Positions 1 to 64,000 of a stretch of 64,000 nucleotides of DNA are shown here, piece after piece (position 1 is the first letter of the stretch; each line of letters starts with the position of its first letter). Origin of the DNA: Flavobacterium aquatile LMG 4008 = ATCC 11947 (GTDB lineage: Bacteria > Bacteroidota > Bacteroidia > Flavobacteriales > Flavobacteriaceae); assembly GCF_000757385.1 (NCBI RefSeq), contig NZ_JRHH01000006.1, positions 62,001 to 126,000 of the forward strand. Reading direction: 5' to 3'. Under the pieces are notes generated by a model. That model had not been told where the DNA came from and did not search any database. It saw nothing but the letters and a program-made list of their open reading frames with translations. The position numbers and the translations under genes were made by a program.

Positions 1-66
1 AAACTAACACAATTAATTTCAAAACAATTCCATCCTCCAAAAATCAAAAAATAATTTACAAAAACC

Positions 67-111
67 ACGTAAAACTACGTACACTATTGTTAGTATTAAT
101 AGGTACATTTG
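67..111 (+). promoter_or_regulatory. ACGTA-type site plus -7 box upstream of the HisKA-like gene
   Basis: ACGTA (67-71), a 4-nt spacer and TACGTA (76-81) are followed 22 nt later by TACATTTG (104-111), a full match to the Bacteroidota -7 consensus TAnnTTTG. The same arrangement of TACGTA about 20-22 nt before a -7 box recurs at 35411-35446 and, on the other strand, at 58262-58295. I infer an activator site that replaces the -33 element. No regulator can be named from sequence. Confidence 0.45.
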
Positions 112-232
112 ATAATTGATATACTAAGTTTTTTAACTAGTTATTAAACAGGATTTACCATATTGAAAAGGCAAACAACTGTAAACCAAATCAGATTACC
201 TGAATGTCATTTAATTTCTAAATTCGCAACTT

Positions 233-622
233 ATGGGTACTACTGCTACATTAGAACAATTAAAGCTAGCTCAGAAAGAACTGCTGCTTCATCATGAAGA
301 GTTGGAAAAATGTTCGCACGAATTAAGAATAGCCGAAAATAAACTGAAAATCGGTGAAGAGGAAAAGAAGGAACACATCAGACAGTTGAACAGCGATTTG
401 GAGAAAATGATGTTTATTGTTTGTCACAAGGTTCGGAAAAAGGTTGCCAATATTTTAGGGATTTCTACTATACTGCAAACCAATGAAAATCTTGAAATTA
501 ACGATTGGAAGGAAATGCTTGATATCATTATAAAATCAGCCCAATCACTGAATACTGCAACAGAAGAATTATCCAAATTTATACATATCAATAGAGTTGA
601 CATTGAGGAAACGCAAGATTAA
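233..622 (+). CDS. Stand-alone histidine-kinase dimerisation-like protein (no ATPase domain)
   Basis: A 129-aa soluble protein. Residues 5-60 are charged and heptad-rich, consistent with a coiled coil. Residues 58-80 resemble the H-box helix of Flavobacterium histidine kinases, with H65 inside the motif CHKVRKKVANILG. There is no HATPase domain, no transmembrane segment and no receiver domain; the frame ends soon after the second dimerisation helix. It therefore cannot phosphorylate itself and could act as a phosphotransfer or dimerisation partner of other kinases, or be a decayed kinase end. The ATG at 233 follows a -7 box at 104-111, giving a leader of about 115 nt. Function is inferred only from the H-box resemblance. 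Confidence 0.7.
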   Translation: MGTTATLEQLKLAQKELLLHHEELEKCSHELRIAENKLKIGEEEKKEHIRQLNSDLEKMMFIVCHKVRKKVANILGISTILQTNENLEINDWKEMLDIIIKSAQSLNTATEELSKFIHINRVDIEETQD

Positions 623-695
623 TTTTTGAGATTTACTCAAAAACCACTAACAATACTTTAACGCTTGGTTAACAGAATATATAGTTTCATATAAA

Positions 696-703
696 TATAT
701 TTG
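696..703 (+). promoter_or_regulatory. -7 box for the thioredoxin-like lipoprotein gene
   Basis: TATATTTG matches TAnnTTTG exactly and lies 20 nt before the ATG at 723. No TTG stands at the usual 17-23 nt upstream, so the -33 element is weak or absent. Confidence 0.4.
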
Positions 704-722
704 TTTTCAATAATTACACTTA

Positions 723-2132
723 ATGAGAAGTCTTGCTTTTTTAAAAACCTATATTGTACCACTTTTTATATTGTTAGTTGTTAGTTCATGTAAAAATGAA
801 TTTTCAGGTAATGATTACACCGCATATTTTGGAGGAGAGATTGAAAATCCGTCGTCTAGATACGTTCTTTTTTGCAAAAACAATAAGGTAATAGACTCCA
901 TAAAGCTGAAAGAGGACAATACTTTTTTTGTCAAATTTGACTCGCTAACTCCTGGTTTATATACGTTTAAAAACAATCCCGAATATCAATATGTTTATTT
1001 TGATAAGAACGATAGTTTGATGGTCAATATCAACTCAAAAGAATTTGATGAGTCGATGGTTTTTTGTGGTCGCGGTTACGAAAAAAACAATTTCTTAATT
1101 GAAATGTATTTGAGAAACGAAAAAGACAGAAATGGTTTGTTCGAAGCTTTCAATTATGACTTTGCTAAATTTGATAAAGCCTTAAGCAAACTCTTTGTTG
1201 CCAACCAAAAATACTACGAAACACAAAAAGAAGCTGTAAACTGGAACGATGAATTTGACGTGTATGCCAAAGCATCATTAGATTTTCCTAATTACACACT
1301 AAAAGAAATATATCCTTACGTTCATAAAATGCGTACCGGAAAAGATGTCATTGAGAAACTTCCGCAAGACTATTACGGTTTTAGAGATGAAATTGATTAC
1401 AACAACGAAGCCTTAACCAATTTTTCTCCGTTTGTGATGTATTTAAGTCACATGTTGAGTAATATGGCGGAGATAAAATACCATAATCATTACTCGAATG
1501 CCGATTTAGCTTTAAAAACAAACATCAATAAACTCAACATCACCGATTCTATAATTAAAAACGAAAAAGTTAAAAACATTGTGCTTAACACGATTGCTTT
1601 TAATTATTTGTTGGAAGATCAAAACATGATGAACAACAATTTGTTTTTAGACACCTATCATAAATATTCTACCGATAAAAGTCAGAAAAACGAAATTGTA
1701 AAAATTGGAAACGCCATTCAGTTACTAAAACCACATTTTGATTTACCTAGAGTTAATTTAGTAGATTTGAACGGCAAAACGGTTTCCTCTTCTAATTTAA
1801 TTACAAAAAATACCGTATTCTTCTTTTGGTCGTCAAATGCAAAATCACATTTAACCGAAGTACACAAAAAAGTAATTGATTACGAGAAAAAATACCCTGA
1901 ATTCAATTTTATCGCTATCAATTTGCACGATAAAGAACACAAATGGAAAGAAACATTATCCAACTATGATTTTAAAGGAATTCAGCAATACCACTGCGCC
2001 AACTTTGAAGATTTAAGAGCCAAATGGGCCATCACAAAAATCTACAGAACAATTGTTGTAAACAAGGACAAGAAAATCATCAATGCGTTTACTGGGGTTT
2101 TCGAAGTTGATTTTGAGGATAATTTGAAATAA
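723..2132 (+). CDS. Lipoprotein with a C-terminal thioredoxin-like (TlpA-type) domain lacking CxxC
   Basis: A 469-aa protein. It has a hydrophobic signal ending in a lipobox (VVSSC, C23), so it is predicted to be lipid-anchored in the envelope. Residues about 30-110 look like the beta-rich DUF4369-type N-domain found in Bacteroidota TlpA proteins. The middle is helical, and residues about 340-469 resemble a TlpA/AhpC-TSA thioredoxin fold. The active-site loop that normally reads WCxxC is W369-S-S-N-A-K-S here, so both redox cysteines are missing and a disulfide reductase role is unlikely. It may be a structural or binding paralogue. It stands alone on this strand and ends in a bidirectional terminator. 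Confidence 0.75.
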   Translation: MRSLAFLKTYIVPLFILLVVSSCKNEFSGNDYTAYFGGEIENPSSRYVLFCKNNKVIDSIKLKEDNTFFVKFDSLTPGLYTFKNNPEYQYVYFDKNDSLMVNINSKEFDESMVFCGRGYEKNNFLIEMYLRNEKDRNGLFEAFNYDFAKFDKALSKLFVANQKYYETQKEAVNWNDEFDVYAKASLDFPNYTLKEIYPYVHKMRTGKDVIEKLPQDYYGFRDEIDYNNEALTNFSPFVMYLSHMLSNMAEIKYHNHYSNADLALKTNINKLNITDSIIKNEKVKNIVLNTIAFNYLLEDQNMMNNNLFLDTYHKYSTDKSQKNEIVKIGNAIQLLKPHFDLPRVNLVDLNGKTVSSSNLITKNTVFFFWSSNAKSHLTEVHKKVIDYEKKYPEFNFIAINLHDKEHKWKETLSNYDFKGIQQYHCANFEDLRAKWAITKIYRTIVVNKDKKIINAFTGVFEVDFEDNLK

Positions 2133-2169
2133 TATACGAAGTACAAAATACGAGAATAAAACACATAAA

Positions 2170-2201
2170 AAAAGCCGATTTTCAATTGAAAATCGGCTTT
2201 T
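2170..2201. terminator. Bidirectional intrinsic terminator
   Basis: Perfect 13-bp arms (2170-2182 and 2189-2201) with a 6-nt loop, A-rich on one side and T-rich on the other. It serves the convergent lipoprotein and aldolase genes. Confidence 0.9.
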
Positions 2202-2259
2202 AAATTTATTACTCAGTATTATTTCAAACCTTGTATTTCGTATTTCGTACCTCGTACTT

Positions 2260-2916
2260 TTATTTATTTCCTTTCTCGAAATCAGCAATAAACTGTGCTA
2301 ATCCGATGTCAGTTAATGGGTGTTTTAATAATCCTAAAATTGCAGAAAGTGGTCCAGTCATAACGTCTGCTCCAATTTTCGCGCAATTAACAATGTGCAT
2401 TGTGTGACGCACTGATGCAGCAAGAATTTGAGTTTCGTAACCGTAGTTATCATAGATTTCTCTAATTTCTTGAATCAAATTTAATCCATCAGTAGAAATA
2501 TCATCTAAACGACCAATAAATGGTGATACAAAAGTAGCTCCAGCTTTAGCAGCCAATAACGCTTGACCTGCCGAAAATACTAAAGTCACGTTAGTTTTAA
2601 TTCCTTTATCAGAAAAATATTTACATGCCATTACACCTTCTTTTGTCATTGGTAATTTTACCACAATTTGATCGTGTAATTCAGCAAGTTCTTCACCTTC
2701 TTTAATCATTCCGTCGTAGTCAACTGCATTCACTTCGGCACTAACTTCGCCATCACTAATGTTGCAAATGTCAACGTAATGTTTTAAAATATTGTTTTTC
2801 CCTGTAATACCTTCTTTAGCCATCAACGAAGGATTAGTTGTTACTCCATCAAGAACTCCAAGTGCTTGTGCCGCTTTGATTTCGTTTAAATTGGCTGTGT
2901 CAATAAAAAATTTCAT
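2260..2916 (-). CDS. fsa: Transaldolase / fructose-6-phosphate aldolase (TalC/FSA family)
   Basis: A 218-aa TIM-barrel enzyme of the short transaldolase family, near the usual 215-220 aa. The N-terminus has FIDTAN (D6) and TTNPS (26-30). The Schiff-base lysine is K87 in VVKLPMT. The C-terminal [15 protein letters not shown] segment is typical of the group. Family members either transfer dihydroxyacetone units in the pentose phosphate pathway or cleave fructose 6-phosphate; sequence alone does not separate the two, and in Bacteroidota the transaldolase activity is commonly assumed. Cytoplasmic and monocistronic, it converges on the upstream lipoprotein gene. Confidence 0.9.
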
Positions 2917-2947
2917 ACTATATAATTAAGTTGTGTTTTTAAAATTT

Positions 2948-3060
2948 GGGCGTTACCCTACGTGAAAAACTTCGGGTCAGGCTTTCCGTTCCAAGTCCTC
3001 AACTTACTTCCACTAACGTTCCAGCAAGTTTCCGGGCTTTCCTCTGCAATCCTTAACGCA
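2948..3060 (+). repeat. Dispersed GGGCGTT...TAACGCA intergenic element
   Basis: A G/C-richer island in an AT-rich gap. It starts GGGCGTTACCCTACG, contains CTTCGGGTCAGGCTTTCCG, and ends TCTGCAATCCTTAACGCA. The ends GGGCGTT and AACGC(A) and the GGGTC...GGGCTTTCC core match, from memory, a short repeat scattered between genes in many Flavobacterium genomes. Only one copy lies in this window. An open frame across it (2962-3204) has no start context and is not a gene. Confidence 0.55.
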
Positions 3061-3297
3061 ATCGTGTGCAAAATTACGAATTCCTTTTCAAAAATCAATT
3101 GCAAAAGTCAATTTCAAAAATCAATTTCAAAAATCAACTTCAAAATTTCAAAGTTTGTCATTTCGACGCAGAAGAAATCTAATAAAGTGATTAAAATAAT
3201 GTGATTTCTCCTGCGTCTAAATGACAAAATCAAAAAAAAATAAACACAATACGATCAAAATTGACTTTTGATTTTTGAAGTTGACTTTTGACTTTTG
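3061..3297. other. Gene-free repeat-rich gap
   Basis: The gap between the aldolase and the SDR (2917-3297, 381 nt) contains no credible gene. After the GGGCGTT element there are tandem-like copies of the word TCAAAAATCAA (about 3092-3150), then a 75-nt hairpin (3154-3228), then the reverse-complement words TTGATTTTTGAAG and GACTTTTG (about 3256-3298) up to the SDR stop. The same words recur at 59970-60035. Confidence 0.6.
3154..3228. repeat. 75-nt palindromic dispersed element
   Basis: Arms 3154-3179 and 3203-3228 are inverted 26-mers with two mismatches (TTTGTCATTTCGACGCAG... against its complement), around a 23-nt AT-rich centre. This is a MITE- or REP-like hairpin. The outer word TTTGTCATT also begins the single-arm repeat at 4102. 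Confidence 0.75.
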
Positions 3298-4101
3298 TCA
3301 AAGCTTATAATGATTCATCAACATTTTTTCATAAACTTTATCTGGAAGAATTCGTTTTAAAACAATAGAAAACTTTTGCATAAAAGCTCCAATTTTGTAA
3401 TGAATTTTAGGGTTTGGTGTTTGGATAATTTTATAAATTGCTTCTGCCATTTCATTTGGATTACTTCCAGAATCAACGTGTTCGTCCATGGTTTTCAATG
3501 TATTTCCGTACGGAACTTCATAAGCCGAACCTTTTAGCAATGGCGCGTGAAAACGTCCTGCAGCAATATTAGTAGCAAAATCTCCTGGCGCAACATTAGT
3601 AATATGAATTCCGAATGATTTTACTTCCATACGTAACGCTTCGGTAATTAATTCTAAAGCACCTTTGGAAGCCGAATAAATGCCGCGATACGGCAAACCC
3701 ATATATCCAGCAATCGAAGTTATGTTGATAATTAAACCCGATTTTTGGGAACGCATTTGCGGTAAAACCGCTTTCATCACTTCTATTGGTCCGAAAAGAT
3801 TGGTTTCAAAATTATTTTTGATTTCCTCAGTTGGAATTTCCTCAATTGGGCCCGTAATTCCAACGCCAGCATTATTAATTACTACGTCTATCCTACCCGA
3901 TTTTGAAATAATTTCAGCAACTGCTTTTTGAATACTTTCTTTGTTACGAACATCCAAAGCAATCAACGGAAAAACCGAACCAGAAATCTTCTCCGGATTT
4001 CTACTCGTTCCATAAACTACAAATCCTTTCGTGTGAAGAAATTCTCCAATCGATTTTCCTATTCCAGAAGAACCGCCTGTTATTAATACTACTTTACTCA
4101 T
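3298..4101 (-). CDS. Short-chain dehydrogenase/reductase (SDR family)
   Basis: A 267-aa NAD(P)-binding Rossmann protein. Visible motifs are TGGSSGIG (8-15), NNAG (76-79) and the catalytic S129, Y142, K146 (YSASK). A C-terminal region after about 190 is typical of classical SDRs with large substrates. The substrate cannot be inferred. I place the start at the ATG at 4101. An in-frame ATG at 4119 would add six residues encoded by a GTCATTGCGAGG dispersed repeat, so that extension is probably not native. It follows the epimerase gene on the same strand. Confidence 0.88.
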   Translation of the reverse strand: MSKVVLITGGSSGIGKSIGEFLHTKGFVVYGTSRNPEKISGSVFPLIALDVRNKESIQKAVAEIISKSGRIDVVINNAGVGITGPIEEIPTEEIKNNFETNLFGPIEVMKAVLPQMRSQKSGLIINITSIAGYMGLPYRGIYSASKGALELITEALRMEVKSFGIHITNVAPGDFATNIAAGRFHAPLLKGSAYEVPYGNTLKTMDEHVDSGSNPNEMAEAIYKIIQTPNPKIHYKIGAFMQKFSIVLKRILPDKVYEKMLMNHYKL

Positions 4102-4135
4102 TTTGTCATTGCGAGGCACGAAGCAATCTCATCCT
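4102..4135. repeat. GTCATTGCGAGGCACGAAGCAATCTCA-type repeat at the SDR start
   Basis: A copy of the common intergenic word GTCATTGCGAGG...GAAGCAATCTC sits directly against the SDR start codon. Only one arm is present. It supplies the leader of the gene and a misleading upstream ATG. Confidence 0.6.
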
Positions 4136-4158
4136 CTATTTTAAATTTTAAATATCAG

Positions 4159-5157
4159 CTAAATAATAAAAATTCCTAATCCTGCTTTTTCAGATAATTT
4201 AATTTTACCGTTTATAATTTTTGTTCCATTCGCAATATCATTTTCAATTAGATTTGCTCCGTCTAAATCGGCATAATCACACAATGGTGCCAAAACTGCT
4301 CCAGCCGAAATTCCAATAGTTGATTCTGTCATGCAACCAATCATTATTTTGTAATCTAAACTTTTAGCTTTCGCAATCATTTGAATTGCAGGAGTTAATC
4401 CGCCACATTTTACCAACTTGATATTGATACTTTTATAATGTGGTTTTAATTGCTCCAAATTAGTTTCATCTTGACAATCTTCGTCGGCCATCCAATTGGC
4501 AAACCTATTGGCGTTTAGCGATTGATAATTGCTTGAACTTTTTTGCATTGGTTGTTCCAAATATAAAAATTTTGAAACTATTTCTTGATTTTCTAACCAA
4601 ATACAATCTTCTTTTGTAAAACTTCCGTTGGAATCTAAAGCAATTTGATAATCTAATTCTAATAAAGATTCGATTTCCTTTTGATGAAAACCATTACATT
4701 TTACTTTAAATTTATTCCAAGCTGAAGATTGAATTTTCTGAATCTGATTTTCAACTTTATCAACACTAATCGTAATCGAAGATTCTGGAAGTTGATTGAT
4801 TTCTATCGAATTTAGTTCTGCAAACGACTTGTTTTCTAATTTCCCAAATAAATCCCAATAGGCACAATCTAATGCCGAACGCAGAAAACTATGAAGATTT
4901 AAAGTCAACAAAAACTGATAAAATTCTGATGGATGAATGATTTTACGAGTTTCAATTTGAGTTTGAACCAACTTTAAATTTGAAGTAAAATCATTTAAAT
5001 TAATTTGATAATAATCAATCGAAGTACATTCGCCGTAACCTTTATAACCTTGATGTGAAAGTGTAATAATTAATGCTTCTCTAAAAGTATAATTTCCGTA
5101 AGAAATGGAGAAAGTTTCCTTTAAATTCAATCTAACAATTTGCCAAGATAAATTCAT
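4159..5157 (-). CDS. Dipeptide epimerase (L-Ala-D/L-Glu epimerase type, enolase superfamily)
   Basis: A 332-aa enolase-superfamily protein with the muconate-lactonising subgroup layout: a capping domain (1-115) and a barrel. Catalytic residues can be placed: K151-x-K153 (FKVKC), metal ligands D175 (LDSNGS), E201 (EQP) and D225 (ADEDC), and the second-side lysine K250 (KLVKCGG). The C-terminal IGCMTESTIGIS and DYADLDG are characteristic of Ala-Glu epimerases rather than o-succinylbenzoate synthase. The likely role is recycling of murein-derived dipeptides in the cytoplasm. It probably shares a transcript with the SDR (57-nt gap). Confidence 0.82.
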   Translation of the reverse strand: MNLSWQIVRLNLKETFSISYGNYTFREALIITLSHQGYKGYGECTSIDYYQINLNDFTSNLKLVQTQIETRKIIHPSEFYQFLLTLNLHSFLRSALDCAYWDLFGKLENKSFAELNSIEINQLPESSITISVDKVENQIQKIQSSAWNKFKVKCNGFHQKEIESLLELDYQIALDSNGSFTKEDCIWLENQEIVSKFLYLEQPMQKSSSNYQSLNANRFANWMADEDCQDETNLEQLKPHYKSINIKLVKCGGLTPAIQMIAKAKSLDYKIMIGCMTESTIGISAGAVLAPLCDYADLDGANLIENDIANGTKIINGKIKLSEKAGLGIFII

Positions 5158-5209
5158 TTAGGAAGTGGAATTAATTTGTTATTGAAGTACAAACAAATGT
5201 AAAAAAATA

Positions 5210-5255
5210 ATTCCGACACGAGCTTAGCGACTGACGCAGTAAACAAGTTCGGAAT
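5210..5255. repeat. Small inverted-repeat element next to the SRP RNA
   Basis: ATTCCGA (5210-5216) and TCGGAAT (5249-5255) are perfect 7-bp arms flanking ACGAGCTTAGCGACTGACG. It lies just beyond the 3' end of the SRP RNA. It could be a dispersed repeat or an additional terminator structure. Confidence 0.4.
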
Positions 5256-5265
5256 GAAAAAAAAT

Positions 5266-5359
5266 GGCAAGCGACCTACATCGCACCGCTACAACCACAT
5301 ACCTTTGCTATGTTCCCATCCTGGAGGAGTCTGCAGGAGCTGGTCGTGTAGGACTTGCC
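5266..5359 (-). ncRNA. ffs: Bacterial small signal recognition particle RNA (4.5S)
   Basis: Read on the minus strand, the 94-nt segment begins GGCAAGTCCTACA and ends TGTAGGTCGCTTGCC, which pair to close the molecule. The apical part carries the SRP domain IV signature: CTCCAGG, then the stem ATG-GGAA-CAT with a GGAA tetraloop, then AGCAAAGG. The closing stem is followed by eight T residues (5258-5265), so the hairpin end doubles as terminator. A matching promoter lies at 5364-5393, with predicted transcription start at about 5359. It partners with Ffh for cotranslational membrane targeting. Confidence 0.9.
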
Positions 5360-5363
5360 GGTG

Positions 5364-5393
5364 CAAAGATACAATCTTTTTATATTTTTGCAA
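5364..5393 (-). promoter_or_regulatory. Promoter of the SRP RNA
   Basis: On the minus strand, TTG (5391-5393) and TATCTTTG (5364-5371) are separated by exactly 19 nt, the ideal spacing for the Bacteroidota housekeeping consensus. The -7 box ends 4 nt before the RNA. Confidence 0.85.
5383..5390 (+). promoter_or_regulatory. Candidate -7 box for the glutaminyl cyclase gene
   Basis: TATTTTTG matches TAnnTTTG and lies inside the spacer of the oppositely oriented SRP RNA promoter, so the two promoters overlap back to back. Confidence 0.4.
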
Positions 5394-5447
5394 GAAATTA
5401 ACATCATAAATAATACATTTGTGAATATAAAATTCAATCAATTACCA

Positions 5448-6515
5448 ATGAAAAAATATAACGCATTAGCATTCATTTTATTAGGATTAGTTTTAACAAA
5501 TTGTGGCGGAACTAAAGAAGATTTTTTTAGTATTAATGAAGAAAAAATCAAGGCGCAATACACGGTAAATGACAAACTTTCGCTTGAAATTTTAAATTTA
5601 AAAAGTCAAAAGGTAGATAGTGTTGTATACAACATCAACAATAAACGAGTTGGTTCAAATAATGGTGCAAGCGCTTTTTCATTTGATTTAAAAAATCAGA
5701 AACTAGGTTACCAAAATATTAAAGCAGAAGTTTTTTATGATGGAACTACTGAAATTGATTCTACAAGAATAGAATTAGTATCAGCAACCGAACCAAAATT
5801 ATTGAAATATACTATTGTAAATACGTATCCTCACGACATTAAAGCCTACACACAAGGTCTAGAATTTTACAGAGACACACTTTATGAAGGAACCGGAAAT
5901 GGTGCTGGAAATGGAACTGGTTTAAGAGGAATTTCAAGTTTGAGAAAAACCAATTACAAAACTGGTGAAGTTTATAAAAAAGTAGAATTAGGACAAGATT
6001 ATTTTGGCGAAGGAATTACTATTTTAAATAATAAAGTGTATCAATTAACTTGGTTGAATAATGAAGGTTATGTTTACAATGCTGATACTTTTAAGAAAGA
6101 AAAAACGTTTCAATATTTTAAAAAAATAGAAGGTTGGGGTTTAACAAATGATGGTAAAAACCTATACCAATCTGACGGTTCTGAAAAAATATATAAATTG
6201 GATCCTGAAACTTTAAAAGAAGTAGATTATGTTAATATTTATGCAGGCGGAACCAAAATAAAAGAAATTAACGAATTAGAATGGATTAATGGGAAAATTT
6301 ATGGAAACGTTTATGGAAAAGATGCCATTGCAATTATTAATCCAAATAATGGTTCAATTGAAGGAATTATAGATATGGCCGAATTGAAGAAAAAAATTAC
6401 ACAACATCCAGATAGCGATGTGTTAAACGGTATTGCTTACAATCCAAAAACTAAAACAATTTTTGTAACAGGTAAAAACTGGGACAAGATGTTTGAAATA
6501 AAAATAATTGAGTAA
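5448..6515 (+). CDS. Glutaminyl-peptide cyclotransferase (plant/bacterial type), lipoprotein
   Basis: 355 aa from the ATG at 5448. The start is chosen because it opens a lipoprotein signal ending LTNC (C18), and because upstream in-frame codons run into the SRP RNA. Residues about 115-355 match the five-bladed propeller glutaminyl cyclase family (PF05096): PHDIKAYTQGLEF, FGEGIT, GWGLT, LNELEW-like INELEWING and VLNGIAYN. The enzyme converts N-terminal glutamine of exported proteins to pyroglutamate in the periplasm. The first about 100 residues are an extra beta-rich domain. It overlaps the next gene by one base. Confidence 0.88.
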   Translation: MKKYNALAFILLGLVLTNCGGTKEDFFSINEEKIKAQYTVNDKLSLEILNLKSQKVDSVVYNINNKRVGSNNGASAFSFDLKNQKLGYQNIKAEVFYDGTTEIDSTRIELVSATEPKLLKYTIVNTYPHDIKAYTQGLEFYRDTLYEGTGNGAGNGTGLRGISSLRKTNYKTGEVYKKVELGQDYFGEGITILNNKVYQLTWLNNEGYVYNADTFKKEKTFQYFKKIEGWGLTNDGKNLYQSDGSEKIYKLDPETLKEVDYVNIYAGGTKIKEINELEWINGKIYGNVYGKDAIAIINPNNGSIEGIIDMAELKKKITQHPDSDVLNGIAYNPKTKTIFVTGKNWDKMFEIKIIE

Positions 6516-6772
6516 TGTCTAACAATTCAAAATCTGAAATGCCAAAATCTTGTAAAGAAAATTGGCTTGAACTAAATACAGAAGAAAAAGTGCGTTTTTG
6601 TACTTTATGTCAGAAAAATATTTTTCAGTCTGAAGGTGAAAGCGATGAAAATTTAAATGGTATTTGTTTGAAATATTCTTCGAGTATATCTGAAAATGAA
6701 AGAAGTAAATTAAAATGGCTTGATAAAATTTCAGAATTCTTAATCTATAGAAAAACAAAAAAACCGAGTTAG
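6515..6772 (+). CDS. Small cysteine-motif protein of unknown function
   Basis: 85 aa, hydrophilic and without a signal peptide. The N-terminal half has the pattern C14-x3-W18 ... RFC-x2-C-x-K, which resembles a short Bacteroidota family whose members read roughly PCxxxWxxMxxxxxGRFCxxCxKxVxDF. The paired cysteines suggest metal binding or redox sensing, but nothing proves this. Its ATG overlaps the stop of the glutaminyl cyclase gene by one base, so it is translationally coupled. It ends at a bidirectional terminator. Confidence 0.65.
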   Translation: MSNNSKSEMPKSCKENWLELNTEEKVRFCTLCQKNIFQSEGESDENLNGICLKYSSSISENERSKLKWLDKISEFLIYRKTKKPS

Positions 6773-6787
6773 AAGCTCGGTTTTTTT
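6757..6787. terminator. Bidirectional intrinsic terminator
   Basis: Arms AAAAAAACCGAG (6757-6768) and CTCGGTTTTTTT (6776-6787) with a 7-nt loop lie between convergent genes. Confidence 0.9.
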
Positions 6788-6793
6788 ATAGTA

Positions 6794-7399
6794 TTATTTT
6801 TTCTTTTTGGCATCTACATATTCCATTTTGGCAACATCGTAAACCCATTTATTTTCCTGAGTTTTATTCTTTTGAGTTATGGAACCATCAGCATTTAAAG
6901 TAAACTCAAAACCTTCTCTTCGCATACGTTCTTGCGTTTCTGAAACCGTTTTGTTTTTATCTAAATATACTTTTTCAACAATATGATTGGTCATTTGAGT
7001 ATTTGAAAAAACTTGTTTCTTTGTTGGAATCTCATATATAATGGAAGTTATAATAGTCAAATCCTCAGTTTTCAAATCAGTTTTTGTTATATTCTTTTCT
7101 GTAAAAGTCAATAAATATAATGCAGCACCATTTGCTTTAAAAGCAGTTATTTTAGTATTTGTTGGGGCAAATTTAGCATCCACATTTTTAATTGTGATAG
7201 CATCCTTTGGTTTACCATTTTCATTAATGGTAACTTGAAAAGTACCGCTTTTAACTTCTACAACTAAATTATCTACTTTAGCAAAAACACCTTTTGCATT
7301 AGCGGTTACAACTGTTTTTTTGGTAGCAGCTTTTTTCTTTTGAGAAAATGTTACATTAGAAATTAAAGCAACAAGAACAATAAAAATTATTTTTTTCAT
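6794..7399 (-). CDS. Secreted protein of unknown function
   Basis: 201 aa from the ATG at 7399, which opens a classical signal peptide (MKKIIFIVLVALISNVTFS). The upstream in-frame extension to 7474 runs through the proteorhodopsin terminator and is rejected. The mature part has a lysine-rich start, then a beta-strand-rich region. The end ERMRREGFEFTLNADGSITQK looks like a short conserved block. No catalytic motif is visible. It follows proteorhodopsin but is separated from it by a strong terminator. Confidence 0.6.
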   Translation of the reverse strand: MKKIIFIVLVALISNVTFSQKKKAATKKTVVTANAKGVFAKVDNLVVEVKSGTFQVTINENGKPKDAITIKNVDAKFAPTNTKITAFKANGAALYLLTFTEKNITKTDLKTEDLTIITSIIYEIPTKKQVFSNTQMTNHIVEKVYLDKNKTVSETQERMRREGFEFTLNADGSITQKNKTQENKWVYDVAKMEYVDAKKKK

Positions 7400-7463
7400 A
7401 ACTACAATTTTGATTTTTATAGATGAGCAATATACAAAATAATTTATAGGGTAAATGTTAAAT

Positions 7464-7499
7464 AAAAAAACCACCTTGAAATATAGACAAGGTGGCTTT
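7464..7499 (-). terminator. Terminator of proteorhodopsin
   Basis: 8-bp arms CCACCTTG (7471-7478) and CAAGGTGG (7488-7495) are followed on the minus strand by seven T residues (7464-7470). Confidence 0.9.
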
Positions 7500-7518
7500 C
7501 ATCAATAAAACTTAAAAA

Positions 7519-8241
7519 CTATTCTTTTGTTGACTTCACAGCTAAGTTATAAATTACTAAACCAAATCCGATTTTGTTAATGGCATCGGCAATGTTGTAA
7601 GCAACATCTACATTTCCTTTTCCTAGTAATCCTGTGTACCAACCGTCGGTTCCTAACATGTATCCTAAAGGATAAATTGCCCAACCAACAAGTACAAACC
7701 AACATAAAATTTTGTGAGCAGACAAAACTTCACCTCCAGCAGCAGCAGCTAATTTGGAAGCTTCTCCCAACCATATTTCATAAACAATAGCAAAGTAAGC
7801 AATTCCAGAAACTAATCCCCAAACCCATGCATTTGTTGGATCTACGGCTTCACCAAAATAACCTGTAACTAACATTACTAATGAATAAATAATCATTTTC
7901 CATAATAATGATTGTTTTGCTCCTGCAACTTTCAGAATTAAATAAAACTCTAAACACATCAATGGAACGGTTAAAACCCAATCAACATAACGGAAAAAAG
8001 TTGGTGATTCTCCAAAGCTTGCCCAATAATCTCTCATGTAGAAATAATGAACCGCTGCAATAAAAGTAATTAAACCAGAAACTAAAACAGAAACACGCCA
8101 CTTTTTATCAAACTGACTAAGAGATAAAAAGAAAAATGCTGATGCAGCCATCATAGCCATGCATCCAATGAAAAATGTAAATCCAACGTAATCTGTTGGT
8201 AGCATTTTCGAAACAAGCGAAATAGATAATAAATTGTTCAT
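7519..8241 (-). CDS. Proteorhodopsin, light-driven proton pump
   Basis: 240 aa, seven transmembrane helices. The pump motif is complete: R84, D87 (proton acceptor), T91 and E98 (proton donor) in RYVDWVLTVPLMCLEF, corresponding to D97/T101/E108 of the reference proteorhodopsin. H65 matches the acceptor-coupled histidine 75. K223 in DAINKIGFG is the retinal Schiff-base lysine and D219 the second counterion. The spectral tuning position is methionine (M95, equivalent to 105), typical of green-absorbing flavobacterial pumps. There is no NDQ sodium-pump or NTQ chloride-pump motif. It is divergent from blh across a 113-nt region with duplicated inverted repeats. Confidence 0.97.
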   Translation of the reverse strand: MNNLLSISLVSKMLPTDYVGFTFFIGCMAMMAASAFFFLSLSQFDKKWRVSVLVSGLITFIAAVHYFYMRDYWASFGESPTFFRYVDWVLTVPLMCLEFYLILKVAGAKQSLLWKMIIYSLVMLVTGYFGEAVDPTNAWVWGLVSGIAYFAIVYEIWLGEASKLAAAAGGEVLSAHKILCWFVLVGWAIYPLGYMLGTDGWYTGLLGKGNVDVAYNIADAINKIGFGLVIYNLAVKSTKE

Positions 8242-8271
8242 AAAAATAAAAATTTAAGTTATTTGTTTAAT

Positions 8272-8298
8272 CAAATTTACAAATGGTTAAACAAACAA
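8272..8298 (-). promoter_or_regulatory. Proteorhodopsin promoter candidate
   Basis: On the minus strand TAAATTTG (8272-8279) fits TAnnTTTG and TTG (8296-8298) lies 16 nt upstream, one short of the usual range. The predicted start is about 8268, inside half-site 8262-8270, a repressor-like position. Confidence 0.55.
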
Positions 8299-8305
8299 AA
8301 TAATT

Positions 8306-8333
8306 TTGTTTAACTTTTTATTATTATCTTTAA
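8306..8333 (+). promoter_or_regulatory. blh promoter candidate
   Basis: TTG (8306-8308), 17 nt, then TATCTTTA (8326-8333), one mismatch from TAnnTTTG. The -33 TTG lies inside one half-site and the -7 box overlaps the next. An alternative exact box, TAATTTTG at 8301-8308, lacks a -33 element. Confidence 0.4.
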
Positions 8334-8354
8334 ACAAAATTTCAAATTAGAAAG

Positions 8355-9239
8355 ATGTCTAAAACAAATAAATTCGCCATAATTTTTAGCTTTTTTGCCT
8401 TATGGATAAATGTGAATTTTTCGCCTAACTATCAACAAGTTATTGGATTTGTAGTAATATTCTTATTTGGAATCTTACATGGAGCAAATGATTTAGCATT
8501 ATTTCAGAAAATTAGCGAAACAAAAAAAAGTATTTCATTAAAAAAATTGACACTGTATTATATAGGAATAGTGATTCTTGGAGCAGTGCTCTTCTACTCC
8601 ATTCCAATTGTGGCTTTACTCCTTTTTATTTTATTCAGTTCTTATCATTTTGGAGAACAACATTGGAATACACTAGAAACAAAAGAAAAGAATAGTTGGA
8701 TTACAATATTTCAAACCATTTATGGATTATTTATATTTTCGTTGCTATTCAGTTTTCATGAAATTGAGGTTGAAAAAATAATTTATCAAATTACTAATAC
8801 TTCAATTCAGCAACTTGAATTTAAGTGGATAACAATTTGCATTGGATTATTGATGATTGCATCCGGAATTAAACTCAACTCAATTTCAGTGAAATTTAAA
8901 TCAGAAGTTGTTGTAAATATCTTTTATCTAATAGTTTTTGCCATCATTTTCAAGACCGCCGATTTAGTTTGGGCGTTTGCAATTTATTTTGTGATTTGGC
9001 ATAGCATTTCATCTATTGAAGAACAAATCAATTATTTGTATGGAAGTTTTACTCTGAAAAATTTTAGAAGTTATTTTATCAGTGCATTTCCGTATTGGAT
9101 TACATCACTCTTAGGAATTTTTATTCTGTACTATATATTTAAGGACAAAGAACTTTTTAATGCCTTATTTTTTTCATTTCTAGCCGCAATTACATTTCCG
9201 CATACTATTATAATTATTAAGATGCAGAATAGTAAATAA
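8355..9239 (+). CDS. blh: Beta-carotene 15,15'-dioxygenase, Brp/Blh family
   Basis: 294 aa, polytopic, with about 8 hydrophobic segments. Histidines that bind iron in this family are visible in LHGANDL (near residue 43), YHFGEQHW (near 98-103), and a later WHS motif (IWHSISS). Blh cleaves beta-carotene symmetrically into two retinals, the chromophore of the adjacent proteorhodopsin. The gene is divergent from the pump gene and shares its operator region, so the two are likely co-regulated. Length is within the family range. It ends next to the dnaK terminator. Confidence 0.93.
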   Translation: MSKTNKFAIIFSFFALWINVNFSPNYQQVIGFVVIFLFGILHGANDLALFQKISETKKSISLKKLTLYYIGIVILGAVLFYSIPIVALLLFILFSSYHFGEQHWNTLETKEKNSWITIFQTIYGLFIFSLLFSFHEIEVEKIIYQITNTSIQQLEFKWITICIGLLMIASGIKLNSISVKFKSEVVVNIFYLIVFAIIFKTADLVWAFAIYFVIWHSISSIEEQINYLYGSFTLKNFRSYFISAFPYWITSLLGIFILYYIFKDKELFNALFFSFLAAITFPHTIIIIKMQNSK

Positions 9240-9270
9240 AAAAAAACCGAGCAATTTCTTACTCGGTTTC
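9240..9270 (-). terminator. Terminator of dnaK
   Basis: Arms AAACCGAG (9244-9251) and CTCGGTTT (9262-9269); on the minus strand the stem is followed by a run of T. The plus side has no T tract, so it serves dnaK. Confidence 0.8.
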
Positions 9271-9295
9271 TCCTAATTATATTTATTTGAAAAAA

Positions 9296-11173
9296 TTATT
9301 TCACTTCTTCAAATTCTACGTCCTGTGTAGTATCACCTTGAGCGTCAGCTTGTGGTTGAGCTTGTCCAGCTTCACCTTGAGCATACATAGCTTCTGTAGC
9401 AGTTTTCCAAGCAGCGTTTACATTGTCTAAACCTTTTTGGATAGCTTCAACATCTTGCGATTGGTGAGCCATTCTTAATTCAGTTAATGCATACTCGATA
9501 CCTGTTTTGTGCTCGTCAGAAATTTTGTCACCTAATTCTTTTAACTGAGATTCTGTTTGGAAAATCAAACTATCAGCTTCGTTAATTTTTTCAGCTCTTT
9601 CTCTTGCGATTTTGTCAGCATCAGCATTTGCTTCAGCATCTTTTTTCATTTTTTCGATTTCTTCAGCTGTTAAACCAGAAGAAGCTTCGATACGAATATC
9701 GTGAGATTTTCCAGTTCCTTTATCAGTTGCAGAAACTTTGATGATACCATTAGCATCAATATCAAAAGTTACTTCAATTTGTGGAACTCCTCTTGGCGCT
9801 GGTGGAATACCATCTAAATGGAAACGACCAATTGTTTTATTATCAACAGCCATTGCTCTTGCACCTTGTAAAACGTGAATTTCAACTGTTGGTTGAGAAT
9901 CTGCTGCAGTAGAGAATACTTGTGATTTTTTAGTTGGAATTGTAGTATTTGATTCAATCAAAACTGTCATAACTCCACCCATTGTTTCGATACCTAAAGA
10001 TAAAGGTGTAACGTCAAGTAACAATACATCTTTTACATCTCCAGATAAAACTCCACCTTGAATAGCTGCTCCAATTGCAACAACTTCATCAGGGTTAACA
10101 CCTTTAGATGCTTTTTTACCAAAGAATTTCTCCACTTCGTCAGCAATTCTTGGCATTCTTGTAGAACCACCAACAAGGATAACTTCGTCAATATCTGATG
10201 TAGATAAACCTGCATCTTTTAACGCTTTAGCAACTGGTTCCATAGAACGTTTTACTAAAGAGTCAGATAATTGTTCAAATTTAGAACGAGACAATTTTTT
10301 CACTAAGTGTTTTGGTCCTGAAGCAGTAGCTGTTACGTAAGGTAAATTGATTTCAGTTTCCGCAGAAGATGATAGTTCAATTTTAGCTTTTTCAGCAGCT
10401 TCTTTAATTCTTTGTAATGACATTGGATCTAATCTCAAGTCAATTCCTTCTTCAGCTTTAAATTCATCTGCCAACCAGTCAATGATTGTTTGGTCAAAAT
10501 CGTCTCCACCTAAGTGCGTATCACCGTTTGTAGACAATACTTCAAAAACTCCGTCACCTAATTCAAGGATAGAAATATCAAAAGTACCACCACCTAAATC
10601 GTAAACTGCAATTTTTTGATCAGTTCCTTTTTTGTCTAATCCATAAGCTAATGCCGCAGCAGTTGGCTCATTGATAATTCTCATTACTTTAAGACCTGCA
10701 ATTTCTCCAGCTTCTTTTGTAGCTTGACGTTGCGCATCGTTAAAGTAAGCAGGAACAGTAATAACTGCTTCTGTAACTGTTTGACCTAAATAGTCTTCAG
10801 CAGTTTTTTTCATTTTTTGAAGAGTCATTGCTGACAATTCTTGTGCTGTATATAAACGACCATCGATATCAACTCGAGGCGTATTGTTGTCACCTTTTAC
10901 TACAGTGTAAGGTACTCTTTTCGCTTCTTCTGTAGTTTCAGAAAAAGTATGTCCCATAAAACGTTTGATAGATGCAACCGTTTTAGTTGGGTTAGTCACA
11001 GCTTGTCTTTTTGCTGGATCACCCACTTTAATTTCGCCACCTTCAACAAATGCAATGATCGATGGAGTTGTTCTTTTTCCTTCTGAGTTAGGGATTACTA
11101 CTGCTTCTTGTCCTTCCATTACAGAAACGCAAGAGTTCGTTGTACCTAAATCAATTCCAATAATTTTTCCCAT
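9296..11173 (-). CDS. dnaK: Chaperone DnaK (Hsp70)
   Basis: 625 aa. The ATPase domain starts [15 protein letters not shown] and includes [22 protein letters not shown] and [10 protein letters not shown]. The linker [15 protein letters not shown] is followed by the substrate-binding domain and an alpha-helical lid. The tail is glutamine/alanine-rich and ends DVEFEEVK, the usual acidic Hsp70 end that binds co-chaperones. dnaJ and grpE are not adjacent. No TAnnTTTG box is found upstream, but repeated TGTCA words are (11262-11308), suggesting a dedicated stress promoter or operator. Confidence 0.98.
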
Positions 11174-11261
11174 TTTTATATTTAATTAATTTTAGAAAAT
11201 TCTTTTTTAAACTTGTCTGTCAAAAAGCAATGATTGTGCCACAACAAAAAACGCAATAAAT

Positions 11262-11308
11262 TGTCAGTTTTAAAGGTAACTGACAGTTATTCATATGACA
11301 AACTGACA
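11262..11308 (-). promoter_or_regulatory. TGTCA-repeat region upstream of dnaK
   Basis: TGTCAGTT (11262-11269), 8 nt, AACTGACA (11278-11285) is a perfect palindrome. A further AACTGACA lies at 11301-11308. On the minus strand, 11308-11296 reads TGTCA-GTT-TGTCA. A related TTGTCTGTCA lies at 11213-11222. No -7 consensus was found between the gene and this block. I infer a heat-shock control element. Confidence 0.5.
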
Positions 11309-11446
11309 CAAAACATTGAATTACTATTCGAAAATAGTGACCTATTAAATGTCTTCTCAAATTTGATATATCAAAATTCTATAATATTTAACACTAATTA
11401 TATAACTTTATCCTACAACATTTTCGCACCTTTGTAAGACTAACTA

Positions 11447-11454
11447 TACCTTTG
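11447..11454 (+). promoter_or_regulatory. -7 box immediately before tamB
   Basis: TACCTTTG fits TAnnTTTG. The predicted start lies at about 11458, next to the TTG at 11459. This would make the message almost leaderless, or point to a later start codon. Confidence 0.45.
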
Positions 11455-11458
11455 TAAC

Positions 11459-14400
11459 TTGCAAACCAATAAACAGAATCGACTTAAAAAAATCTTGAAG
11501 AAAACTTTGAAGGTTTTTCTGTGGATTATTGGTTCATTTTTAACTTTATTCCTACTACTAGTTCTTGCACTTCAAATTCCTGCGGTTCAAAATTTTGCTA
11601 AAAACAAAGCCGTAACTTATTTAGAAGGAAAAATTAATACAAAAGTTGCTATTGATAGAATAGAAATCGGACTTCCTAAGAAAGTAATTCTTGAAGGTTT
11701 CTATTTTGAAGACCAACAAAAAGACACACTTCTTGCTGGAAAAAAATTAGCTGTTGATATTAGTTTATTCCAATTATTGAATAATAAAATCGAAATTAAT
11801 TCGGTTGATTTACAAGATATTACTGCGAAAATTTCTCGTGATGAAAACGCAACATTTAACTTTGATTATATCATCAAAGCATTCGCATCACCACCAAAAC
11901 CAGAAGATAATTCGCAGCCTATGGAATTTTCTATCGATAAAATAAATATCGATAAAGTAAAATTCAAGTACTCCGATGCGACTTCCAAAAATGATATTTC
12001 GGTAAACCTAAATCACTTTGATACTAGAATAAAAACGCTCGATTTAAACAAAATGGAATTCGATATTCCAAAAGCTAAAATCGACGGACTAAAACTGAAA
12101 TTGAAACAAGGAATTGCTTCGGCAAAAACTAAAAAAGATACTTCCAAAAAATCATCCGAAACTAATTTAAATTTAAAATTAGGCAAAGTCGATTTGTCTA
12201 AAATTGATGTCGTTTATGAAAATGAAGCTTCAAAATTAAATACTAAAATCAACCTTGAAAAACTAAATGTAGCTTTCAATTCTATTGATTTGAAAAAAGA
12301 ATTAATTGATATTGAAACTCTAGAATTATCCAATACAAAAGGTACTTTAGAACTAGGGAAAATTGAAAAAATTATAAATCAAAACGAGGTTGCTTCTACT
12401 CCATCTTCTTCAAACTGGAAAATAAAAGTAAAAAAAGCCGATTTGAAAAAAGTCGATTTTAAATTTGATGATGCAAGCTCTGTTGCTACAAATAAAGGTG
12501 TTGATTACAAACATTTAGACATTCAAAATTTTAATCTAAATGCTGAAAATATTGATTACAGTGAGCAAAATACTTCGGGAAAAATAAATTCGCTAACCGT
12601 AAAAGACAAAAGCGGATTAAACATTCAAGCCTTAAAAACCGATTTTAATTACAATAACAATGGCGTTTCGCTAAAAAATCTAAATTTAAAAACGCTACAA
12701 ACATCGCTAAAAGATGAAGTAATTGTAGGCTATGCTTCTGTGCAAAGTATTCAAGAAAATCTTGGTGAAATGAGTGTGAAAGCCAATTTAAAAAACAGCA
12801 AGATTGGTTTTAAAGACATTTTATTATTCGCACCAACATTAGAAAATATAAGTCCGTTTGATACAAACCCGAATGCGATTGTGTCTATAAATTCAGTTAT
12901 TTCTGGTAAGCTAAATAATATTTCATTTCCAAATTTAGAAGTTTCAGGAATTGGAAGTACCAAAATTAAGGCTAGCGGTAAAATTGTAGGTTTTCCAGAT
13001 ATGAAGAAAGCGTATTTCGATTTGAACATAAAAAATTTAGAATCGAGTTCGAAAGATGTGGCGCAATTTGTACCAAAAGGAACGATTCCGAGTAGCATTC
13101 AATTGCCTGCAAATTTCAATACAAAAGGAACTTTTAAAGGAACAATCAACAATTTTGCAACCGATTTAAAATTGGTCAGCAGTTTTGGAAATGCCAAAAT
13201 CAAAGCCACATTTGATCAAAGAAGAAAAGATTACGAAAAATATAATGCCCAAACCGAGCTAGATAATTTCGATTTAGGAAAGTTGATAAAGAATGATTCT
13301 ATCGGAAAAATATCTTTAAAAGCCAATGTAAAAGGTTCTGGATTGAATCCGAAAACGGCAAATGCAACTGTTGATGGAACCATTTTGAAAGCTGATTTCA
13401 ATGATTACGTTTATACCAATTTGAAATTAAAAGGAAAAATAAACAACGGATTATTCAATATAAAAGCCAACGCTAACGATCCAAATTTAACTTTTACTAT
13501 GATTTCTGATGGAAGTTTTAGAGGTAAATATCCATCTGGAAAATTGAAATTAAATGTTGATATCGCCGATTTACGAAAACTTAATCTTCACGCTGGTGCG
13601 TTAAAATTGAGAGGCGAAATTGACGCAGATATTCAATCGGCTGATTTGGATTATTTGAATGGAAAAGTAAGCGCAAACAATTTTATAATCGCCAATGAAA
13701 AGGAACAATTTGTTTTAGATTCGATAAACATTATTGCAACTTCAACTGCTCAAAAGAACACATTATTAGTGAAATCGCAGTTTATGAACGCAGATATTAA
13801 TGGAAAATACCAACTTTCTAAAATTGCAACAGCATTACAAAATTCGATATCCAAATATTACAACATCAATTCTAATTCTAAAAATAATCAAGTTAAAGAC
13901 CAACAATTTGCTTTTAAAATTGATGTAAAAGACAATCCAATTCTGTTGAAATTTATCCCAGAATTAAAGAGTTTGTCGCCAATTGCGCTTTCTGGAAGAT
14001 ACAATTCGGTTAACGATTCGATAATTGTAAATGGTTCGATTCCAAAATTAGTTTATGGAACAAATACTATTTCTGGTGCGATTTTAAAAGTGGACACGAA
14101 AGATAATGCTTTGATTTACAGTTTGGTTGTAGATGATATTCAAAATGCAAGTTTTCAATTGCCTTTCACCAATATTACTGGAAAAGTAGAAAATAATATT
14201 GTCGATTATTCGGTACAATTAAAGGATTTGAAAAACAAAGAACGTTATTTAATTGTTGGAACTTTAAAATCGGAAAACGGAAACTCCGATATCAATTTGA
14301 ATCCAACCAATCTAATTCTGAATTACGAAAAATGGAATTTATCCGAAGAAAATTTAATTCGAATAGGCAAAAACGGAATTTACGCCAACAATTTTGAGTT

Positions 14401-16483
14401 GAATAAAGATGGAAATTCGATTAAAATTCAATCCGAATCAACACAACCAAATTCACCTTTAGCAATTGATTTTAAAGATTTTGAAATAGAAACTATAACC
14501 AATATTGCACAAAAAAGTAATTTGCAAATTGGCGGAAAAATCAATGGAAATGCACAGTTGAAAGATTTAATGCAATCGGTAAAATTCACATCCGATTTAA
14601 CGATTGATAATTTTACGTTTCAAAAAGATACGGTTGGAAATTTAAAAGTTAAAGTTGATAATCAGATTGCCAATACTTACAACGCTATTGTGGAAATTAC
14701 TGGGTTTGACAATCAAGTAAATTTGGATGGAAATTACAAGACTTCAACTAGCAGTTTCGACTTGAATTTAGACATTCAAAAACTAAATGTAAAAAGTATT
14801 CAAGGTTTTAGTTTTGGGAACATTACCGAAAGTACCGGTTTTTTAAACGGCGATTTAAAAATTACTGGAACAGCCGAAAGCCCTAAAATTATTGGTGATT
14901 TAAAATTTAATGAAGTTGGATTTAAAGTAAAACAATTGAATGCCAAGTTCAAGTCAATGAACGACAATATTACTTTTACTGAGAACTTAATTTCCTTAGA
15001 TAATTTCATTATAAAAGATGAAAAAAATAATGATTTAACCATCAACGGAACAATAAATAGTCAAAATATAACCAACGTTGGATTCGATTTAAAAGTAGAT
15101 GCTGAAAATTTTAAAGCTATCAATTCTAAAGCTAAAGACAACGATTTATATTATGGCGAACTCTATTTAGACAACCATTTGACGATAAAAGGAACGATGG
15201 AAAGTCCTGTAGTTGAAGGTGATATAAAAATAAACAAAGACACCAAATTCACTGTAGTTTTACCACAATCTGATCCTTCAATCGCCGACAGAGAAGGAAT
15301 TGTTGAATTTATTGACCAAGATCAACCGCAATTAATTACCAAAGTGGAGTTTGACGACGAATTAAGTCAGACCGAAATAAAAGGCATTTTGGCATCGGTA
15401 AATATTGAAATTGATAAAGATGCCGAAATATCTATAATTATTGATAAATCGAATGGAGATTTCTTAAAATTAAAAGGTGAAGCTGAATTGAATGGTGGCA
15501 TCGATCCTTCTGGAAAAACAACTTTAACTGGACGATATGAATTTACCGAAGGTTCATATGAAATGAATTTTAATTTAATCAAACGAAAATTCGACATCAA
15601 AAAAGGAAGTTACATTCTTTGGACCGGCGAGCCAACAATGGCTGATATGAATATTACTGCCATTTACAAATCGGAAACTGCGCCAATTGACTTGGTAAAC
15701 GATCAATTGGGTGATATGACGCCAGAAGAAAGAAACACTTATAAAGAACGAATTCCATTTGAAACTGAACTAAAATTAAACGGCGAATTACTAAAACCAG
15801 TTATTACTTTTGATATTGTTTTACCCGATGGAAACAATAACGTTTCTGCCGATGTAATTACTACAACTCAAGCCAAATTAGCGCAATTAAGACAACAACC
15901 CGATGAATTAAACAAGCAAGTTTTTGCTTTGTTATTACTTAATCGATTTGTTGGTGAAAATCCGTTTTCGAGCGAAAGTGGTGGCACAACAGCTTCTGGA
16001 TTGGCTAGAGATAGTGCAAGTAAAATATTGTCGCAACAACTTAACAATTTTGCTGGCGATTTAATTTCGGGTGTTGAAATAAATTTTGATATCGAATCTA
16101 CAGAAGATTATACAACAGGTCAAAAGGAAAATAAAACCGATTTGAATGTTGGAATTTCGAAAAAATTATTAAACGATAGATTAAAAGTTACCGTTGGAAG
16201 TAGTTTTGGACTCGAAGGCACACAACAAGCCAATCAAGAGGCTAATACTATTGCAGGCGACGTTTCATTAGATTATCAAATTACCAAAGATGGTCGTTAT
16301 AAAGTTCGTGCTTATCGAGTAAACAAATACCAAGTTGCTTTGCAAGGACAGGTTGTAGAAACTGGAGTTGCCTTTATCTTAACTATCGATTACAACAAAT
16401 TTCGTGAATTGTTTAGCAAGAGTAAAGAACAAAAAGCTAAAGCTAAAAAGAAGAAAGAAAATAAAAAGAAATCGGATGACTAA
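11459..16483 (+). CDS. tamB: Translocation and assembly module protein TamB
   Basis: Up to 1674 aa. One N-terminal membrane anchor (about residues 18-40) is followed by a very long stretch of repeating amphipathic beta strands with AsmA-like features, and the conserved C-terminal TamB (DUF490) domain at about 1230-1640. That domain includes ADVITTTQAKLAQLRQQPDELNKQVFALLLLNRF. TamB spans the periplasm and supports outer-membrane assembly or lipid transport with a BamA-family partner, here encoded by the next gene. No ATG exists in the first 150 codons. The start is TTG at 11459, or TTG at 11495, which would begin MKKTLKVFLW directly before the anchor. Confidence 0.9.
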   Translation: MQTNKQNRLKKILKKTLKVFLWIIGSFLTLFLLLVLALQIPAVQNFAKNKAVTYLEGKINTKVAIDRIEIGLPKKVILEGFYFEDQQKDTLLAGKKLAVDISLFQLLNNKIEINSVDLQDITAKISRDENATFNFDYIIKAFASPPKPEDNSQPMEFSIDKINIDKVKFKYSDATSKNDISVNLNHFDTRIKTLDLNKMEFDIPKAKIDGLKLKLKQGIASAKTKKDTSKKSSETNLNLKLGKVDLSKIDVVYENEASKLNTKINLEKLNVAFNSIDLKKELIDIETLELSNTKGTLELGKIEKIINQNEVASTPSSSNWKIKVKKADLKKVDFKFDDASSVATNKGVDYKHLDIQNFNLNAENIDYSEQNTSGKINSLTVKDKSGLNIQALKTDFNYNNNGVSLKNLNLKTLQTSLKDEVIVGYASVQSIQENLGEMSVKANLKNSKIGFKDILLFAPTLENISPFDTNPNAIVSINSVISGKLNNISFPNLEVSGIGSTKIKASGKIVGFPDMKKAYFDLNIKNLESSSKDVAQFVPKGTIPSSIQLPANFNTKGTFKGTINNFATDLKLVSSFGNAKIKATFDQRRKDYEKYNAQTELDNFDLGKLIKNDSIGKISLKANVKGSGLNPKTANATVDGTILKADFNDYVYTNLKLKGKINNGLFNIKANANDPNLTFTMISDGSFRGKYPSGKLKLNVDIADLRKLNLHAGALKLRGEIDADIQSADLDYLNGKVSANNFIIANEKEQFVLDSINIIATSTAQKNTLLVKSQFMNADINGKYQLSKIATALQNSISKYYNINSNSKNNQVKDQQFAFKIDVKDNPILLKFIPELKSLSPIALSGRYNSVNDSIIVNGSIPKLVYGTNTISGAILKVDTKDNALIYSLVVDDIQNASFQLPFTNITGKVENNIVDYSVQLKDLKNKERYLIVGTLKSENGNSDINLNPTNLILNYEKWNLSEENLIRIGKNGIYANNFELNKDGNSIKIQSESTQPNSPLAIDFKDFEIETITNIAQKSNLQIGGKINGNAQLKDLMQSVKFTSDLTIDNFTFQKDTVGNLKVKVDNQIANTYNAIVEITGFDNQVNLDGNYKTSTSSFDLNLDIQKLNVKSIQGFSFGNITESTGFLNGDLKITGTAESPKIIGDLKFNEVGFKVKQLNAKFKSMNDNITFTENLISLDNFIIKDEKNNDLTINGTINSQNITNVGFDLKVDAENFKAINSKAKDNDLYYGELYLDNHLTIKGTMESPVVEGDIKINKDTKFTVVLPQSDPSIADREGIVEFIDQDQPQLITKVEFDDELSQTEIKGILASVNIEIDKDAEISIIIDKSNGDFLKLKGEAELNGGIDPSGKTTLTGRYEFTEGSYEMNFNLIKRKFDIKKGSYILWTGEPTMADMNITAIYKSETAPIDLVNDQLGDMTPEERNTYKERIPFETELKLNGELLKPVITFDIVLPDGNNNVSADVITTTQAKLAQLRQQPDELNKQVFALLLLNRFVGENPFSSESGGTTASGLARDSASKILSQQLNNFAGDLISGVEINFDIESTEDYTTGQKENKTDLNVGISKKLLNDRLKVTVGSSFGLEGTQQANQEANTIAGDVSLDYQITKDGRYKVRAYRVNKYQVALQGQVVETGVAFILTIDYNKFRELFSKSKEQKAKAKKKKENKKKSDD

Positions 16484-18767
16484 TTTAAGACTAATTGGAC
16501 TATTTTTTATAGTAGTTTTTATAGTTTCATGCAGCGGAACTAGAAGTTTGCCCGAAGGTGAATTGCTTTATGTTGGTGCAAAAGTAAAAGTTGAAGATAC
16601 AGCTATTTCCAAAAAACAACGTAAAGAATTGAAATCGCAATTAGCTGATTTGGTGCGACCAAAACCCAACAAAACGTTTTTAGGAATGCGTCCAAAATTA
16701 TTCTTTCACAATCTGGCAGGAGAAGTTACCAAAGAAAAAGGATTTTGGCATTGGCTAAAATTTACTGTTGGCGAACCACTAGTTTTGTTTAGTCAAGTAG
16801 ATATGGAATACAACAGAAGCGTATTGCAAAATTTTTCTGAAAACAACGGTTACTTTAATACAAAAACTGAGGCAGATTCTACCAAATCTGGTAAAAAAGC
16901 TAGAGTAAAATATGTTGTAAAACCAGGTAAACAATATAAAATTAAATCAATTCAATTTCCAACAGATTCTACTGAATTGGCGAAAGCAATAAATCGAACA
17001 CAACGCAGAAGCTTGTTGAAAGTTGGGCAACCTTACAGTTTAAATGTTATTAAGGCAGAACGCGAAAGAATTGATACTCGATTAAAAGAGAAAGGATTTT
17101 TCTATTTCAATGCCGATTATTTAAAGGTTCAAGTTGATAGCACAGTCGCCGATTATCAGGTAGATTTAATTCTGAAAATTAAAGACGAAACTCCACAAAT
17201 TGCTACAAAACAATACCGAATCAATAACATAATTGTTTATCCAAATTATTCTGTAAACGCCGATAGTTTAAGCATTGCAACAGATTCATCGGTTGTGAGA
17301 TACAGAGATTTCACTATAATTGATAAAGAAAATTTATTCAAACCAAGAATTTTTGACCGTTCCTTATATTTTAGAAAAGGCGATTTATACAATCGAACCG
17401 ATCATAATTTATCTTTAAATCGATTGGTGAATTTAGGAACTTTTAAATTTGTAAAAAATCAATTTAAAGTGGCCGATACGACAGGAAATTATTTAGACAC
17501 CTACTATTATTTAACACCGTTACCAAGAAAATCAATTCGCGTAGAAGTTTTGGCGAAAACCAACTCAGCCAATTATACTGGAACAGAATTGAACGTTAAC
17601 TGGAGTAACAGAAATACGTTTCGTGGCGCAGAATTACTTACAATAACTGCTTTTGGTGGAATTGAAGTTCAGGTTTCTGGGCAAAATAATGGTTTCAATG
17701 TGTATCGATTTGGAATGGAAACCAATCTAATTTGGCCAAGACTTATTTCACCATTCAAATTAAAATCATCGAGTGGATTTGTTCCAAAAACGAAAGCCAC
17801 TTTGGGATACGAATTTCAGAACCGAACGCAATTGTATTCACTTCAAACATTAAAAGGTTCGTTTGGTTATTTGTGGAAAGAAAACGCTCGAAAAGAACAT
17901 CAATTAAACGTTACCGAAATCACGTATGCAAGTCCGCAAAATGTTACTTCATTATACCGATCGCAAATTGTTGACAATCCATCATTAGAAAAAGTAATCG
18001 AAAAACAATTAATATTCGGTCCAACTTACAGTTATACTTATACCAATACAGCTCAAAAAAGAAAGAAAAATACGTTTTATTATAGAGCTTCCATCGATTT
18101 ATCTGGAAATTTAGTCGGATTATTATCAGGTTCAAATATCAAAAATGGTGATACAACCAAAGTTTTTGGAGTTCCATTTAGTCAATTTCTAAAAGTAGAA
18201 AGTGATTTTAGACATTACTATAAATTAGGTAAAAAGTCTCAAATAGCAAGCAGATTCATTGTTGGCGCTGGTTATGCTTATGGAAACTCAGAAGAAATGC
18301 CTTTCATCAAGCAATTTTTTATTGGTGGAACAAACAGTATCAGAGCGTTTCAAGCACGTTCGCTCGGACCAGGAACTTTTAGACAAGAAGATACTTCAAC
18401 TTTTTTAGCCGATCAATCTGGTGATTTAAAACTAGAATTAAATACGGAATATCGAGGTAACATTTACAGTTTTGTCGACGGAGCTTTATTTGTCGATGCA
18501 GGAAATATTTGGCTTATGAATACTAATCCAGATAAAGCTGGATCGAAATTTTCAAGTGATTTTTTAAATGAATTAGCCGTTGGCGTTGGTGCTGGATTAC
18601 GATTTGACTTTGACTTTTTAGTCCTTCGAACAGATTTAGCATTTCCAATAAGAAAACCGTATTTACCCGATGGACAACGATGGGTTTTAGACCAAGTAAA
18701 CCTTGGAAGTGGCTCGTGGAGAAAAGAAAATTTGGTCTTTAACTTAGCAATTGGTTATCCGTTTTAA
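16476..18767 (+). CDS. tamL: TamL: BamA/TamA-family outer-membrane assembly lipoprotein
   Basis: 763 aa from the ATG at 16476, chosen because it opens a lipoprotein signal ending in VSC (C19), while the longer frame starts inside tamB's lysine-rich tail. POTRA-like domains (about 100-380) precede an Omp85 beta-barrel (about 400-763). The barrel carries the signature RAFQARSLGPG for lid-lock-type substrate handling and ends in aromatic F. It overlaps tamB by 8 nt, so the pair is translationally coupled. The lipidated TamA homologue is a Bacteroidota feature. Its stop overlaps the convergent RarD gene by three bases, within TTAA. Confidence 0.9.
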   Translation: MTNLRLIGLFFIVVFIVSCSGTRSLPEGELLYVGAKVKVEDTAISKKQRKELKSQLADLVRPKPNKTFLGMRPKLFFHNLAGEVTKEKGFWHWLKFTVGEPLVLFSQVDMEYNRSVLQNFSENNGYFNTKTEADSTKSGKKARVKYVVKPGKQYKIKSIQFPTDSTELAKAINRTQRRSLLKVGQPYSLNVIKAERERIDTRLKEKGFFYFNADYLKVQVDSTVADYQVDLILKIKDETPQIATKQYRINNIIVYPNYSVNADSLSIATDSSVVRYRDFTIIDKENLFKPRIFDRSLYFRKGDLYNRTDHNLSLNRLVNLGTFKFVKNQFKVADTTGNYLDTYYYLTPLPRKSIRVEVLAKTNSANYTGTELNVNWSNRNTFRGAELLTITAFGGIEVQVSGQNNGFNVYRFGMETNLIWPRLISPFKLKSSSGFVPKTKATLGYEFQNRTQLYSLQTLKGSFGYLWKENARKEHQLNVTEITYASPQNVTSLYRSQIVDNPSLEKVIEKQLIFGPTYSYTYTNTAQKRKKNTFYYRASIDLSGNLVGLLSGSNIKNGDTTKVFGVPFSQFLKVESDFRHYYKLGKKSQIASRFIVGAGYAYGNSEEMPFIKQFFIGGTNSIRAFQARSLGPGTFRQEDTSTFLADQSGDLKLELNTEYRGNIYSFVDGALFVDAGNIWLMNTNPDKAGSKFSSDFLNELAVGVGAGLRFDFDFLVLRTDLAFPIRKPYLPDGQRWVLDQVNLGSGSWRKENLVFNLAIGYPF

Positions 18768-19663
18768 ACCGGTTTTATTTCTGATTTTCTAAATAGAAAT
18801 CGTTCGTTAAAAATAACTATCGAAAGTAATATTAACGAATACGATATAATTTGGTTAAACGTAATTTCTTCATGAAAATAGAAAATTGCTAGTACAAAAT
18901 TCAGTAATGGATTGGTGTACATCAAAATTCCTACTGCCGAAGAATTCATCCCTTTCAAGGCATACAAATTAAGATATAACGGAATTATTGTAAACAAAAC
19001 AACGATCACCATCAACAAGATATAAAACAATGATTCTGTTGGAATTGCTGCTGAATACGATGGAAAAAAAGGCAAAATTACTAACGACGCAATAACCATT
19101 TGAAAGGTCAAAATCAGAAATTTATCAAAGACTATATTCTTTCGTTGACTGATTAAATACAATGCAAATGAAAAAGCAATAACCAAACTATAAGCTAATT
19201 CAGCCAAATTTCCGTAAGATAAAATACCACAACTTACAACACACAAAGCAACCGAAAACCATTGCCAATTGCTCAATTTTTCTTTCAAAATAAAGTAAGC
19301 CAAAATAGTAGTAACAATAGGACAAATTAAATAAGCAAACGAAGCAGATTTTAAACTGACATGATTCACTGCATAAATGAATAAAAACCAATTGAAAATT
19401 AATAGAAATCCGCCTAAAACAGTTAGAAATAAAAAACGATATTTGAGTTTTGATTCCAACTTTCTGAACGTTGCTAAATCATTTTTTACAATCGATTTTC
19501 TGAATAAAAGATTGATTACAAGCAAAATAACAGTTGCAAAAAAGATTCTATAGAAAAGAATATCCAATGATGGATAAATATGTAATGGTTTCAAAGCCAA
19601 ACTAAAGAAACCCCAAATAACAAAAGCTGTTAATGCCGAAGCATAATATTTATTGATTTGCAC
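18764..19663 (-). CDS. EamA-family transporter, RarD-like
   Basis: 299 aa with about 10 transmembrane helices in two EamA repeats, the layout of the drug/metabolite transporter superfamily. The N-terminus INKYYASALTAFVIWGFFSL and the block FNWFLFIYAVNH resemble RarD proteins. The substrate is unknown. I choose the GTG at 19663 because family members usually start one or two residues before the NKYY block. A TTG at 19693 would add ten residues of unlike composition. It is convergent with tamL, with overlapping stop codons. Confidence 0.8.
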   Translation of the reverse strand: MQINKYYASALTAFVIWGFFSLALKPLHIYPSLDILFYRIFFATVILLVINLLFRKSIVKNDLATFRKLESKLKYRFLFLTVLGGFLLIFNWFLFIYAVNHVSLKSASFAYLICPIVTTILAYFILKEKLSNWQWFSVALCVVSCGILSYGNLAELAYSLVIAFSFALYLISQRKNIVFDKFLILTFQMVIASLVILPFFPSYSAAIPTESLFYILLMVIVVLFTIIPLYLNLYALKGMNSSAVGILMYTNPLLNFVLAIFYFHEEITFNQIISYSLILLSIVIFNERFLFRKSEIKPV

Positions 19664-19869
19664 GCTGTAAAATTTGCTGCAAAAGTACAGCAATACCCAT
19701 CTAAAATTAATCCATTATAACATTTAATTAGGAATTAATTTATATCAGATTTACCAAAAAATTCTGGAAATCAAGTTCTTATTTTAAATATTTGACAGAA
19801 AATACAATTTTAAAATAAACAAAAATCAGTTTAACATTAAAATAATGAAAATTCAATAATTGTTTAGCT

Positions 19870-19877
19870 TATATTTG
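19870..19877 (+). promoter_or_regulatory. -7 box of sdaA
   Basis: TATATTTG fits TAnnTTTG and sits 25 nt before the ATG. No clear -33 TTG at normal spacing. Confidence 0.45.
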
Positions 19878-19902
19878 CTTCATAAACTAAACTTTTCATT
19901 TT

Positions 19903-21330
19903 ATGGAAGAATGCATCTCGGTTTTTGATATGTTAAAAATTGGTGTTGGACCATCGAGTTCACACACACTTGGACCTTGGCGTGCAGCCGAACGATTTTT
20001 ATCGGAATTAAGAACAGAAAACATTCTTCAAAACGTAACCCGAATCAAAGTCGATTTGTATGGTTCACTTTCGTTAACAGGAAAAGGACACGCAACCGAT
20101 TTGGCTGTAATGTTAGGTTTGTCTGGACAAGATCCAGAATATATTCCTGTGCAAGATATTGATGGAATTATAAAAAATATCGAAAATAAAAACGAAATCA
20201 ATTTGGGTAACGAAATTGTGGTTCCGTTTTACTTTTTACAAGACATTGTTTTCAACAAAAATTTCCTGCCTTTTCATGCCAACGGTTTGACTTTTACCGC
20301 TTTTTTATTAGACGATAAAGAATACCAAACTACCTTCTACTCTATCGGTGGCGGATTTGTGGTGAAAGAAGAACGTGTCAATGCCAAGAAAAAATTAGAA
20401 ATAAAATGTGCGTTTCCTTTTCCAATTCAAAACGCTGAAGAACTTTTAAACTATTGTAATTCAGAAAAAAAATCTATTTCTGAAATTGTATATGAGAATG
20501 AAAAATCAATGCGAACTGAAGCAGAAATCGATCATGAATTAATGCGAATTTGGAACACCATGTTAGAATGCATGTACATCGGTTGTCATTCAGAAGGCAT
20601 ACTTCCAGGTGGATTAAATGTGCGAAGAAGAGCGTTTGACATGCATCAGGGTTTGATTGGTTTATCCAACTATAACAATCCTCAAGAATGGTTAGAATGT
20701 ATTAGAAAAACCGAAGTTAAATTCCGTCAAATATTAAAATGGGTTTCCTGTTTTGCTTTAGCTGTAAACGAAGTAAATGCCGCTTTAGGAAGAGTTGTAA
20801 CAGCGCCAACCAACGGAAGTGCTGGTGTTATTCCAGCCGTTTTAATGTATTATTTAGTAATTGAAAACCACGATGCTGGCGAAAAAGAAATCAAACAATT
20901 CTTGATGGTTGCTGGCGAAATTGGAAGTATTTTCAAAAAAGGTTCTACGATTTCTGCAGCAATGGGCGGATGTCAAGCAGAAATTGGCGTTTCATCAGCT
21001 ATGGCAGCAGCCGCACTATGCGAAGTTATGGGCGGAACTCCAGATCAAGTACAAATGGCAGCCGAAATTGCCATGGAGCATCATCTTGGTTTAACTTGTG
21101 ATCCTATTGGTGGTTTGGTTCAAATTCCGTGTATCGAAAGAAATACGATGGGTGCAATAAAAGCAATAAATGCAGCGGAACTGGCCATGGAAACCGATGC
21201 AAAAAACGCAAAAGTTCCTTTGGATAAAGTAGTCAATACCATGTGGAAAACAGCACAAGATATGAATTCTAAATACAAAGAAACTTCTGAAGGCGGTCTT
21301 GCAATAGCAGTAAATATGGCTGATTGCTAA
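19903..21330 (+). CDS. sdaA: L-serine ammonia-lyase, iron-sulfur type, single chain
   Basis: 475 aa with fused beta and alpha regions, as in Escherichia coli SdaA. The N-terminus [20 protein letters not shown] is the signature. Cysteines in [20 protein letters not shown] and [16 protein letters not shown] supply the 4Fe-4S cluster that binds serine. The enzyme deaminates L-serine to pyruvate in the cytoplasm. It is monocistronic. Its stop overlaps a convergent small gene by three bases. Confidence 0.96.
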
Positions 21331-21674
21331 TTCTTCTCTTTTGGATCGTCTTGATTTTCTGGACTTGAATTGGGATACCTTTTTTTGGTAATATCGAAAT
21401 TCTTATCTCTGTTTTCAAGCATTACTTTACCAACTTCTTCTTTTGCAGTACTTGGTTTTGTGCTTAAAGTCTTATTAGTTTCAGGTTCACAATTTTGTTC
21501 ATCATGATCTGTATTTCTTGCTCTTTGTACAATTTTTGTAACTCCATTTTTATCGGTTTCCATCTCAGATTTCATTAAAGAATCTGACTGATTTTCCTGG
21601 TTCAATTCCGATATAATATTGCTATTGCTTTGCTTGTTGTTCATTTTTTTAGAACCTAAATCGTTATCTTCCAT
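21327..21674 (-). CDS. Small disordered hydrophilic protein
   Basis: 115 aa, almost entirely polar (N, Q, S, K, E, D), with no hydrophobic core, signal or motif. It is predicted to be intrinsically disordered. It has an ATG at 21674 and a free upstream region of about 95 nt, but otherwise only length and start support it as a gene. The TAG stop falls on the stop codon of sdaA. No function can be proposed. Confidence 0.5.
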   Translation of the reverse strand: MEDNDLGSKKMNNKQSNSNIISELNQENQSDSLMKSEMETDKNGVTKIVQRARNTDHDEQNCEPETNKTLSTKPSTAKEEVGKVMLENRDKNFDITKKRYPNSSPENQDDPKEKN

Positions 21675-21768
21675 GACCTAAATGTTTAAATTATTGAAAG
21701 ATAAAGTTATTCTAAATCATTATTTTTAATGTTACATAATTCCTAATTAATGTATCAAAAATCCAACT

Positions 21769-23487
21769 TTAAACCATTCCCAATTTAAAATAAAAAGTAC
21801 TTCCTAAGCCCAATTCACTTTCAACACCGATAGTTCCACCCTGAGCTTCTATAAACTCTTTAGAAATAGCTAAACCCAATCCAGTTCCCGATTTATGACT
21901 TCCTGGAATTTGGAAATATTTGTCAAAAACTTTCGACTGGTACCGCTTATCAATTCCTTTTCCTTTATCAGTAACTTGAAAAACAATCTGATTATTCTCT
22001 TGTTTCAATTTTACAGTTACAATACTATCTTCCGAGGAATAACGAATAGCATTTGTCAAGAAATTAATCAAAACCCATGATGATTTTTCGCTATCTGCTT
22101 TTACTTCTGACAGCTTATTTTCAAATTCCAAAACAACTTCAATCTGTTTTTGCTCAGCTTGAACTTTTACAGCTTCAATAGCATATTTTGCAATATCATT
22201 CGGACTACTTTTTTCTATATTCAGCTGAATGTTTCCAGTTTCAACTTGAGATAATTCTAATAATTCTCCAGTAATTTTCAATAGACGCTGACTATCTTCT
22301 TTAATGCTGTCAATCAGTTGCTTTTGGTCATCATTTATAGTTCCAGTTGAAGTATTTTCAAGCAATTGCAAACTCATTTTGATGGAAGAAATTGGTGTTT
22401 TCAATTCGTGTGAAACAGTTGCAATAAAATTTGTTTTTGCAAAATCCAATTCTTTGAAAATGGTAATATTTCTCAGTATGATTACATTTCCAATATCAAT
22501 TAATTGGTCTTCTCCGGTAGGTTTTATAGTGATGTTTACATTTTCTTTTTCGAAATAACTTTCCTTTCCATCAGCAAAAATCTTCATCGGATGTGCTTTT
22601 GGACTTTCTAATTCGTTTATGATTAGCGACTTCATCAAATCATTTTTCAGTGCTAATGTTGTAGCCAATTGACCAATAACTTCATCTTGCTTTAATCCGA
22701 TGATTTTCAAGGCTTCATCATTTACAAACAGTATGATTCCCTGATTGTCCAAACCAATAATTGGATCGTGCATATTGTTAATCAAGGTTTCTAAACGTTT
22801 CTTTTCGAATGTCAATTTGTGCAAACTACTATTAGAATATTCCTCCAATTTTTCTGCCATCGAATTAAATGATTTTGCCAAATCTCCATATTCATTATGA
22901 TCCCGAAAATGAACCCGTTCGGAGTAATTTCGATTAGCAATTTGCTTGATGCTTTCCGTCAATTCCTTTATCGGATTAGCAATATTATTTGGCAAATTAA
23001 CTAACAAATTAAAAGCAATTAAAAAACATAAAGTTCCAACAATTGCAATCCATAAATTGGCAGTTTCGGCTGTGTGTTTTGCGATATCACTCTTAACTTT
23101 TATGGCATTCATATTGAGTTTCATAATCTCAAAAATGTCTTGCCTAATTTTGCCTTTTATAGTTTCATCTGAAGTATTTTTTTCTAATAATTGAAAGTTT
23201 TTCTGAAGATTGTAAGTCACTTTATCTTCGCCAATTTCGGTAATATTCTCCAATTGTTTCTTTAAATTGGTTTCAAAAAGAAGAATGGCTTTTGGTTCAT
23301 CTTTAGAAATTTCATCCAAAGAAGAAAGCATATTTCTTGAGTATTCCAAAGTTATATAGTTGGCTTTCAAGATGTTTTCGGTGTCTTTTTTAATCGAAAA
23401 AACATAAAAAGCACTAACCAAGGATAGGATAATTATTAAAGTAAATAATAATCCAACACTGAGATTTAATTTGGTTTTAATTTTCAT
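21769..23487 (-). CDS. Membrane sensor histidine kinase of the kdp locus
   Basis: 572 aa: TM 8-30, periplasmic segment of about 115 residues, TM 146-165, HAMP about 165-220, PAS about 230-345, HisKA with H360 (SHELKTP), and HATPase about 465-570 with the N, G1 (DKGKGID) and G2 (GTGLGLA) boxes. It begins one base after the stop of the KdpD N-terminal gene. It therefore probably supplies the kinase part that classical KdpD carries on one chain, although its sensor region (HAMP/PAS, two TM) is unlike the four-TM KdpD input. The likely phosphate acceptor is the response regulator at 31902-33236. It is the last gene of the kdp operon. Confidence 0.88.
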   Translation of the reverse strand: MKIKTKLNLSVGLLFTLIIILSLVSAFYVFSIKKDTENILKANYITLEYSRNMLSSLDEISKDEPKAILLFETNLKKQLENITEIGEDKVTYNLQKNFQLLEKNTSDETIKGKIRQDIFEIMKLNMNAIKVKSDIAKHTAETANLWIAIVGTLCFLIAFNLLVNLPNNIANPIKELTESIKQIANRNYSERVHFRDHNEYGDLAKSFNSMAEKLEEYSNSSLHKLTFEKKRLETLINNMHDPIIGLDNQGIILFVNDEALKIIGLKQDEVIGQLATTLALKNDLMKSLIINELESPKAHPMKIFADGKESYFEKENVNITIKPTGEDQLIDIGNVIILRNITIFKELDFAKTNFIATVSHELKTPISSIKMSLQLLENTSTGTINDDQKQLIDSIKEDSQRLLKITGELLELSQVETGNIQLNIEKSSPNDIAKYAIEAVKVQAEQKQIEVVLEFENKLSEVKADSEKSSWVLINFLTNAIRYSSEDSIVTVKLKQENNQIVFQVTDKGKGIDKRYQSKVFDKYFQIPGSHKSGTGLGLAISKEFIEAQGGTIGVESELGLGSTFYFKLGMV

Positions 23488-23488
23488 T

Positions 23489-24616
23489 TTAAGAGAGAAT
23501 TACTAAGTCAACACTCGATTTCGACAAACTATTCAATAGTCGTCTAAAAATAGTGGTAGACAAAATTACTTTAAATAAATTGAAATGCGGTTTTCCAATA
23601 CAAACGGTTGTGATGTTTTTTTGCTCGACGATTTTCAGCATTGCATCGGTGATATTTGAACTTTCAATTTTAATAACTTCGGCACCTAGTTGTGTGGCCA
23701 ATTTGAAATTATTAATTAAATGACGTTGTTTGTCTAATGCAATTTTATTCGGACTTTCCTTTGGAGTTTCTACATACAAAACGTACCAACTTCCGTTGTA
23801 ATAACTGGCTAATCGCGCAGCTTTTCTGATTACAATTTTGGCTGTTTTATCATTACTACTAATACATGCCAATAGTTTTTCGTGTTTTAAAGCAAGGTTT
23901 TTCGGAACTTCATTTTCTACTTTTCGAACCACTTGACTCGCAACTTCTTTCAATGCCAGTTCCCGCAATTGCAGAATTTGATCCGCTTTAAAAAAATTAG
24001 CTAACGCGGTTTGGATTTTATCCTGTGTATAAATTTTTCCTTCTTTCAGACGCGAAATTAAATCCTCTGAAGTCAAATCGATATTTACAACTTCGTCCGC
24101 CAATCGCAACACATTATCTGGAACTCGTTCTTGAACATCAACTCCTGTAATACGTTTGACATCTTCGTTCAAACTCTCAATATGCTGAATGTTCACCGCA
24201 GAAATTACGTTAATTCCAGCTTCAAGAATTTCCAGAACATCTTGCCAACGCTTTTCATTTTTACTTCCTTCAATGTTGGTGTGCGCCAATTCATCCACAA
24301 TCACAACTTCCGGACGCAAATTGATGATCGCCTGCACATCCATTTCCTCCAGATTTTTTCCTTTGTAGAAAATACTTCTTCTTGGAATTATTGGCAAACC
24401 ATCAAGCAATTCGTGTGTTTCCTTACGAAAATGAGTTTCGATATAGCCAATTTTAATGTCAATTCCGTTTTTTAAAAGCGTGTGAGCTTCCTGCAACATA
24501 CGAAACGTTTTACCCACACCAGCACTCATACCAATGTAAATTTTGAATTTTCCTTTACGTGATTTCTGAATTAAATCAAGGAAATGCAGGGCGTTATTTT
24601 GTTTTTCTTGTTCCAT
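23489..24616 (-). CDS. kdpD: KdpD N-terminal sensor protein (no kinase domain)
   Basis: 375 aa corresponding to only the cytoplasmic N-terminal half of KdpD. It has a KdpD domain with Walker A at 29-37 (GMSAGVGKT), followed by YIETHFRKET and DELAHTN (Walker B region), and a USP-like domain from about 245 to 375. The four TM helices, GAF and kinase domains of Escherichia coli KdpD are absent. The adjacent histidine kinase provides catalysis. The split is likely natural in this lineage, since both halves have clean starts and stops. Its role is in sensing potassium status or turgor, with the USP domain possibly binding c-di-AMP or ATP. Confidence 0.92.
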   Translation of the reverse strand: MEQEKQNNALHFLDLIQKSRKGKFKIYIGMSAGVGKTFRMLQEAHTLLKNGIDIKIGYIETHFRKETHELLDGLPIIPRRSIFYKGKNLEEMDVQAIINLRPEVVIVDELAHTNIEGSKNEKRWQDVLEILEAGINVISAVNIQHIESLNEDVKRITGVDVQERVPDNVLRLADEVVNIDLTSEDLISRLKEGKIYTQDKIQTALANFFKADQILQLRELALKEVASQVVRKVENEVPKNLALKHEKLLACISSNDKTAKIVIRKAARLASYYNGSWYVLYVETPKESPNKIALDKQRHLINNFKLATQLGAEVIKIESSNITDAMLKIVEQKNITTVCIGKPHFNLFKVILSTTIFRRLLNSLSKSSVDLVILS

Positions 24617-24653
24617 GTTTCACTGTTTTCAACGAAATAATCTATTATAATTT

Positions 24654-24715
24654 GCCACAGATTAAAATGATTTTCACAGATTTCAAAAATCCTTTTAATC
24701 CTATTAATCTGTGGC
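24654..24715. repeat. GCCACAGATTAA inverted-repeat element
   Basis: Perfect 12-bp arms GCCACAGATTAA (24654-24665) and TTAATCTGTGGC (24704-24715), with inner words TTCACAGATT and AATCC. It lies between the porin stop and kdpD inside the operon. It matches, from memory, a widespread Bacteroidota intergenic repeat. Confidence 0.65.
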
Positions 24716-24722
24716 TAAAAAA

Positions 24723-25805
24723 TTAAAACGAAATCGCCAAAGAAGTCGTTAAAAAAGTATTGTTATCCGTTGGATTTCCATCTTTCAAAAATACTTCGTC
24801 TTTACTTGCCAAGTTTCTAGCTTCAATTCTAAACATCACGTTATCAGAAACTAAATAATCAAAATTTGCAGAAAATCCGTAGGTTTTAAATCCGTTTTCA
24901 GTTCCAGTTGCAATGATTACGCCTTCTTTGTCTTGGTAATATTCACCTCGAACAGCGATTTGAGTTTTGGCTGTTGGCTTGTGTTGCAAAATTAAAATTG
25001 GCGAATACCAAACATCATAATCGCTACTTCCATTCAAGGTTTGTTGTGCTCCAATATCAAATCCAGCAGTTAAATTGGTCTTATCAGAAAATTTAAATTG
25101 TCCATAAAAATTATTGAAATACCTCCATTTTCTGTCGTTATCGGGTTGTTCATTCCCAATATAAGTACTCCAATTCAAAGTCGTTTTTCCACTTGGTTTG
25201 TACGTAATCTGAGTTCCAAAAGCAGGTGTTTGATTTCCATCAATCTTCTGAATTCGTTGCCAGCCATTCAAATACATTACTGCCAAATACCATTTTTCCG
25301 ATTTAGAAGTATATCCAATTTTGGCTCCAGCTTCATAATAAGGCGAATTATCAGCCAAAATACTTCTAGTTAATGTTTGGCAATCCTTTCCAATCGCGCT
25401 TTCAAAACCAATGTGCGATGGCATAATTCCAGCATCAATCCACAAATTATGTTTCGAGGAAATTTTTACACCAACATTTGCTTCATACACATTTTGCAAT
25501 AAATCTTGCTCCGCTGCCAAGTTATATTCGGCATAAGTTCCGGCCATAATCGCCAAATTTCCACGCACGTTATCTTTTGCATAATTCACTTTTGCAAAAC
25601 CTAGATTCAGGTTCAACTCGTTGTGCTTGTTGTGGCTGTACACAAAACCTGGTCTCAAATGATTGTCTGGATTTCCAAAGTCATAACTGTAATACGTTTC
25701 AATATATCCCGAAAACGTCAAAGGACTTTTCTCTTTTGCTACTTCTTGAGCGTTAACAGTTGTAATTCCCAATGCTACAAGAGCAGTAAATACTATTTTT
25801 TTCAT
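24723..25805 (-). CDS. Outer-membrane beta-barrel porin of the kdp operon
   Basis: 360 aa. A signal peptide (about 1-19, ending NAQ) is followed by alternating amphipathic strands, typical of the putative beta-barrel porin 2 (BBP2) type, and the last residues are SLAISF with terminal F. Motifs such as SGYIETYYSYDFGNP and AGIMPSHIGFESAIG fit this group. Lying between kdpC and kdpD on the same strand, it probably provides an outer-membrane path for potassium when supply is low. Substrate assignment is inferred from context only. Confidence 0.82.
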   Translation of the reverse strand: MKKIVFTALVALGITTVNAQEVAKEKSPLTFSGYIETYYSYDFGNPDNHLRPGFVYSHNKHNELNLNLGFAKVNYAKDNVRGNLAIMAGTYAEYNLAAEQDLLQNVYEANVGVKISSKHNLWIDAGIMPSHIGFESAIGKDCQTLTRSILADNSPYYEAGAKIGYTSKSEKWYLAVMYLNGWQRIQKIDGNQTPAFGTQITYKPSGKTTLNWSTYIGNEQPDNDRKWRYFNNFYGQFKFSDKTNLTAGFDIGAQQTLNGSSDYDVWYSPILILQHKPTAKTQIAVRGEYYQDKEGVIIATGTENGFKTYGFSANFDYLVSDNVMFRIEARNLASKDEVFLKDGNPTDNNTFLTTSLAISF

Positions 25806-25826
25806 TTTGTTTATTAATTTTTATTT

Positions 25827-25917
25827 GAAGCTAATCCAGCTATCCACTATATCTTTGGGTTCGAACAACGAACCCAAAGGATGCCGTTTCTATCTGGGCT
25901 AGGGCTTTTCGTTTTTA
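25827..25917 (-). repeat. Dispersed AGCCCAGATAG element, copy A
   Basis: Read on the minus strand it begins TAAAAACGAAAAGCCCTAG, then CCCAGATAG, a perfect 10-bp hairpin (TTTGGGTTCG/CGAACCCAAA at 25854-25878), and ends TAGCTGGATTAGCTTC. Copies B (43175-43324) and C (62611-62698) have the same ends but different central hairpins. It sits between kdpC and the porin. Confidence 0.75.
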
Positions 25918-25925
25918 AAGACTTT

Positions 25926-26486
25926 TTATTTTAATTTATCCAATTCAATATTCAATTGCAACACATTTATTTTTTCAGTACCCAACATTCCTAAAAGTGG
26001 CTTTTCGGTGTTTTGTTTGATTATTTCTAACACTTTTTCTTCCGAAATTTTTCTACTTTCAGCAATACGTTTCGCCTGAACTTTCGCACCTTGAACCGAA
26101 ATATTTGGATCCAATCCACTTCCAGAAGCTGTTACCAATTCAGATGGAACTTCACTTCTTTTCACCGATGGATTTTTAATCAAAAAACTATCAATTCTAG
26201 TTTCTACTTCTGCAAGATAATCAGGATTATTTGTTCCTTTATTACTTCCTCCAGAACCTGCGGCATTATAATCTACTGCCGATGGACGTGACCAAAAGTA
26301 CTTATTTTCTACAAATTTCTGAGCAACATTAATGTGATGATTTTTTCCGTTCACGGTTACAATTTCACCATTTCCTTGATTAGGAGCCAATTGTGCAATT
26401 CCAAGAATACTCATTGTATAAATTCCGGAGAAAAACACTGCACAGAACAGTGTTAATCGAATTGCTGGTATTATATTTTCTTTCAT
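25926..26486 (-). CDS. kdpC: Potassium-transporting ATPase subunit KdpC
   Basis: 186 aa with one N-terminal TM helix (about 8-30) and a periplasmic domain. It contains FWSRPSAVDYNAAGSGGSN, TASGSGLDPNIS, and the end pattern expected for KdpC. It is the assembly and affinity subunit of the KdpFABC high-affinity potassium pump in the inner membrane. It starts 12 nt after the kdpB stop. Confidence 0.96.
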   Translation of the reverse strand: MKENIIPAIRLTLFCAVFFSGIYTMSILGIAQLAPNQGNGEIVTVNGKNHHINVAQKFVENKYFWSRPSAVDYNAAGSGGSNKGTNNPDYLAEVETRIDSFLIKNPSVKRSEVPSELVTASGSGLDPNISVQGAKVQAKRIAESRKISEEKVLEIIKQNTEKPLLGMLGTEKINVLQLNIELDKLK

Positions 26487-26498
26487 AATTTCTATTTT

Positions 26499-28517
26499 TT
26501 AAACAAATAATGACACTACTAAATCAATCAATTTTATTCCAATAAACGGAATGACTACACCACCAATTCCGTAGATAAATAAATTTCTACGCAACAAGGC
26601 CGAAGCACCAATTGGTTTGTAAGCAACACCTCGCAATGCTAATGGAATAAGGAATGGAATAATAATCGCATTAAAAATTACTGCTGATAAAATCGCACTT
26701 TCTGGACTGTGTAATCCCATAATATTCAAACCCTGTAACGCCGGAATCGCAGTAATGAAAAGTGCCGGAATAATAGCAAAGTACTTCGCAACGTCATTCG
26801 CAATTGAGAATGTTGTAAGCGTACCTCTTGTCATTAAAAGTTGTTTTCCAATTTCTACAATTTCAATTAATTTGGTTGGATCATTATCTAAATCAACCAT
26901 ATTCCCAGCTTCTTTCGCTGCTTGCGTTCCGCTGTTCATGGCAACTCCAACATTTGCTTGAGCCAAAGCCGGCGCATCGTTTGTTCCGTCACCCATCATG
27001 GCAACCAATCTTCCTTCGGCTTGCTCTTTTTTGATGTAGTTCATTTTATCTTCTGGTTTGGCTTCGGCAATGAAATCATCAACACCAGCTTTTTCAGCGA
27101 TAAATTTAGCAGTCAAAGGGTTATCTCCTGTTACCATTACCGTTTTGATTCCCATTTTGCGCAGACGTTCAAAACGTTCTTTCATTCCGGTTTTGATAAT
27201 ATCTTGCAACTCAATCACACCTTGCACTTGATTGTTTTTGATCACTACTAATGGAGTTCCACCATTAGACGAAATATCAATTACTTTTTGCGCTGTGTCT
27301 TGTGGATAACTATTCCCGGCTGTTTCAGAAATATTTTTCGCTGCATCTTGCGCACCTTTTCTAATGTTAGTTCCATCTTTTAAAACCACACCAGAGGTTC
27401 TAGTTTCGGCTGTAAATTTGATTAAAGTTGCGCCTTCAATCGATAGTTTATTGGCAACATCTTGCCCAGCCAATTCTACAATACTTTTTCCTTCAGGCGT
27501 ATCATCTGCAAGCGAACTCAACACGGCAGATTTTATAAAATCTTCTTGAGAAATTCCTTTTGTTGGATAAAAAGAAGTTGCTTTTCTATTACCAATAGTG
27601 ATTGTTCCTGTTTTGTCTAAAAGCAACACATCAATGTCACCAGCAGTTTCTACCGCTTTTCCAGATTTTGTAATTACGTTCGCACGCAAAGCTCTATCCA
27701 TTCCTGCGATTCCGATAGCTGATAATAATCCGCCAATAGTTGTTGGAATCAAACACACAAAAAGTGAAATAAATGCTGCTATGGTTATTGGTGCGTTAGC
27801 ATATTTTGCAAATGGCGCTAATGTAACAGTTACAATAATAAATACTAAAGTGAATCCTGCTAATAAAATGGTCAATGCAATTTCGTTTGGTGTTTTTTGA
27901 CGGCTTGCACCTTCTACCAACGCAATCATTTTATCAAGGAAACTTTCGCCTGGCTCTGATGTTACAATTACTTTAATTTTATCCGAAAGTACTTTTGTTC
28001 CACCAGTTACTGACGATTTATCGCCACCAGCTTCTCTAATTACTGGTGCACTTTCTCCAGTTATGGCACTTTCGTCAATTGTTGCCAAACCTTCGATAAT
28101 TTCTCCATCGGTAGCAATAATATCTCCAGCTTCGCAAACAAAGATGTCACCTTTTTTCAATTGTGCAGACGAAATGGTCTGTCCGTTTTCTAATTTGGCA
28201 GGCGTTTCTTCACGCGTTTTTCTTAAACTGTCGGCTTGTGCTTTTCCTCTGGCTTCGGCAATAGCTTCGGCAAAATTTGCGAAAAGTAGTGTTAGAAATA
28301 AAACTAGAAAAACAGTAAAATTATAAGCAAAACTTCCTTGTGAACTTTCTCCGAATAAAATCCAAAGACATACAAAAAGCATAACGGCTGTTCCAATTTC
28401 AACAGTAAACATTACTGGATTTTTGAACATTATTTTGGGGTTTAGTTTCACGAAAGACTGTTTGAAAGCTTCGTTAACCAACTCTTTTTGAAATAAATTA
28501 TTTTGAGATTTACTCAT
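26499..28517 (-). CDS. kdpB: Potassium-transporting ATPase ATP-binding subunit KdpB
   Basis: 672 aa P-type ATPase (class IA). Motifs include TGES in the actuator domain (ITGESAPV), the phosphorylation site DKTGT ([12 protein letters not shown]) and [15 protein letters not shown]. There are seven TM helices. It hydrolyses ATP to drive potassium through KdpA. Length and order match other kdp operons. Confidence 0.98.
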
Positions 28518-28527
28518 GATATTTTAA

Positions 28528-30228
28528 TTATTTAGCTGAAAAATATTCAGCGATTGGACCTAAAGTTAAAGCTGGAAAGAACGATAAAGCTGCTACGATA
28601 AATATCACTGCAAAAACCATCAATCCGAAGGTAGATGTATCCGTTTTTAGGGTTCCGTTACTTTCTGGAATGTATTGTTTTTGGGCTAACATTCCGGCAA
28701 TAGCAACTGGTCCGATGATTGGTAAATATCTCGCAAAAAGCATTACAACTCCAGTAGCAATATTCCAAAACGGAGTATTATCGCCTAAACCTTCAAATCC
28801 GCTTCCGTTATTTGCAGAGGATGATGTGAATTCGTATAACATTTCACTGAATCCATGATAACCAGGATTGGCCAACCAACCCGATAATGCTTCTGAATCT
28901 GATGCGTATAAATGACTCGCTAAAGCAGTTCCAACCAATATTAAAAATGGATGTAACAAAGCTATAAACATCGCGATTTTCATTTCTTTGGCTTCGATTT
29001 TCTTGCCTAAAAATTCTGGTGTTCTTCCGACCATTAATCCGCTGATGAAAACACCTAGAATAATGAAGATGTAAAAGTTCAAAAATCCCACTCCAACTCC
29101 GCCATAAAAACAGTTGATCATCATTCCAAGAAGTGTTGTCATTCCTGCAATGGGCGTCATACTGTCGTGCATAGCATTTACAGAACCATTACTGGTAACT
29201 GTTGTGTACGTCGCCCAATTTGCGGAAGCAGCAGCACCAAAACGGACTTCTTTACCTTCCATACTTCCCATATTTTGAGAAATTCCCATATTTGAAATAG
29301 CCGGATTTCCATTCATCTCGCTAATTACAGCAGGAATTAAAAGCACCAGAAAACCTAAGGTCATCACGCTGTAAATTGTCCAAGATAATTTTTTGCGTTT
29401 CAAGATAAAACCTAAAGCAAAAACCATCGCAATCGGAATTAAAACTATAGAAATATTCTCAACAATATTGGTTAAGTAATTTGGGTTTTCCATAGGATTG
29501 GCTGAATTCGGACCGTAAAATCCACCACCATTGGTTCCTAATTGTTTGATTGCCACAAAAGCGGCAACTGGACCACGACTCACATTTTGTTCGTTTCCTT
29601 CCAGAGTTGTGATGGTATCTTTTCCTTCAAAAGTCATTGGAGTTCCATTCATCACTAAGATTATGGCTACTACAAATGATAAAGGCAATAAAACTCTTGT
29701 ACATGATCTAACGAAAAAACTGTAGAAATTTCCTAAAGTCGCAGACGTTTTTTCTTTCATAGCCATAAATACAGCGGCACAAATTGCCATTCCGCAACCA
29801 GCACTGATGAATTGCCAAAGCATCAAGGTCAACTGACCTAAATAAGACAATCCGCTTTCGCCAGAATAATGCTGTAAATTGGTATTGGTAATAAAGCTGA
29901 CTGTTGTATTAAAAGCCAAATCACCACTCATGGAAGGATTTCCATCTGGATTTAAAGGCAACCAAACCATATTTGTTAAAACCAAAATCGAAATAACAAA
30001 CCAAACAATATTGATAGTTAAAAGTGCTACCAAATGTTGTTTCCAGTTCATTTCTTTCGTTGGATTTATTCCTCCAATTTTAAAAAATAATTTATCAATT
30101 GGATTAAAAACTTTGTCCAACCACGTACTTTCATAGTTGAATATTTTGCCGATGTAACGACCAAGCGGAATGGCTAAAAGCATAACCAATCCGTACATGA
30201 AGATAATTCCTAATAGTTCTGAGTTCAT
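28528..30228 (-). CDS. kdpA: Potassium-transporting ATPase channel subunit KdpA
   Basis: 566 aa with about ten TM helices and four pore-loop repeats, including TNTNLQHYSGE-like TNTNLQHYSGES, GTNGGGFYGPNSA and SANNGSGFEG. These form the selectivity filter. It starts three bases after kdpF ends and is followed directly by kdpB. Confidence 0.98.
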   Translation of the reverse strand: MNSELLGIIFMYGLVMLLAIPLGRYIGKIFNYESTWLDKVFNPIDKLFFKIGGINPTKEMNWKQHLVALLTINIVWFVISILVLTNMVWLPLNPDGNPSMSGDLAFNTTVSFITNTNLQHYSGESGLSYLGQLTLMLWQFISAGCGMAICAAVFMAMKEKTSATLGNFYSFFVRSCTRVLLPLSFVVAIILVMNGTPMTFEGKDTITTLEGNEQNVSRGPVAAFVAIKQLGTNGGGFYGPNSANPMENPNYLTNIVENISIVLIPIAMVFALGFILKRKKLSWTIYSVMTLGFLVLLIPAVISEMNGNPAISNMGISQNMGSMEGKEVRFGAAASANWATYTTVTSNGSVNAMHDSMTPIAGMTTLLGMMINCFYGGVGVGFLNFYIFIILGVFISGLMVGRTPEFLGKKIEAKEMKIAMFIALLHPFLILVGTALASHLYASDSEALSGWLANPGYHGFSEMLYEFTSSSANNGSGFEGLGDNTPFWNIATGVVMLFARYLPIIGPVAIAGMLAQKQYIPESNGTLKTDTSTFGLMVFAVIFIVAALSFFPALTLGPIAEYFSAK

Positions 30229-30230
30229 TT

Positions 30231-30308
30231 TTAGAATTTTTCGGGTTTAAATAATACATAACAGATATAAAGAAATACTGCTATTGCGATGATGAAGAGT
30301 GCTGTCAT
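30231..30308 (-). CDS. kdpF: KdpF small membrane subunit
   Basis: A 25-aa frame: ATG at 30308, a single hydrophobic helix (ALFIIAIAVFLYICYVLF) and a KPEKF end. This is the size, position and composition of KdpF, which stabilises the KdpFABC complex. The stop lies two bases upstream of the kdpA start. It is easily missed because of its length. Confidence 0.85.
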   Translation of the reverse strand: MTALFIIAIAVFLYICYVLFKPEKF

Positions 30309-30311
30309 AAT

Positions 30312-30395
30312 TTAGATTTTTTCAAAAATTTCGATCATTTTAAAAAACAAAGCGAATAAAATCAATCCGCTTAAAGAAAGGATAATTGCCATCAT
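30312..30395 (-). CDS. 27-aa putative membrane peptide upstream of kdpF
   Basis: The frame begins ATGATG at 30395, with start overlapping the stop of the upstream gene (ATGA), and ends TAA at 30312, just 3 nt before kdpF. It encodes a hydrophobic stretch (AIILSLSGLILFALFF) and a short charged tail (EIFEKI). The overlap and tight spacing suggest it is translated as part of the operon, possibly an extra small subunit of the potassium pump. No homologue is recalled with certainty. Confidence 0.6.
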   Translation of the reverse strand: MMAIILSLSGLILFALFFKMIEIFEKI

Positions 30396-30673
30396 ACTCC
30401 AGAAGTGTTTATTTGTTTAAGATATTCCGCTTTAAGCGATTGAGGAAAGAGATTGGAAATGTTGCAATGGCGCAATTCCATGAAAGTAGAAACCGAGAAA
30501 ACGTAAACATTAGAAATAGCGTTTTTGGTTTCGTAACTTCCAGTAGCAAATAATCGTTCGGCAAGTGCCAAGCATTTTTTTGCTCTTACAATGTTTCCAG
30601 AAACAATGGCTGACTTGGTAATTTCAGCAAAGCGTTCGGCTTGTTTGTAAATGGTAGTAACCTGATTTTTCAT
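30392..30673 (-). CDS. Small conserved protein leading the kdp operon
   Basis: 93 aa, predicted all-alpha, with no signal or TM. The first 55 residues resemble a TPR-like two-helix hairpin (AERFAEITKSAIVSGNIVRAKKCLALAERLFATG). From memory, short proteins of this kind (DUF7674-like) lie in front of kdp genes in Flavobacteria, but I cannot verify that. It is translationally coupled to the 27-aa peptide by an ATGA overlap and would be the first gene of the operon. Function unknown. Confidence 0.7.
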   Translation of the reverse strand: MKNQVTTIYKQAERFAEITKSAIVSGNIVRAKKCLALAERLFATGSYETKNAISNVYVFSVSTFMELRHCNISNLFPQSLKAEYLKQINTSGV

Positions 30674-30704
30674 TAGTATGAATTTTTATGTTCATTCGCC
30701 TAAT

Positions 30705-30721
30705 GCCAAAAGTTGTTCCAA
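30705..30721 (-). promoter_or_regulatory. Sigma-54-like -24/-12 element ahead of the kdp operon
   Basis: Minus strand TTGGAACAACTTTTGGC: a TGG-x-AC -24 block, then TTG at the -12 position. The invariant -12 GC is GG here, or GC only with one extra spacer base. Start would be about 30694, 20 nt before the first ATG. No TAnnTTTG box exists in the leader, and the nearby regulator is a sigma-54 activator. Weak match. Confidence 0.35.
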
Positions 30722-30787
30722 TAAATAAAAAATTATGTAAGGTGTTGTGATAGTTGATTTTGTGATTGACGTGCCGAAAATTAGGCA

Positions 30788-30818
30788 TAAAAAAACCTAT
30801 CAAAATGATAGGCTTTTA
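30788..30818 (-). terminator. Terminator of the response regulator-DUF389 transcript
   Basis: CCTATCA (30796-30802) and TGATAGG (30806-30812) form a stem that on the minus strand is followed by eight T residues. It separates the regulator operon from the kdp operon. Confidence 0.85.
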
Positions 30819-30833
30819 TCAAAATAAGAAGTT

Positions 30834-31883
30834 TTATTTTAATTTATCGAGTTGGGCTTTAAGTTCGTCCAATTGTTTCTGTAACACTTGTATTTCCGAC
30901 CTGTTGTTTATCGCTTTTATTGTTTGAAACACTTTTACTTTGGTATCGTTTAAATCGTGTTTTACAAGTTTATCTTCGATTGATTTTGCTAAATTATCTT
31001 CGTATTCATTAACAATAACATCTATTGTAAGTGTTTTAGTCTCAACATCAATAGTAGTGTGAGTTACATGGTGCGTTTTTTCAATTTCATTGGCTACAAA
31101 ATACTTGATTTTATCATTATAGACATTTACCATCCAAAGATTATAAGCTAAATAAAGTGCTGGAAGAATGGCAATAAAAGCCAAAACACCAAAATAGCTG
31201 TTGATGTGTTTGATATTACTTTCAGAAAATCTCGCAAATTTTAGATAACGAGTAATGATATAACAACCCAAACAAATGAAAAGCGCATTGATAAAATAGG
31301 TGTATAAACCACCTAAAATATATTCCCATTGCAACGTTGCAATTCCATAACCAGCAGTACAAAGTGGTGGAATACATGCCGTTGCTACTGCAATTCCGAC
31401 TAAAACACGATTTCCGTCATGGCGTGAAATGGCTATCATTCCAGCCATTCCGCCGATAAATGCTAAGAAAATATCAAAAATTGTAGGTTTTGAAAACGAC
31501 AATAATTCGTCTGTTGCAATATGATATGGAGAAAGTAAATAATATAATGTCGAACACAAAATTGAAATTACAACAATTCTGAAAACATTTCTTAAACTCA
31601 ATTTTAATAGGTTACTATTCGAAGTTCCGAGCGAAAATCCGATACCAAAAATTGGTCCCATTAAAGGAGAAATAATCATGGCGCCAATTACTGCGGCTTT
31701 AGAATTGATGTTCAATCCGATGCAAGCAATAAAAATCGCAAATGCCATAATCCAGAAATTGGTGCCTTTAAAAATGACGCCCGATTTTATCTCGTCATAA
31801 GTAATCTGTTCCGCTTCTTGGTCGGTTTTTAGGTTTAAAACTGTTTTAAAATATCTTTTAATAACCGCTAAATTACTTGTCAT
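30834..31883 (-). CDS. DUF389 (TIGR00341) membrane protein
   Basis: 349 aa with about six to seven TM helices between 50 and 250 and the DUF389 core GAMIISPLMGPIFGIGFSLG. The C-terminal part (about 255-349) is soluble and ends in a coiled coil (EIQVLQKQLDELKAQLDKL). Function of the family is unknown. It lies 18 nt downstream of the sigma-54 response regulator on the same strand and is likely co-transcribed with it. Confidence 0.82.
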   Translation of the reverse strand: MTSNLAVIKRYFKTVLNLKTDQEAEQITYDEIKSGVIFKGTNFWIMAFAIFIACIGLNINSKAAVIGAMIISPLMGPIFGIGFSLGTSNSNLLKLSLRNVFRIVVISILCSTLYYLLSPYHIATDELLSFSKPTIFDIFLAFIGGMAGMIAISRHDGNRVLVGIAVATACIPPLCTAGYGIATLQWEYILGGLYTYFINALFICLGCYIITRYLKFARFSESNIKHINSYFGVLAFIAILPALYLAYNLWMVNVYNDKIKYFVANEIEKTHHVTHTTIDVETKTLTIDVIVNEYEDNLAKSIEDKLVKHDLNDTKVKVFQTIKAINNRSEIQVLQKQLDELKAQLDKLK

Positions 31884-31901
31884 AGCTGAACTTTCTTAAA
31901 A

Positions 31902-33236
31902 TTATAAACCGAATTCATCAATTTTACGATACAAAGTTGCAATACCAATTTCTAATAATCGTGCCGTTTCAGCTTTGTTTCCTTTAGTGTAATTCAACAC
32001 TTTTTGAATGTGTAATTTCTCAATACTTTGCATTGAAAAAGCCGACATTGTTTTATTAGAATTGTCTTGCTGATGCTGAATTTCGTAAGGTAAAACGTCT
32101 TGAGTTAAAATATCGTCCGCTAAAATAACCGAACGTTCAATAATGTTTTTTAGCTCACGAACATTTCCTGGCCAATGATATGCTTCTAGTTTTTGAAGAA
32201 AATCTGGTGTAATTTGAAGTTCTTTTTTATTGGTTTTTTCAGAAAATTGTTTGACAAAATAACTGGTTAACGGTGAAATATCTTTTATTCGTTCTCGCAA
32301 TGGAGGAATTATAATTTCGAAAATGTTCAGTCTAAAGTACAAATCAGATCGGAAATTATGATTTTCACTTTCTGTTTTTAAATCTCTATTGGTTGCAGCA
32401 ATTAATCGGAAGTTTGATTTTTTTGGAGTAGTATCTCCAACAGGAATGTATTGACTAGTTTCTAAAACACGAAGTAATTTGGCTTGCAAATCAATAGGCA
32501 TTTCTCCTATTTCATCCAAAAATAAAGTGCCGCCATTTGCCTCTTCAATAAAACCTTTTTTATCTTTTAAAGCTCCAGTAAAAGCGCCTTGTTTGTGTCC
32601 AAATAATTCACTTTCTAAAATTTCTTTGCTAAAAGTACTGCAATTTAAAGCTACGAATGTTTTTCCAACTCGATTGCTGTTTTCGTGAATCGCTTGTGCA
32701 AACACTTCTTTTCCGGTTCCAGTTTCTCCTGTTAATAAAACGGTCGAATCGGTTTTAGCAACTTTTTTGGCCAAATCAATTACTTGTTCCAAAGCTTTTG
32801 ATTTTCCGATTATAGTATCAAAGGAATATTTATCGGAGATTCGTTTTTCTAATTTTTGAACTTTCTTTTGAAGATCCGATTTCTCTAATGCTTTGTATAA
32901 AAGTGGAATAATTTTATCATTATCATCGCCTTTAACAATATAATCAAATGCACCGTTTTTCATGGCTTGAACTCCATCGGCAATTTTTCCAAAAGCGGTC
33001 AACAGAATTACTTCAACAAAAGGGAAATTTGACTTAATTTTTTCAAGAAAATCTACGCCATTTCCGTCGGGAAGTTTTACATCACATAAGATTACGTCAA
33101 TATCGTTTTGTTCTAATTTCTTAAAACCCGATTTTAAATCGCCAGCTTCAATAACATCAAAACCTTCCGATTTAACTATTCGAGCTAGAAGTCCGCGAAG
33201 TTTTTCTTCGTCATCAATTATGAGGATGTTTTTCAA
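31902..33236 (-). CDS. Sigma-54-dependent response regulator (NtrC family)
   Basis: 444 aa. Receiver domain 1-120 with phospho-acceptor D52 ([10 protein letters not shown]), AAA+ domain 140-380 with Walker A GETGTGKE (170-177), the sigma-54 loop GAFTGA (217-222) and Walker [11 protein letters not shown], then a C-terminal Fis-type helix-turn-helix ([19 protein letters not shown]). It activates RNA polymerase with RpoN when phosphorylated. It stands upstream of the kdp operon, where classical kdp loci have the OmpR-type KdpE; no KdpE exists here, so it probably takes that place. A sigma-54-like sequence lies upstream of the operon. Confidence 0.9.
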
Positions 33237-33269
33237 TTTGAAACTAAATTAGACTGCAAAATTACAGAA

Positions 33270-33701
33270 TTACTTTCTTCTAGTGTCAATAACGTAAATA
33301 ATCTTCCAAACCTCATTTTCTTTAAAAAGTGTAAAAGCATTTACGCCTTTGTGACTTAATTTATCATTTATGTAGAATTCATAAGGTGTCCAAGCGTGTG
33401 CCATTGTGCCATCAACTTGAATTGAATAATTCAAAATCTTCTCTTGAAAATTGAAATTTGCCGGAATCGAAGCTATCGATTTGTAAAATTCTGATGCCAA
33501 TTCATCTGATAATTTTCCTCCTTTTGCATTTTCTTGGATGGATTGCAGAAAAATTTTATCGGAACAAATTGATTTTAATTTTACAGTATCTTTTGCATGA
33601 AAAGCTTCAAAAAAAGTTTCGATTGTTTTCTGAACTTCTTGATTTTGAGCATGAACTGAACCCGAAAATATCAGAATCAGAAAGAATACTATTTTTTTCA
33701 T
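33270..33701 (-). CDS. Secreted NTF2-like (SnoaL-type) protein
   Basis: 143 aa: signal peptide 1-18 (ending VHAQ), then an NTF2-like cone fold with the pattern ETFFEAFHAKDTVKLKSICSDKIFLQS...VNAFTLFKENEVWKIIYVIDTR. The family includes isomerases, but small exported members are usually ligand-binding proteins of unknown role. It lies 33 nt upstream of the response regulator on the same strand and may be the first gene of that transcript. Confidence 0.75.
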   Translation of the reverse strand: MKKIVFFLILIFSGSVHAQNQEVQKTIETFFEAFHAKDTVKLKSICSDKIFLQSIQENAKGGKLSDELASEFYKSIASIPANFNFQEKILNYSIQVDGTMAHAWTPYEFYINDKLSHKGVNAFTLFKENEVWKIIYVIDTRRK

Positions 33702-33825
33702 TTTTATCTAAATTTAAAGTTACAATTATATTAGTATATTTTTATTCCCATTTATTACAAAACTAATCGAATTTAGTACTTTTACATTCTTAAATCTAAT
33801 AGTTGAAATTTAAAATCTAATATTC

Positions 33826-34644
33826 ATGTCAGTAGCTAAAAAAGATTACAAACGTATTACCACTAAATCATTAATTGAGATGAAAGCCAATGGAGAAAAG
33901 ATTTCGATGCTTACAGCATACGATTTCACCATGGCAAAAATTGTTGATACTGCTGGTGTTGACGTGATATTAGTTGGAGATTCTGCAAGTAATGTTATGG
34001 CAGGTCACGAAACGACTTTACCGATAACATTGGACCAAATGATTTATCATGCTTCTAGCGTTGTAAGAGCAATTGAACGCGCTTTAGTTGTTGTAGATTT
34101 GCCCTTTGGAAGTTATCAATCGGATCCAAAAGAAGCGCTTCGTTCTTCAATCAGAATTATGAAAGAAAGTGGCGGACATGCAGTAAAATTAGAAGGTGGA
34201 AGCGAAATTAAGGATTCTATCAAGAAAATATTAAACGCCGGAATTCCAGTTATGGGACATTTGGGTTTAACACCACAATCTATTTATAAATTTGGAACTT
34301 ACACTGTTCGTGCTAAAGAGGATGCTGAAGCTGAAAAATTACTTGAAGACGCAAAATTATTAGAAAAATTAGGTTGTTTTGCTTTGGTTTTAGAGAAAAT
34401 TCCGGCGCATTTAGCAGAAAAAGTTGCTCAAAGTATTTCGATTCCAGTAATCGGAATTGGCGCTGGTGGTGGAGTTGACGGACAAGTTTTGGTAATTCAT
34501 GACATGCTTGGGATGAACAATGAATTCAGTCCGAGATTTTTGAGAAGATATTTAGATTTATACGATCAAATGACAAAAGCAATTGGTAATTATGTTGCTG
34601 ATGTAAAGAGTAAAGATTTTCCAAATGCTAACGAGCAATATTAG
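33826..34644 (+). CDS. panB: 3-methyl-2-oxobutanoate hydroxymethyltransferase
   Basis: 272 aa TIM barrel. Metal ligands lie in [15 protein letters not shown] (D45-like) and VVDLPFGSY. The catalytic glutamate is in AVKLEGG and the end is [14 protein letters not shown]. It catalyses the first step of pantothenate synthesis, transferring a hydroxymethyl group from methylene-tetrahydrofolate to ketoisovalerate. panC is not adjacent. A 33-nt gap separates it from the pseudouridine synthase gene. Confidence 0.96.
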
Positions 34645-34677
34645 TGATTAGTGAATAGTAATTAGTAAATAGCAATT

Positions 34678-35373
34678 TTGGCAGAAAAAATCGTTTCCAA
34701 TAAATCCAATCTTCAAATTCTTCATGAAGACAATCACTTAATTGTGATTAATAAACGCGTTGGCGATATTGTGCAAGGCGATAAAACTGGTGACAAACCA
34801 TTATCTGAAGTTGTAAAAGAATACATCAAAGATAAATATGAAAAACCAGGCGAAGTCTTTCTTGGCGTTGTTCATCGACTTGACAGACCAACAACTGGAA
34901 TCGTAGTTTTTGCCAAAACCAGCAAAGCATTGGAACGATTGAATAAAATGTTTAGCGAAAGAGAAACTAGTAAAACGTATTGGGCAGTTGTAAAAAATAA
35001 AACTCCAAAAAACGAAGATAATTTAGTTCATTTTCTGAAAAGAAACGAAAAAAATAACACTTCGAAAGCGCATTTAAAAGAAGTTCCAGATAGTAAAAAA
35101 GCCTCTTTAGATTATAAAATCATCAAAGAATTAAATAACTATTTTGCTCTGGAAATCAATCTTCATACAGGAAGACATCACCAAATTCGTGCACAATTAT
35201 CAGCAATTGGTTCTCCAATAAAAGGCGATTTAAAATATGGATTTGATCGCAGTAATCCTGATGGTGGCATTCATCTTCATGCTAGAAAATTGAGTTTTAT
35301 TCATCCAGTTTCTAAAGAAAATATAGAAATTGTTGCTCCAACTCCATCGGATGCTATTTGGAATTCCATTTAA
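34678..35373 (+). CDS. RluA-family pseudouridine synthase
   Basis: 231 aa from a TTG start at 34678. The catalytic motif HRLDRPTTG (aspartate nucleophile) and the RNA-binding GRHHQIRAQLS and HLHARKLSF segments are present. There is no S4 domain, so it resembles the shorter RluA/RluC-type enzymes. It modifies uridine in rRNA or tRNA; the target cannot be told. It follows panB closely and may be co-transcribed. Confidence 0.9.
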   Translation: MAEKIVSNKSNLQILHEDNHLIVINKRVGDIVQGDKTGDKPLSEVVKEYIKDKYEKPGEVFLGVVHRLDRPTTGIVVFAKTSKALERLNKMFSERETSKTYWAVVKNKTPKNEDNLVHFLKRNEKNNTSKAHLKEVPDSKKASLDYKIIKELNNYFALEINLHTGRHHQIRAQLSAIGSPIKGDLKYGFDRSNPDGGIHLHARKLSFIHPVSKENIEIVAPTPSDAIWNSI

Positions 35374-35398
35374 AAAAGTATACATTTACGAAACATAA

Positions 35399-35446
35399 AC
35401 GTAGGGTTTCTACGTATGTACTTGTTATAACCCCAAATTATAATTG
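35399..35446 (+). promoter_or_regulatory. ACGTA-type site and -7-like box upstream of the DUF5723 gene
   Basis: ACGTA (35399-35403), 7 nt, TACGTA (35411-35416), then 22 nt to TATAATTG (35439-35446), one mismatch from TAnnTTTG. The ATG is at 35453, so the leader would be very short. Confidence 0.35.
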
Positions 35447-35452
35447 ATACCT

Positions 35453-36841
35453 ATGAGAAAATTACTGATTGCCTCAATTTCCTTAATTGGAATTACTGCT
35501 TTTTCACAAGAACATTTTGCTGGATTAACTACTTCTAATCGCGTTGGAGTATTATCAGCAACAAACAATCCTGCTGAACTTGTAAATATGTCGCATACAT
35601 TTGAAGTTGGCTTCTATTCCTTAAGTGCCAATGTTTCTAACAACAAAATTGGTATTAATGATTTGTTTTCTGATAGCGATTTAGAAACTATACTTTTCAC
35701 CGGAAATGATCCTGTAAATTTAAGAGTTGATTCAGAAATTTATGGTCCTAGTTTTGGAATGAAGTACAAAAAATTAGCCTTTGCAATTACAACTAAAATT
35801 ACAGGAAAACTTGATGTTGTAGATGTAGATCCAAATCTTGGTGACGGATTAGTAAATGCAGGATTGAACAGCTTATTTGGTTCAACAACAATAAACAACG
35901 ATTACAACCAGCGTTTGAGCGGAACCACTTGGGGTGAAATTGGATTGACTGGTGCGATGAATATTATCAATAATGCCGAACATAAATTTAATGTTGGAGC
36001 CACATTTAAACTACTTTTTCCTGGTTCGTATTCTAATCTTGGTTTGGATAAATTTAACGGAACAATTACGAACACAGCAGGTGATGTTTACTTAAGTGAT
36101 GTAACCGATGTCGATTTAAATATTGCCTATTCTGGCGGATTAGCAAATAATTTTTCAAATTTTAATGATTATACAAAGTCGATGATTGGTGGACTAAACG
36201 GTTTTTCTGGCGATTTAGGAATTAATTATCAATGGAGAGATCAACCAGAAGACAATCCGAAGAAAAATCAGAATAAATACAAATTGAATGCTGGTTTATC
36301 AATAAGAAATATTGGTTCGATGACGTTTAAAGACGATAATAATTATGCTACTAATTATGTTTTAAATATTCCAAATGCAACATTAGGAAATCCTGGTTTA
36401 AACTTAAATCAATTTGAAAATATTGAAAGTCTTCAAGAAGTAGAAGAAATTTTAATAAACGAAGGTTATTTAGGTCTTGATGCATCTAGAAATAAAAAAG
36501 ATTTCAAAGTAAAATTACCAACTACAATTACAGCATATGCTGATGTTAAGCTTATACCTAAAGTTTTCATTACTGGATTTTTACAACAAAAATTGAATGA
36601 CAATAACAGTAATGATCAAATCACAGCACAAAATATTATAACAATTACACCACGTTTTACAACAGGATTTTTCGAAGTATTTGCACCTTTTAGCAATACC
36701 GAAATTGCCGGATTTAGTAGCGGTGTTGGCTTTAGAATTGGCGGATTTTACTTAGGTTCGAGTTCTGTAATTACTGCTTTAGCTAGCGATAATAGTAAAC
36801 AAGCTGATATTTATACAGGTTTTAGATGGGGATTTTTATAA
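35453..36841 (+). CDS. Outer-membrane protein, DUF5723-like
   Basis: 462 aa from the ATG at 35453 (a TTG at 35444 would add three residues). Signal peptide 1-18 (ending AFSQ). The mature protein is a series of beta strands with glycine-rich turns, and the C-terminal GGFYLGSSSVITALASDNSKQADIYTGFRWGFL ends like an outer-membrane barrel. The N-terminal block AGLTTSNRVGVLSATNNPAELVN is typical of DUF5723/PorV-like proteins in Bacteroidota. It may take part in surface protein display; the exact role is unknown. Confidence 0.72.
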   Translation: MRKLLIASISLIGITAFSQEHFAGLTTSNRVGVLSATNNPAELVNMSHTFEVGFYSLSANVSNNKIGINDLFSDSDLETILFTGNDPVNLRVDSEIYGPSFGMKYKKLAFAITTKITGKLDVVDVDPNLGDGLVNAGLNSLFGSTTINNDYNQRLSGTTWGEIGLTGAMNIINNAEHKFNVGATFKLLFPGSYSNLGLDKFNGTITNTAGDVYLSDVTDVDLNIAYSGGLANNFSNFNDYTKSMIGGLNGFSGDLGINYQWRDQPEDNPKKNQNKYKLNAGLSIRNIGSMTFKDDNNYATNYVLNIPNATLGNPGLNLNQFENIESLQEVEEILINEGYLGLDASRNKKDFKVKLPTTITAYADVKLIPKVFITGFLQQKLNDNNSNDQITAQNIITITPRFTTGFFEVFAPFSNTEIAGFSSGVGFRIGGFYLGSSSVITALASDNSKQADIYTGFRWGFL

Positions 36842-36844
36842 AAA

Positions 36845-38173
36845 ATGGAATTCAAAACTAACATCGGTTACAGAAAAGATAAACTAAAACAACTTCTTTC
36901 TACTTTGATAAAGTATGAAAATGACATTACTTTAGCTTTATACAATGATTTCAAAAAATCCGAATTTGAGTCAGTAATAACCGAAACTAGTTATGTGATT
37001 TCCGATTTAAAACACACAATTAAAAACATTGATAAATGGGCAAAACCGAAAAAGGTTTTGCCTTCACTTTTAAATTTTCCTTCTTCCGATTATATTTTGA
37101 GTGAACCTTATGGAAAAGTGCTTGTAATTTCGCCATGGAATTATCCGTTTCAGTTGGCATTTTGTCCTTTAATTGCTGCTGTTTCCGCTGGAAATCAAGT
37201 AGTCTTAAAACCATCAGAATTAACTTCTAATACCTCTAAAATTATTTCTAAAATAGTAGCAGAAGTATTTGATAAAAACCATGTTGAAGTTGTTGAAGGC
37301 GACGCAGAAGTTTCTAAAAAACTACTTTCGCAACGTTGGGATTATATTTTCTTTACTGGAAGTGTAGCCGTAGGAAAAATGGTCGCAAAAGCTGCAGCCG
37401 AATTCTTAACTCCAGTAACTTTGGAACTTGGCGGAAAAAATCCGTGTATTATTGATGAAAATTGCAATGTTCAATTAACTGCCAAACGAATTGTTTGGGG
37501 AAAATTTCTAAATGCTGGACAAACCTGTATTGCACCCGATTATTTGCTAGTTCATACCAAAGTAAAGACGAAAATTGTTGAAGCTTTAAAAGATGAAATC
37601 AAGTTGGCATACGGCGAAAATCCTGAAGTTTCTGCAGATTTTCCTCGAATTGTAAATGAAAAAAACTTCAATAGACTTTCTGAATTCTTAAATAACGAAA
37701 CAGTACTTTTTGGCGGTCAAACTAATAAAGACGACTATTACATCGCTCCTACTCTTTTGGACGAATCAAAGCTAGATAGCTTAGTTATGAAAGACGAAAT
37801 TTTCGGACCCATTTTACCGATAATTAGCTATCAAAATGAAACAGAAATTGAGCAAATAATTTCAAATTATGACAAACCTTTATCGCTTTATGTTTTTTCT
37901 AATAGAATAAATTGGGCTAAAGAAATTGTAAAAAAATATTCTTTTGGTGGTGGATGCATCAATGACACTATCATACATTTTTCGAATAATAGATTACCAT
38001 TTGGCGGCGTTGGAAACAGCGGAATTGGCGCTTATCATGGCAAATTGAGTTTTGATACTTTCTCACATAAAAAAGCAATTGTTAATAAAGGAACTTGGTT
38101 AGATCTTCCTTTTAGATATGCTCCGTACAAAAATAAAATACATTTTATTAAGAAATTAATGAAATGGTTTTAA
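36845..38173 (+). CDS. Aldehyde dehydrogenase (class 3-like)
   Basis: 442 aa. NAD(P)-binding FTGSVAVGK, catalytic glutamate in LELGGKNP, catalytic cysteine in NAGQTCIAPDY, and EIFGPILP near the C-terminus. The length and the C-terminal WLDLPFRYAPYKNK pattern match the class 3 / fatty aldehyde group, which oxidises medium- or long-chain aldehydes. It starts three bases after the DUF5723 stop and shares its transcript. Confidence 0.92.
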   Translation: MEFKTNIGYRKDKLKQLLSTLIKYENDITLALYNDFKKSEFESVITETSYVISDLKHTIKNIDKWAKPKKVLPSLLNFPSSDYILSEPYGKVLVISPWNYPFQLAFCPLIAAVSAGNQVVLKPSELTSNTSKIISKIVAEVFDKNHVEVVEGDAEVSKKLLSQRWDYIFFTGSVAVGKMVAKAAAEFLTPVTLELGGKNPCIIDENCNVQLTAKRIVWGKFLNAGQTCIAPDYLLVHTKVKTKIVEALKDEIKLAYGENPEVSADFPRIVNEKNFNRLSEFLNNETVLFGGQTNKDDYYIAPTLLDESKLDSLVMKDEIFGPILPIISYQNETEIEQIISNYDKPLSLYVFSNRINWAKEIVKKYSFGGGCINDTIIHFSNNRLPFGGVGNSGIGAYHGKLSFDTFSHKKAIVNKGTWLDLPFRYAPYKNKIHFIKKLMKWF

Positions 38174-38239
38174 CGTTAAAAGGTAGCTTTTTTTTTCTAT
38201 ATTGCTCTAAAATTAACTGTTAGAACAATATAATCTATT

Positions 38240-41200
38240 TTGAAAATTTATCCAAATCTTCTTAACTTAAAATTAGAATTCAACTCTCTCAGTGTAGGGT
38301 TTTTATCTTTAAAAAATACTTTACATCAAACCATTTTTTTTAAAAATTGGTTTGTTATAATTATATTGTTCATACTTATTACTTTTATTTTTTCTGTAAT
38401 CTTGTTTGTCAAATACAAGAAAACAACTTTCATAAAAAGTTTTTCAGAGTTTGCTCCAAAAGAAGAACAACACAATATGTACCTTCTTTTCATGGGATTA
38501 GCAACTCCCATAGTAGAGATAATTCTTGAAATTTATAAAATAAGAGTTCATAGTCATTTAACCTCGAAGTTACTATTTGGATTCTTACTTATTAGTGTTT
38601 ATTTTTTAAACACCAAAACAACACTTTTTAAGAAACATTTTAGCTCTTTTTTTATATTTTTTTACATCCTGTATTTTATTTACAATGCTTACAATGTTGT
38701 TCAAACTCCATTCGAATTATATCCGTTTGTTGCTTTGATCGTAAACTTTTTTATATGTTATTATGTTTTTAAAAACATGATACAGTATTGGATTTTCAGT
38801 ATTCTAATGCTACTTTTTACTATAGTTTTATTTCAATTTCAAATAATTCCTAGCAATTACGTTATAATTTTAATTTGTGCATTAATTTTTATAATTGGAA
38901 TTCATTCGGCAATTCATATTGCAAATACAAATACAAAAAGTAAATTTCTTTTTGCTAATGAAATTGTGAGTAAAGGAAATATATTAACCATCGCTACTAA
39001 TAGAAAAGGAGAACTTTCCTATTGTAGTGAACAAGTTACCGAGTTTTTAGGATATTCGCCAAAAGAAGTTTTGGGATTAAATTTTTGGGAATTAACAGAA
39101 GATGCCGAGTTTATTGGTGAAGCTTATCATGATAACTACACAGATAACAGACTGCATATAAGAAAAATGAGAGCTAAATGTGGCGAATACAAATACATCC
39201 AGTGGAAAGACAAAAAATTTTCTAACGATTTGTTTATAGGTATTGGTCAAGATATTACCGAACAAATTAACATCCAAAATAAATATCGAAATTTAATTGA
39301 AAATGCCAACGATGTAATTTATGAAACCAATACAGATGGACGATATACTTTTATAAATAAACACGCAAGTACAATAACTGGATATTCATTAGAAGAACTT
39401 TACAATCAACATTTTTCAGAATTAATTAGAGAAGATTATAAAGAAAAAGTTTTAGAATTTTATGGCAAACCTAATGAAACTGTTAGTGATTTTCCAACAT
39501 TGATTTTCCCAATTTTAAATAAAAATAAAGAAACTTTATGGTTATCTCAAAATGTTACGGTAAAAAGAAATGAACTTCAAAGAATTACTGGTTTTACCGT
39601 TATTGCAAGAGATATAACCTTGGTGAGACAAATTGAAATTGAAAAATTAAGAAAAGAGCGTAAAGTTAGAATTTACAATGAAACACTTAAAGAAATAACT
39701 TTAAAAAATCATTATAAAACTAAGAATTTAGAATCGATTTTATCTGATATCTTAAGAATAATAGCCGAAAAGGTTGACATCAATCGAGTTAGTTACTGGA
39801 GTTATAAAGAAGATTATTTAGAATGTGAGAATCTGTATTTGCACAACAAAAAAATATATAAAAAAGCACCAAAGCTCTATAGAAAAGACTATCCATCTTA
39901 TTTTGAAGCTATTGAAAGTGAAACTCAAGTTGTTACAAGTGATGTCTATAAAAGCACTGAAACTAAAGAATTTAACGTAAGGTATTTTCCAAAAAACGAA
40001 ATCAAATCATTATTAGATACTCCAATTTATTTAAACGGAATTTTATCGGGTGTGCTTTGTCTAGAATCGACTACTAAGATTAAAGAATGGGATAATCAAG
40101 ACATTAATTTTGCACGTTCTATTGCCGATTATTTAGCATTAGCTTTAGAAACAAGTCAGCGAATAGAAGCCGAAAAAAATCTAGCATACAAAAGTGAATT
40201 GTTGTCATGTATTACCTCTATAACCAATAAATTAATTATTACTCGACAACTTTACACCATTTTTGATGAAATCTTAGAATCAATTGGTAAATCGGTTAAT
40301 GTAGATCGTGTACATTTTTTTATATTCAACAATAAAACAAATACTGTTTCTTTAGACTTTGAATGGACTGAAAAGGAAAATTTAAAACAAATACATAATC
40401 CTATTCTAAAAAGTTTTCCAAACGAAAATTTCTCAAGATTAATCGATATTTTAAAAAGTAAAAGCGAGTACAGTTTTCTTACCAAAGATTTGGAAGAATC
40501 GATTTTAAAAGAAAGTTTAGCAGATAGAAATGTAGTTTCATTACTTAGATTACCGGTGTTTTTAAAGAATGAACTTTTCGGATTTTTAGCTTTTGATGAT
40601 TGTACAAACGAACGAATTTGGAGTGATGATGAAATCAATATTCTTAGAACTTTAGCCAATAATATTTCATCAGCTATTGAACGAAGCATCAATGAAACTA
40701 TGATTTTAGAAAGCGAGGAACGTTTCAGATTATTAGCCGATAATATACCAGGAACAGTTTATTTATCTAACAACGACGAAAATTGGTCGGATATTTATTT
40801 AAATGATGAAATTGAAAATTTAACCGGTTATCCTAAATCAGATTTCCTAGAAAAGAAAATCAATTACAAAAATCTAATTCATCCAGATGATATAAAAAAC
40901 ACCGAAGACGAAATTAAAACTTCCTTATCCGAAGGAAAAAAAATACACATAATTTATAGAATTATTGATAAAAACAATCAAATAAAATGGGTGGAAGAAT
41001 TTGGTGATGCCATTTACAAAGACGGAAAAATTGCATACATCGAAGGTATTTTTATTGATATTACAAAGCAAAAAGAAACCGAAAACGCCATAAAAGCAAA
41101 AGAATACGCCGAAGCCGCAAGCAGAGCAAAATCGGAATTTCTTGCCAACATGAGTCACGAAATTAGAACGCCACTAAACGGAATTATAGGATTTTCAGAC

Positions 41201-42265
41201 CTACTAAAAAACACCGAATTAGAAGCAATTCAAAAAAATTATATGAGTACCATAAATGAATCGGCACATTCACTTATGGCAATTATTAATGATATTCTAG
41301 ATTTTTCTAAAATAGAATCGGGCAAACTTGAATTGTATGTAAAAAAATATGATTTATCAGAATTAATTAATCAAGTCATTGAGCTGGTGAAATACGATTC
41401 TAATATCAAGAAAATTGACTTACAATTAATCATAAGTTCCGACGTTCCAAAATACGTTTGGACCGATAGTGTTCGATTGAAACAAATTCTAATCAATCTA
41501 CTAGGAAACGCAATAAAATTCACAGAAATTGGTAGTGTAACACTTTCTGTAACCACTATTCAAAACATCAATTCAAACGAAACAAAAATTCGTTTCTCAG
41601 TGAGAGATACAGGAATTGGAATCAAAAAAGATTATCAAGAACAAATTTTTAATGCCTTCTCTCAAGGCGATAATTCAACAACGCGACGATTTGGAGGAAC
41701 TGGACTCGGACTTTCAATCTCCAATCAACTACTATCATTAATGGACAGTAAATTAAATCTTGAAAGTGAATATGGTTTTGGGAGTGATTTTTATTTTGAT
41801 GTACAATTAAAAACTTCTAACGAAATCAGCTCCGAAGAAATAGAAAATATCGACGTCATCATCAATCCAAGAATAAAATTAGATTATGGTCAAGAAAATT
41901 ATAAAGTTCTTATAGTTGAAGACAACAAGATAAACATGCTTTTAGCCAAAACATTAATAAAACAAATCATACCAAACGGAACTGTTTTCGAAGCAAAAAA
42001 TGGTCAAGAAGCGGTAGAAAAATTTGAAGTCTTAAATCCAGATTTAATCCTTATGGATGTTCAAATGCCAATCATGAACGGCTACGAAGCAACACAAGAA
42101 ATTAGAAAAACCCCAAGAGGACAACACGTTCCAATTATTGCCTTAACCGCTGGCACAGTTATTGGTGAAAAGGAAAAATGTCTAGAAATGGGAATGAATG
42201 ATTATGCCTCAAAACCAATAATAAAAGAAGCATTAGAAACATTAATCTCAAAATGGATAAAATAA
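38240..42265 (+). CDS. Multi-PAS/GAF hybrid sensor histidine kinase
   Basis: Up to 1341 aa from a TTG at 38240. Order: about seven TM helices (35-230), PAS (about 245-345), PAS (350-465), GAF (495-640), GAF (660-815), PAS (830-945), HisKA with H973 (NMSHEIRTP), HATPase with RDTGIGI (about 1122) and GGTGLGL (about 1152), and a receiver with D1273 (LILMDVQMP). A complete hybrid kinase with internal phosphorelay; the output partner would need a separate Hpt or regulator. The signal is unknown. No ATG lies near the N-terminus, so the TTG is provisional. Confidence 0.88.
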
Positions 42266-42276
42266 AAATTTTAACA

Positions 42277-42284
42277 TATATTTG
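42277..42284 (+). promoter_or_regulatory. -7 box of the zinc metallopeptidase gene
   Basis: TATATTTG, an exact TAnnTTTG match, lies 27 nt before the ATG at 42312. No well-placed -33 TTG. Confidence 0.45.
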
Positions 42285-42311
42285 TTATAGAAATCTTTAA
42301 AACTATTCAAA

Positions 42312-43175
42312 ATGAAATGGAGAGGTAATCGTCAAAGTGACAATGTTGAAGACAGACGCGGAATGTCTGGCGGTGGAAAAGCCGTAATTGGTGGTGGTTT
42401 AATCGGAATTGTAATCTTACTTCTAAACATGTTTGGAGGCGAAAATGCCAAAATGCTTACTCCAGTTTTAGAACAAATAAATCAAGGCCAACAAACCGAA
42501 CAATCAAGCGGTGAACAAAGACCTTTAACTCCAGAAGAACAAGAAATTGGAGACTTTGCCAAAACCATTTTTGCCTACACAGAAGATACTTTCGGACAAA
42601 TATTTCAAGAAAACAATATGGATTATGAACAACCAAAGATGGTGTTATTCTCAGACGCAGTAGAAACTGCTTGCGGAAGTGCCACATCAGCATCCGGTCC
42701 GTTTTATTGTCCTGGCGATAAAAAAGTCTATATGGATTTGCGCTTTTTTGAAGAACTAAAAACGCGCTTCGGAGCCAAAGGCGGTGACTTTGCCATTGCT
42801 TACGTAATCGCTCACGAAGTGGGTCATCACATTCAAACCATCACTGGAACTTCTGGAAAAGTTCGTCAATTACAGCAAGGAAAAAGCCAAACCGAAGCCA
42901 ATAAATTATCCGTTTGTCTAGAATTGCAAGCCGATTTCTACGCCGGAGTTTGGGCGCATTACAACAAACAATACCTTGAAGAAGGTGATATCGAAGAAGC
43001 CTTAAGTGCCGCGCATGCCGTTGGTGACGACGCCATCCAAAGTAAAATGCAAGGTCACGTACAACCAGATACATTTACTCATGGAACATCGGAGCAACGT
43101 ATTTATTGGTTCAAAAAAGGATTTCAATCGGGCGATATCAACAAAGGAGATACTTTTTCTGCTTTACTTAAGTAG
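42312..43175 (+). CDS. Neutral zinc metallopeptidase (YpfJ/KPN_02809 family)
   Basis: 287 aa. The N-terminus MKWRGNRQSDNVEDRRG and the single membrane anchor (about 22-40) are characteristic. The catalytic zinc site is HEVGH (168-172), with a downstream ELQADFYAGVWAHY block that supplies the third ligand. The catalytic domain faces outside the cytoplasm. Its substrate is unknown. The stop codon touches a dispersed repeat (copy B), which carries its terminator. Confidence 0.9.
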   Translation: MKWRGNRQSDNVEDRRGMSGGGKAVIGGGLIGIVILLLNMFGGENAKMLTPVLEQINQGQQTEQSSGEQRPLTPEEQEIGDFAKTIFAYTEDTFGQIFQENNMDYEQPKMVLFSDAVETACGSATSASGPFYCPGDKKVYMDLRFFEELKTRFGAKGGDFAIAYVIAHEVGHHIQTITGTSGKVRQLQQGKSQTEANKLSVCLELQADFYAGVWAHYNKQYLEEGDIEEALSAAHAVGDDAIQSKMQGHVQPDTFTHGTSEQRIYWFKKGFQSGDINKGDTFSALLK

Positions 43176-43324
43176 AAGCCAATCCAGCTATTCGTTACAA
43201 GAAAACACTGTAAAACAACATTTTGCTATAAAAAAAAGGAGCTTCTTTTAGTCGCTCTTTTTTTTATGCAAAATTGTCCTTTTACAGCGCTTTGCTTTTC
43301 ACTTCTATCTGGGCTAAAAACGAG
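43175..43324 (-). repeat. Dispersed AGCCCAGATAG element, copy B, with long hairpin
   Basis: The ends GAAGCCAATCCAGCTATTCG and TCTATCTGGGCTAAAAACG match copies A and C. The centre differs: inverted arms of about 33 nt (43206-43238 against 43250-43288, with small bulges, CTGTAAAA...TTTTACAG) form a long hairpin. The 294-nt gap 43176-43469 otherwise holds the mvaS leader and no gene. Confidence 0.7.
43230..43265. terminator. Terminator inside repeat copy B
   Basis: An A-run, GGAGC, 11-nt loop, GCTC and eight or more T residues form the tip of the hairpin. It could end transcription in either direction. Confidence 0.65.
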
Positions 43325-43436
43325 TAGAAAATTAACAATAATAAAATAAAACAAGACGTTTTTTATCACATTCACAAATCGAAGCCAAACCATTCATTTT
43401 TATAAAATGTTGAACGCAATTTGCAAATCCAATTGA

Positions 43437-43444
43437 TAAATTTG
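43437..43444 (+). promoter_or_regulatory. -7 box of mvaS
   Basis: TAAATTTG fits TAnnTTTG and is 25 nt before the ATG. A TTG at 43410-43412 is 24 nt upstream, slightly long. Confidence 0.45.
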
Positions 43445-43469
43445 CTTAACTAAACCAACAAATAATCCT

Positions 43470-44792
43470 ATGAAAGTCGGAATTGACAGCATCGCATTTG
43501 ACATCCCAAAACTACATTTACCCATAAAAGTTCTAGCCGAAAACAGAAACATCGAACCCGAAAAACTCATAAAAGGTTTAGGTTTACACAAAATGAGTTT
43601 TCCCGACGTGCATCAAGATGTAGTAACTTTTGCAGCCAATGCCGTTTACAAACTCATCCAACAAGAAAATATAAATCCATCCGAAATTGCTAGAATTTAT
43701 GTGGGAACAGAAAGCAGCGTCGATTCGTCAAAGCCAATTGCGTCGTATGTTTCAGCACTTTTAGAACAGCAATTTGGTGAAGGAACTTTACGTTATTGCG
43801 ATACTTTAGACATGACATTTGCTTGTATTGGAGCAGTCGATGCTTTGCATACAACCTTAGATTTCATCCGTTTAAATCCTACCAAAAAAGCCATTGTAGT
43901 TGCAACCGACAACGCCAAATACGATTTAAATTCTACTGGCGAATACACACAAGGCGCAGGCGCAATTGCATTATTGATTACGGCAAATCCAAAAATTTTA
44001 TCGTTTTCACAAGAAGTTGGTCTTTCTTCACAAGGAGTTTTCGACTTTTTCAAACCAAGACGCTACGTTTCTAAAAACGAAATTTTAAACACAACCGACA
44101 ATCCCGAATGGTTCGGAATTCTAGAAAACGAAATTGCTTTCTACAAAGAACAACCAGTTTTTGACGGACAATATTCCAATCAATGTTATATCAATAGAAT
44201 TACCGAAGCCTATTTTCATTACAAAGAAATCACTAATCAAAGTGGCACATTATTCAATAACTGGGAAAACATTTTGATGCATCTACCCTATTGTTTTCAG
44301 GCACGTAGAACCTTTGTAGAAATTTATGCTAAAGAAAATAATCTGACCGATGACATAAAAACCATTTCTAAAAGTGAAGATTATCTAGAGTTTGTAAACA
44401 AAACCATTTTCCCATCAGAAATTGCATCGGGACAAATTGGAAACATGTACACAGGTTCTATCTTCTTAGGAATGTTATCTACTTTGTGTTATCATTTCCA
44501 AAACGAAACCGAAATCCAAGACAAAAAATTCGGATTCATAGCCTACGGAAGTGGTTCAAAATCAAAAGTCTTCGAAGCACAAGTGGAAGCCAATTGGAAA
44601 TCAGCGATAAAAAAAGTACCACTTTTTGAAACATTAGATAATAGTACCGAAATAGATTTTGGAACCTACATTTCGCTTCACAAAAAAGAAAGGAATCACT
44701 CGGTTCTACAACCTAAAAACGAATTTGTTTTAGACTTTATTGAGAAGGAAAATCCGGTCTTGGTTGGTGCTCGGTATTATAAGTTTGCGTGA
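43470..44792 (+). CDS. mvaS: Hydroxymethylglutaryl-CoA synthase
   Basis: 440 aa thiolase-fold enzyme. The N-terminus MKVGIDSIAFDIPKLHL, YVGTESSVDSSKP, catalytic C119 (TFACIGAVDAL), GAGAIALLI and GSGSKSKVFEA are family landmarks. It condenses acetyl-CoA with acetoacetyl-CoA to HMG-CoA in the mevalonate pathway, the usual isoprenoid route of Flavobacteriaceae. It therefore feeds the carotenoid and retinal supply used by the rhodopsin module at 7.5-9.2 kb, though the genes are far apart. Confidence 0.94.
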   Translation: MKVGIDSIAFDIPKLHLPIKVLAENRNIEPEKLIKGLGLHKMSFPDVHQDVVTFAANAVYKLIQQENINPSEIARIYVGTESSVDSSKPIASYVSALLEQQFGEGTLRYCDTLDMTFACIGAVDALHTTLDFIRLNPTKKAIVVATDNAKYDLNSTGEYTQGAGAIALLITANPKILSFSQEVGLSSQGVFDFFKPRRYVSKNEILNTTDNPEWFGILENEIAFYKEQPVFDGQYSNQCYINRITEAYFHYKEITNQSGTLFNNWENILMHLPYCFQARRTFVEIYAKENNLTDDIKTISKSEDYLEFVNKTIFPSEIASGQIGNMYTGSIFLGMLSTLCYHFQNETEIQDKKFGFIAYGSGSKSKVFEAQVEANWKSAIKKVPLFETLDNSTEIDFGTYISLHKKERNHSVLQPKNEFVLDFIEKENPVLVGARYYKFA

Positions 44793-44806
44793 TTTTATTA
44801 TTCAGT

Positions 44807-46099
44807 TTATCTATAATATTTAATACTTTCTCCATTATAATATCCAATACCATTATTCATAGTTAGAAATATAATTTCATTTTCACTTATAAATTCAAAT
44901 TTAGTAACATGTAAATGAGTACAATAACCACTTTCAGATTGAACGTAACACGTTAATTTTGGAATAAAAAATAGTTTTTTAGAAAAAGTACAACCAGAAT
45001 TATTTAAAGTATAGAATCCTTTTGAGCTAAAGAAATAAAGTTTATTATCATATTTATTGAATGAAATTGGACCTAATTTATTGATTTCATTTTCTGTTAA
45101 TATTTTTCCTCTTAATTCTCTGTCTTTGTTTTTAAAACCCATCAAGTCTCTCTCAAAAGCAATTTTATATTTTTCATCTTCAAGAATTCTTTGGTCAAAG
45201 CATGATCTATAATAATTATTTTCTTTTTTTGAAACTTTTACAATTGTTCCATCAACGTAATAATTAAAATCATTTTCGGTGGCATAAATCATAGTATGAC
45301 CACCACCACTTGACGTCATGAATAAATCATCTGAATTATTATAGGCAACTCCTTTTGTTACACTTGAAATACCTAAATTAAATGGATATTTGTAAATAGT
45401 ATCTCTTTCTCTTACTTTAATTATTTCTGGATATTTTTCCTTTAATTGTGTGAAATAGTCATTTCTATCTTTATATTTTACTCCATCATCTAGTCTCAAC
45501 CAATCATCATAAATAAATTCTTTTTTATTCAAATCAAAAAAGCATACATTTCCACCAAATTCACCTTCATCATAGGCAAACCAAATAAAATCCATTTTGT
45601 CCAAGTAAATGAAATCTGGTTCTATTAATAGTGTTCCTGTGTATTTTTCCCTAACTTTTCCATAAAAATTGGTTTTCTTTTTTGGAATATAATCTGCTTT
45701 ATTAAAGTGAATAGATTTGTTTGAATAAATTATGTATTCATCTTTTGAATTTATTAAAATAGAAAATATTTTAGCATCAATTTTCTCAATTTGTTTAATT
45801 TTTTGTTTTTTATTTAAAATAAATATTTTACCGTCTTTACTTCCAAATATTAACTCATTATTGGATTTTTTTGCTACTGCGGAAATATTTTTTTCAATTA
45901 ATTTGAAACTATCATCTTTCAAATTAATTACTATTAAATCATTATTTCTAGCTATAGCATATATATTATTTTTTACCGAAACAAAATCTTTATATTCTAA
46001 ATTCAATAAATTTATTTGATTATTTACATTACTTTTACTTTGAGAACTACCTTGAGCAATTCCAAAAAAACAAAACAGATATATTGCGTAGAATTTCAT
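44807..46099 (-). CDS. Secreted protein of unknown function, propeller-like
   Basis: 430 aa with a signal peptide (1-20, ending SSQS). The mature sequence has repeated short units with [D/N]-rich turns and hydrophobic strands (KNNIYAIARNNDLIVINLKDDS, KSNNELIFGSKDGKIFILNKK, FSILINSKDEYIIYSNKS), which suggests a beta-propeller. A cysteine-containing region (CTFSKKLFF, CYVQSESGYC) is near the end. No family recognised. It is more AT-rich than neighbours and flanked by gene-free DNA, hinting at a strain-specific gene. Confidence 0.55.
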   Translation of the reverse strand: MKFYAIYLFCFFGIAQGSSQSKSNVNNQINLLNLEYKDFVSVKNNIYAIARNNDLIVINLKDDSFKLIEKNISAVAKKSNNELIFGSKDGKIFILNKKQKIKQIEKIDAKIFSILINSKDEYIIYSNKSIHFNKADYIPKKKTNFYGKVREKYTGTLLIEPDFIYLDKMDFIWFAYDEGEFGGNVCFFDLNKKEFIYDDWLRLDDGVKYKDRNDYFTQLKEKYPEIIKVRERDTIYKYPFNLGISSVTKGVAYNNSDDLFMTSSGGGHTMIYATENDFNYYVDGTIVKVSKKENNYYRSCFDQRILEDEKYKIAFERDLMGFKNKDRELRGKILTENEINKLGPISFNKYDNKLYFFSSKGFYTLNNSGCTFSKKLFFIPKLTCYVQSESGYCTHLHVTKFEFISENEIIFLTMNNGIGYYNGESIKYYR

Positions 46100-46152
46100 T
46101 TATAATATTTAATTTTTCTTTTATTAGGAGAAACTAACTTTTATGCTTCCTA

Positions 46153-46190
46153 TGTTTTGTTTCAGTATACTTTAAGTACTGACCAAAACA
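46153..46190. repeat. Imperfect inverted repeat between two minus-strand genes
   Basis: TGTTTTG-T-TTCAGTA and TACTGA-CC-AAAACA pair with one unpaired base around TACTTTAAG. No T tract follows, so it is not a clear terminator. Confidence 0.35.
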
Positions 46191-46281
46191 AATAGAATTC
46201 ATAGAAAAAAGCAGACAAATTTTATAATACTAATCTACCAGTTTCAACGTTGTATTTTATACATTTATTAAAAACATAAAC

Positions 46282-47211
46282 CTACAAAAACTTCCCAAGT
46301 AAAAACTCCAGCGGAATATGTAATCGTTTTTGCCAAGCCTTTTCACTATGATCTTCACCTTCAAATTTGTTAGTTGACCAATTCAATGAATTGTAGCCTT
46401 TCGCTTTCATGATTTCATCAACCTTTAACTGCAAAGGTTCGTACATGGCGTCTAAAGTTGCTGTTCCGTAATCAAAATAAATTCTGTGATTTTTAGGGTT
46501 TGGCAAATTGGTTTTCAAATAAGTATAAAATGCTGCTGGAATTGGGTTGTTTTCTACCGTAAAAATTCCAGGCCAATGCGTTGACAAACAAGCTGCGCCA
46601 CCAAAAACATTGGGATATTCACAAATAGCATAAATAGAAATCAATCCGCCCATGCTACTTCCTGCTATAAAAGTGTGCTTTTTGTCTCTGTGAACTGAAT
46701 ACTTTTTATCAATTAAAGGTTTCAATTCTTTGACAATAAATTTTAAATAATTATCAGAATTGACTTTGCCATTAAAAACATTTTGACCATTACTCCTATT
46801 CGCATTATAAATAGAATCTTGTTGAATTTGAGTCAAACTTTCAAATGGTTTTTGAGGAAAATAATCCATGTGTCGTGTGGTAGCGCCGTTCCAAATTCCA
46901 ACCACAATCACATCATCAATTCTGTTGTCTTTTATTAAACTTGATAAAACTTCATCAACTTCCCATGATTGCTTATTCCAAGTGGTTTCTGCATCATAAA
47001 GCATTTGTCCGTCATGCATATACAACACCGAATATTTTTTAGAATCAGAATAATTATTGGGTAACCAAACATCTATATTCCTTGAAGTAACAAATTCCGA
47101 TTTAAAGTCTGCAATTCGTTCAATTTTTCCAGAACTAACTTTTGGAATATCCTGTGAGAAAATACAACTTGAAATAAGTAAAAAGACGCTATTTAAAATA
47201 TGTTTTTTCAT
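46282..47211 (-). CDS. Secreted esterase, alpha/beta hydrolase (enterochelin esterase-like)
   Basis: 309 aa from the ATG at 47211, which opens a signal peptide (ending IFSQ). Longer in-frame starts reach into the downstream end of yifB and are rejected. The fold belongs to the esterase D / PF00756 group: nucleophile elbow GSSMGG with serine in the middle, YMHDGQMLYD near the N-terminus, and a C-terminal histidine in GEDHSEKAWQKRL. Probable carboxylesterase acting in the periplasm or outside the cell; substrate unknown. Confidence 0.85.
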   Translation of the reverse strand: MKKHILNSVFLLISSCIFSQDIPKVSSGKIERIADFKSEFVTSRNIDVWLPNNYSDSKKYSVLYMHDGQMLYDAETTWNKQSWEVDEVLSSLIKDNRIDDVIVVGIWNGATTRHMDYFPQKPFESLTQIQQDSIYNANRSNGQNVFNGKVNSDNYLKFIVKELKPLIDKKYSVHRDKKHTFIAGSSMGGLISIYAICEYPNVFGGAACLSTHWPGIFTVENNPIPAAFYTYLKTNLPNPKNHRIYFDYGTATLDAMYEPLQLKVDEIMKAKGYNSLNWSTNKFEGEDHSEKAWQKRLHIPLEFLLGKFL

Positions 47212-47248
47212 AAGATTATATTTTAGAGTCAATAAAATGAAAAGAAAA

Positions 47249-48784
47249 CTAACCAAGCCAACCTTCACGATCAAGACTTCTGTATTGAATAGCTTCGGCA
47301 ATATGATTGGAAATTACCTTTTCGGAAGCTTCTAAATCGGCAATCGTTCTAGCAACTTTCAAAATTCGGTCGTAAGCACGAGCAGAAAGATTGAGACGTT
47401 CCATTGCTGTCTTTAACAAATGTAGTGAAGCTTCGTCTAATTCACAATAAATTCGCACCTGTTTTGAACTCATTTGTGCATTATAATGTATTGAATCTAA
47501 TTCTTTATAACGTCGCGTTTGAATTTCTCGTGCTGCTGTTACGCGTTTTCTAATTTCAACGCTACTTTCAGCTTTACGAGTTTCGGTAAGTTTTTCAAAT
47601 GGAACTGGAGTAACTTCGATATGAATATCAATTCTATCTAAAAGCGGACCTGAAATTTTACTTAAATACCGTTGCATTTCATTTCGAGAAGAACTTACTG
47701 GCGCATCTGGATCATTAAAATAGCCACTCGGACTTGGATTCATACTCGCCACCAACATAAACGATGATGGATAAGTAATCGTGAATTTTGCTCTAGAAAT
47801 AGTTACTTCACGATCTTCAAGCGGTTGACGCATTACTTCTAGAACTTCGCGCTTAAACTCAGGTAATTCATCCAAAAACAAAACACCATTATGAGATAAC
47901 GAAATTTCTCCAGGTTGAGGGAAACTTCCACCGCCAACAAGAGAAACACTAGATGCCGTGTGATGTGGCGCACGAAATGGTCGTTGACTCATCAATCCGG
48001 CGTCTTTAATTTTTCCAGCAACACTGTGAATTTTTGTAGTTTCTAATGCTTCCTTCAAAGTCATTGGTGGCAAAATACTTGGTAAACGCTTTGCCAACAT
48101 AGTTTTTCCTGAACCTGGCGGACCAATTAGAATAATATTATGTCCTCCAGCAGCGGCGATTTCCATACAACGCTTGATACTTTCTTGACCTTTAACATCG
48201 GCAAAATCAAATTCGGGAAATTCTAATTCCTTGTAAAATTCTTCTCTTGTATCAATAACTGTAGGTTCTAAAGTTCCTTTCCCTTCAAAAAAATTGATGA
48301 CTTCGGTTACATTTTCAATTCCGTAAACGTTTAAACCATCAACAACTGCAGCTTCTTTTACATTTTGCTTTGGCAGAAAAAATCCTTTAAATCCTTCTTC
48401 GCGAGCTTTTATTGCAATGGACAAGGCACCTTTTATGGGTTGCAAACCACCATCGAGCGACAATTCACCCATTATAACATATTTATCTACATCATCGGCT
48501 TTTATTTGACCAGATGCAACAAGAATTCCAATAGCAAGCGTTAAATCGTATGCAGAACCTTCTTTCCTTAAATCGGCTGGAGCCATATTTATGGTGATTT
48601 TTTTTCCGGGAAGTTGGTATCCGTTATTTTTTAACGCGGCAGCAATTCGATAACTGCTTTCTTTTATGGCGTTATCTGGTAAACCAACAAGATGGTAACC
48701 AACACCTTTATCTATATTAACTTCTACTGTGATTGAAGTTGCTTCTACACCAAAGACGGCGCTTCCAAATACTTTTACTAACAT
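47249..48784 (-). CDS. YifB/ComM-family Mg-chelatase-like AAA+ ATPase
   Basis: 511 aa. An N-terminal Lon-protease-like domain ([22 protein letters not shown]) is followed by the Mg-chelatase AAA+ core with Walker [11 protein letters not shown], Walker [12 protein letters not shown], and the [14 protein letters not shown] segment. The C-terminal [19 protein letters not shown] is typical. ComM homologues act as hexameric helicases that promote branch migration during natural transformation. It may be transcribed with the esterase. Confidence 0.93.
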
Positions 48785-48912
48785 GGCTTATATTATTTTT
48801 AAATGGCTAATACTGATACAAATATATAAAAGAATGAAAAACAAACAAGAAATTCATACTAATTTTTATAAAATGTAAAACAAAATAAACTTTTTGTAAA
48901 ATTTATTTGTCT

Positions 48913-48936
48913 AAATGTAAAATAAACTTTACATTT
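48913..48936. promoter_or_regulatory. Palindromic operator upstream of the XRE gene pair
   Basis: AAATGTAAA (48913-48921), 6 nt, TTTACATTT (48928-48936): perfect 9-bp arms ending 25 nt before the ATG. A related word AATGTAAAA...AATAAACTTT occurs at about 48872-48893. Position and symmetry fit autorepression by the downstream helix-turn-helix protein. Confidence 0.5.
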
Positions 48937-48961
48937 GAAAAATAATTTAAATCTTTTAATC

Positions 48962-49441
48962 ATGAAAAAACATTTTTTATTTCCGAATTCCTTCAAAAAA
49001 ATTGGATGGATATTGTTTGTACCATCATTAGTTTTAACCATTGTATTTTCTACAGCTGCATTAAGTAGTGATGATTATTTAAATGTGACGACTTTTGCAA
49101 TTTATCAAGAAAGTATTGGCGAAAAGTCAGGCTTTTTTACCTTTATTGAAAATAGTATTTTAGACGAGCTTTTAAACTTTGGGATGATTGTCGGAGGAAT
49201 TTTTATAGGATTCTCAAAACTTAAGAATGAGGATGAGTACATTTCCAAAATTAGATATGAAAGTTTGGTTTGGGCGACCTATTTAAACTATGGTTTGATA
49301 TTATTTTTTACCGCTTTTATTTTTGGAATGCCGTATTTAAATGTACTTTTTTATAATATGTTTACGTTACTCCTATTTTTCATAATCCGATTTCATTATA
49401 AAATTTATCAGTTAAATAAAAGTACCAACGATGACGAATAA
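48962..49441 (+). CDS. Small membrane protein paired with an XRE regulator
   Basis: 159 aa from the ATG at 48962 (a TTG at 48935 lies inside the operator). Hydrophobic segments at about 12-32, 68-86, 104-124 and 128-146 predict four TM helices. No family recognised. It overlaps the helix-turn-helix gene by 11 bases. Such membrane/XRE pairs are common in Bacteroidota and Firmicutes, where the membrane protein may sense a signal or antagonise the regulator; this is inferred, not shown. Confidence 0.7.
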   Translation: MKKHFLFPNSFKKIGWILFVPSLVLTIVFSTAALSSDDYLNVTTFAIYQESIGEKSGFFTFIENSILDELLNFGMIVGGIFIGFSKLKNEDEYISKIRYESLVWATYLNYGLILFFTAFIFGMPYLNVLFYNMFTLLLFFIIRFHYKIYQLNKSTNDDE

Positions 49442-49631
49442 TTTAAAAGTCTTGCGTGCTATTAAGAATATTTCGCAAGAAGATTTGGCAAAACAAATTG
49501 AAGTCAGTCGGCAAACGATTAATGCAATGGAAAAAGGAAAATATGTTCCATCAACAGTTCTTGCATTGAAGCTGGCTCGGTATTTTGAGATTTCTGTTGA
49601 AAAAATATTCGTTTTGGAAGAAAATGATTAA
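49431..49631 (+). CDS. XRE-family helix-turn-helix regulator
   Basis: 66 aa, a bare HTH_3 domain: NLKVLRAIKNISQEDLAKQIEVSRQTINAMEKGKYVPSTVLALKLARYFEISVEKIF. It is close to the YozG-like short regulators. There is no ligand domain, so control presumably comes through the overlapping membrane-protein gene. The likely target is its own operator at 48913-48936. Confidence 0.9.
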   Translation: MTNNLKVLRAIKNISQEDLAKQIEVSRQTINAMEKGKYVPSTVLALKLARYFEISVEKIFVLEEND

Positions 49632-49702
49632 AATTTATGTTTTTTAACAAAATAGTGTGAACCTTTTTGCTCCATTTTACGTAATTATACAAAAAAACAT
49701 AA

Positions 49703-50890
49703 ATGAATAACGAAGATAAAAGATTAGAAGCCTTAAATAGCTATGAAATTTTAGATACGAGTCCGGAAATTGAATTTGATAACATCACTTTTTTAGCATC
49801 AACACTCTGCAATACACCAATATCAACTATTACTTTGATTGATAAATACCGTCAGTGGTATAAATCAAAAATTGGTATTGAAGCAACAGAAAGTTTAAGA
49901 GAAACGTCATTTTGTTCACTAGCAATTGAAAAATCATCTAAGACAATAGTTGTAGAAAAGCTTATGGAAGATGCCGATTTCAGAAAAGTTGGTTTAATGA
50001 ATGGATTGACAGACACAGGTTTTTATGCAGCAGTTCCAATCAAAGAGAATGGCACTGGGTTGATTTTAGGCACTTTATGCGTTATAGATTACAAAAATAA
50101 TTCATTATCTGAAGATCAAATTAGATCATTAGAAATACTAGCAGAACAAACTTCGAAGTTATTTGAAATGAGAAGAAGGTTTAAAAAGCTTACTAAAAAC
50201 AATGAATATTTGCATTTACGTTATTCGGAATTAGAGAAATTTGCTGGTGTTATTTCGCACGATATGAAATCGCCGTTGAATAATATAATTTCGTTGATAA
50301 AACTATTAAAAGATGATGTTGACCATAAATTAAGCACTGATAGTGTTGATTATATTGACCATATTGAAGAATGTTCAATTCAACTAAAGAATTACATTGA
50401 CGGACTATTAAATTTCTATAAAAATGATAATATTGATTTCACTCTGAAAAAAGAGCTTAACATTTCTCATTTAATTGACGAAATCAAATTGATGCAGAAA
50501 GATTTTACAAATGTAACTATCAATTATCAGAGTGATTACGATACGATTAATATAAATAAGTATGCTTTGATTCAGATTTTAAACAACTTAATTGGAAATG
50601 GAATTAAGTATAATGACAAAGAACTTGTTGAAATTAAAATTGATTTTAATGAAAACGCAAGCTACTATATTATAAAAGTAATCGATAACGGAATTGGTAT
50701 TGAAACGAAAGATTATCTTGATATCTACGAATCTTTCAAAATACTAAATGTAAAAGATCGCTACGGAAATTACGGAACTGGATTAGGTTTATCGACTGTA
50801 AAAAAGATAGTAGACAAACTTCATGGGCGTATAGAAATTCAATCAGAATTAAAAAAAGGAACGACTTTTACCTTGTTTTTAGCCAAATAG
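49703..50890 (+). CDS. GAF-domain sensor histidine kinase
   Basis: 395 aa, soluble. N-terminal GAF (about 20-155; DNITFLASTLCNTPISTITLIDKYRQWYKSKIG), a short helix linker, HisKA with H186 (VISHDMKSPLNN), and HATPase (about 280-395) with NLIGNGIKYN, DNGIGI and GTGLGLS. There is no TM, so it senses a cytoplasmic signal. No partner regulator is adjacent. TACGTA lies 20 nt before the start. Confidence 0.9.
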   Translation: MNNEDKRLEALNSYEILDTSPEIEFDNITFLASTLCNTPISTITLIDKYRQWYKSKIGIEATESLRETSFCSLAIEKSSKTIVVEKLMEDADFRKVGLMNGLTDTGFYAAVPIKENGTGLILGTLCVIDYKNNSLSEDQIRSLEILAEQTSKLFEMRRRFKKLTKNNEYLHLRYSELEKFAGVISHDMKSPLNNIISLIKLLKDDVDHKLSTDSVDYIDHIEECSIQLKNYIDGLLNFYKNDNIDFTLKKELNISHLIDEIKLMQKDFTNVTINYQSDYDTININKYALIQILNNLIGNGIKYNDKELVEIKIDFNENASYYIIKVIDNGIGIETKDYLDIYESFKILNVKDRYGNYGTGLGLSTVKKIVDKLHGRIEIQSELKKGTTFTLFLAK

Positions 50891-50910
50891 AAACCCCACA
50901 TTTTTACGAT

Positions 50911-50945
50911 AAAAAAAACCATCTGAATTAACGGATGGTTTTTTT
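50911..50945. terminator. Bidirectional terminator
   Basis: AAAAAAACCATC and GATGGTTTTTTT arms with one G-T pair and a short loop between the kinase gene and convergent dsbD. Confidence 0.88.
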
Positions 50946-50951
50946 GTGATT

Positions 50952-52955
50952 TTATTTTTTGTATAAAGAGATTCCGTCTTCAAGCCATTTTTTATATTCT
51001 TGCTTGTCGAATGTAAATGCGATTGGTTTAGATAAATCATTTCCGTCTGCATCTAAAATTACATATAACGGTTGCGAGTTGCTTTTGTATCGTGTAATCT
51101 GAAAATCGGTCCATTTGTTACCTATTGTTACCACTTCTTTTCCAGTAGTTTTAGAAACGTATTGTTTGTCTTTTGGCAAATCAATTTTTCTATCACAATA
51201 TAAAGAAATTAGAACAACATCATTTTTTAAAATTTTAAGAACCGCTGGATCAGACCAAACGTTGTCTTCCATCTTTCTACAATTGGCACAAGCATCGCCA
51301 GTAAAATCTAAAAGAACTGGTTTATTTACTTTTTTGGCATAAGCCAATCCTAAATCATAATCTTCAAATGCTATGATACCATGTGGGCCAAAATGAGCAT
51401 GTTCTGGTAATTCTGATTTATTTGAATTGGAAGATCCAAAACCATTGGTGCTTTCTGCGTAATGAATTGGAGGTGTCAATCCGCTTAGAATTTTTAATGG
51501 TGCACCCCATAATCCTGGAATCATATAGAACGTAAATGTTGTGACTACAAGTGCCATCATCAATCGTCCTACTCCTATTTTATCAGCTTTTTCATAATCG
51601 TGTGGCAACATATATTTTCCAAATAAATACAATGCCCAAGCTCCAAAAATTGCAATCCAAATCGCTATAAATAATTCTCTTTCTAATAAATGTTTTTGTA
51701 AAACTAGATCGGCATTTGATAAAAATTTGAATGCAAATGCCAATTCTAAAAATCCTAACGAAACCTTTACAGTATTTAACCATCCACCCGATTTTGGTAA
51801 TGAATTTAACCAACCCGGAAACATTGCAAACAACATAAATGGTAAGGCAATGGCTAATGAAAAACCTAACATTCCCACAACAGGTGCAATTCCGCCTTTA
51901 GAAGCTGATTCTACTAGTAAAGTTCCAACAATTGGACCAGTACAAGAAAACGAAACTACTGCTAATGCTAACGCCATAAAAATAATTCCGATAATACCAC
52001 CTTTATCAGCTTTAGAATCTAATTTTGTAGCCCAAGAACTTGGCAGCATAATTTCGAATGCTCCTAAAAATGAAAGTGCAAAAATCACTAATAAAGCAAA
52101 GAAAATTAAGTTAAAAGCAACACTTGTAGAAAGTTCGTTTAAAGCTTCTGCTCCAAAAATCCCAGTAATTAATGAACCTAAAATCACATAAATAGCAATT
52201 ATTGATAAACCATAGATAATCGCATTTCTAATTCCTTGTGCTTTGGATTTACTTTGTTTTGTAAAAAAACTTACAGTCATTGGAATCATTGGGAATATAC
52301 AAGGCATTAAAAGCGCTGCAAAACCTCCTAAAAATGCTAAGAAAAATATCGTCCATAAACTCTTTTCGTCTTTTATCGGTTCGATGCTTTTAGGCTCTGC
52401 CTGTTTAATTGTTGTTGGAGTATTTGAGGTATCAACAGTAGTAGCGAATTGACTGTCCAATTCTACAATTGTATCTTTACTAACGGTAGTTTCCACAACA
52501 CTAGAAACTAATGGAATATTAAAAACCAAATCTTTACTGTCATTAATACAAGCTTCTTTACAAACTTGGTATTCAAGATTTAACTTGATTTTGGTAGTTT
52601 TAGGATTTGTAATTTTTACTTTTTGAGTTACAGTAACTTTGTCTTCAAAGATGTATTCATCCACTTCAAAAACATCACTATAAACCTTTTGATACGGACT
52701 TTCTTTAGCTTTACCAACTAATTCATAATTCCCCTTTATGTCTTTAAAATTCAAAACCATTGGCAAAGATCCGCCATCAGGTGTAAATTGAGAAAATACG
52801 TGCCAACCTTCTTGAATGGTTCCACTTGCAATTAAATTGAATTCGGTTTCTGAGACTTTTTCTATTTTAGTTGTCCATTTTACCGGACTTAGAACTTGCG
52901 CATTTACATTGGTTAAAACCAAAAATGTGATTAATGTATAAAGAAAATTTCTCAT
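50952..52955 (-). CDS. dsbD: Thiol:disulfide interchange protein DsbD
   Basis: 667 aa in three parts: signal peptide and N-terminal alpha domain (20-150) with cysteines in EYQVCKEACIND, a linker, a transmembrane beta domain with about eight helices (about 200-460) with C in FAALLMPCIFPMIP and SFSCTGPIVG, and a C-terminal thioredoxin-like gamma domain with C556-A-N-C559. The three cysteine pairs needed to move electrons from cytoplasmic thioredoxin to the periplasm are all present. It follows tilS directly on the same strand. Confidence 0.93.
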   Translation of the reverse strand: MRNFLYTLITFLVLTNVNAQVLSPVKWTTKIEKVSETEFNLIASGTIQEGWHVFSQFTPDGGSLPMVLNFKDIKGNYELVGKAKESPYQKVYSDVFEVDEYIFEDKVTVTQKVKITNPKTTKIKLNLEYQVCKEACINDSKDLVFNIPLVSSVVETTVSKDTIVELDSQFATTVDTSNTPTTIKQAEPKSIEPIKDEKSLWTIFFLAFLGGFAALLMPCIFPMIPMTVSFFTKQSKSKAQGIRNAIIYGLSIIAIYVILGSLITGIFGAEALNELSTSVAFNLIFFALLVIFALSFLGAFEIMLPSSWATKLDSKADKGGIIGIIFMALALAVVSFSCTGPIVGTLLVESASKGGIAPVVGMLGFSLAIALPFMLFAMFPGWLNSLPKSGGWLNTVKVSLGFLELAFAFKFLSNADLVLQKHLLERELFIAIWIAIFGAWALYLFGKYMLPHDYEKADKIGVGRLMMALVVTTFTFYMIPGLWGAPLKILSGLTPPIHYAESTNGFGSSNSNKSELPEHAHFGPHGIIAFEDYDLGLAYAKKVNKPVLLDFTGDACANCRKMEDNVWSDPAVLKILKNDVVLISLYCDRKIDLPKDKQYVSKTTGKEVVTIGNKWTDFQITRYKSNSQPLYVILDADGNDLSKPIAFTFDKQEYKKWLEDGISLYKK

Positions 52956-54263
52956 CTATGTAATCGTTATTTTTAAAATAGTTGTTGTGTTATTGTTTAC
53001 TTTAAATCGGTCGTCCATTCGTTTATTTATTATCCAAACTATTTGATTATCAGAACATAAAATCCAAGTAGTTAACTTATCAATTAAAGAGAATTTTTCG
53101 TCTTTAAAATACTTACTCAGCTTTTTCTTTCCAGTCATTCCGAATGGATAAAAATAATCTCCTTCTTGCCACTTTCGTAAGGTTAAAGGAAACTGCAATT
53201 TATTTTCATCCACAAAGATACTATTTGAATCTGTAATCGAAATGTCACTTACGTTACAAAATGTGAATTTTAAGGGAATATTAACTTTGCTATCCTCTTT
53301 TTCAATCAAAAACTTTTGATTAATTTGAGAATCTATTTTTGAAGTTAGGATAAAAAAATCTCGATCTTTTACTAAAATAAATTCTGGTGAAAGGACTTTT
53401 TTACCCGATTGAGCTGAAACTAAATCGTAAATATCATCCCAAGCCACAAAACCAAATTCTTTAAGCCATTGGAATAAATAAGCTTGATAATTAGTGAGTT
53501 GAATTAGTTTGCTAAGATTTATTTTAATCGAATTATCGTCTTCTGTAACCACTTCTTTATAGATAATTCTACTGGCATCGTTAACTAAGGATTGTGCTTG
53601 TTGCAAATGCTTCACCGTGTTTTCAAATGAAGAAAGCAAATTGGGCTGCACTTCTTTTAAAATCGGAATTACATCATGACGCAATTTATTTCGAAGATAT
53701 TTATCAGACGAATTGCTTGAATCTTCACGCCATTGAATTTCATTTTCTTTAGCATAAACTTCAATTTCTTCTCTAGAAAAAGGCAATAATGGTCGGATGA
53801 TTTTATCGTTTTGCGCTGGAATTCCAGTTAATCCATCCAATCCTGTGCTTCGTGAAAAGTTGATTAAAAACGTTTCTAAACTATCGTTGAGATGATGTGC
53901 TGTAAGAATAAAATCAAAACTTCTTTTTTCTAATTGTTCGTAAAACCAGTCATAACGCAACTTTCGAGCAGCAACTTGAATCGATAATTTGTAGTCGGAA
54001 GCAAATTGTTTTGTATCGAATTTTTGAACTATAACTTCAATATTTCGTTCCTTACAAAAAGATTTTACAAAGGCTTCATCACCATCACTTTCAGCATCAC
54101 GTAGTGAAAAATTACAATGTAAAACAGCAATTTCGTAATTTAATTTATATAACAAATCAACAAGAACAATGCTGTCAATTCCGCCACTTACAGCGATAAA
54201 TAATTTCTTATCTTTTAAGAATGAAAATTGAGAATTAAGATGATTTTGGAATTTTGTAAGCAT
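52956..54263 (-). CDS. tilS: tRNA(Ile)-lysidine synthetase
   Basis: 435 aa from the ATG at 54263 (a TTG at 54269 is an alternative). The PP-loop ATP-binding motif SGGIDS is at 26-31, with LRRKLRY-like AARKLRYDWF and LTAHHLNDSLETFLINFSR after it, followed by the TilS C-terminal domains. It attaches lysine to C34 of the AUA-reading tRNA, an essential step. It lies between pabB and dsbD, with 17-nt and zero-nt gaps, so it is probably part of one transcript. Confidence 0.95.
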   Translation of the reverse strand: MLTKFQNHLNSQFSFLKDKKLFIAVSGGIDSIVLVDLLYKLNYEIAVLHCNFSLRDAESDGDEAFVKSFCKERNIEVIVQKFDTKQFASDYKLSIQVAARKLRYDWFYEQLEKRSFDFILTAHHLNDSLETFLINFSRSTGLDGLTGIPAQNDKIIRPLLPFSREEIEVYAKENEIQWREDSSNSSDKYLRNKLRHDVIPILKEVQPNLLSSFENTVKHLQQAQSLVNDASRIIYKEVVTEDDNSIKINLSKLIQLTNYQAYLFQWLKEFGFVAWDDIYDLVSAQSGKKVLSPEFILVKDRDFFILTSKIDSQINQKFLIEKEDSKVNIPLKFTFCNVSDISITDSNSIFVDENKLQFPLTLRKWQEGDYFYPFGMTGKKKLSKYFKDEKFSLIDKLTTWILCSDNQIVWIINKRMDDRFKVNNNTTTILKITIT

Positions 54264-54280
54264 TTTCAAAAGTAGGTATT

Positions 54281-55570
54281 TTAACTCAAAACTTCAAACA
54301 TTGCTTTTGCCTTCAACAAACATTCTTGATACTCAAGTTCTGGAATTGATTGAGACGTGATTGCACTTCCAACCGAAAACGAAAGATATTGATTGTCAGA
54401 ATTATAGAGAATACTTCTAATTACAACATTGAAATCAAAATCACCATTTGGAGTAAAATAACCCACTGCGCCGCTGTACAATCCGCGTTTGGTTTCTTCA
54501 AGCTTTTCGATAATGTTCATTGCCGAAATTTTTGGAGCTCCAGTCATGCTTCCCATCGGAAAAGTAGTTCGGATAATTTCTACAGGTGACGTTGTATTTT
54601 CAACTTCCGATACAATTGTAGAAATCATTTGATGTACTTGCTTAAACGAATATATTTTGCATAATTCTTCAACTTGCACCGAACCTTTTGTTGCGGTTTT
54701 TGATAAATCATTTCTAACCAAGTCAACAATCATGATATTTTCTGATCGTTCTTTCGGGTTGTTTTCCAATTCAGATTTTGACAATTCATCTGATTCAATA
54801 TCGAAAGAACGCTTTGAAGTTCCTTTTATGGGTTGCGAAATAACTTTTGAATCTTCTTTTTTCAAATATCGTTCAGGGGAGGCGCACATTAGGTAATTTG
54901 AATTGTTTTTAAAATACACTGCAAATGGCGGTTGCGAGATGGCATTTAGTTTTTGATAAATTTCCAGAGGTTCAATTTTAGTGTTTTCTGCATAAAATTC
55001 CAAACAAAAGTTAGCTTCATAAATATCACCACGATGAATGTGATCGAGCATTTGAGTGACTTTAGAAATATAATTTTCTTTAGAAATTCGGTTTTTAATT
55101 TCAATTTCTGAACACTGAGCACTGAATAATGAACACTGATTTATCTCATCAAAATCAAAATCAATTTCGTCATCACACATTTTTAGATATTGAATTTCGA
55201 CTTGATTTCCTTTTATTAAAAATAGTTTTTTAGGTTGAAAGAAAAATAAGTCTGGAAAGTCTAAACCATCAAAATTATTAGATTTTAAATCTTCTGTATC
55301 GTTTTTTAAATCGTAAGATAAATAACCAAAAAGCCAATCTTTAGTCTGACTTTGATATTGATGTAAATCTTGAAAAGAATTGACGTAATCTGTTTTAATT
55401 GAGGTAAATGCATCAACGGCTAAAATCAAATCATAATTAGAATAATTCTGACTATTAGTATCTGAATTACTATCTAAAAATACAACTTCACGAAATTGAT
55501 TGGACCAACTAAGCAATTGATTTTTAAATTCTAAACTATTTGAAATTGATTTATAAACTGATGTTCTCAA
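54281..55570 (-). CDS. pabB: Aminodeoxychorismate synthase component I (PabB-type)
   Basis: 429 aa chorismate-binding enzyme from a TTG start at 55570. C-terminal catalytic blocks are QPIKGTSKR, NIMIVDLVRNDLS, MGSMTGAPKI and GLYSGAVGYF. It lacks the tryptophan-inhibition signature of anthranilate synthase in the N-terminal part, and there is no trpG or trpE neighbour. It converts chorismate to aminodeoxychorismate for folate, using a glutaminase subunit encoded elsewhere. Anthranilate synthase is less likely but not excluded. Confidence 0.85.
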   Translation of the reverse strand: MRTSVYKSISNSLEFKNQLLSWSNQFREVVFLDSNSDTNSQNYSNYDLILAVDAFTSIKTDYVNSFQDLHQYQSQTKDWLFGYLSYDLKNDTEDLKSNNFDGLDFPDLFFFQPKKLFLIKGNQVEIQYLKMCDDEIDFDFDEINQCSLFSAQCSEIEIKNRISKENYISKVTQMLDHIHRGDIYEANFCLEFYAENTKIEPLEIYQKLNAISQPPFAVYFKNNSNYLMCASPERYLKKEDSKVISQPIKGTSKRSFDIESDELSKSELENNPKERSENIMIVDLVRNDLSKTATKGSVQVEELCKIYSFKQVHQMISTIVSEVENTTSPVEIIRTTFPMGSMTGAPKISAMNIIEKLEETKRGLYSGAVGYFTPNGDFDFNVVIRSILYNSDNQYLSFSVGSAITSQSIPELEYQECLLKAKAMFEVLS

Positions 55571-55754
55571 TGTAATTTAATAAGGTTTCAAAAATACGAT
55601 AAAATAAATCCATTCAAACGGATTTTCAAAAAATCTTGGCACGGTTTTTAATTGAGATAAATTAATTAAAAATCTTAAAAATTCAACATATTGATATAAA
55701 ATTACTATTCCTACTAAACATTTGTAAACATTAACCTTTAAATAGTAATTTTTT

Positions 55755-56657
55755 ATGAAAACAATTCCAAAAGTTGGTTTGGCGATTTTAATTTTGGGTA
55801 TCGCCTATTCTTGTAAACAAGCAGAAGAAAGTGAAAATGCTGCCCTAAAAGCAGATTATGCAACAGCTACAACTGATAGCACATCGGTAATTTCGTCATC
55901 GGCAGCAGTGCAACCCAAGAACAGTAATCGGAAATTTGTGAGAACAGCCGATATTAAATTCAAAGTGAAAAACGTAGCCAAATCGACCTATGCGATTGAA
56001 AATGTGACCAATAAATTTGGTGGATTTGTAACGTATACTAATCTAGAAAGCCACATTAACGAAAAATCGGAAACTCGAGTGAGCCAAGACAGTATTCTCG
56101 AAACCACAAAATTCACAGTGGACAATAACATCACCATTCGAGTTCCCAATACAAAATTAGATACTGTTATAAAATCCATTGCTAAAGAGATTGATTTTTT
56201 GGATTCTAGATTGATAAAAGCAGATGACGTTACTTTGCAAATGTTATCCAATAAACTAGCTCAAAAAAGAAGTGAATCAACTGAAAAAAGAATCGCAAAT
56301 AGCATTGATACCAAAGGCAAAAAGCTAAATCAAGTTATGGATGCCGAAGAAACTTTGGACACTAAAAAAGAGGCCAACGATAACAAAACCATAGAAAATT
56401 TATCGTTGAATGATCAATTAAATTTTAGTACGTTAACCATTAACTTATACCAACGCGAATCTATAAAACACGAATTATACGCGAGCGAAAAAAGCATTAA
56501 TAATTACAGACCAAACTTGGGTTTACAAATATGGGATTCCTTAAAAACGGGTTGGTTTATGCTTGAAAGTATCGTTGCATTTATTATTCAACTTTGGGCA
56601 ATTATCCTAATTATATTTTTGGGTTGGATGGGTTACAAAAAGTTTTTGAAGAAATAG
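55755..56657 (+). CDS. DUF4349 lipoprotein
   Basis: 300 aa. The lipoprotein signal ends in YSC (C20). The DUF4349 domain covers about 60-250 (RKFVRTADIKFKVKNVAKSTYAIENVTNKFGGFVTYTNLES), with a predicted coiled coil at about 165-210, and a C-terminal TM helix (about 270-293). The architecture (lipid at one end, TM helix at the other) is usual for the family. Function unknown. It is monocistronic and convergent with the adhesin-like gene. Confidence 0.82.
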   Translation: MKTIPKVGLAILILGIAYSCKQAEESENAALKADYATATTDSTSVISSSAAVQPKNSNRKFVRTADIKFKVKNVAKSTYAIENVTNKFGGFVTYTNLESHINEKSETRVSQDSILETTKFTVDNNITIRVPNTKLDTVIKSIAKEIDFLDSRLIKADDVTLQMLSNKLAQKRSESTEKRIANSIDTKGKKLNQVMDAEETLDTKKEANDNKTIENLSLNDQLNFSTLTINLYQRESIKHELYASEKSINNYRPNLGLQIWDSLKTGWFMLESIVAFIIQLWAIILIIFLGWMGYKKFLKK

Positions 56658-56670
56658 AAAGAAACAAAAA

Positions 56671-56692
56671 AACCCACTATCATAGTGGGTTT
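56671..56692. terminator. Terminator between convergent genes
   Basis: AACCCACTAT and ATAGTGGGTT form a 10-bp stem with a tiny loop. The stronger T run is on the minus strand, towards the end of the adhesin gene. Confidence 0.85.
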
Positions 56693-56713
56693 TATATTTA
56701 TTACAAATCAATT

Positions 56714-58240
56714 CTAATCTATAAGTTCAACTGATAAAGAACAGCCATTAGGAACAAGATTGATTGTATCATCGTTTAAATCACTTGTTGCTGTACTCAA
56801 ACCTTTAACAGAGATTTGTTCGTTAGCATTTAAAGTCACAATAGAACTAGAAGAAATAGTTAATGCTTCTTCAAGAGAATCATTATTATTTACTCGTCCA
56901 GTAATACTCAAACTTCCCGGAATTAAAGTGGTTCCTCTATATAAATTGAATCTAAAAGCTTTATTATCATTTCCTGCATAAAAAGTAATTTTGTATGAAA
57001 TTCTGTATCGACCAGCAGTAGACACTTGAATATTGTTATTGGTATTGTTAACTGTAATATTTGATGAAGTACCTGTAGTTCCAAATGCAACAGTTCCATT
57101 GTGAGCCAAATTCTGAACGTTAGTTCCTCCAAAATAAATATCAGCATAAGCTTTTGTTGAAGTTGGAGTTTGCCAAGTTGCTTTACCATTTGCATCAGAC
57201 GTTAATACTTTCCCTACACCTTGTGTTCCGTCAACAATTTTAATCGAACCAGCAACATGCAAGCGTTCGTCTGGTGTGCTTGTTCCGATACCGGTTTTAT
57301 TGTTTGAAGTTCCAATAATTATTGAATTTGCTTGAGATGCCAAAGCTTGATAACCAATTGCGGTAGCATTTTGACCAGAAGCATTGGAAGCATTTCCCAA
57401 CGCCGTACTTTGTTCTCCTGTAGCTTTGGAGCCAACCCCAACTGCAAGAGCATTATTCATAGTTGCTAAAGCTTCGTTCCCAAAAGCCGTTGAACGATAA
57501 CCTGTAGCTTTTGTAGATTTGCCTATAGCGGTCGATTCTTGAGCCGCTTCACTAGAAGTTCCTATAGAAATACCATCTTGCGCAGTTGCTTTTGAATTGG
57601 CGCCAATTGCAATAGCTGTATTACCAGTTGTATTCGAATTTAAACCAATTGCAACTGCTTGATAGGAAGCTTTTGCTCCAAATCCAAGCGATGTCGCGTC
57701 TTGAGCTGCTTCTGCGTTATAACCTATAGCTGTTGCGTTTTGAGACGGTGCTTTTGCAGATGTACCTATTGCAATAGATCTATCGTCGCTTGCAGTTGCA
57801 GCATTACCAATTATAATTCCACCATTTGGACTAAACTTTCCAAACTGATTATTATTTACTTTAAATAACAATGCATGATTACTATTTGTTCCTATATATT
57901 CTGAACCAGTTGTAAGTGTATTTCCAGTTAAATTCCATCCAGTAGAACTACCAGAAGCATTGCCTTTTAAAGTTTTCCAACTTCCTTCCCAGTAATAAAA
58001 ACCTGGAGTAACATCGTTTGTAGAACTTGAATTGTAAACTAACAAACTTGTTGCTGGATTTGCAATTGTATTAGTATCCGTAGTAGAGGTCAAAGCAACT
58101 CTTGGAATCAATAATCCAGAGTTGGTACTTCTAATTTCTAAAGCTGACGAAGGACTTGGATTAGTTGTTCCAATTCCAACTTGAGAAAATGATAATTGGG
58201 TAATAAATAAGATTAAAATAGATAAAATTTTGGTTTTCAT
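56714..58240 (-). CDS. Surface protein with YadA-like head repeats and C-terminal C1q/TNF-like domain
   Basis: 508 aa from the ATG at 58240, which opens a signal peptide (ending LSFSQ); longer frames are rejected. After a VGIGTTNPSPSSALEI motif there are about twelve 13-14-residue repeats of the form xAIGxNAxAxxxxA (about 145-310), the coiled left-handed beta-roll of YadA heads. The C-terminal 140 residues look like a C1q/TNF jelly roll. There is no YadA membrane anchor and no T9SS tail, so its route to the surface is unclear. Probably trimeric. A -7 box and an ACGTA site lie upstream. Confidence 0.78.
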   Translation of the reverse strand: MKTKILSILILFITQLSFSQVGIGTTNPSPSSALEIRSTNSGLLIPRVALTSTTDTNTIANPATSLLVYNSSSTNDVTPGFYYWEGSWKTLKGNASGSSTGWNLTGNTLTTGSEYIGTNSNHALLFKVNNNQFGKFSPNGGIIIGNAATASDDRSIAIGTSAKAPSQNATAIGYNAEAAQDATSLGFGAKASYQAVAIGLNSNTTGNTAIAIGANSKATAQDGISIGTSSEAAQESTAIGKSTKATGYRSTAFGNEALATMNNALAVGVGSKATGEQSTALGNASNASGQNATAIGYQALASQANSIIIGTSNNKTGIGTSTPDERLHVAGSIKIVDGTQGVGKVLTSDANGKATWQTPTSTKAYADIYFGGTNVQNLAHNGTVAFGTTGTSSNITVNNTNNNIQVSTAGRYRISYKITFYAGNDNKAFRFNLYRGTTLIPGSLSITGRVNNNDSLEEALTISSSSIVTLNANEQISVKGLSTATSDLNDDTINLVPNGCSLSVELID

Positions 58241-58261
58241 AATGGGGCTTATTTTTTGATG

Positions 58262-58295
58262 CAAAATTAATACTGATAACTCGATATAATACGTA
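58262..58295 (-). promoter_or_regulatory. -7 box and ACGTA site of the adhesin-like gene
   Basis: Minus strand TAATTTTG (58262-58269) fits TAnnTTTG. TACGTA (58290-58295) lies 20 nt further upstream where a -33 TTG would be expected and is missing. Confidence 0.45.
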
Positions 58296-58479
58296 GTATA
58301 GGTTATCATGGTTTTATTTTGCTCGAAAAAAACCTTGTTTTATGTAAAAAAAAATCTAATTTATGTAACGTTTATGTAAATTTTCTGAAAATATAACTCG
58401 TGAAAACTAAATTAATACCTCATTTCCGCTTTTTTTATTGTAAAATTTAATGAAAATTCCATTTTCGACCAAACACAAA

Positions 58480-58506
58480 AAAACCCGTTATATAACGGGT
58501 TTTTTA
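58480..58506 (-). terminator. Terminator of lpdA
   Basis: AAAACCCGTTA and TAACGGGTTTT are nearly contiguous arms; seven T residues follow on the minus strand. The rest of the gap 58241-58524 holds only the adhesin promoter and AT-rich DNA. Confidence 0.88.
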
Positions 58507-58524
58507 TGTTAAAATAGTTAAGAA

Positions 58525-59928
58525 TTACACGTGTAACGATCTATTATCAGTTGCTGCTAACGCTGCTTCTTTTATTGCTTCTGCAAATGTTGGGTGTGCA
58601 TGAGACATTCTAGAAATATCTTCAGCAGATGCTCTAAATTCCATAGCTGTTACGGCTTCGGCTATTAAATCGGCGCAACGAGCACCAATCATGTGAACAC
58701 CTAAAACTTCATCTGTTTTTGCATCGGCTAAGATTTTTACAAATCCATCTGTATCACTACTTGCTCTTGCTCTTCCTAATGCTTTGAATGGAAAACTTCC
58801 AGCTTTATATTCTACTCCATCTGCTTTTAATTGCTCTTCTGTTTTACCGACAGCGGCAACTTCTGGCCAAGTATAAACTACTCCAGGAATCAAGTTATAA
58901 TCAATATGTGGCTTTTGACCAGCCAAAATTTCGGCAACCATTGCTCCTTCTTCTTCGGCTTTGTGTGCTAACATTGCTCCTCGAACTACATCACCAATTG
59001 CGTAAATATTTGAAACATTAGTCTGCAAATGATCGTTTACTTCTACCATTCCTCTGTCAGTGATTTTTACACCAGCTTTATCTGCCGAAAGTCCGTCTGT
59101 ATAAGGACGACGACCAACAGAAACCAACGAATAATCTCCTTCTAAAGTGATGGTTTCACCTTTAGCATTTTCGGCTTGAACAGTAACAACTTTACCTTTT
59201 CTTTCCACCGATTTTACTTTGTGAGAAACGTAGAATTTCATTCCTTGTTTTTTCAACACTTTGGTTAATTCTTTAGACAAACCAGCATCCATTCCAGGAA
59301 TAATTCGGTCCATGAATTCAACAACCGAAACTTGTGCACCTAATCTTAAATACACTTGCCCCAATTCAATTCCGATAACGCCACCACCAATAATTACTAA
59401 ATGCTTAGGAACTTCTGGTAATTTTAGTGCTTCGGTTGAAGTAATAATTCTTTCTTTATCTATTTTGATAAAAGGAAGATTTGATGGTTTAGAACCAGTT
59501 GCGATAATAATATTTTTAGCTTCAATAACTTCAGATGAACCGTCAGCTTTTGTAACTTTTACATGAGTGGCATCTTCAAATGAACCTAATCCTTCGTAAA
59601 CAGTGATTTTATTTTTATCCATTAAAAATTTAACACCACCCGAAGTTTGGTCTACAACTGCTTGCTTGCGAGCAATCATTTTCTCAAGATTTACTTTTAC
59701 TTCACCCGAAACTTCAATTCCGTGATCGGCAAAATGCTGTAATTCTTCGTAATGATGTGATGATGCCAAAAGCGCTTTTGATGGAATACAACCCACATTT
59801 AAGCAAGTTCCACCAAGCGTTGAATATTTTTCTATAATTGCGGTTTTAAAACCTAATTGTGCACAACGAATCGCCGAAACATATCCGCCTGGACCAGAAC
59901 CTATAATGACTACGTCAAATGAACTCAT
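58525..59928 (-). CDS. lpdA: Dihydrolipoyl dehydrogenase
   Basis: 467 aa flavoprotein. FAD-binding GSGPGGY (10-16), redox-active C42/C47 (GGTCLNVGCIPSK), NAD-binding GGGVIGIELGQVY, the FAD site TNVSNIYAIGDV, and the C-terminal His-Glu dyad in HAHPTFAEAIKEAAL. It is the E3 component of 2-oxo-acid dehydrogenase complexes and of the glycine cleavage system. It is not beside the E1/E2 genes, so it is likely shared by several complexes. Promoter at 59963-59991. Confidence 0.97.
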   Translation of the reverse strand: MSSFDVVIIGSGPGGYVSAIRCAQLGFKTAIIEKYSTLGGTCLNVGCIPSKALLASSHHYEELQHFADHGIEVSGEVKVNLEKMIARKQAVVDQTSGGVKFLMDKNKITVYEGLGSFEDATHVKVTKADGSSEVIEAKNIIIATGSKPSNLPFIKIDKERIITSTEALKLPEVPKHLVIIGGGVIGIELGQVYLRLGAQVSVVEFMDRIIPGMDAGLSKELTKVLKKQGMKFYVSHKVKSVERKGKVVTVQAENAKGETITLEGDYSLVSVGRRPYTDGLSADKAGVKITDRGMVEVNDHLQTNVSNIYAIGDVVRGAMLAHKAEEEGAMVAEILAGQKPHIDYNLIPGVVYTWPEVAAVGKTEEQLKADGVEYKAGSFPFKALGRARASSDTDGFVKILADAKTDEVLGVHMIGARCADLIAEAVTAMEFRASAEDISRMSHAHPTFAEAIKEAALAATDNRSLHV

Positions 59929-59962
59929 GATATATAATTTTGTGTGTTTTATAAAAGTTGTA

Positions 59963-59991
59963 CAAATTTACGAATTCAATTTCAATTACAA
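59963..59991 (-). promoter_or_regulatory. Promoter of lpdA
   Basis: Minus strand TTG (59989-59991), 18 nt, TAAATTTG (59963-59970): a good match to the TTG/TAnnTTTG consensus, 34 nt before the start codon. Confidence 0.7.
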
Positions 59992-60078
59992 TATCAAAAA
60001 TCAAATTCAATGTCAAAAATCAATTTCACTAAGAAAAATCGTGAAGAATTAGTATATTTGTTTGTAGATTATACCATT

Positions 60079-61494
60079 ATGAAAAAACTTTTACTTTTTT
60101 TTATGTTTAGCATTTGTTTCGTTGTAAACGCTCAAACAATTTCGTTTTCAGATTCAAATTTTAAAAACCGACTTATTGCTTCTAATTCCAGCAACGGATT
60201 TGCAAAAGATACTTTCGGAAATGGAATTGTAGTTGATACAAACAGTGATAGTGAAATTCAAGTTTCAGAAGCCTTAAATGTTTATGAATTATATTTATGG
60301 TCACCTGTTTTAAATACCACAAATGATTTAATAAGTTTAGACGGAATTCAAAATTTTGCGAATCTAAAAAAATTAAATTGTGCTGGAAATAGTATTTCTA
60401 CTCTTAATTTGCAAGGATTAACAAATTTGCAATACATCAATGCGGCGCAAAATGATATTGCAACAATAAATATCAATGGCTTGGTAGCATTACAAGAATT
60501 ATCTATTTACAATAATTTGCTAACTTCTATAAACATTGATAATTTGACTAATTTAACCAAAATTAGTATTCATGATAATCAATTAAATTCGCTAGTTTTT
60601 AACAATAATACTTCTCTTCAAGATTTGTTTTGTTACAATAATTTAATTTCTTCACTTGACTTTAGCCTTACTCCTAGTATTAAAAATATTAGTTGCGATA
60701 ATAATCTTTTAAGTACTCTAAATTTAGGAACAATTAGTCAAATAACACAATTATCTTGTGCTAACAACTTACTAACAAGCCTAAATATTAGTAATTTACC
60801 TATTTTGAATTTCTTAGATTTTTCTTCAAATCAGATTTCGTCAATTACATTTCCAAATACAAATGCTATTTTTCATTTAGATATTAGTAACAATCCTATC
60901 TCTTCATTAAATTTGAATTCATTAGATGCAATAAATCATTTAAATGCTTCCAATACATTAATTACTAATTTAGATTGCTCTCAATCAACAGTTCAACAAT
61001 TGTATTGTATTAATAATCCGAATCTTCAAACTATTAATGTTCAAAATAATGTTTACACATACAGCGATACCGATTTATTATTTTTTGGATTTATGATTGG
61101 AAATAATCCACAACTGCAATCTATTTGTTTAGATAATGGTGAACAAAATAATTTATCATACGGTAGCTATAATTACAATACTAGTGGAACTGTCGTAGTT
61201 TATACTGGACCAACGTGCTCAACAATAGTTCCAGTTAATACATTTTCAAATGCTGATTTTGCTTCCAATAATTTGGTGTTATTTCCAAATCCGACTAAAA
61301 ATAATTTGAACATTGTAAACACTGATGCCATTGAAATTAAATCAATAGCAGTATACAACGCAATTGGTCAATTGGTGAAAAAATTGAGTAGTTTTCAAGA
61401 AAATATAGACGTAAATGATTTAAAAAGTGGTACTTACTTCATTTCTTTAGAATTAGAAAAAGGAAATGTAACTTCTAAATTTATCAAAATTTAA
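60079..61494 (+). CDS. Leucine-rich-repeat protein secreted by the type IX system
   Basis: 471 aa from the ATG at 60079, which opens a signal peptide (ending VVNAQ). Residues about 90-340 are leucine-rich repeats of the LxxLxxxxNxIxxL form, many with [S/N]-cysteine variants (LKKLNCAGNSISTL, LSCANNLLTSL). The C-terminal 80 residues form a type A T9SS sorting domain (LFPNPTKNNLNIVN...VYNAIGQLVKKL...LKSGTYFISLELEKG...KFIKI). It is exported across the outer membrane and probably binds surfaces or proteins. Upstream TCAAAAATCAA words match those at 3.1 kb. Its stop overlaps the convergent META gene. Confidence 0.88.
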   Translation: MKKLLLFFMFSICFVVNAQTISFSDSNFKNRLIASNSSNGFAKDTFGNGIVVDTNSDSEIQVSEALNVYELYLWSPVLNTTNDLISLDGIQNFANLKKLNCAGNSISTLNLQGLTNLQYINAAQNDIATININGLVALQELSIYNNLLTSINIDNLTNLTKISIHDNQLNSLVFNNNTSLQDLFCYNNLISSLDFSLTPSIKNISCDNNLLSTLNLGTISQITQLSCANNLLTSLNISNLPILNFLDFSSNQISSITFPNTNAIFHLDISNNPISSLNLNSLDAINHLNASNTLITNLDCSQSTVQQLYCINNPNLQTINVQNNVYTYSDTDLLFFGFMIGNNPQLQSICLDNGEQNNLSYGSYNYNTSGTVVVYTGPTCSTIVPVNTFSNADFASNNLVLFPNPTKNNLNIVNTDAIEIKSIAVYNAIGQLVKKLSSFQENIDVNDLKSGTYFISLELEKGNVTSKFIKI

Positions 61495-61916
61495 TCCCAA
61501 TCTTGAGCAACAAAAACCATTTTTTCTCCGTTGCTGGAAGTTAGCGTTAAAAAATGACCTTCAACTTTGTAATTTTTTATGGAAGGAATTTCATTTAGAA
61601 AATCATTTTCAAGCTTCATTGCGTCGTCACAATACATTCTTGTAGCAATTCCTTGTGAAAATTGAATTGATTTGCTGTCGTTAATCGAATAGGAAAAAGA
61701 TAAATTATTACAACCCATTTTAGACGATGCTCTTTCAGAATTTGTCATGTCGAGAAATGCTTTTTTCTCAACAAAAAACTCTTTTTTGTAGTCTTTGAAT
61801 TCTACTAACATCCAAACCCTGTTGATGTTTTGAGTTGGAGTTTCTGTAATTTTCTTTTTGCAATTACAGGAGAATGTGAAAATTGAAACTAAAATTAAGA
61901 TAGATAGCTTTTTCAT
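61491..61916 (-). CDS. META-domain (HslJ-like) lipoprotein
   Basis: 141 aa from the ATG at 61916. The lipoprotein signal ends FSC (C17). The domain reads WMLVEF...MGCNNLSFSY...IATRMYCDDAMKLENDFLNEIPSIKNYKVEGHFLTLTSSNGEKMVF, the META (DUF306) pattern with the conserved GCN and the second cysteine. Family members such as HslJ are envelope stress proteins of unclear activity. Its end overlaps the convergent leucine-rich-repeat gene by three to four bases. Confidence 0.82.
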   Translation of the reverse strand: MKKLSILILVSIFTFSCNCKKKITETPTQNINRVWMLVEFKDYKKEFFVEKKAFLDMTNSERASSKMGCNNLSFSYSINDSKSIQFSQGIATRMYCDDAMKLENDFLNEIPSIKNYKVEGHFLTLTSSNGEKMVFVAQDWD

Positions 61917-61983
61917 AATGTTCTTATTTTGTACTACAAATTTCATGAATTTTTACGAAATGAGTACAAAACTTTGGTTAAAA

Positions 61984-62436
61984 TTAAATCGTAATAACAG
62001 TTGTATTTTTAACCTCTCCAATCATAAAAGTGCTGTGCGTACTACCAATATGTTGTAAGGATGTGAGTTTTGTAACCATAAATTCACGGTATTCTTCCAT
62101 GTCTTTTACACAAATTTTTAAAATGTAATCATAATCGCCACTAACATGAAAGCATTCTAGAACTTCATTGAGTTTTATTACTTCTTTTTCGAATTGATTG
62201 ATGAATTCCTTGGTGTGTTGCAACAACTTTAAATGACAGAAAACCATAAACCCTTTATTGATTTTGTTTCTATTTAAAAGTGCTACATATTTATCTATTA
62301 TTCCTTCTCGTTCTAGTTTTTTAACACGTTCGTAAACTGCTGTGACCGATAAATTGAGTTTTACCGAAAGTTCTTTCGTAGTTTTTTTTGTATCAGTTTG
62401 TAAAAGTTGGAGGAGGTTTTTATCTATTGTGTCCAT
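61984..62436 (-). CDS. Lrp/AsnC-family transcriptional regulator
   Basis: 150 aa. N-terminal helix-turn-helix (DKNLLQLLQTDTKKTTKELSVKLNLSVTAVYERVKKLEREGIIDKY), then the AsnC/RAM ligand-binding domain (about 70-150) with GDYDYILKICVKDMEEYREFMVTKL. It responds to an amino acid in this family. It is divergent from a sulfur-amino-acid lyase gene 270 nt away, which is a plausible target. Confidence 0.93.
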   Translation of the reverse strand: MDTIDKNLLQLLQTDTKKTTKELSVKLNLSVTAVYERVKKLEREGIIDKYVALLNRNKINKGFMVFCHLKLLQHTKEFINQFEKEVIKLNEVLECFHVSGDYDYILKICVKDMEEYREFMVTKLTSLQHIGSTHSTFMIGEVKNTTVITI

Positions 62437-62610
62437 GTTTTTTTTGTTTCAAGTTTCAAGTTTTTTTGATAAAAATCTAAAATGTTTTAAAAATGATTTC
62501 AAAATTAGTTTTTATTTCTACTAATTATAATTTTTATAGATTTATTTTCCAATTAAATACATATCTATTGTTCTTAAATCTTATAATTTGTTTTTTTGAT
62601 GATTATTAAT

Positions 62611-62698
62611 TAAAAACGAAAAGCCCTAGCCCAGATAGCAGTTGAAATCTCCCGATTTTTTATCGGGAATTGTAACGTATAGCTGGAAAAAGCTTCTA
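62611..62698 (+). repeat. Dispersed AGCCCAGATAG element, copy C, in the lyase leader
   Basis: It starts TAAAAACGAAAAGCCCTAG, then CCCAGATAG, a hairpin CCCGATTTTTTATCGGG, and ends TAGCTGGAAAAAGCTTC, 11 nt before the ATG at 62710. The ends match copies A and B. The rest of the gap 62437-62610 is AT-rich leader and promoter sequence of the two divergent genes. Confidence 0.75.
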
Positions 62699-62709
62699 AA
62701 AAAACACCT

Positions 62710-63927
62710 ATGAAAAACTTCAATCCTGCGGATAAAATTCAAGACTTACAATATTTTGGCGAATTTGGCGGTGTAAACCCATCGATTTCAGACAGTTCTA
62801 CTTATACTTTTCTTTCGGCTAAAACGATGTTTGATACCTTTGAAGGCAATGCCGAAGGTTGCTATTTGTATTCGAGACATTCATCTCCGAGTAATTTATA
62901 TTTAGACCAAGCACTTGCAGCGATGGAAGGAACAGAAACTGCGAATGTTTCGGCTTCTGGAATGGGTGCGATTACGCCTACTCTTTTGCAGTTGTGTAGT
63001 AATGGTGATCACATCGTGTCGAGTCGCACGATTTATGGCGGAACATATGCTTTTTTAAAGAACTTCACACCGAGATTTGGCATTAAAACATCGTTTGTAG
63101 ACATCACAAAACTGGATGTTGTTGAAGCTGCAATTACCGATAAAACCAAAGTACTTTATTGTGAAACAGTAAGTAATCCATTATTAGAAGTAGCTGATAT
63201 TGCTGGATTGGCGAAGATTGCGAAGAAACATAATTTGAAATTAGTAGTTGACAATACGTTTTCACCATTAAGTGTTGCTCCGATAAAATTGGGTGCCGAT
63301 ATTGTAATTCACAGTTTGACGAAATACATCAACGGAAGCAGCGATACAGTTGGTGGAGTGACTTGTGCGTCGAGAGAATTTATTAATAGTTTGAAAGACG
63401 TGAACAGTGGAGCAAGTATGTTACTCGGGCCAACAATGGACAGTTTGCGCAGTGCTTCGGTGATGAAAAACCTACGAACACTGCACATTAGAATGAAACA
63501 ACATAGTTACAATGCAATGTATTTGGCTGAGAAATTTGAAAACGACGGATTGAAAGTAGTTTATCCAGGTTTGGCGAGTCATCCGAGTCATGAATTGTAT
63601 GCTGGAATGATCAATAAAGAATACGGTTTTGGAGGAATGATGACTATTGACGCAGGTTCGATTGACAAAGCCAACGAGTTGATGGAATTAATGCAAGAAC
63701 GCAATTTAGGATATCTGGCTGTGAGTTTAGGATTTTACAAAACGTTGTTTTCGGCACCTGGAACTTCAACTTCTAGTGAGATTCCTATGGAAGAACAATT
63801 GGAAATGGGCTTGACTGATGGATTGATTCGTTTTTCTATTGGTTTAGATAATCATATAGAAAGAACCTACGAAATGATGAAAGATTGTATGATGGAATTG
63901 GGAGTTTTGGAAAATGTAATGAGTTAG
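62710..63927 (+). CDS. PLP-dependent trans-sulfuration-type lyase (methionine gamma-lyase-like)
   Basis: 405 aa, Cys/Met metabolism PLP family. Schiff-base K205 (HSLTKYINGSSD), cofactor-binding D181 (VVDNTF), phosphate-binding SASGMGA, and Y54/R56 (YSRHSSPS, the equivalent of YxR in methionine gamma-lyase). The loop after Y109 reads GGTY, whereas typical methionine gamma-lyase has a cysteine here (position 116). The substrate may therefore be cystathionine, O-acetylhomoserine or methionine. The neighbouring Lrp regulator suggests amino-acid catabolism. Its leader contains a dispersed repeat. Confidence 0.78.
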   Translation: MKNFNPADKIQDLQYFGEFGGVNPSISDSSTYTFLSAKTMFDTFEGNAEGCYLYSRHSSPSNLYLDQALAAMEGTETANVSASGMGAITPTLLQLCSNGDHIVSSRTIYGGTYAFLKNFTPRFGIKTSFVDITKLDVVEAAITDKTKVLYCETVSNPLLEVADIAGLAKIAKKHNLKLVVDNTFSPLSVAPIKLGADIVIHSLTKYINGSSDTVGGVTCASREFINSLKDVNSGASMLLGPTMDSLRSASVMKNLRTLHIRMKQHSYNAMYLAEKFENDGLKVVYPGLASHPSHELYAGMINKEYGFGGMMTIDAGSIDKANELMELMQERNLGYLAVSLGFYKTLFSAPGTSTSSEIPMEEQLEMGLTDGLIRFSIGLDNHIERTYEMMKDCMMELGVLENVMS

Positions 63928-63951
63928 AATTTAGTAGTTGTTTATAAATGG

Positions 63952-63987
63952 AAAATCCGTTTGAGCTTTGTGCTTGACGGATTTTTT
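63952..63987 (+). terminator. Terminator after the lyase gene
   Basis: AAAATCCGT (63952-63960) and ACGGATTTT (63977-63985) pair, followed by a T run. Confidence 0.88.
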
Positions 63988-64000
63988 TTATGATTAAAAT

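Follow-up and report, generated by a model that had tools for sequence, protein, structure and literature searches.

A conserved spaced palindrome at proteorhodopsin, carotenoid and photolyase genes of Flavobacteriaceae and its probable CarH-like regulator

Paired palindromes between the proteorhodopsin and blh genes

The window analyzed here is a stretch of 64,000 nucleotides of the Flavobacterium aquatile genome (G000:C6:62001-126000), in which the proteorhodopsin (PR) gene and blh lie on opposite strands on either side of two spaced palindromes. The promoter elements in the following list were assigned by the consensus TTG/TAnnTTTG.

7519-8241, minus strand: PR gene, 240 aa (PF01036), putative target
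8262-8295, no strand: palindrome 1, TTTGTTTAA-N16-TTAAACAAA, putative operator, exact match, over the PR -7 box and probable start site
8272-8279, minus strand: -7 box TAAATTTG of the PR promoter (assigned by the consensus), within palindrome 1; its end precedes the right arm by 1 bp on the PR strand
8296-8298, minus strand: candidate -33 TTG of the PR promoter, 16 bp from the -7 box (inferred from the consensus)
8305-8338, no strand: palindrome 2, putative operator with equal arms and spacer length, exact match, over the blh promoter
8306-8308, plus strand: candidate -33 TTG of the blh promoter, within the left arm of palindrome 2 (inferred)
8325-8332, plus strand: weak match to the -7 box, TATCTTTA, in the blh promoter, sharing bases with the right arm of palindrome 2 (inferred)
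8355-9239, plus strand: blh, beta-carotene 15,15'-dioxygenase, 294 aa (PF15461, BCD), putative target

The arrangement TTTGTTTAA-N16-TTAAACAAA occurs exactly twice in the window, at 8262-8295 and 8305-8338 with an offset of 43 bp, and the paired palindromes described between PR and blh in an earlier note on this DNA are confirmed as genuine. The two spacers, which that note called the same, agree in their length of 16 bp but differ in sequence. The PR -7 box had been placed correctly; the blh box TATCTTTA begins at 8325 instead of 8326, and its final letter is A vs. G in the consensus.

Occurrence of the element in the F. aquatile genome

Throughout the F. aquatile genome, TTGTTTAA-N16-TTAAACAA was found exactly seven times, and the reversed pattern not once. 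Exact 8-bp arms separated by spacers of 2-30 bp gave 10 sites, seven of which have the N16 spacer, vs. one site for the reversed control, and 9-bp arms with up to two mismatches gave 18 sites vs. four. No excess was obtained in this genome for 8-bp arms at up to two mismatches (38 sites vs. 42 for the reversed control), thus only exact or near-exact sites carry weight here. Within the window, there are four matches at up to three mismatches, two of them exact, vs. 1.5 expected. The additional matches at 45790-45823 and 59248-59281, at two and three mismatches, are at chance level.

The seven exact sites are located at PR, blh, crtI-crtB, a photolyase operon, folE, and two loci encoding FAS1 (fasciclin) proteins. 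The photolyase operon encodes DUF2805 and DUF2452 proteins, a flavin reductase, a cryptochrome/photolyase, and a photolyase-related protein, and the crtI-crtB locus includes a further gene without a Pfam match that we read as crtZ. Sites with one mismatch are present at a second photolyase operon (SRPBCC-SDR-photolyase), at one of the FAS1 loci 120 bp from its exact site, between transketolase and tgt, and at C3:373974, where no light-related neighbor was recognized among the neighbors listed. A site with two mismatches overlaps the start of a gene that adjoins crtI and encodes a protein with MerR and B12-binding domains. The gene folE (GTP cyclohydrolase I, L008:4675-5343) has its exact site just upstream, and a link to the pterin/folate antenna cofactors of photolyases is possible. 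Why the FAS1 genes at the element (L007:3682-4686 and L009:3804-4391) should be regulated by light is unexplained.

Conservation upstream of proteorhodopsin genes

PF01036 was found in 60 of 249 genomes of the family, with a total of 63 rhodopsin hits. Three divergent rhodopsins, two loci at contig ends (L040 and L086), and a weak hit in G045 were excluded, leaving 57 PR upstream regions that include the F. aquatile locus, a 47%-identical rhodopsin (L087), and an interrupted one (L088); the duplicates L089-L092 were counted once. The N16 element with up to two mismatches lies 20-75 bp before the PR gene at 34 of the 57 loci, that of F. aquatile included, and is exact at 14. The outcome that had been named in advance as refuting, absence of the palindrome upstream of homologous rhodopsins, is therefore not what is observed. 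Anywhere in the 460 bp upstream, the element is present at 35 of the 57 loci vs. 5 in the reversed sequence. An unsupervised search for two 5-mers with a gap of 0-24 bp in the same 57 regions recovered the palindrome: the top inverted dyad was GTTTA-N18-TAAAC, present in 30 regions, and the best dyad of any kind occurred in 35 regions, vs. 6 for the best one after one mononucleotide shuffle. The spacing is equally distinct. With up to one mismatch, the PR loci contain 36 sites at N16 and none or one at every other spacing from 6 to 26 bp, and when the left arm alone served as an anchor (71 anchors), a right arm followed at N16 in 31 cases, and no other spacing between 8 and 24 bp yielded more than two. 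The palindromes are thus genuine, widely conserved sites.

Two sites with up to two mismatches are found at 14 of the 57 PR loci, including that of F. aquatile. The arrangement, called unusual in the earlier note, is not so in this family. The sites of a pair are offset by 34-35 bp in six cases, by 43-45 bp in six, by 40 bp once, and by 20 bp once. The offset of 43 bp was reported correctly but belongs to one of two recurring classes, which are about one helical turn apart and, as we infer, would keep the rotational phase. In L030, the two sites upstream of PR, at the 20-bp offset, have overlapping arms.

Two broader distributions were considered and rejected. The element is not general to rhodopsins, as the divergent rhodopsins L027-L029 have no N16 site under four mismatches in the stretch scanned. 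Nor is it phylum-wide: exact sites occur in 47 of 395 genomes and are concentrated, as counted by eye per rank, in the genus of F. aquatile (22 of 24) and the rest of the family (12 of 17), with 0 of 8 in the rest of the order, 12 of 49 in the rest of the class, and 1 of 297 elsewhere in the phylum.

Target genes and promoter register across the family

We read the neighbors of 74 of the at least 75 exact sites in 36 other genomes, the omitted one being the PR site of G034. Among the matches listed, 49 of the 74 sites have a neighbor of a labeled type and 25 have none; the types are FAS1a (16 sites), crtI with crtB (14), photolyase (7), SRPBCC (5), FAS1b (5), and folE (4). The labels derive from the F. 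aquatile loci, thus other kinds of targets are undercounted. Unlabeled neighbors include a protein with a fatty-acid-desaturase fold, UbiA prenyltransferases, a DUF2867 protein, and a pair of a TetR_C_23 protein with an ABC1 kinase that is divergent from a gene read, by reading only, as HtpG. It appears that the probable CarH-like regulator also controls pigment and DNA-repair genes in this family.

Several details of these neighborhoods are recorded in their own right. FAS1 genes are the commonest labeled neighbors, at 21 of the 74 sites (L123-L195, among the matches listed). Sites between genes of the TetR_C_23-type/ABC1 kinase pair and an HtpG-like gene recur in three genomes (L130, L168, and L195, with Pfam on L168 only), and MsrA precedes folE in one tested case. 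Small proteins of ~70 aa are encoded close behind exact sites at L160:2287-2508, L159:2236-2460, and L178:2285-2497; the one in L160 has no Pfam match, and in L178 a DUF2805 gene belongs to the same gene run.

Forty-four of the 74 sites have a recognized first gene and could be oriented. The sequence TAnnTTTG starts at +16, abutting the right arm, in 21 of the 44 and in none of the 44 in the reverse orientation. The same register is found in 12 of 14 oriented crtI sites and also at crtI of F. aquatile, so that, judged by this promoter consensus, the CarH trait of an operator overlapping a promoter element of carotenoid genes is present. At PR, TAnnTTT[G/A] is shifted by one base to +15, as in F. 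aquatile, in 23 of 34 sites. An overlap of TAnnTTTG with the left arm (9 of 44 sites) says little because the reverse orientation also gives 6.

A CarH-like protein encoded beside crtI-crtB

The F. aquatile genome has three PF13411 (MerR_1) hits, one in a protein of 299 aa and the others in short frames of 115 and 99 aa. The gene for the long protein (L010:4401-5300) lies beside crtI-crtB and has the element at both ends, exact on the crtI side and with two mismatches at its own start. The N-terminal winged helix of MerR type is present (PF13411, E 2.5e-14, residues 9-74), as is a C-terminal cobalamin-binding fold of a helical bundle plus Rossmann domain, supported by PF02607 (B12-binding_2, E 1e-07) and by a fold match. 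The closest solved structures by sequence are those of Thermus LitR/CarH. The model of the orthologue L196 (86% identical, mean pLDDT 87) matches the cobalamin domain of Thermus CarH with Z 20.7 and 2.2 A over 193 residues; photocobilins are close (Z 19.4), and MetH, AppA, and AerR follow with Z of 17 to 15.

The adenosyl-capping motif Wx9EH is met by the F. aquatile protein. In an alignment of 43 rows (42 distinct, with one duplicate), its Trp and Glu are present in 43 of 43 and the final His in 39 of 43; every row likewise has the Glu and the His of ExHxxG. The published definition of CarH, as given in the available part of its source, requires both Wx9EH and the full motif ExHx2Gx41SxV/Tx22-27GG (PMC8156234). 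The full motif is met in 0 of the 43 rows. The F. aquatile protein keeps ExHx2G and the Thr, with SxV/T reading YMT and GG reading GR; over the 43 rows, the Ser is replaced by Tyr, Phe, Cys, or Asn, and the second Gly is Arg, Tyr, Lys, or His in 34. The residue after the Trp is, in Thermus CarH, the His of the light-state bis-His link according to the same partially available source (PMC8156234), and in 41 of the 43 rows it is Gln. Because Wx9EH and ExHxxG are kept and the full B12 motif is incomplete, we call the protein CarH-like and withhold membership. The trait of the CarA type, absence of Wx9EH, is not met, as the motif is present. As an observation on the clade, the retention of the cobalt-ligand and adenosyl-cap motifs with loss of the Ser and second Gly possibly reflects an altered choice of cobamide.

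The arms contain the published CarH half-site TnnACA, and this trait is met: an inverted pair at 24 bp is present in 36 of the 57 PR upstream regions, and in 41 sites that were selected for arm similarity the fixed letters reach frequencies of 0.98-1.00 (right arm) and 0.88-1.00 (left arm). The sites of Thermus and Bacillus CarH are described, in the portion of the source at hand, as tandem 11-bp repeats nnnnTnnACAn (PMC9304148). This trait is not met, a same-strand TnnACA pair 11 bp apart being present in 0 of the 57 regions, and a classical CarH operator of 11-bp direct repeats is rejected. The half-site is thus the same as that of CarH but the layout is different. Direct TnnACA pairs at other distances were found at 12 bp in 7 regions, at 20 bp in 8, and at 10 bp in 2, with at most 2 after one shuffle, which the 12- and 20-bp pairs exceed.

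Co-occurrence of the element and the CarH-like protein

Over the 249 genomes of the family, an exact site is present in 161 of the 186 genomes with a close CarH-like protein, in 2 of the 17 with only a weak homologue, and in 3 of the 46 without one (close vs. none, Fisher p 2e-25, not corrected for relatedness); 25 of the 186 have the close protein and no exact site. The split between close and weak was set at the gap of ~1e-47 to 1e-60 after the list had been viewed. Of the protein-free genomes, 25 have a completeness of 90% or more, and no exact site occurs in any of these; the three with a site are 81%, 73%, and 87% complete. Among these three, G079 has five sites, two of which are at DUF2805/flavin reductase and FAS1 genes, the site of G147 is at PR-blh, and that of G149 has no labeled neighbor; a missing contig is plausible for G079 and G147 because their sites adjoin genes of these types. 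A real exception is G025, a complete genome with four exact sites and a weak CarH homologue only; at least two of its sites (L264, L268, L270, and L272) are by FAS1 genes and one adjoins a protein judged TetR-like by eye. Several protein-free genomes are small, and the co-occurrence was not corrected for phylogeny.

At the PR loci, a site with up to two mismatches is present at 33 of the 47 with the CarH-like protein vs. 2 of the 10 without it (p 0.005; p 0.07 at one mismatch and p 0.01 at three). The two loci with a site and without the protein are in genomes that are 73% and 81% complete, and G056 has both the protein and an exact PR site. Fourteen of the 47 loci with the protein have no site at up to two mismatches, which counts against the explanation that we prefer.

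The element also accompanies the gene for the CarH-like protein. Among 66 named carH loci, 46 have the N16 site with up to two mismatches in front of carH, and the start codon is often covered by its right arm; other spacings gave 17 (N17), 11 (N25), and 11 (N26). The carH-crtI junction has N16 in 31 of the 66 and any other spacing in at most 9, and with up to one mismatch these loci contain 45 sites at N16 and 16 at N17. The regulator of MerR/CarH type suggested in the earlier note finds its candidate here, as the one long MerR protein has a B12-binding domain, is flanked by the element, and co-occurs with it.

A cobalamin adenosyltransferase is encoded in F. aquatile and in 182 of the 186 genomes with the CarH-like protein vs. 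33 of the 46 without it. This distribution fits a user of adenosylcobalamin; small genomes confound the comparison. A PF01923 adenosyltransferase is missing from four genomes that encode the protein, two of which are 99% complete.

Proposed regulatory mechanism and alternatives

We propose, and consider it probable, that a CarH-like protein uses the palindromes as operators and acts as the dark repressor of a light regulon. The sequences establish the element and its conservation, its target genes, its register with the -7 box, the fact that it co-occurs with the protein, and, for the protein itself, the predicted fold and the key residues; binding, repression, the cofactor, and the response to light are inferred. 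The incomplete CarH signature, the absence of 11-bp direct repeats, the genomes and PR loci that have the protein but no site, the sites without a labeled neighbor, G025, and the genomes lacking a PF01923 adenosyltransferase weigh against the proposal. In the dark, the CarH-like protein, encoded elsewhere in the genome beside crtI-crtB and composed of MerR-type DNA-binding and cobalamin-type domains, would bind as a dimer or tetramer, probably with adenosylcobalamin, to the inverted half-sites TGTnnA...TnnACA. It would thereby cover the -7 box and the probable start site and shut off PR and blh. In the light, breakage of the cofactor bond would cause the oligomer to fall apart, so that PR and blh would be expressed, together with the carotenoid, photolyase, pterin (folE), and FAS1 genes; the regulator would probably also repress itself. 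The suggestion that one regulator, possibly light- or cobalamin-responsive, controls both the pump and the supply of its chromophore is supported, with binding, light response, and B12 dependence remaining inferences.

The main rival, unlikely in our assessment, is that the CarH-like protein binds the sites without direct use of B12 or light and answers a partner or stress, as do M. xanthus CarA and class II LitR. It draws on the loss of part of the published B12 motif, on the Gln that replaces the bis-His histidine in 41 of 43 rows, on the four genomes that have the protein without a PF01923 adenosyltransferase, and on a class II LitR with a LOV photoreceptor reported for Pseudomonas mendocina in the accessible text of PMC9758184. 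The conservation of the Wx9EH and ExHxxG residues in 43 of 43 rows (final His of Wx9EH in 39) is difficult to account for unless a corrinoid is bound beneath an adenosyl cap, and the B12 independence of CarA is, in the part of the review available, largely put down to its missing Wx9EH (PMC8156234).

A second possibility, in our view quite improbable, is that the same protein is not a dark repressor and instead activates transcription in response to light or a ligand, in the way of classical MerR regulators. According to the available part of PMC8156234, proteins of the MerR family can act as repressors or as activators, bound to (pseudo)palindromes that lie in a promoter or overlap one. In the loci studied here, the -7 box directly adjoins the right arm, which probably also covers the start site, and at carH the element frequently extends onto the start codon; both positions fit occlusion. 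The gap of 16 bp between the candidate promoter elements at PR and blh is also not overlong relative to the normal spacing.

Binding of the element by a different, unlinked transcription factor, with only an indirect link to the CarH-like gene, is in our view likewise quite improbable; G025, with four exact sites and a weak homologue only, speaks for it. It is opposed by the element, which flanks the F. aquatile carH gene on both sides and precedes carH in 46 of 66 named loci, by a half-site that fits the published CarH consensus, and by the co-occurrence of protein and element over 249 genomes. Finally, coincidental AT-rich sequence or a mere promoter consensus, to which the AT-rich flanking DNA and the lack of excess of the 8-bp-arm pattern at up to two mismatches might point, is made very unlikely by the counts (exact sites seven vs. 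none reversed in F. aquatile, and in 166 of 249 family genomes vs. 10, counted by eye, with the reversed pattern), by the fixed N16 spacing and the recurrent gene set, and was rejected on the reversed-pattern controls, the conservation at PR loci, and the unsupervised dyad search, so that we give it almost no credence.

A wider proposal is that a clade of CarH-like photoreceptors with an inverted-repeat operator serves the whole family as its master light switch and turns on a single regulon of PR, retinal, carotenoids, photolyases, pterin synthesis, and FAS1 proteins. The cobamide pocket of this clade would be remodeled, perhaps for tail-off binding or for a different cobamide. We regard the chances of this as evenly balanced. 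To our knowledge, the coupling of pump expression to light in PR-carrying flavobacteria is an open question, which becomes accessible to testing with the operator defined, the regulator named, and the targets listed. If the proposal is true, phototrophy and photoprotection would be under one B12-type switch and both linked to the supply of vitamin B12, relatives of CarH would be able to use an inverted-repeat operator, and there would be a regulatory clue for FAS1-domain proteins.

Comparison with known regulatory systems

In the open-licence papers to which the literature search was confined, we recognized no CarH-type regulator, operator, or regulon at PR or blh. What is already known, as far as the accessible parts of the papers go, is a MerR regulator beside crt genes in two PR genomes, one of them with the crt cluster under its control. 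A MerR-family regulator beside crt genes is described for Sediminicola sp. YIK13 and Flavobacterium sp. TH167, and the TH167 paper of this pair places crtI, crtB, and crtZ under its control (PMC4732338, PMC5887021, both available in part). These regulators are probably orthologous to the CarH-like protein, and the F. aurantiibacter TH167 protein is among its homologue matches. The available portions of both papers name no operator, cobalamin domain, or link to PR-blh (PMC4732338, PMC5887021). MliR of Bizionia argentinensis is likewise a MerR-like regulator of a marine flavobacterium; the partial text of its description compares it with TnrA/GlnR and MerR, concerns iron homeostasis, and mentions no cobalamin domain, and on that description, without a sequence comparison, it was set aside (PMC9478572).

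The system resembles Myxococcus xanthus CarA/CarH at P crt, in which MerR-type repressors control light-induced carotenogenesis. The CarA site was proposed to consist of two inverted repeats, and two dimers bind cooperatively; the same source favors direct repeats for CarA too, according to the sections of it available (PMC9304148). CarA lacks Wx9EH and is countered by CarS, whereas the CarH-like protein has Wx9EH, and its repeats occupy the -35 region and the DNA upstream of it, whereas the site described here lies over the -7 box.

Another of the closest known systems is Thermus thermophilus CarH/LitR, which shares the MerR-type and cobalamin-binding domains, Wx9EH, ExHxxG, the TnnACA half-site, and the position of the operator on the promoter, with a fold match of Z 20.7; the gene lies beside carotenoid genes here, as in the described CarH systems. 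The Thermus operator consists, according to the text available of PMC9304148, of three tandem 11-bp direct repeats, whereas the half-sites described here are inverted and 24 bp apart. Unlike Thermus CarH, the flavobacterial protein has lost the Ser of SxV/T, the second Gly of GG, and the bis-His histidine, and its putative sites are found also at proteorhodopsin, blh, and photolyase genes.
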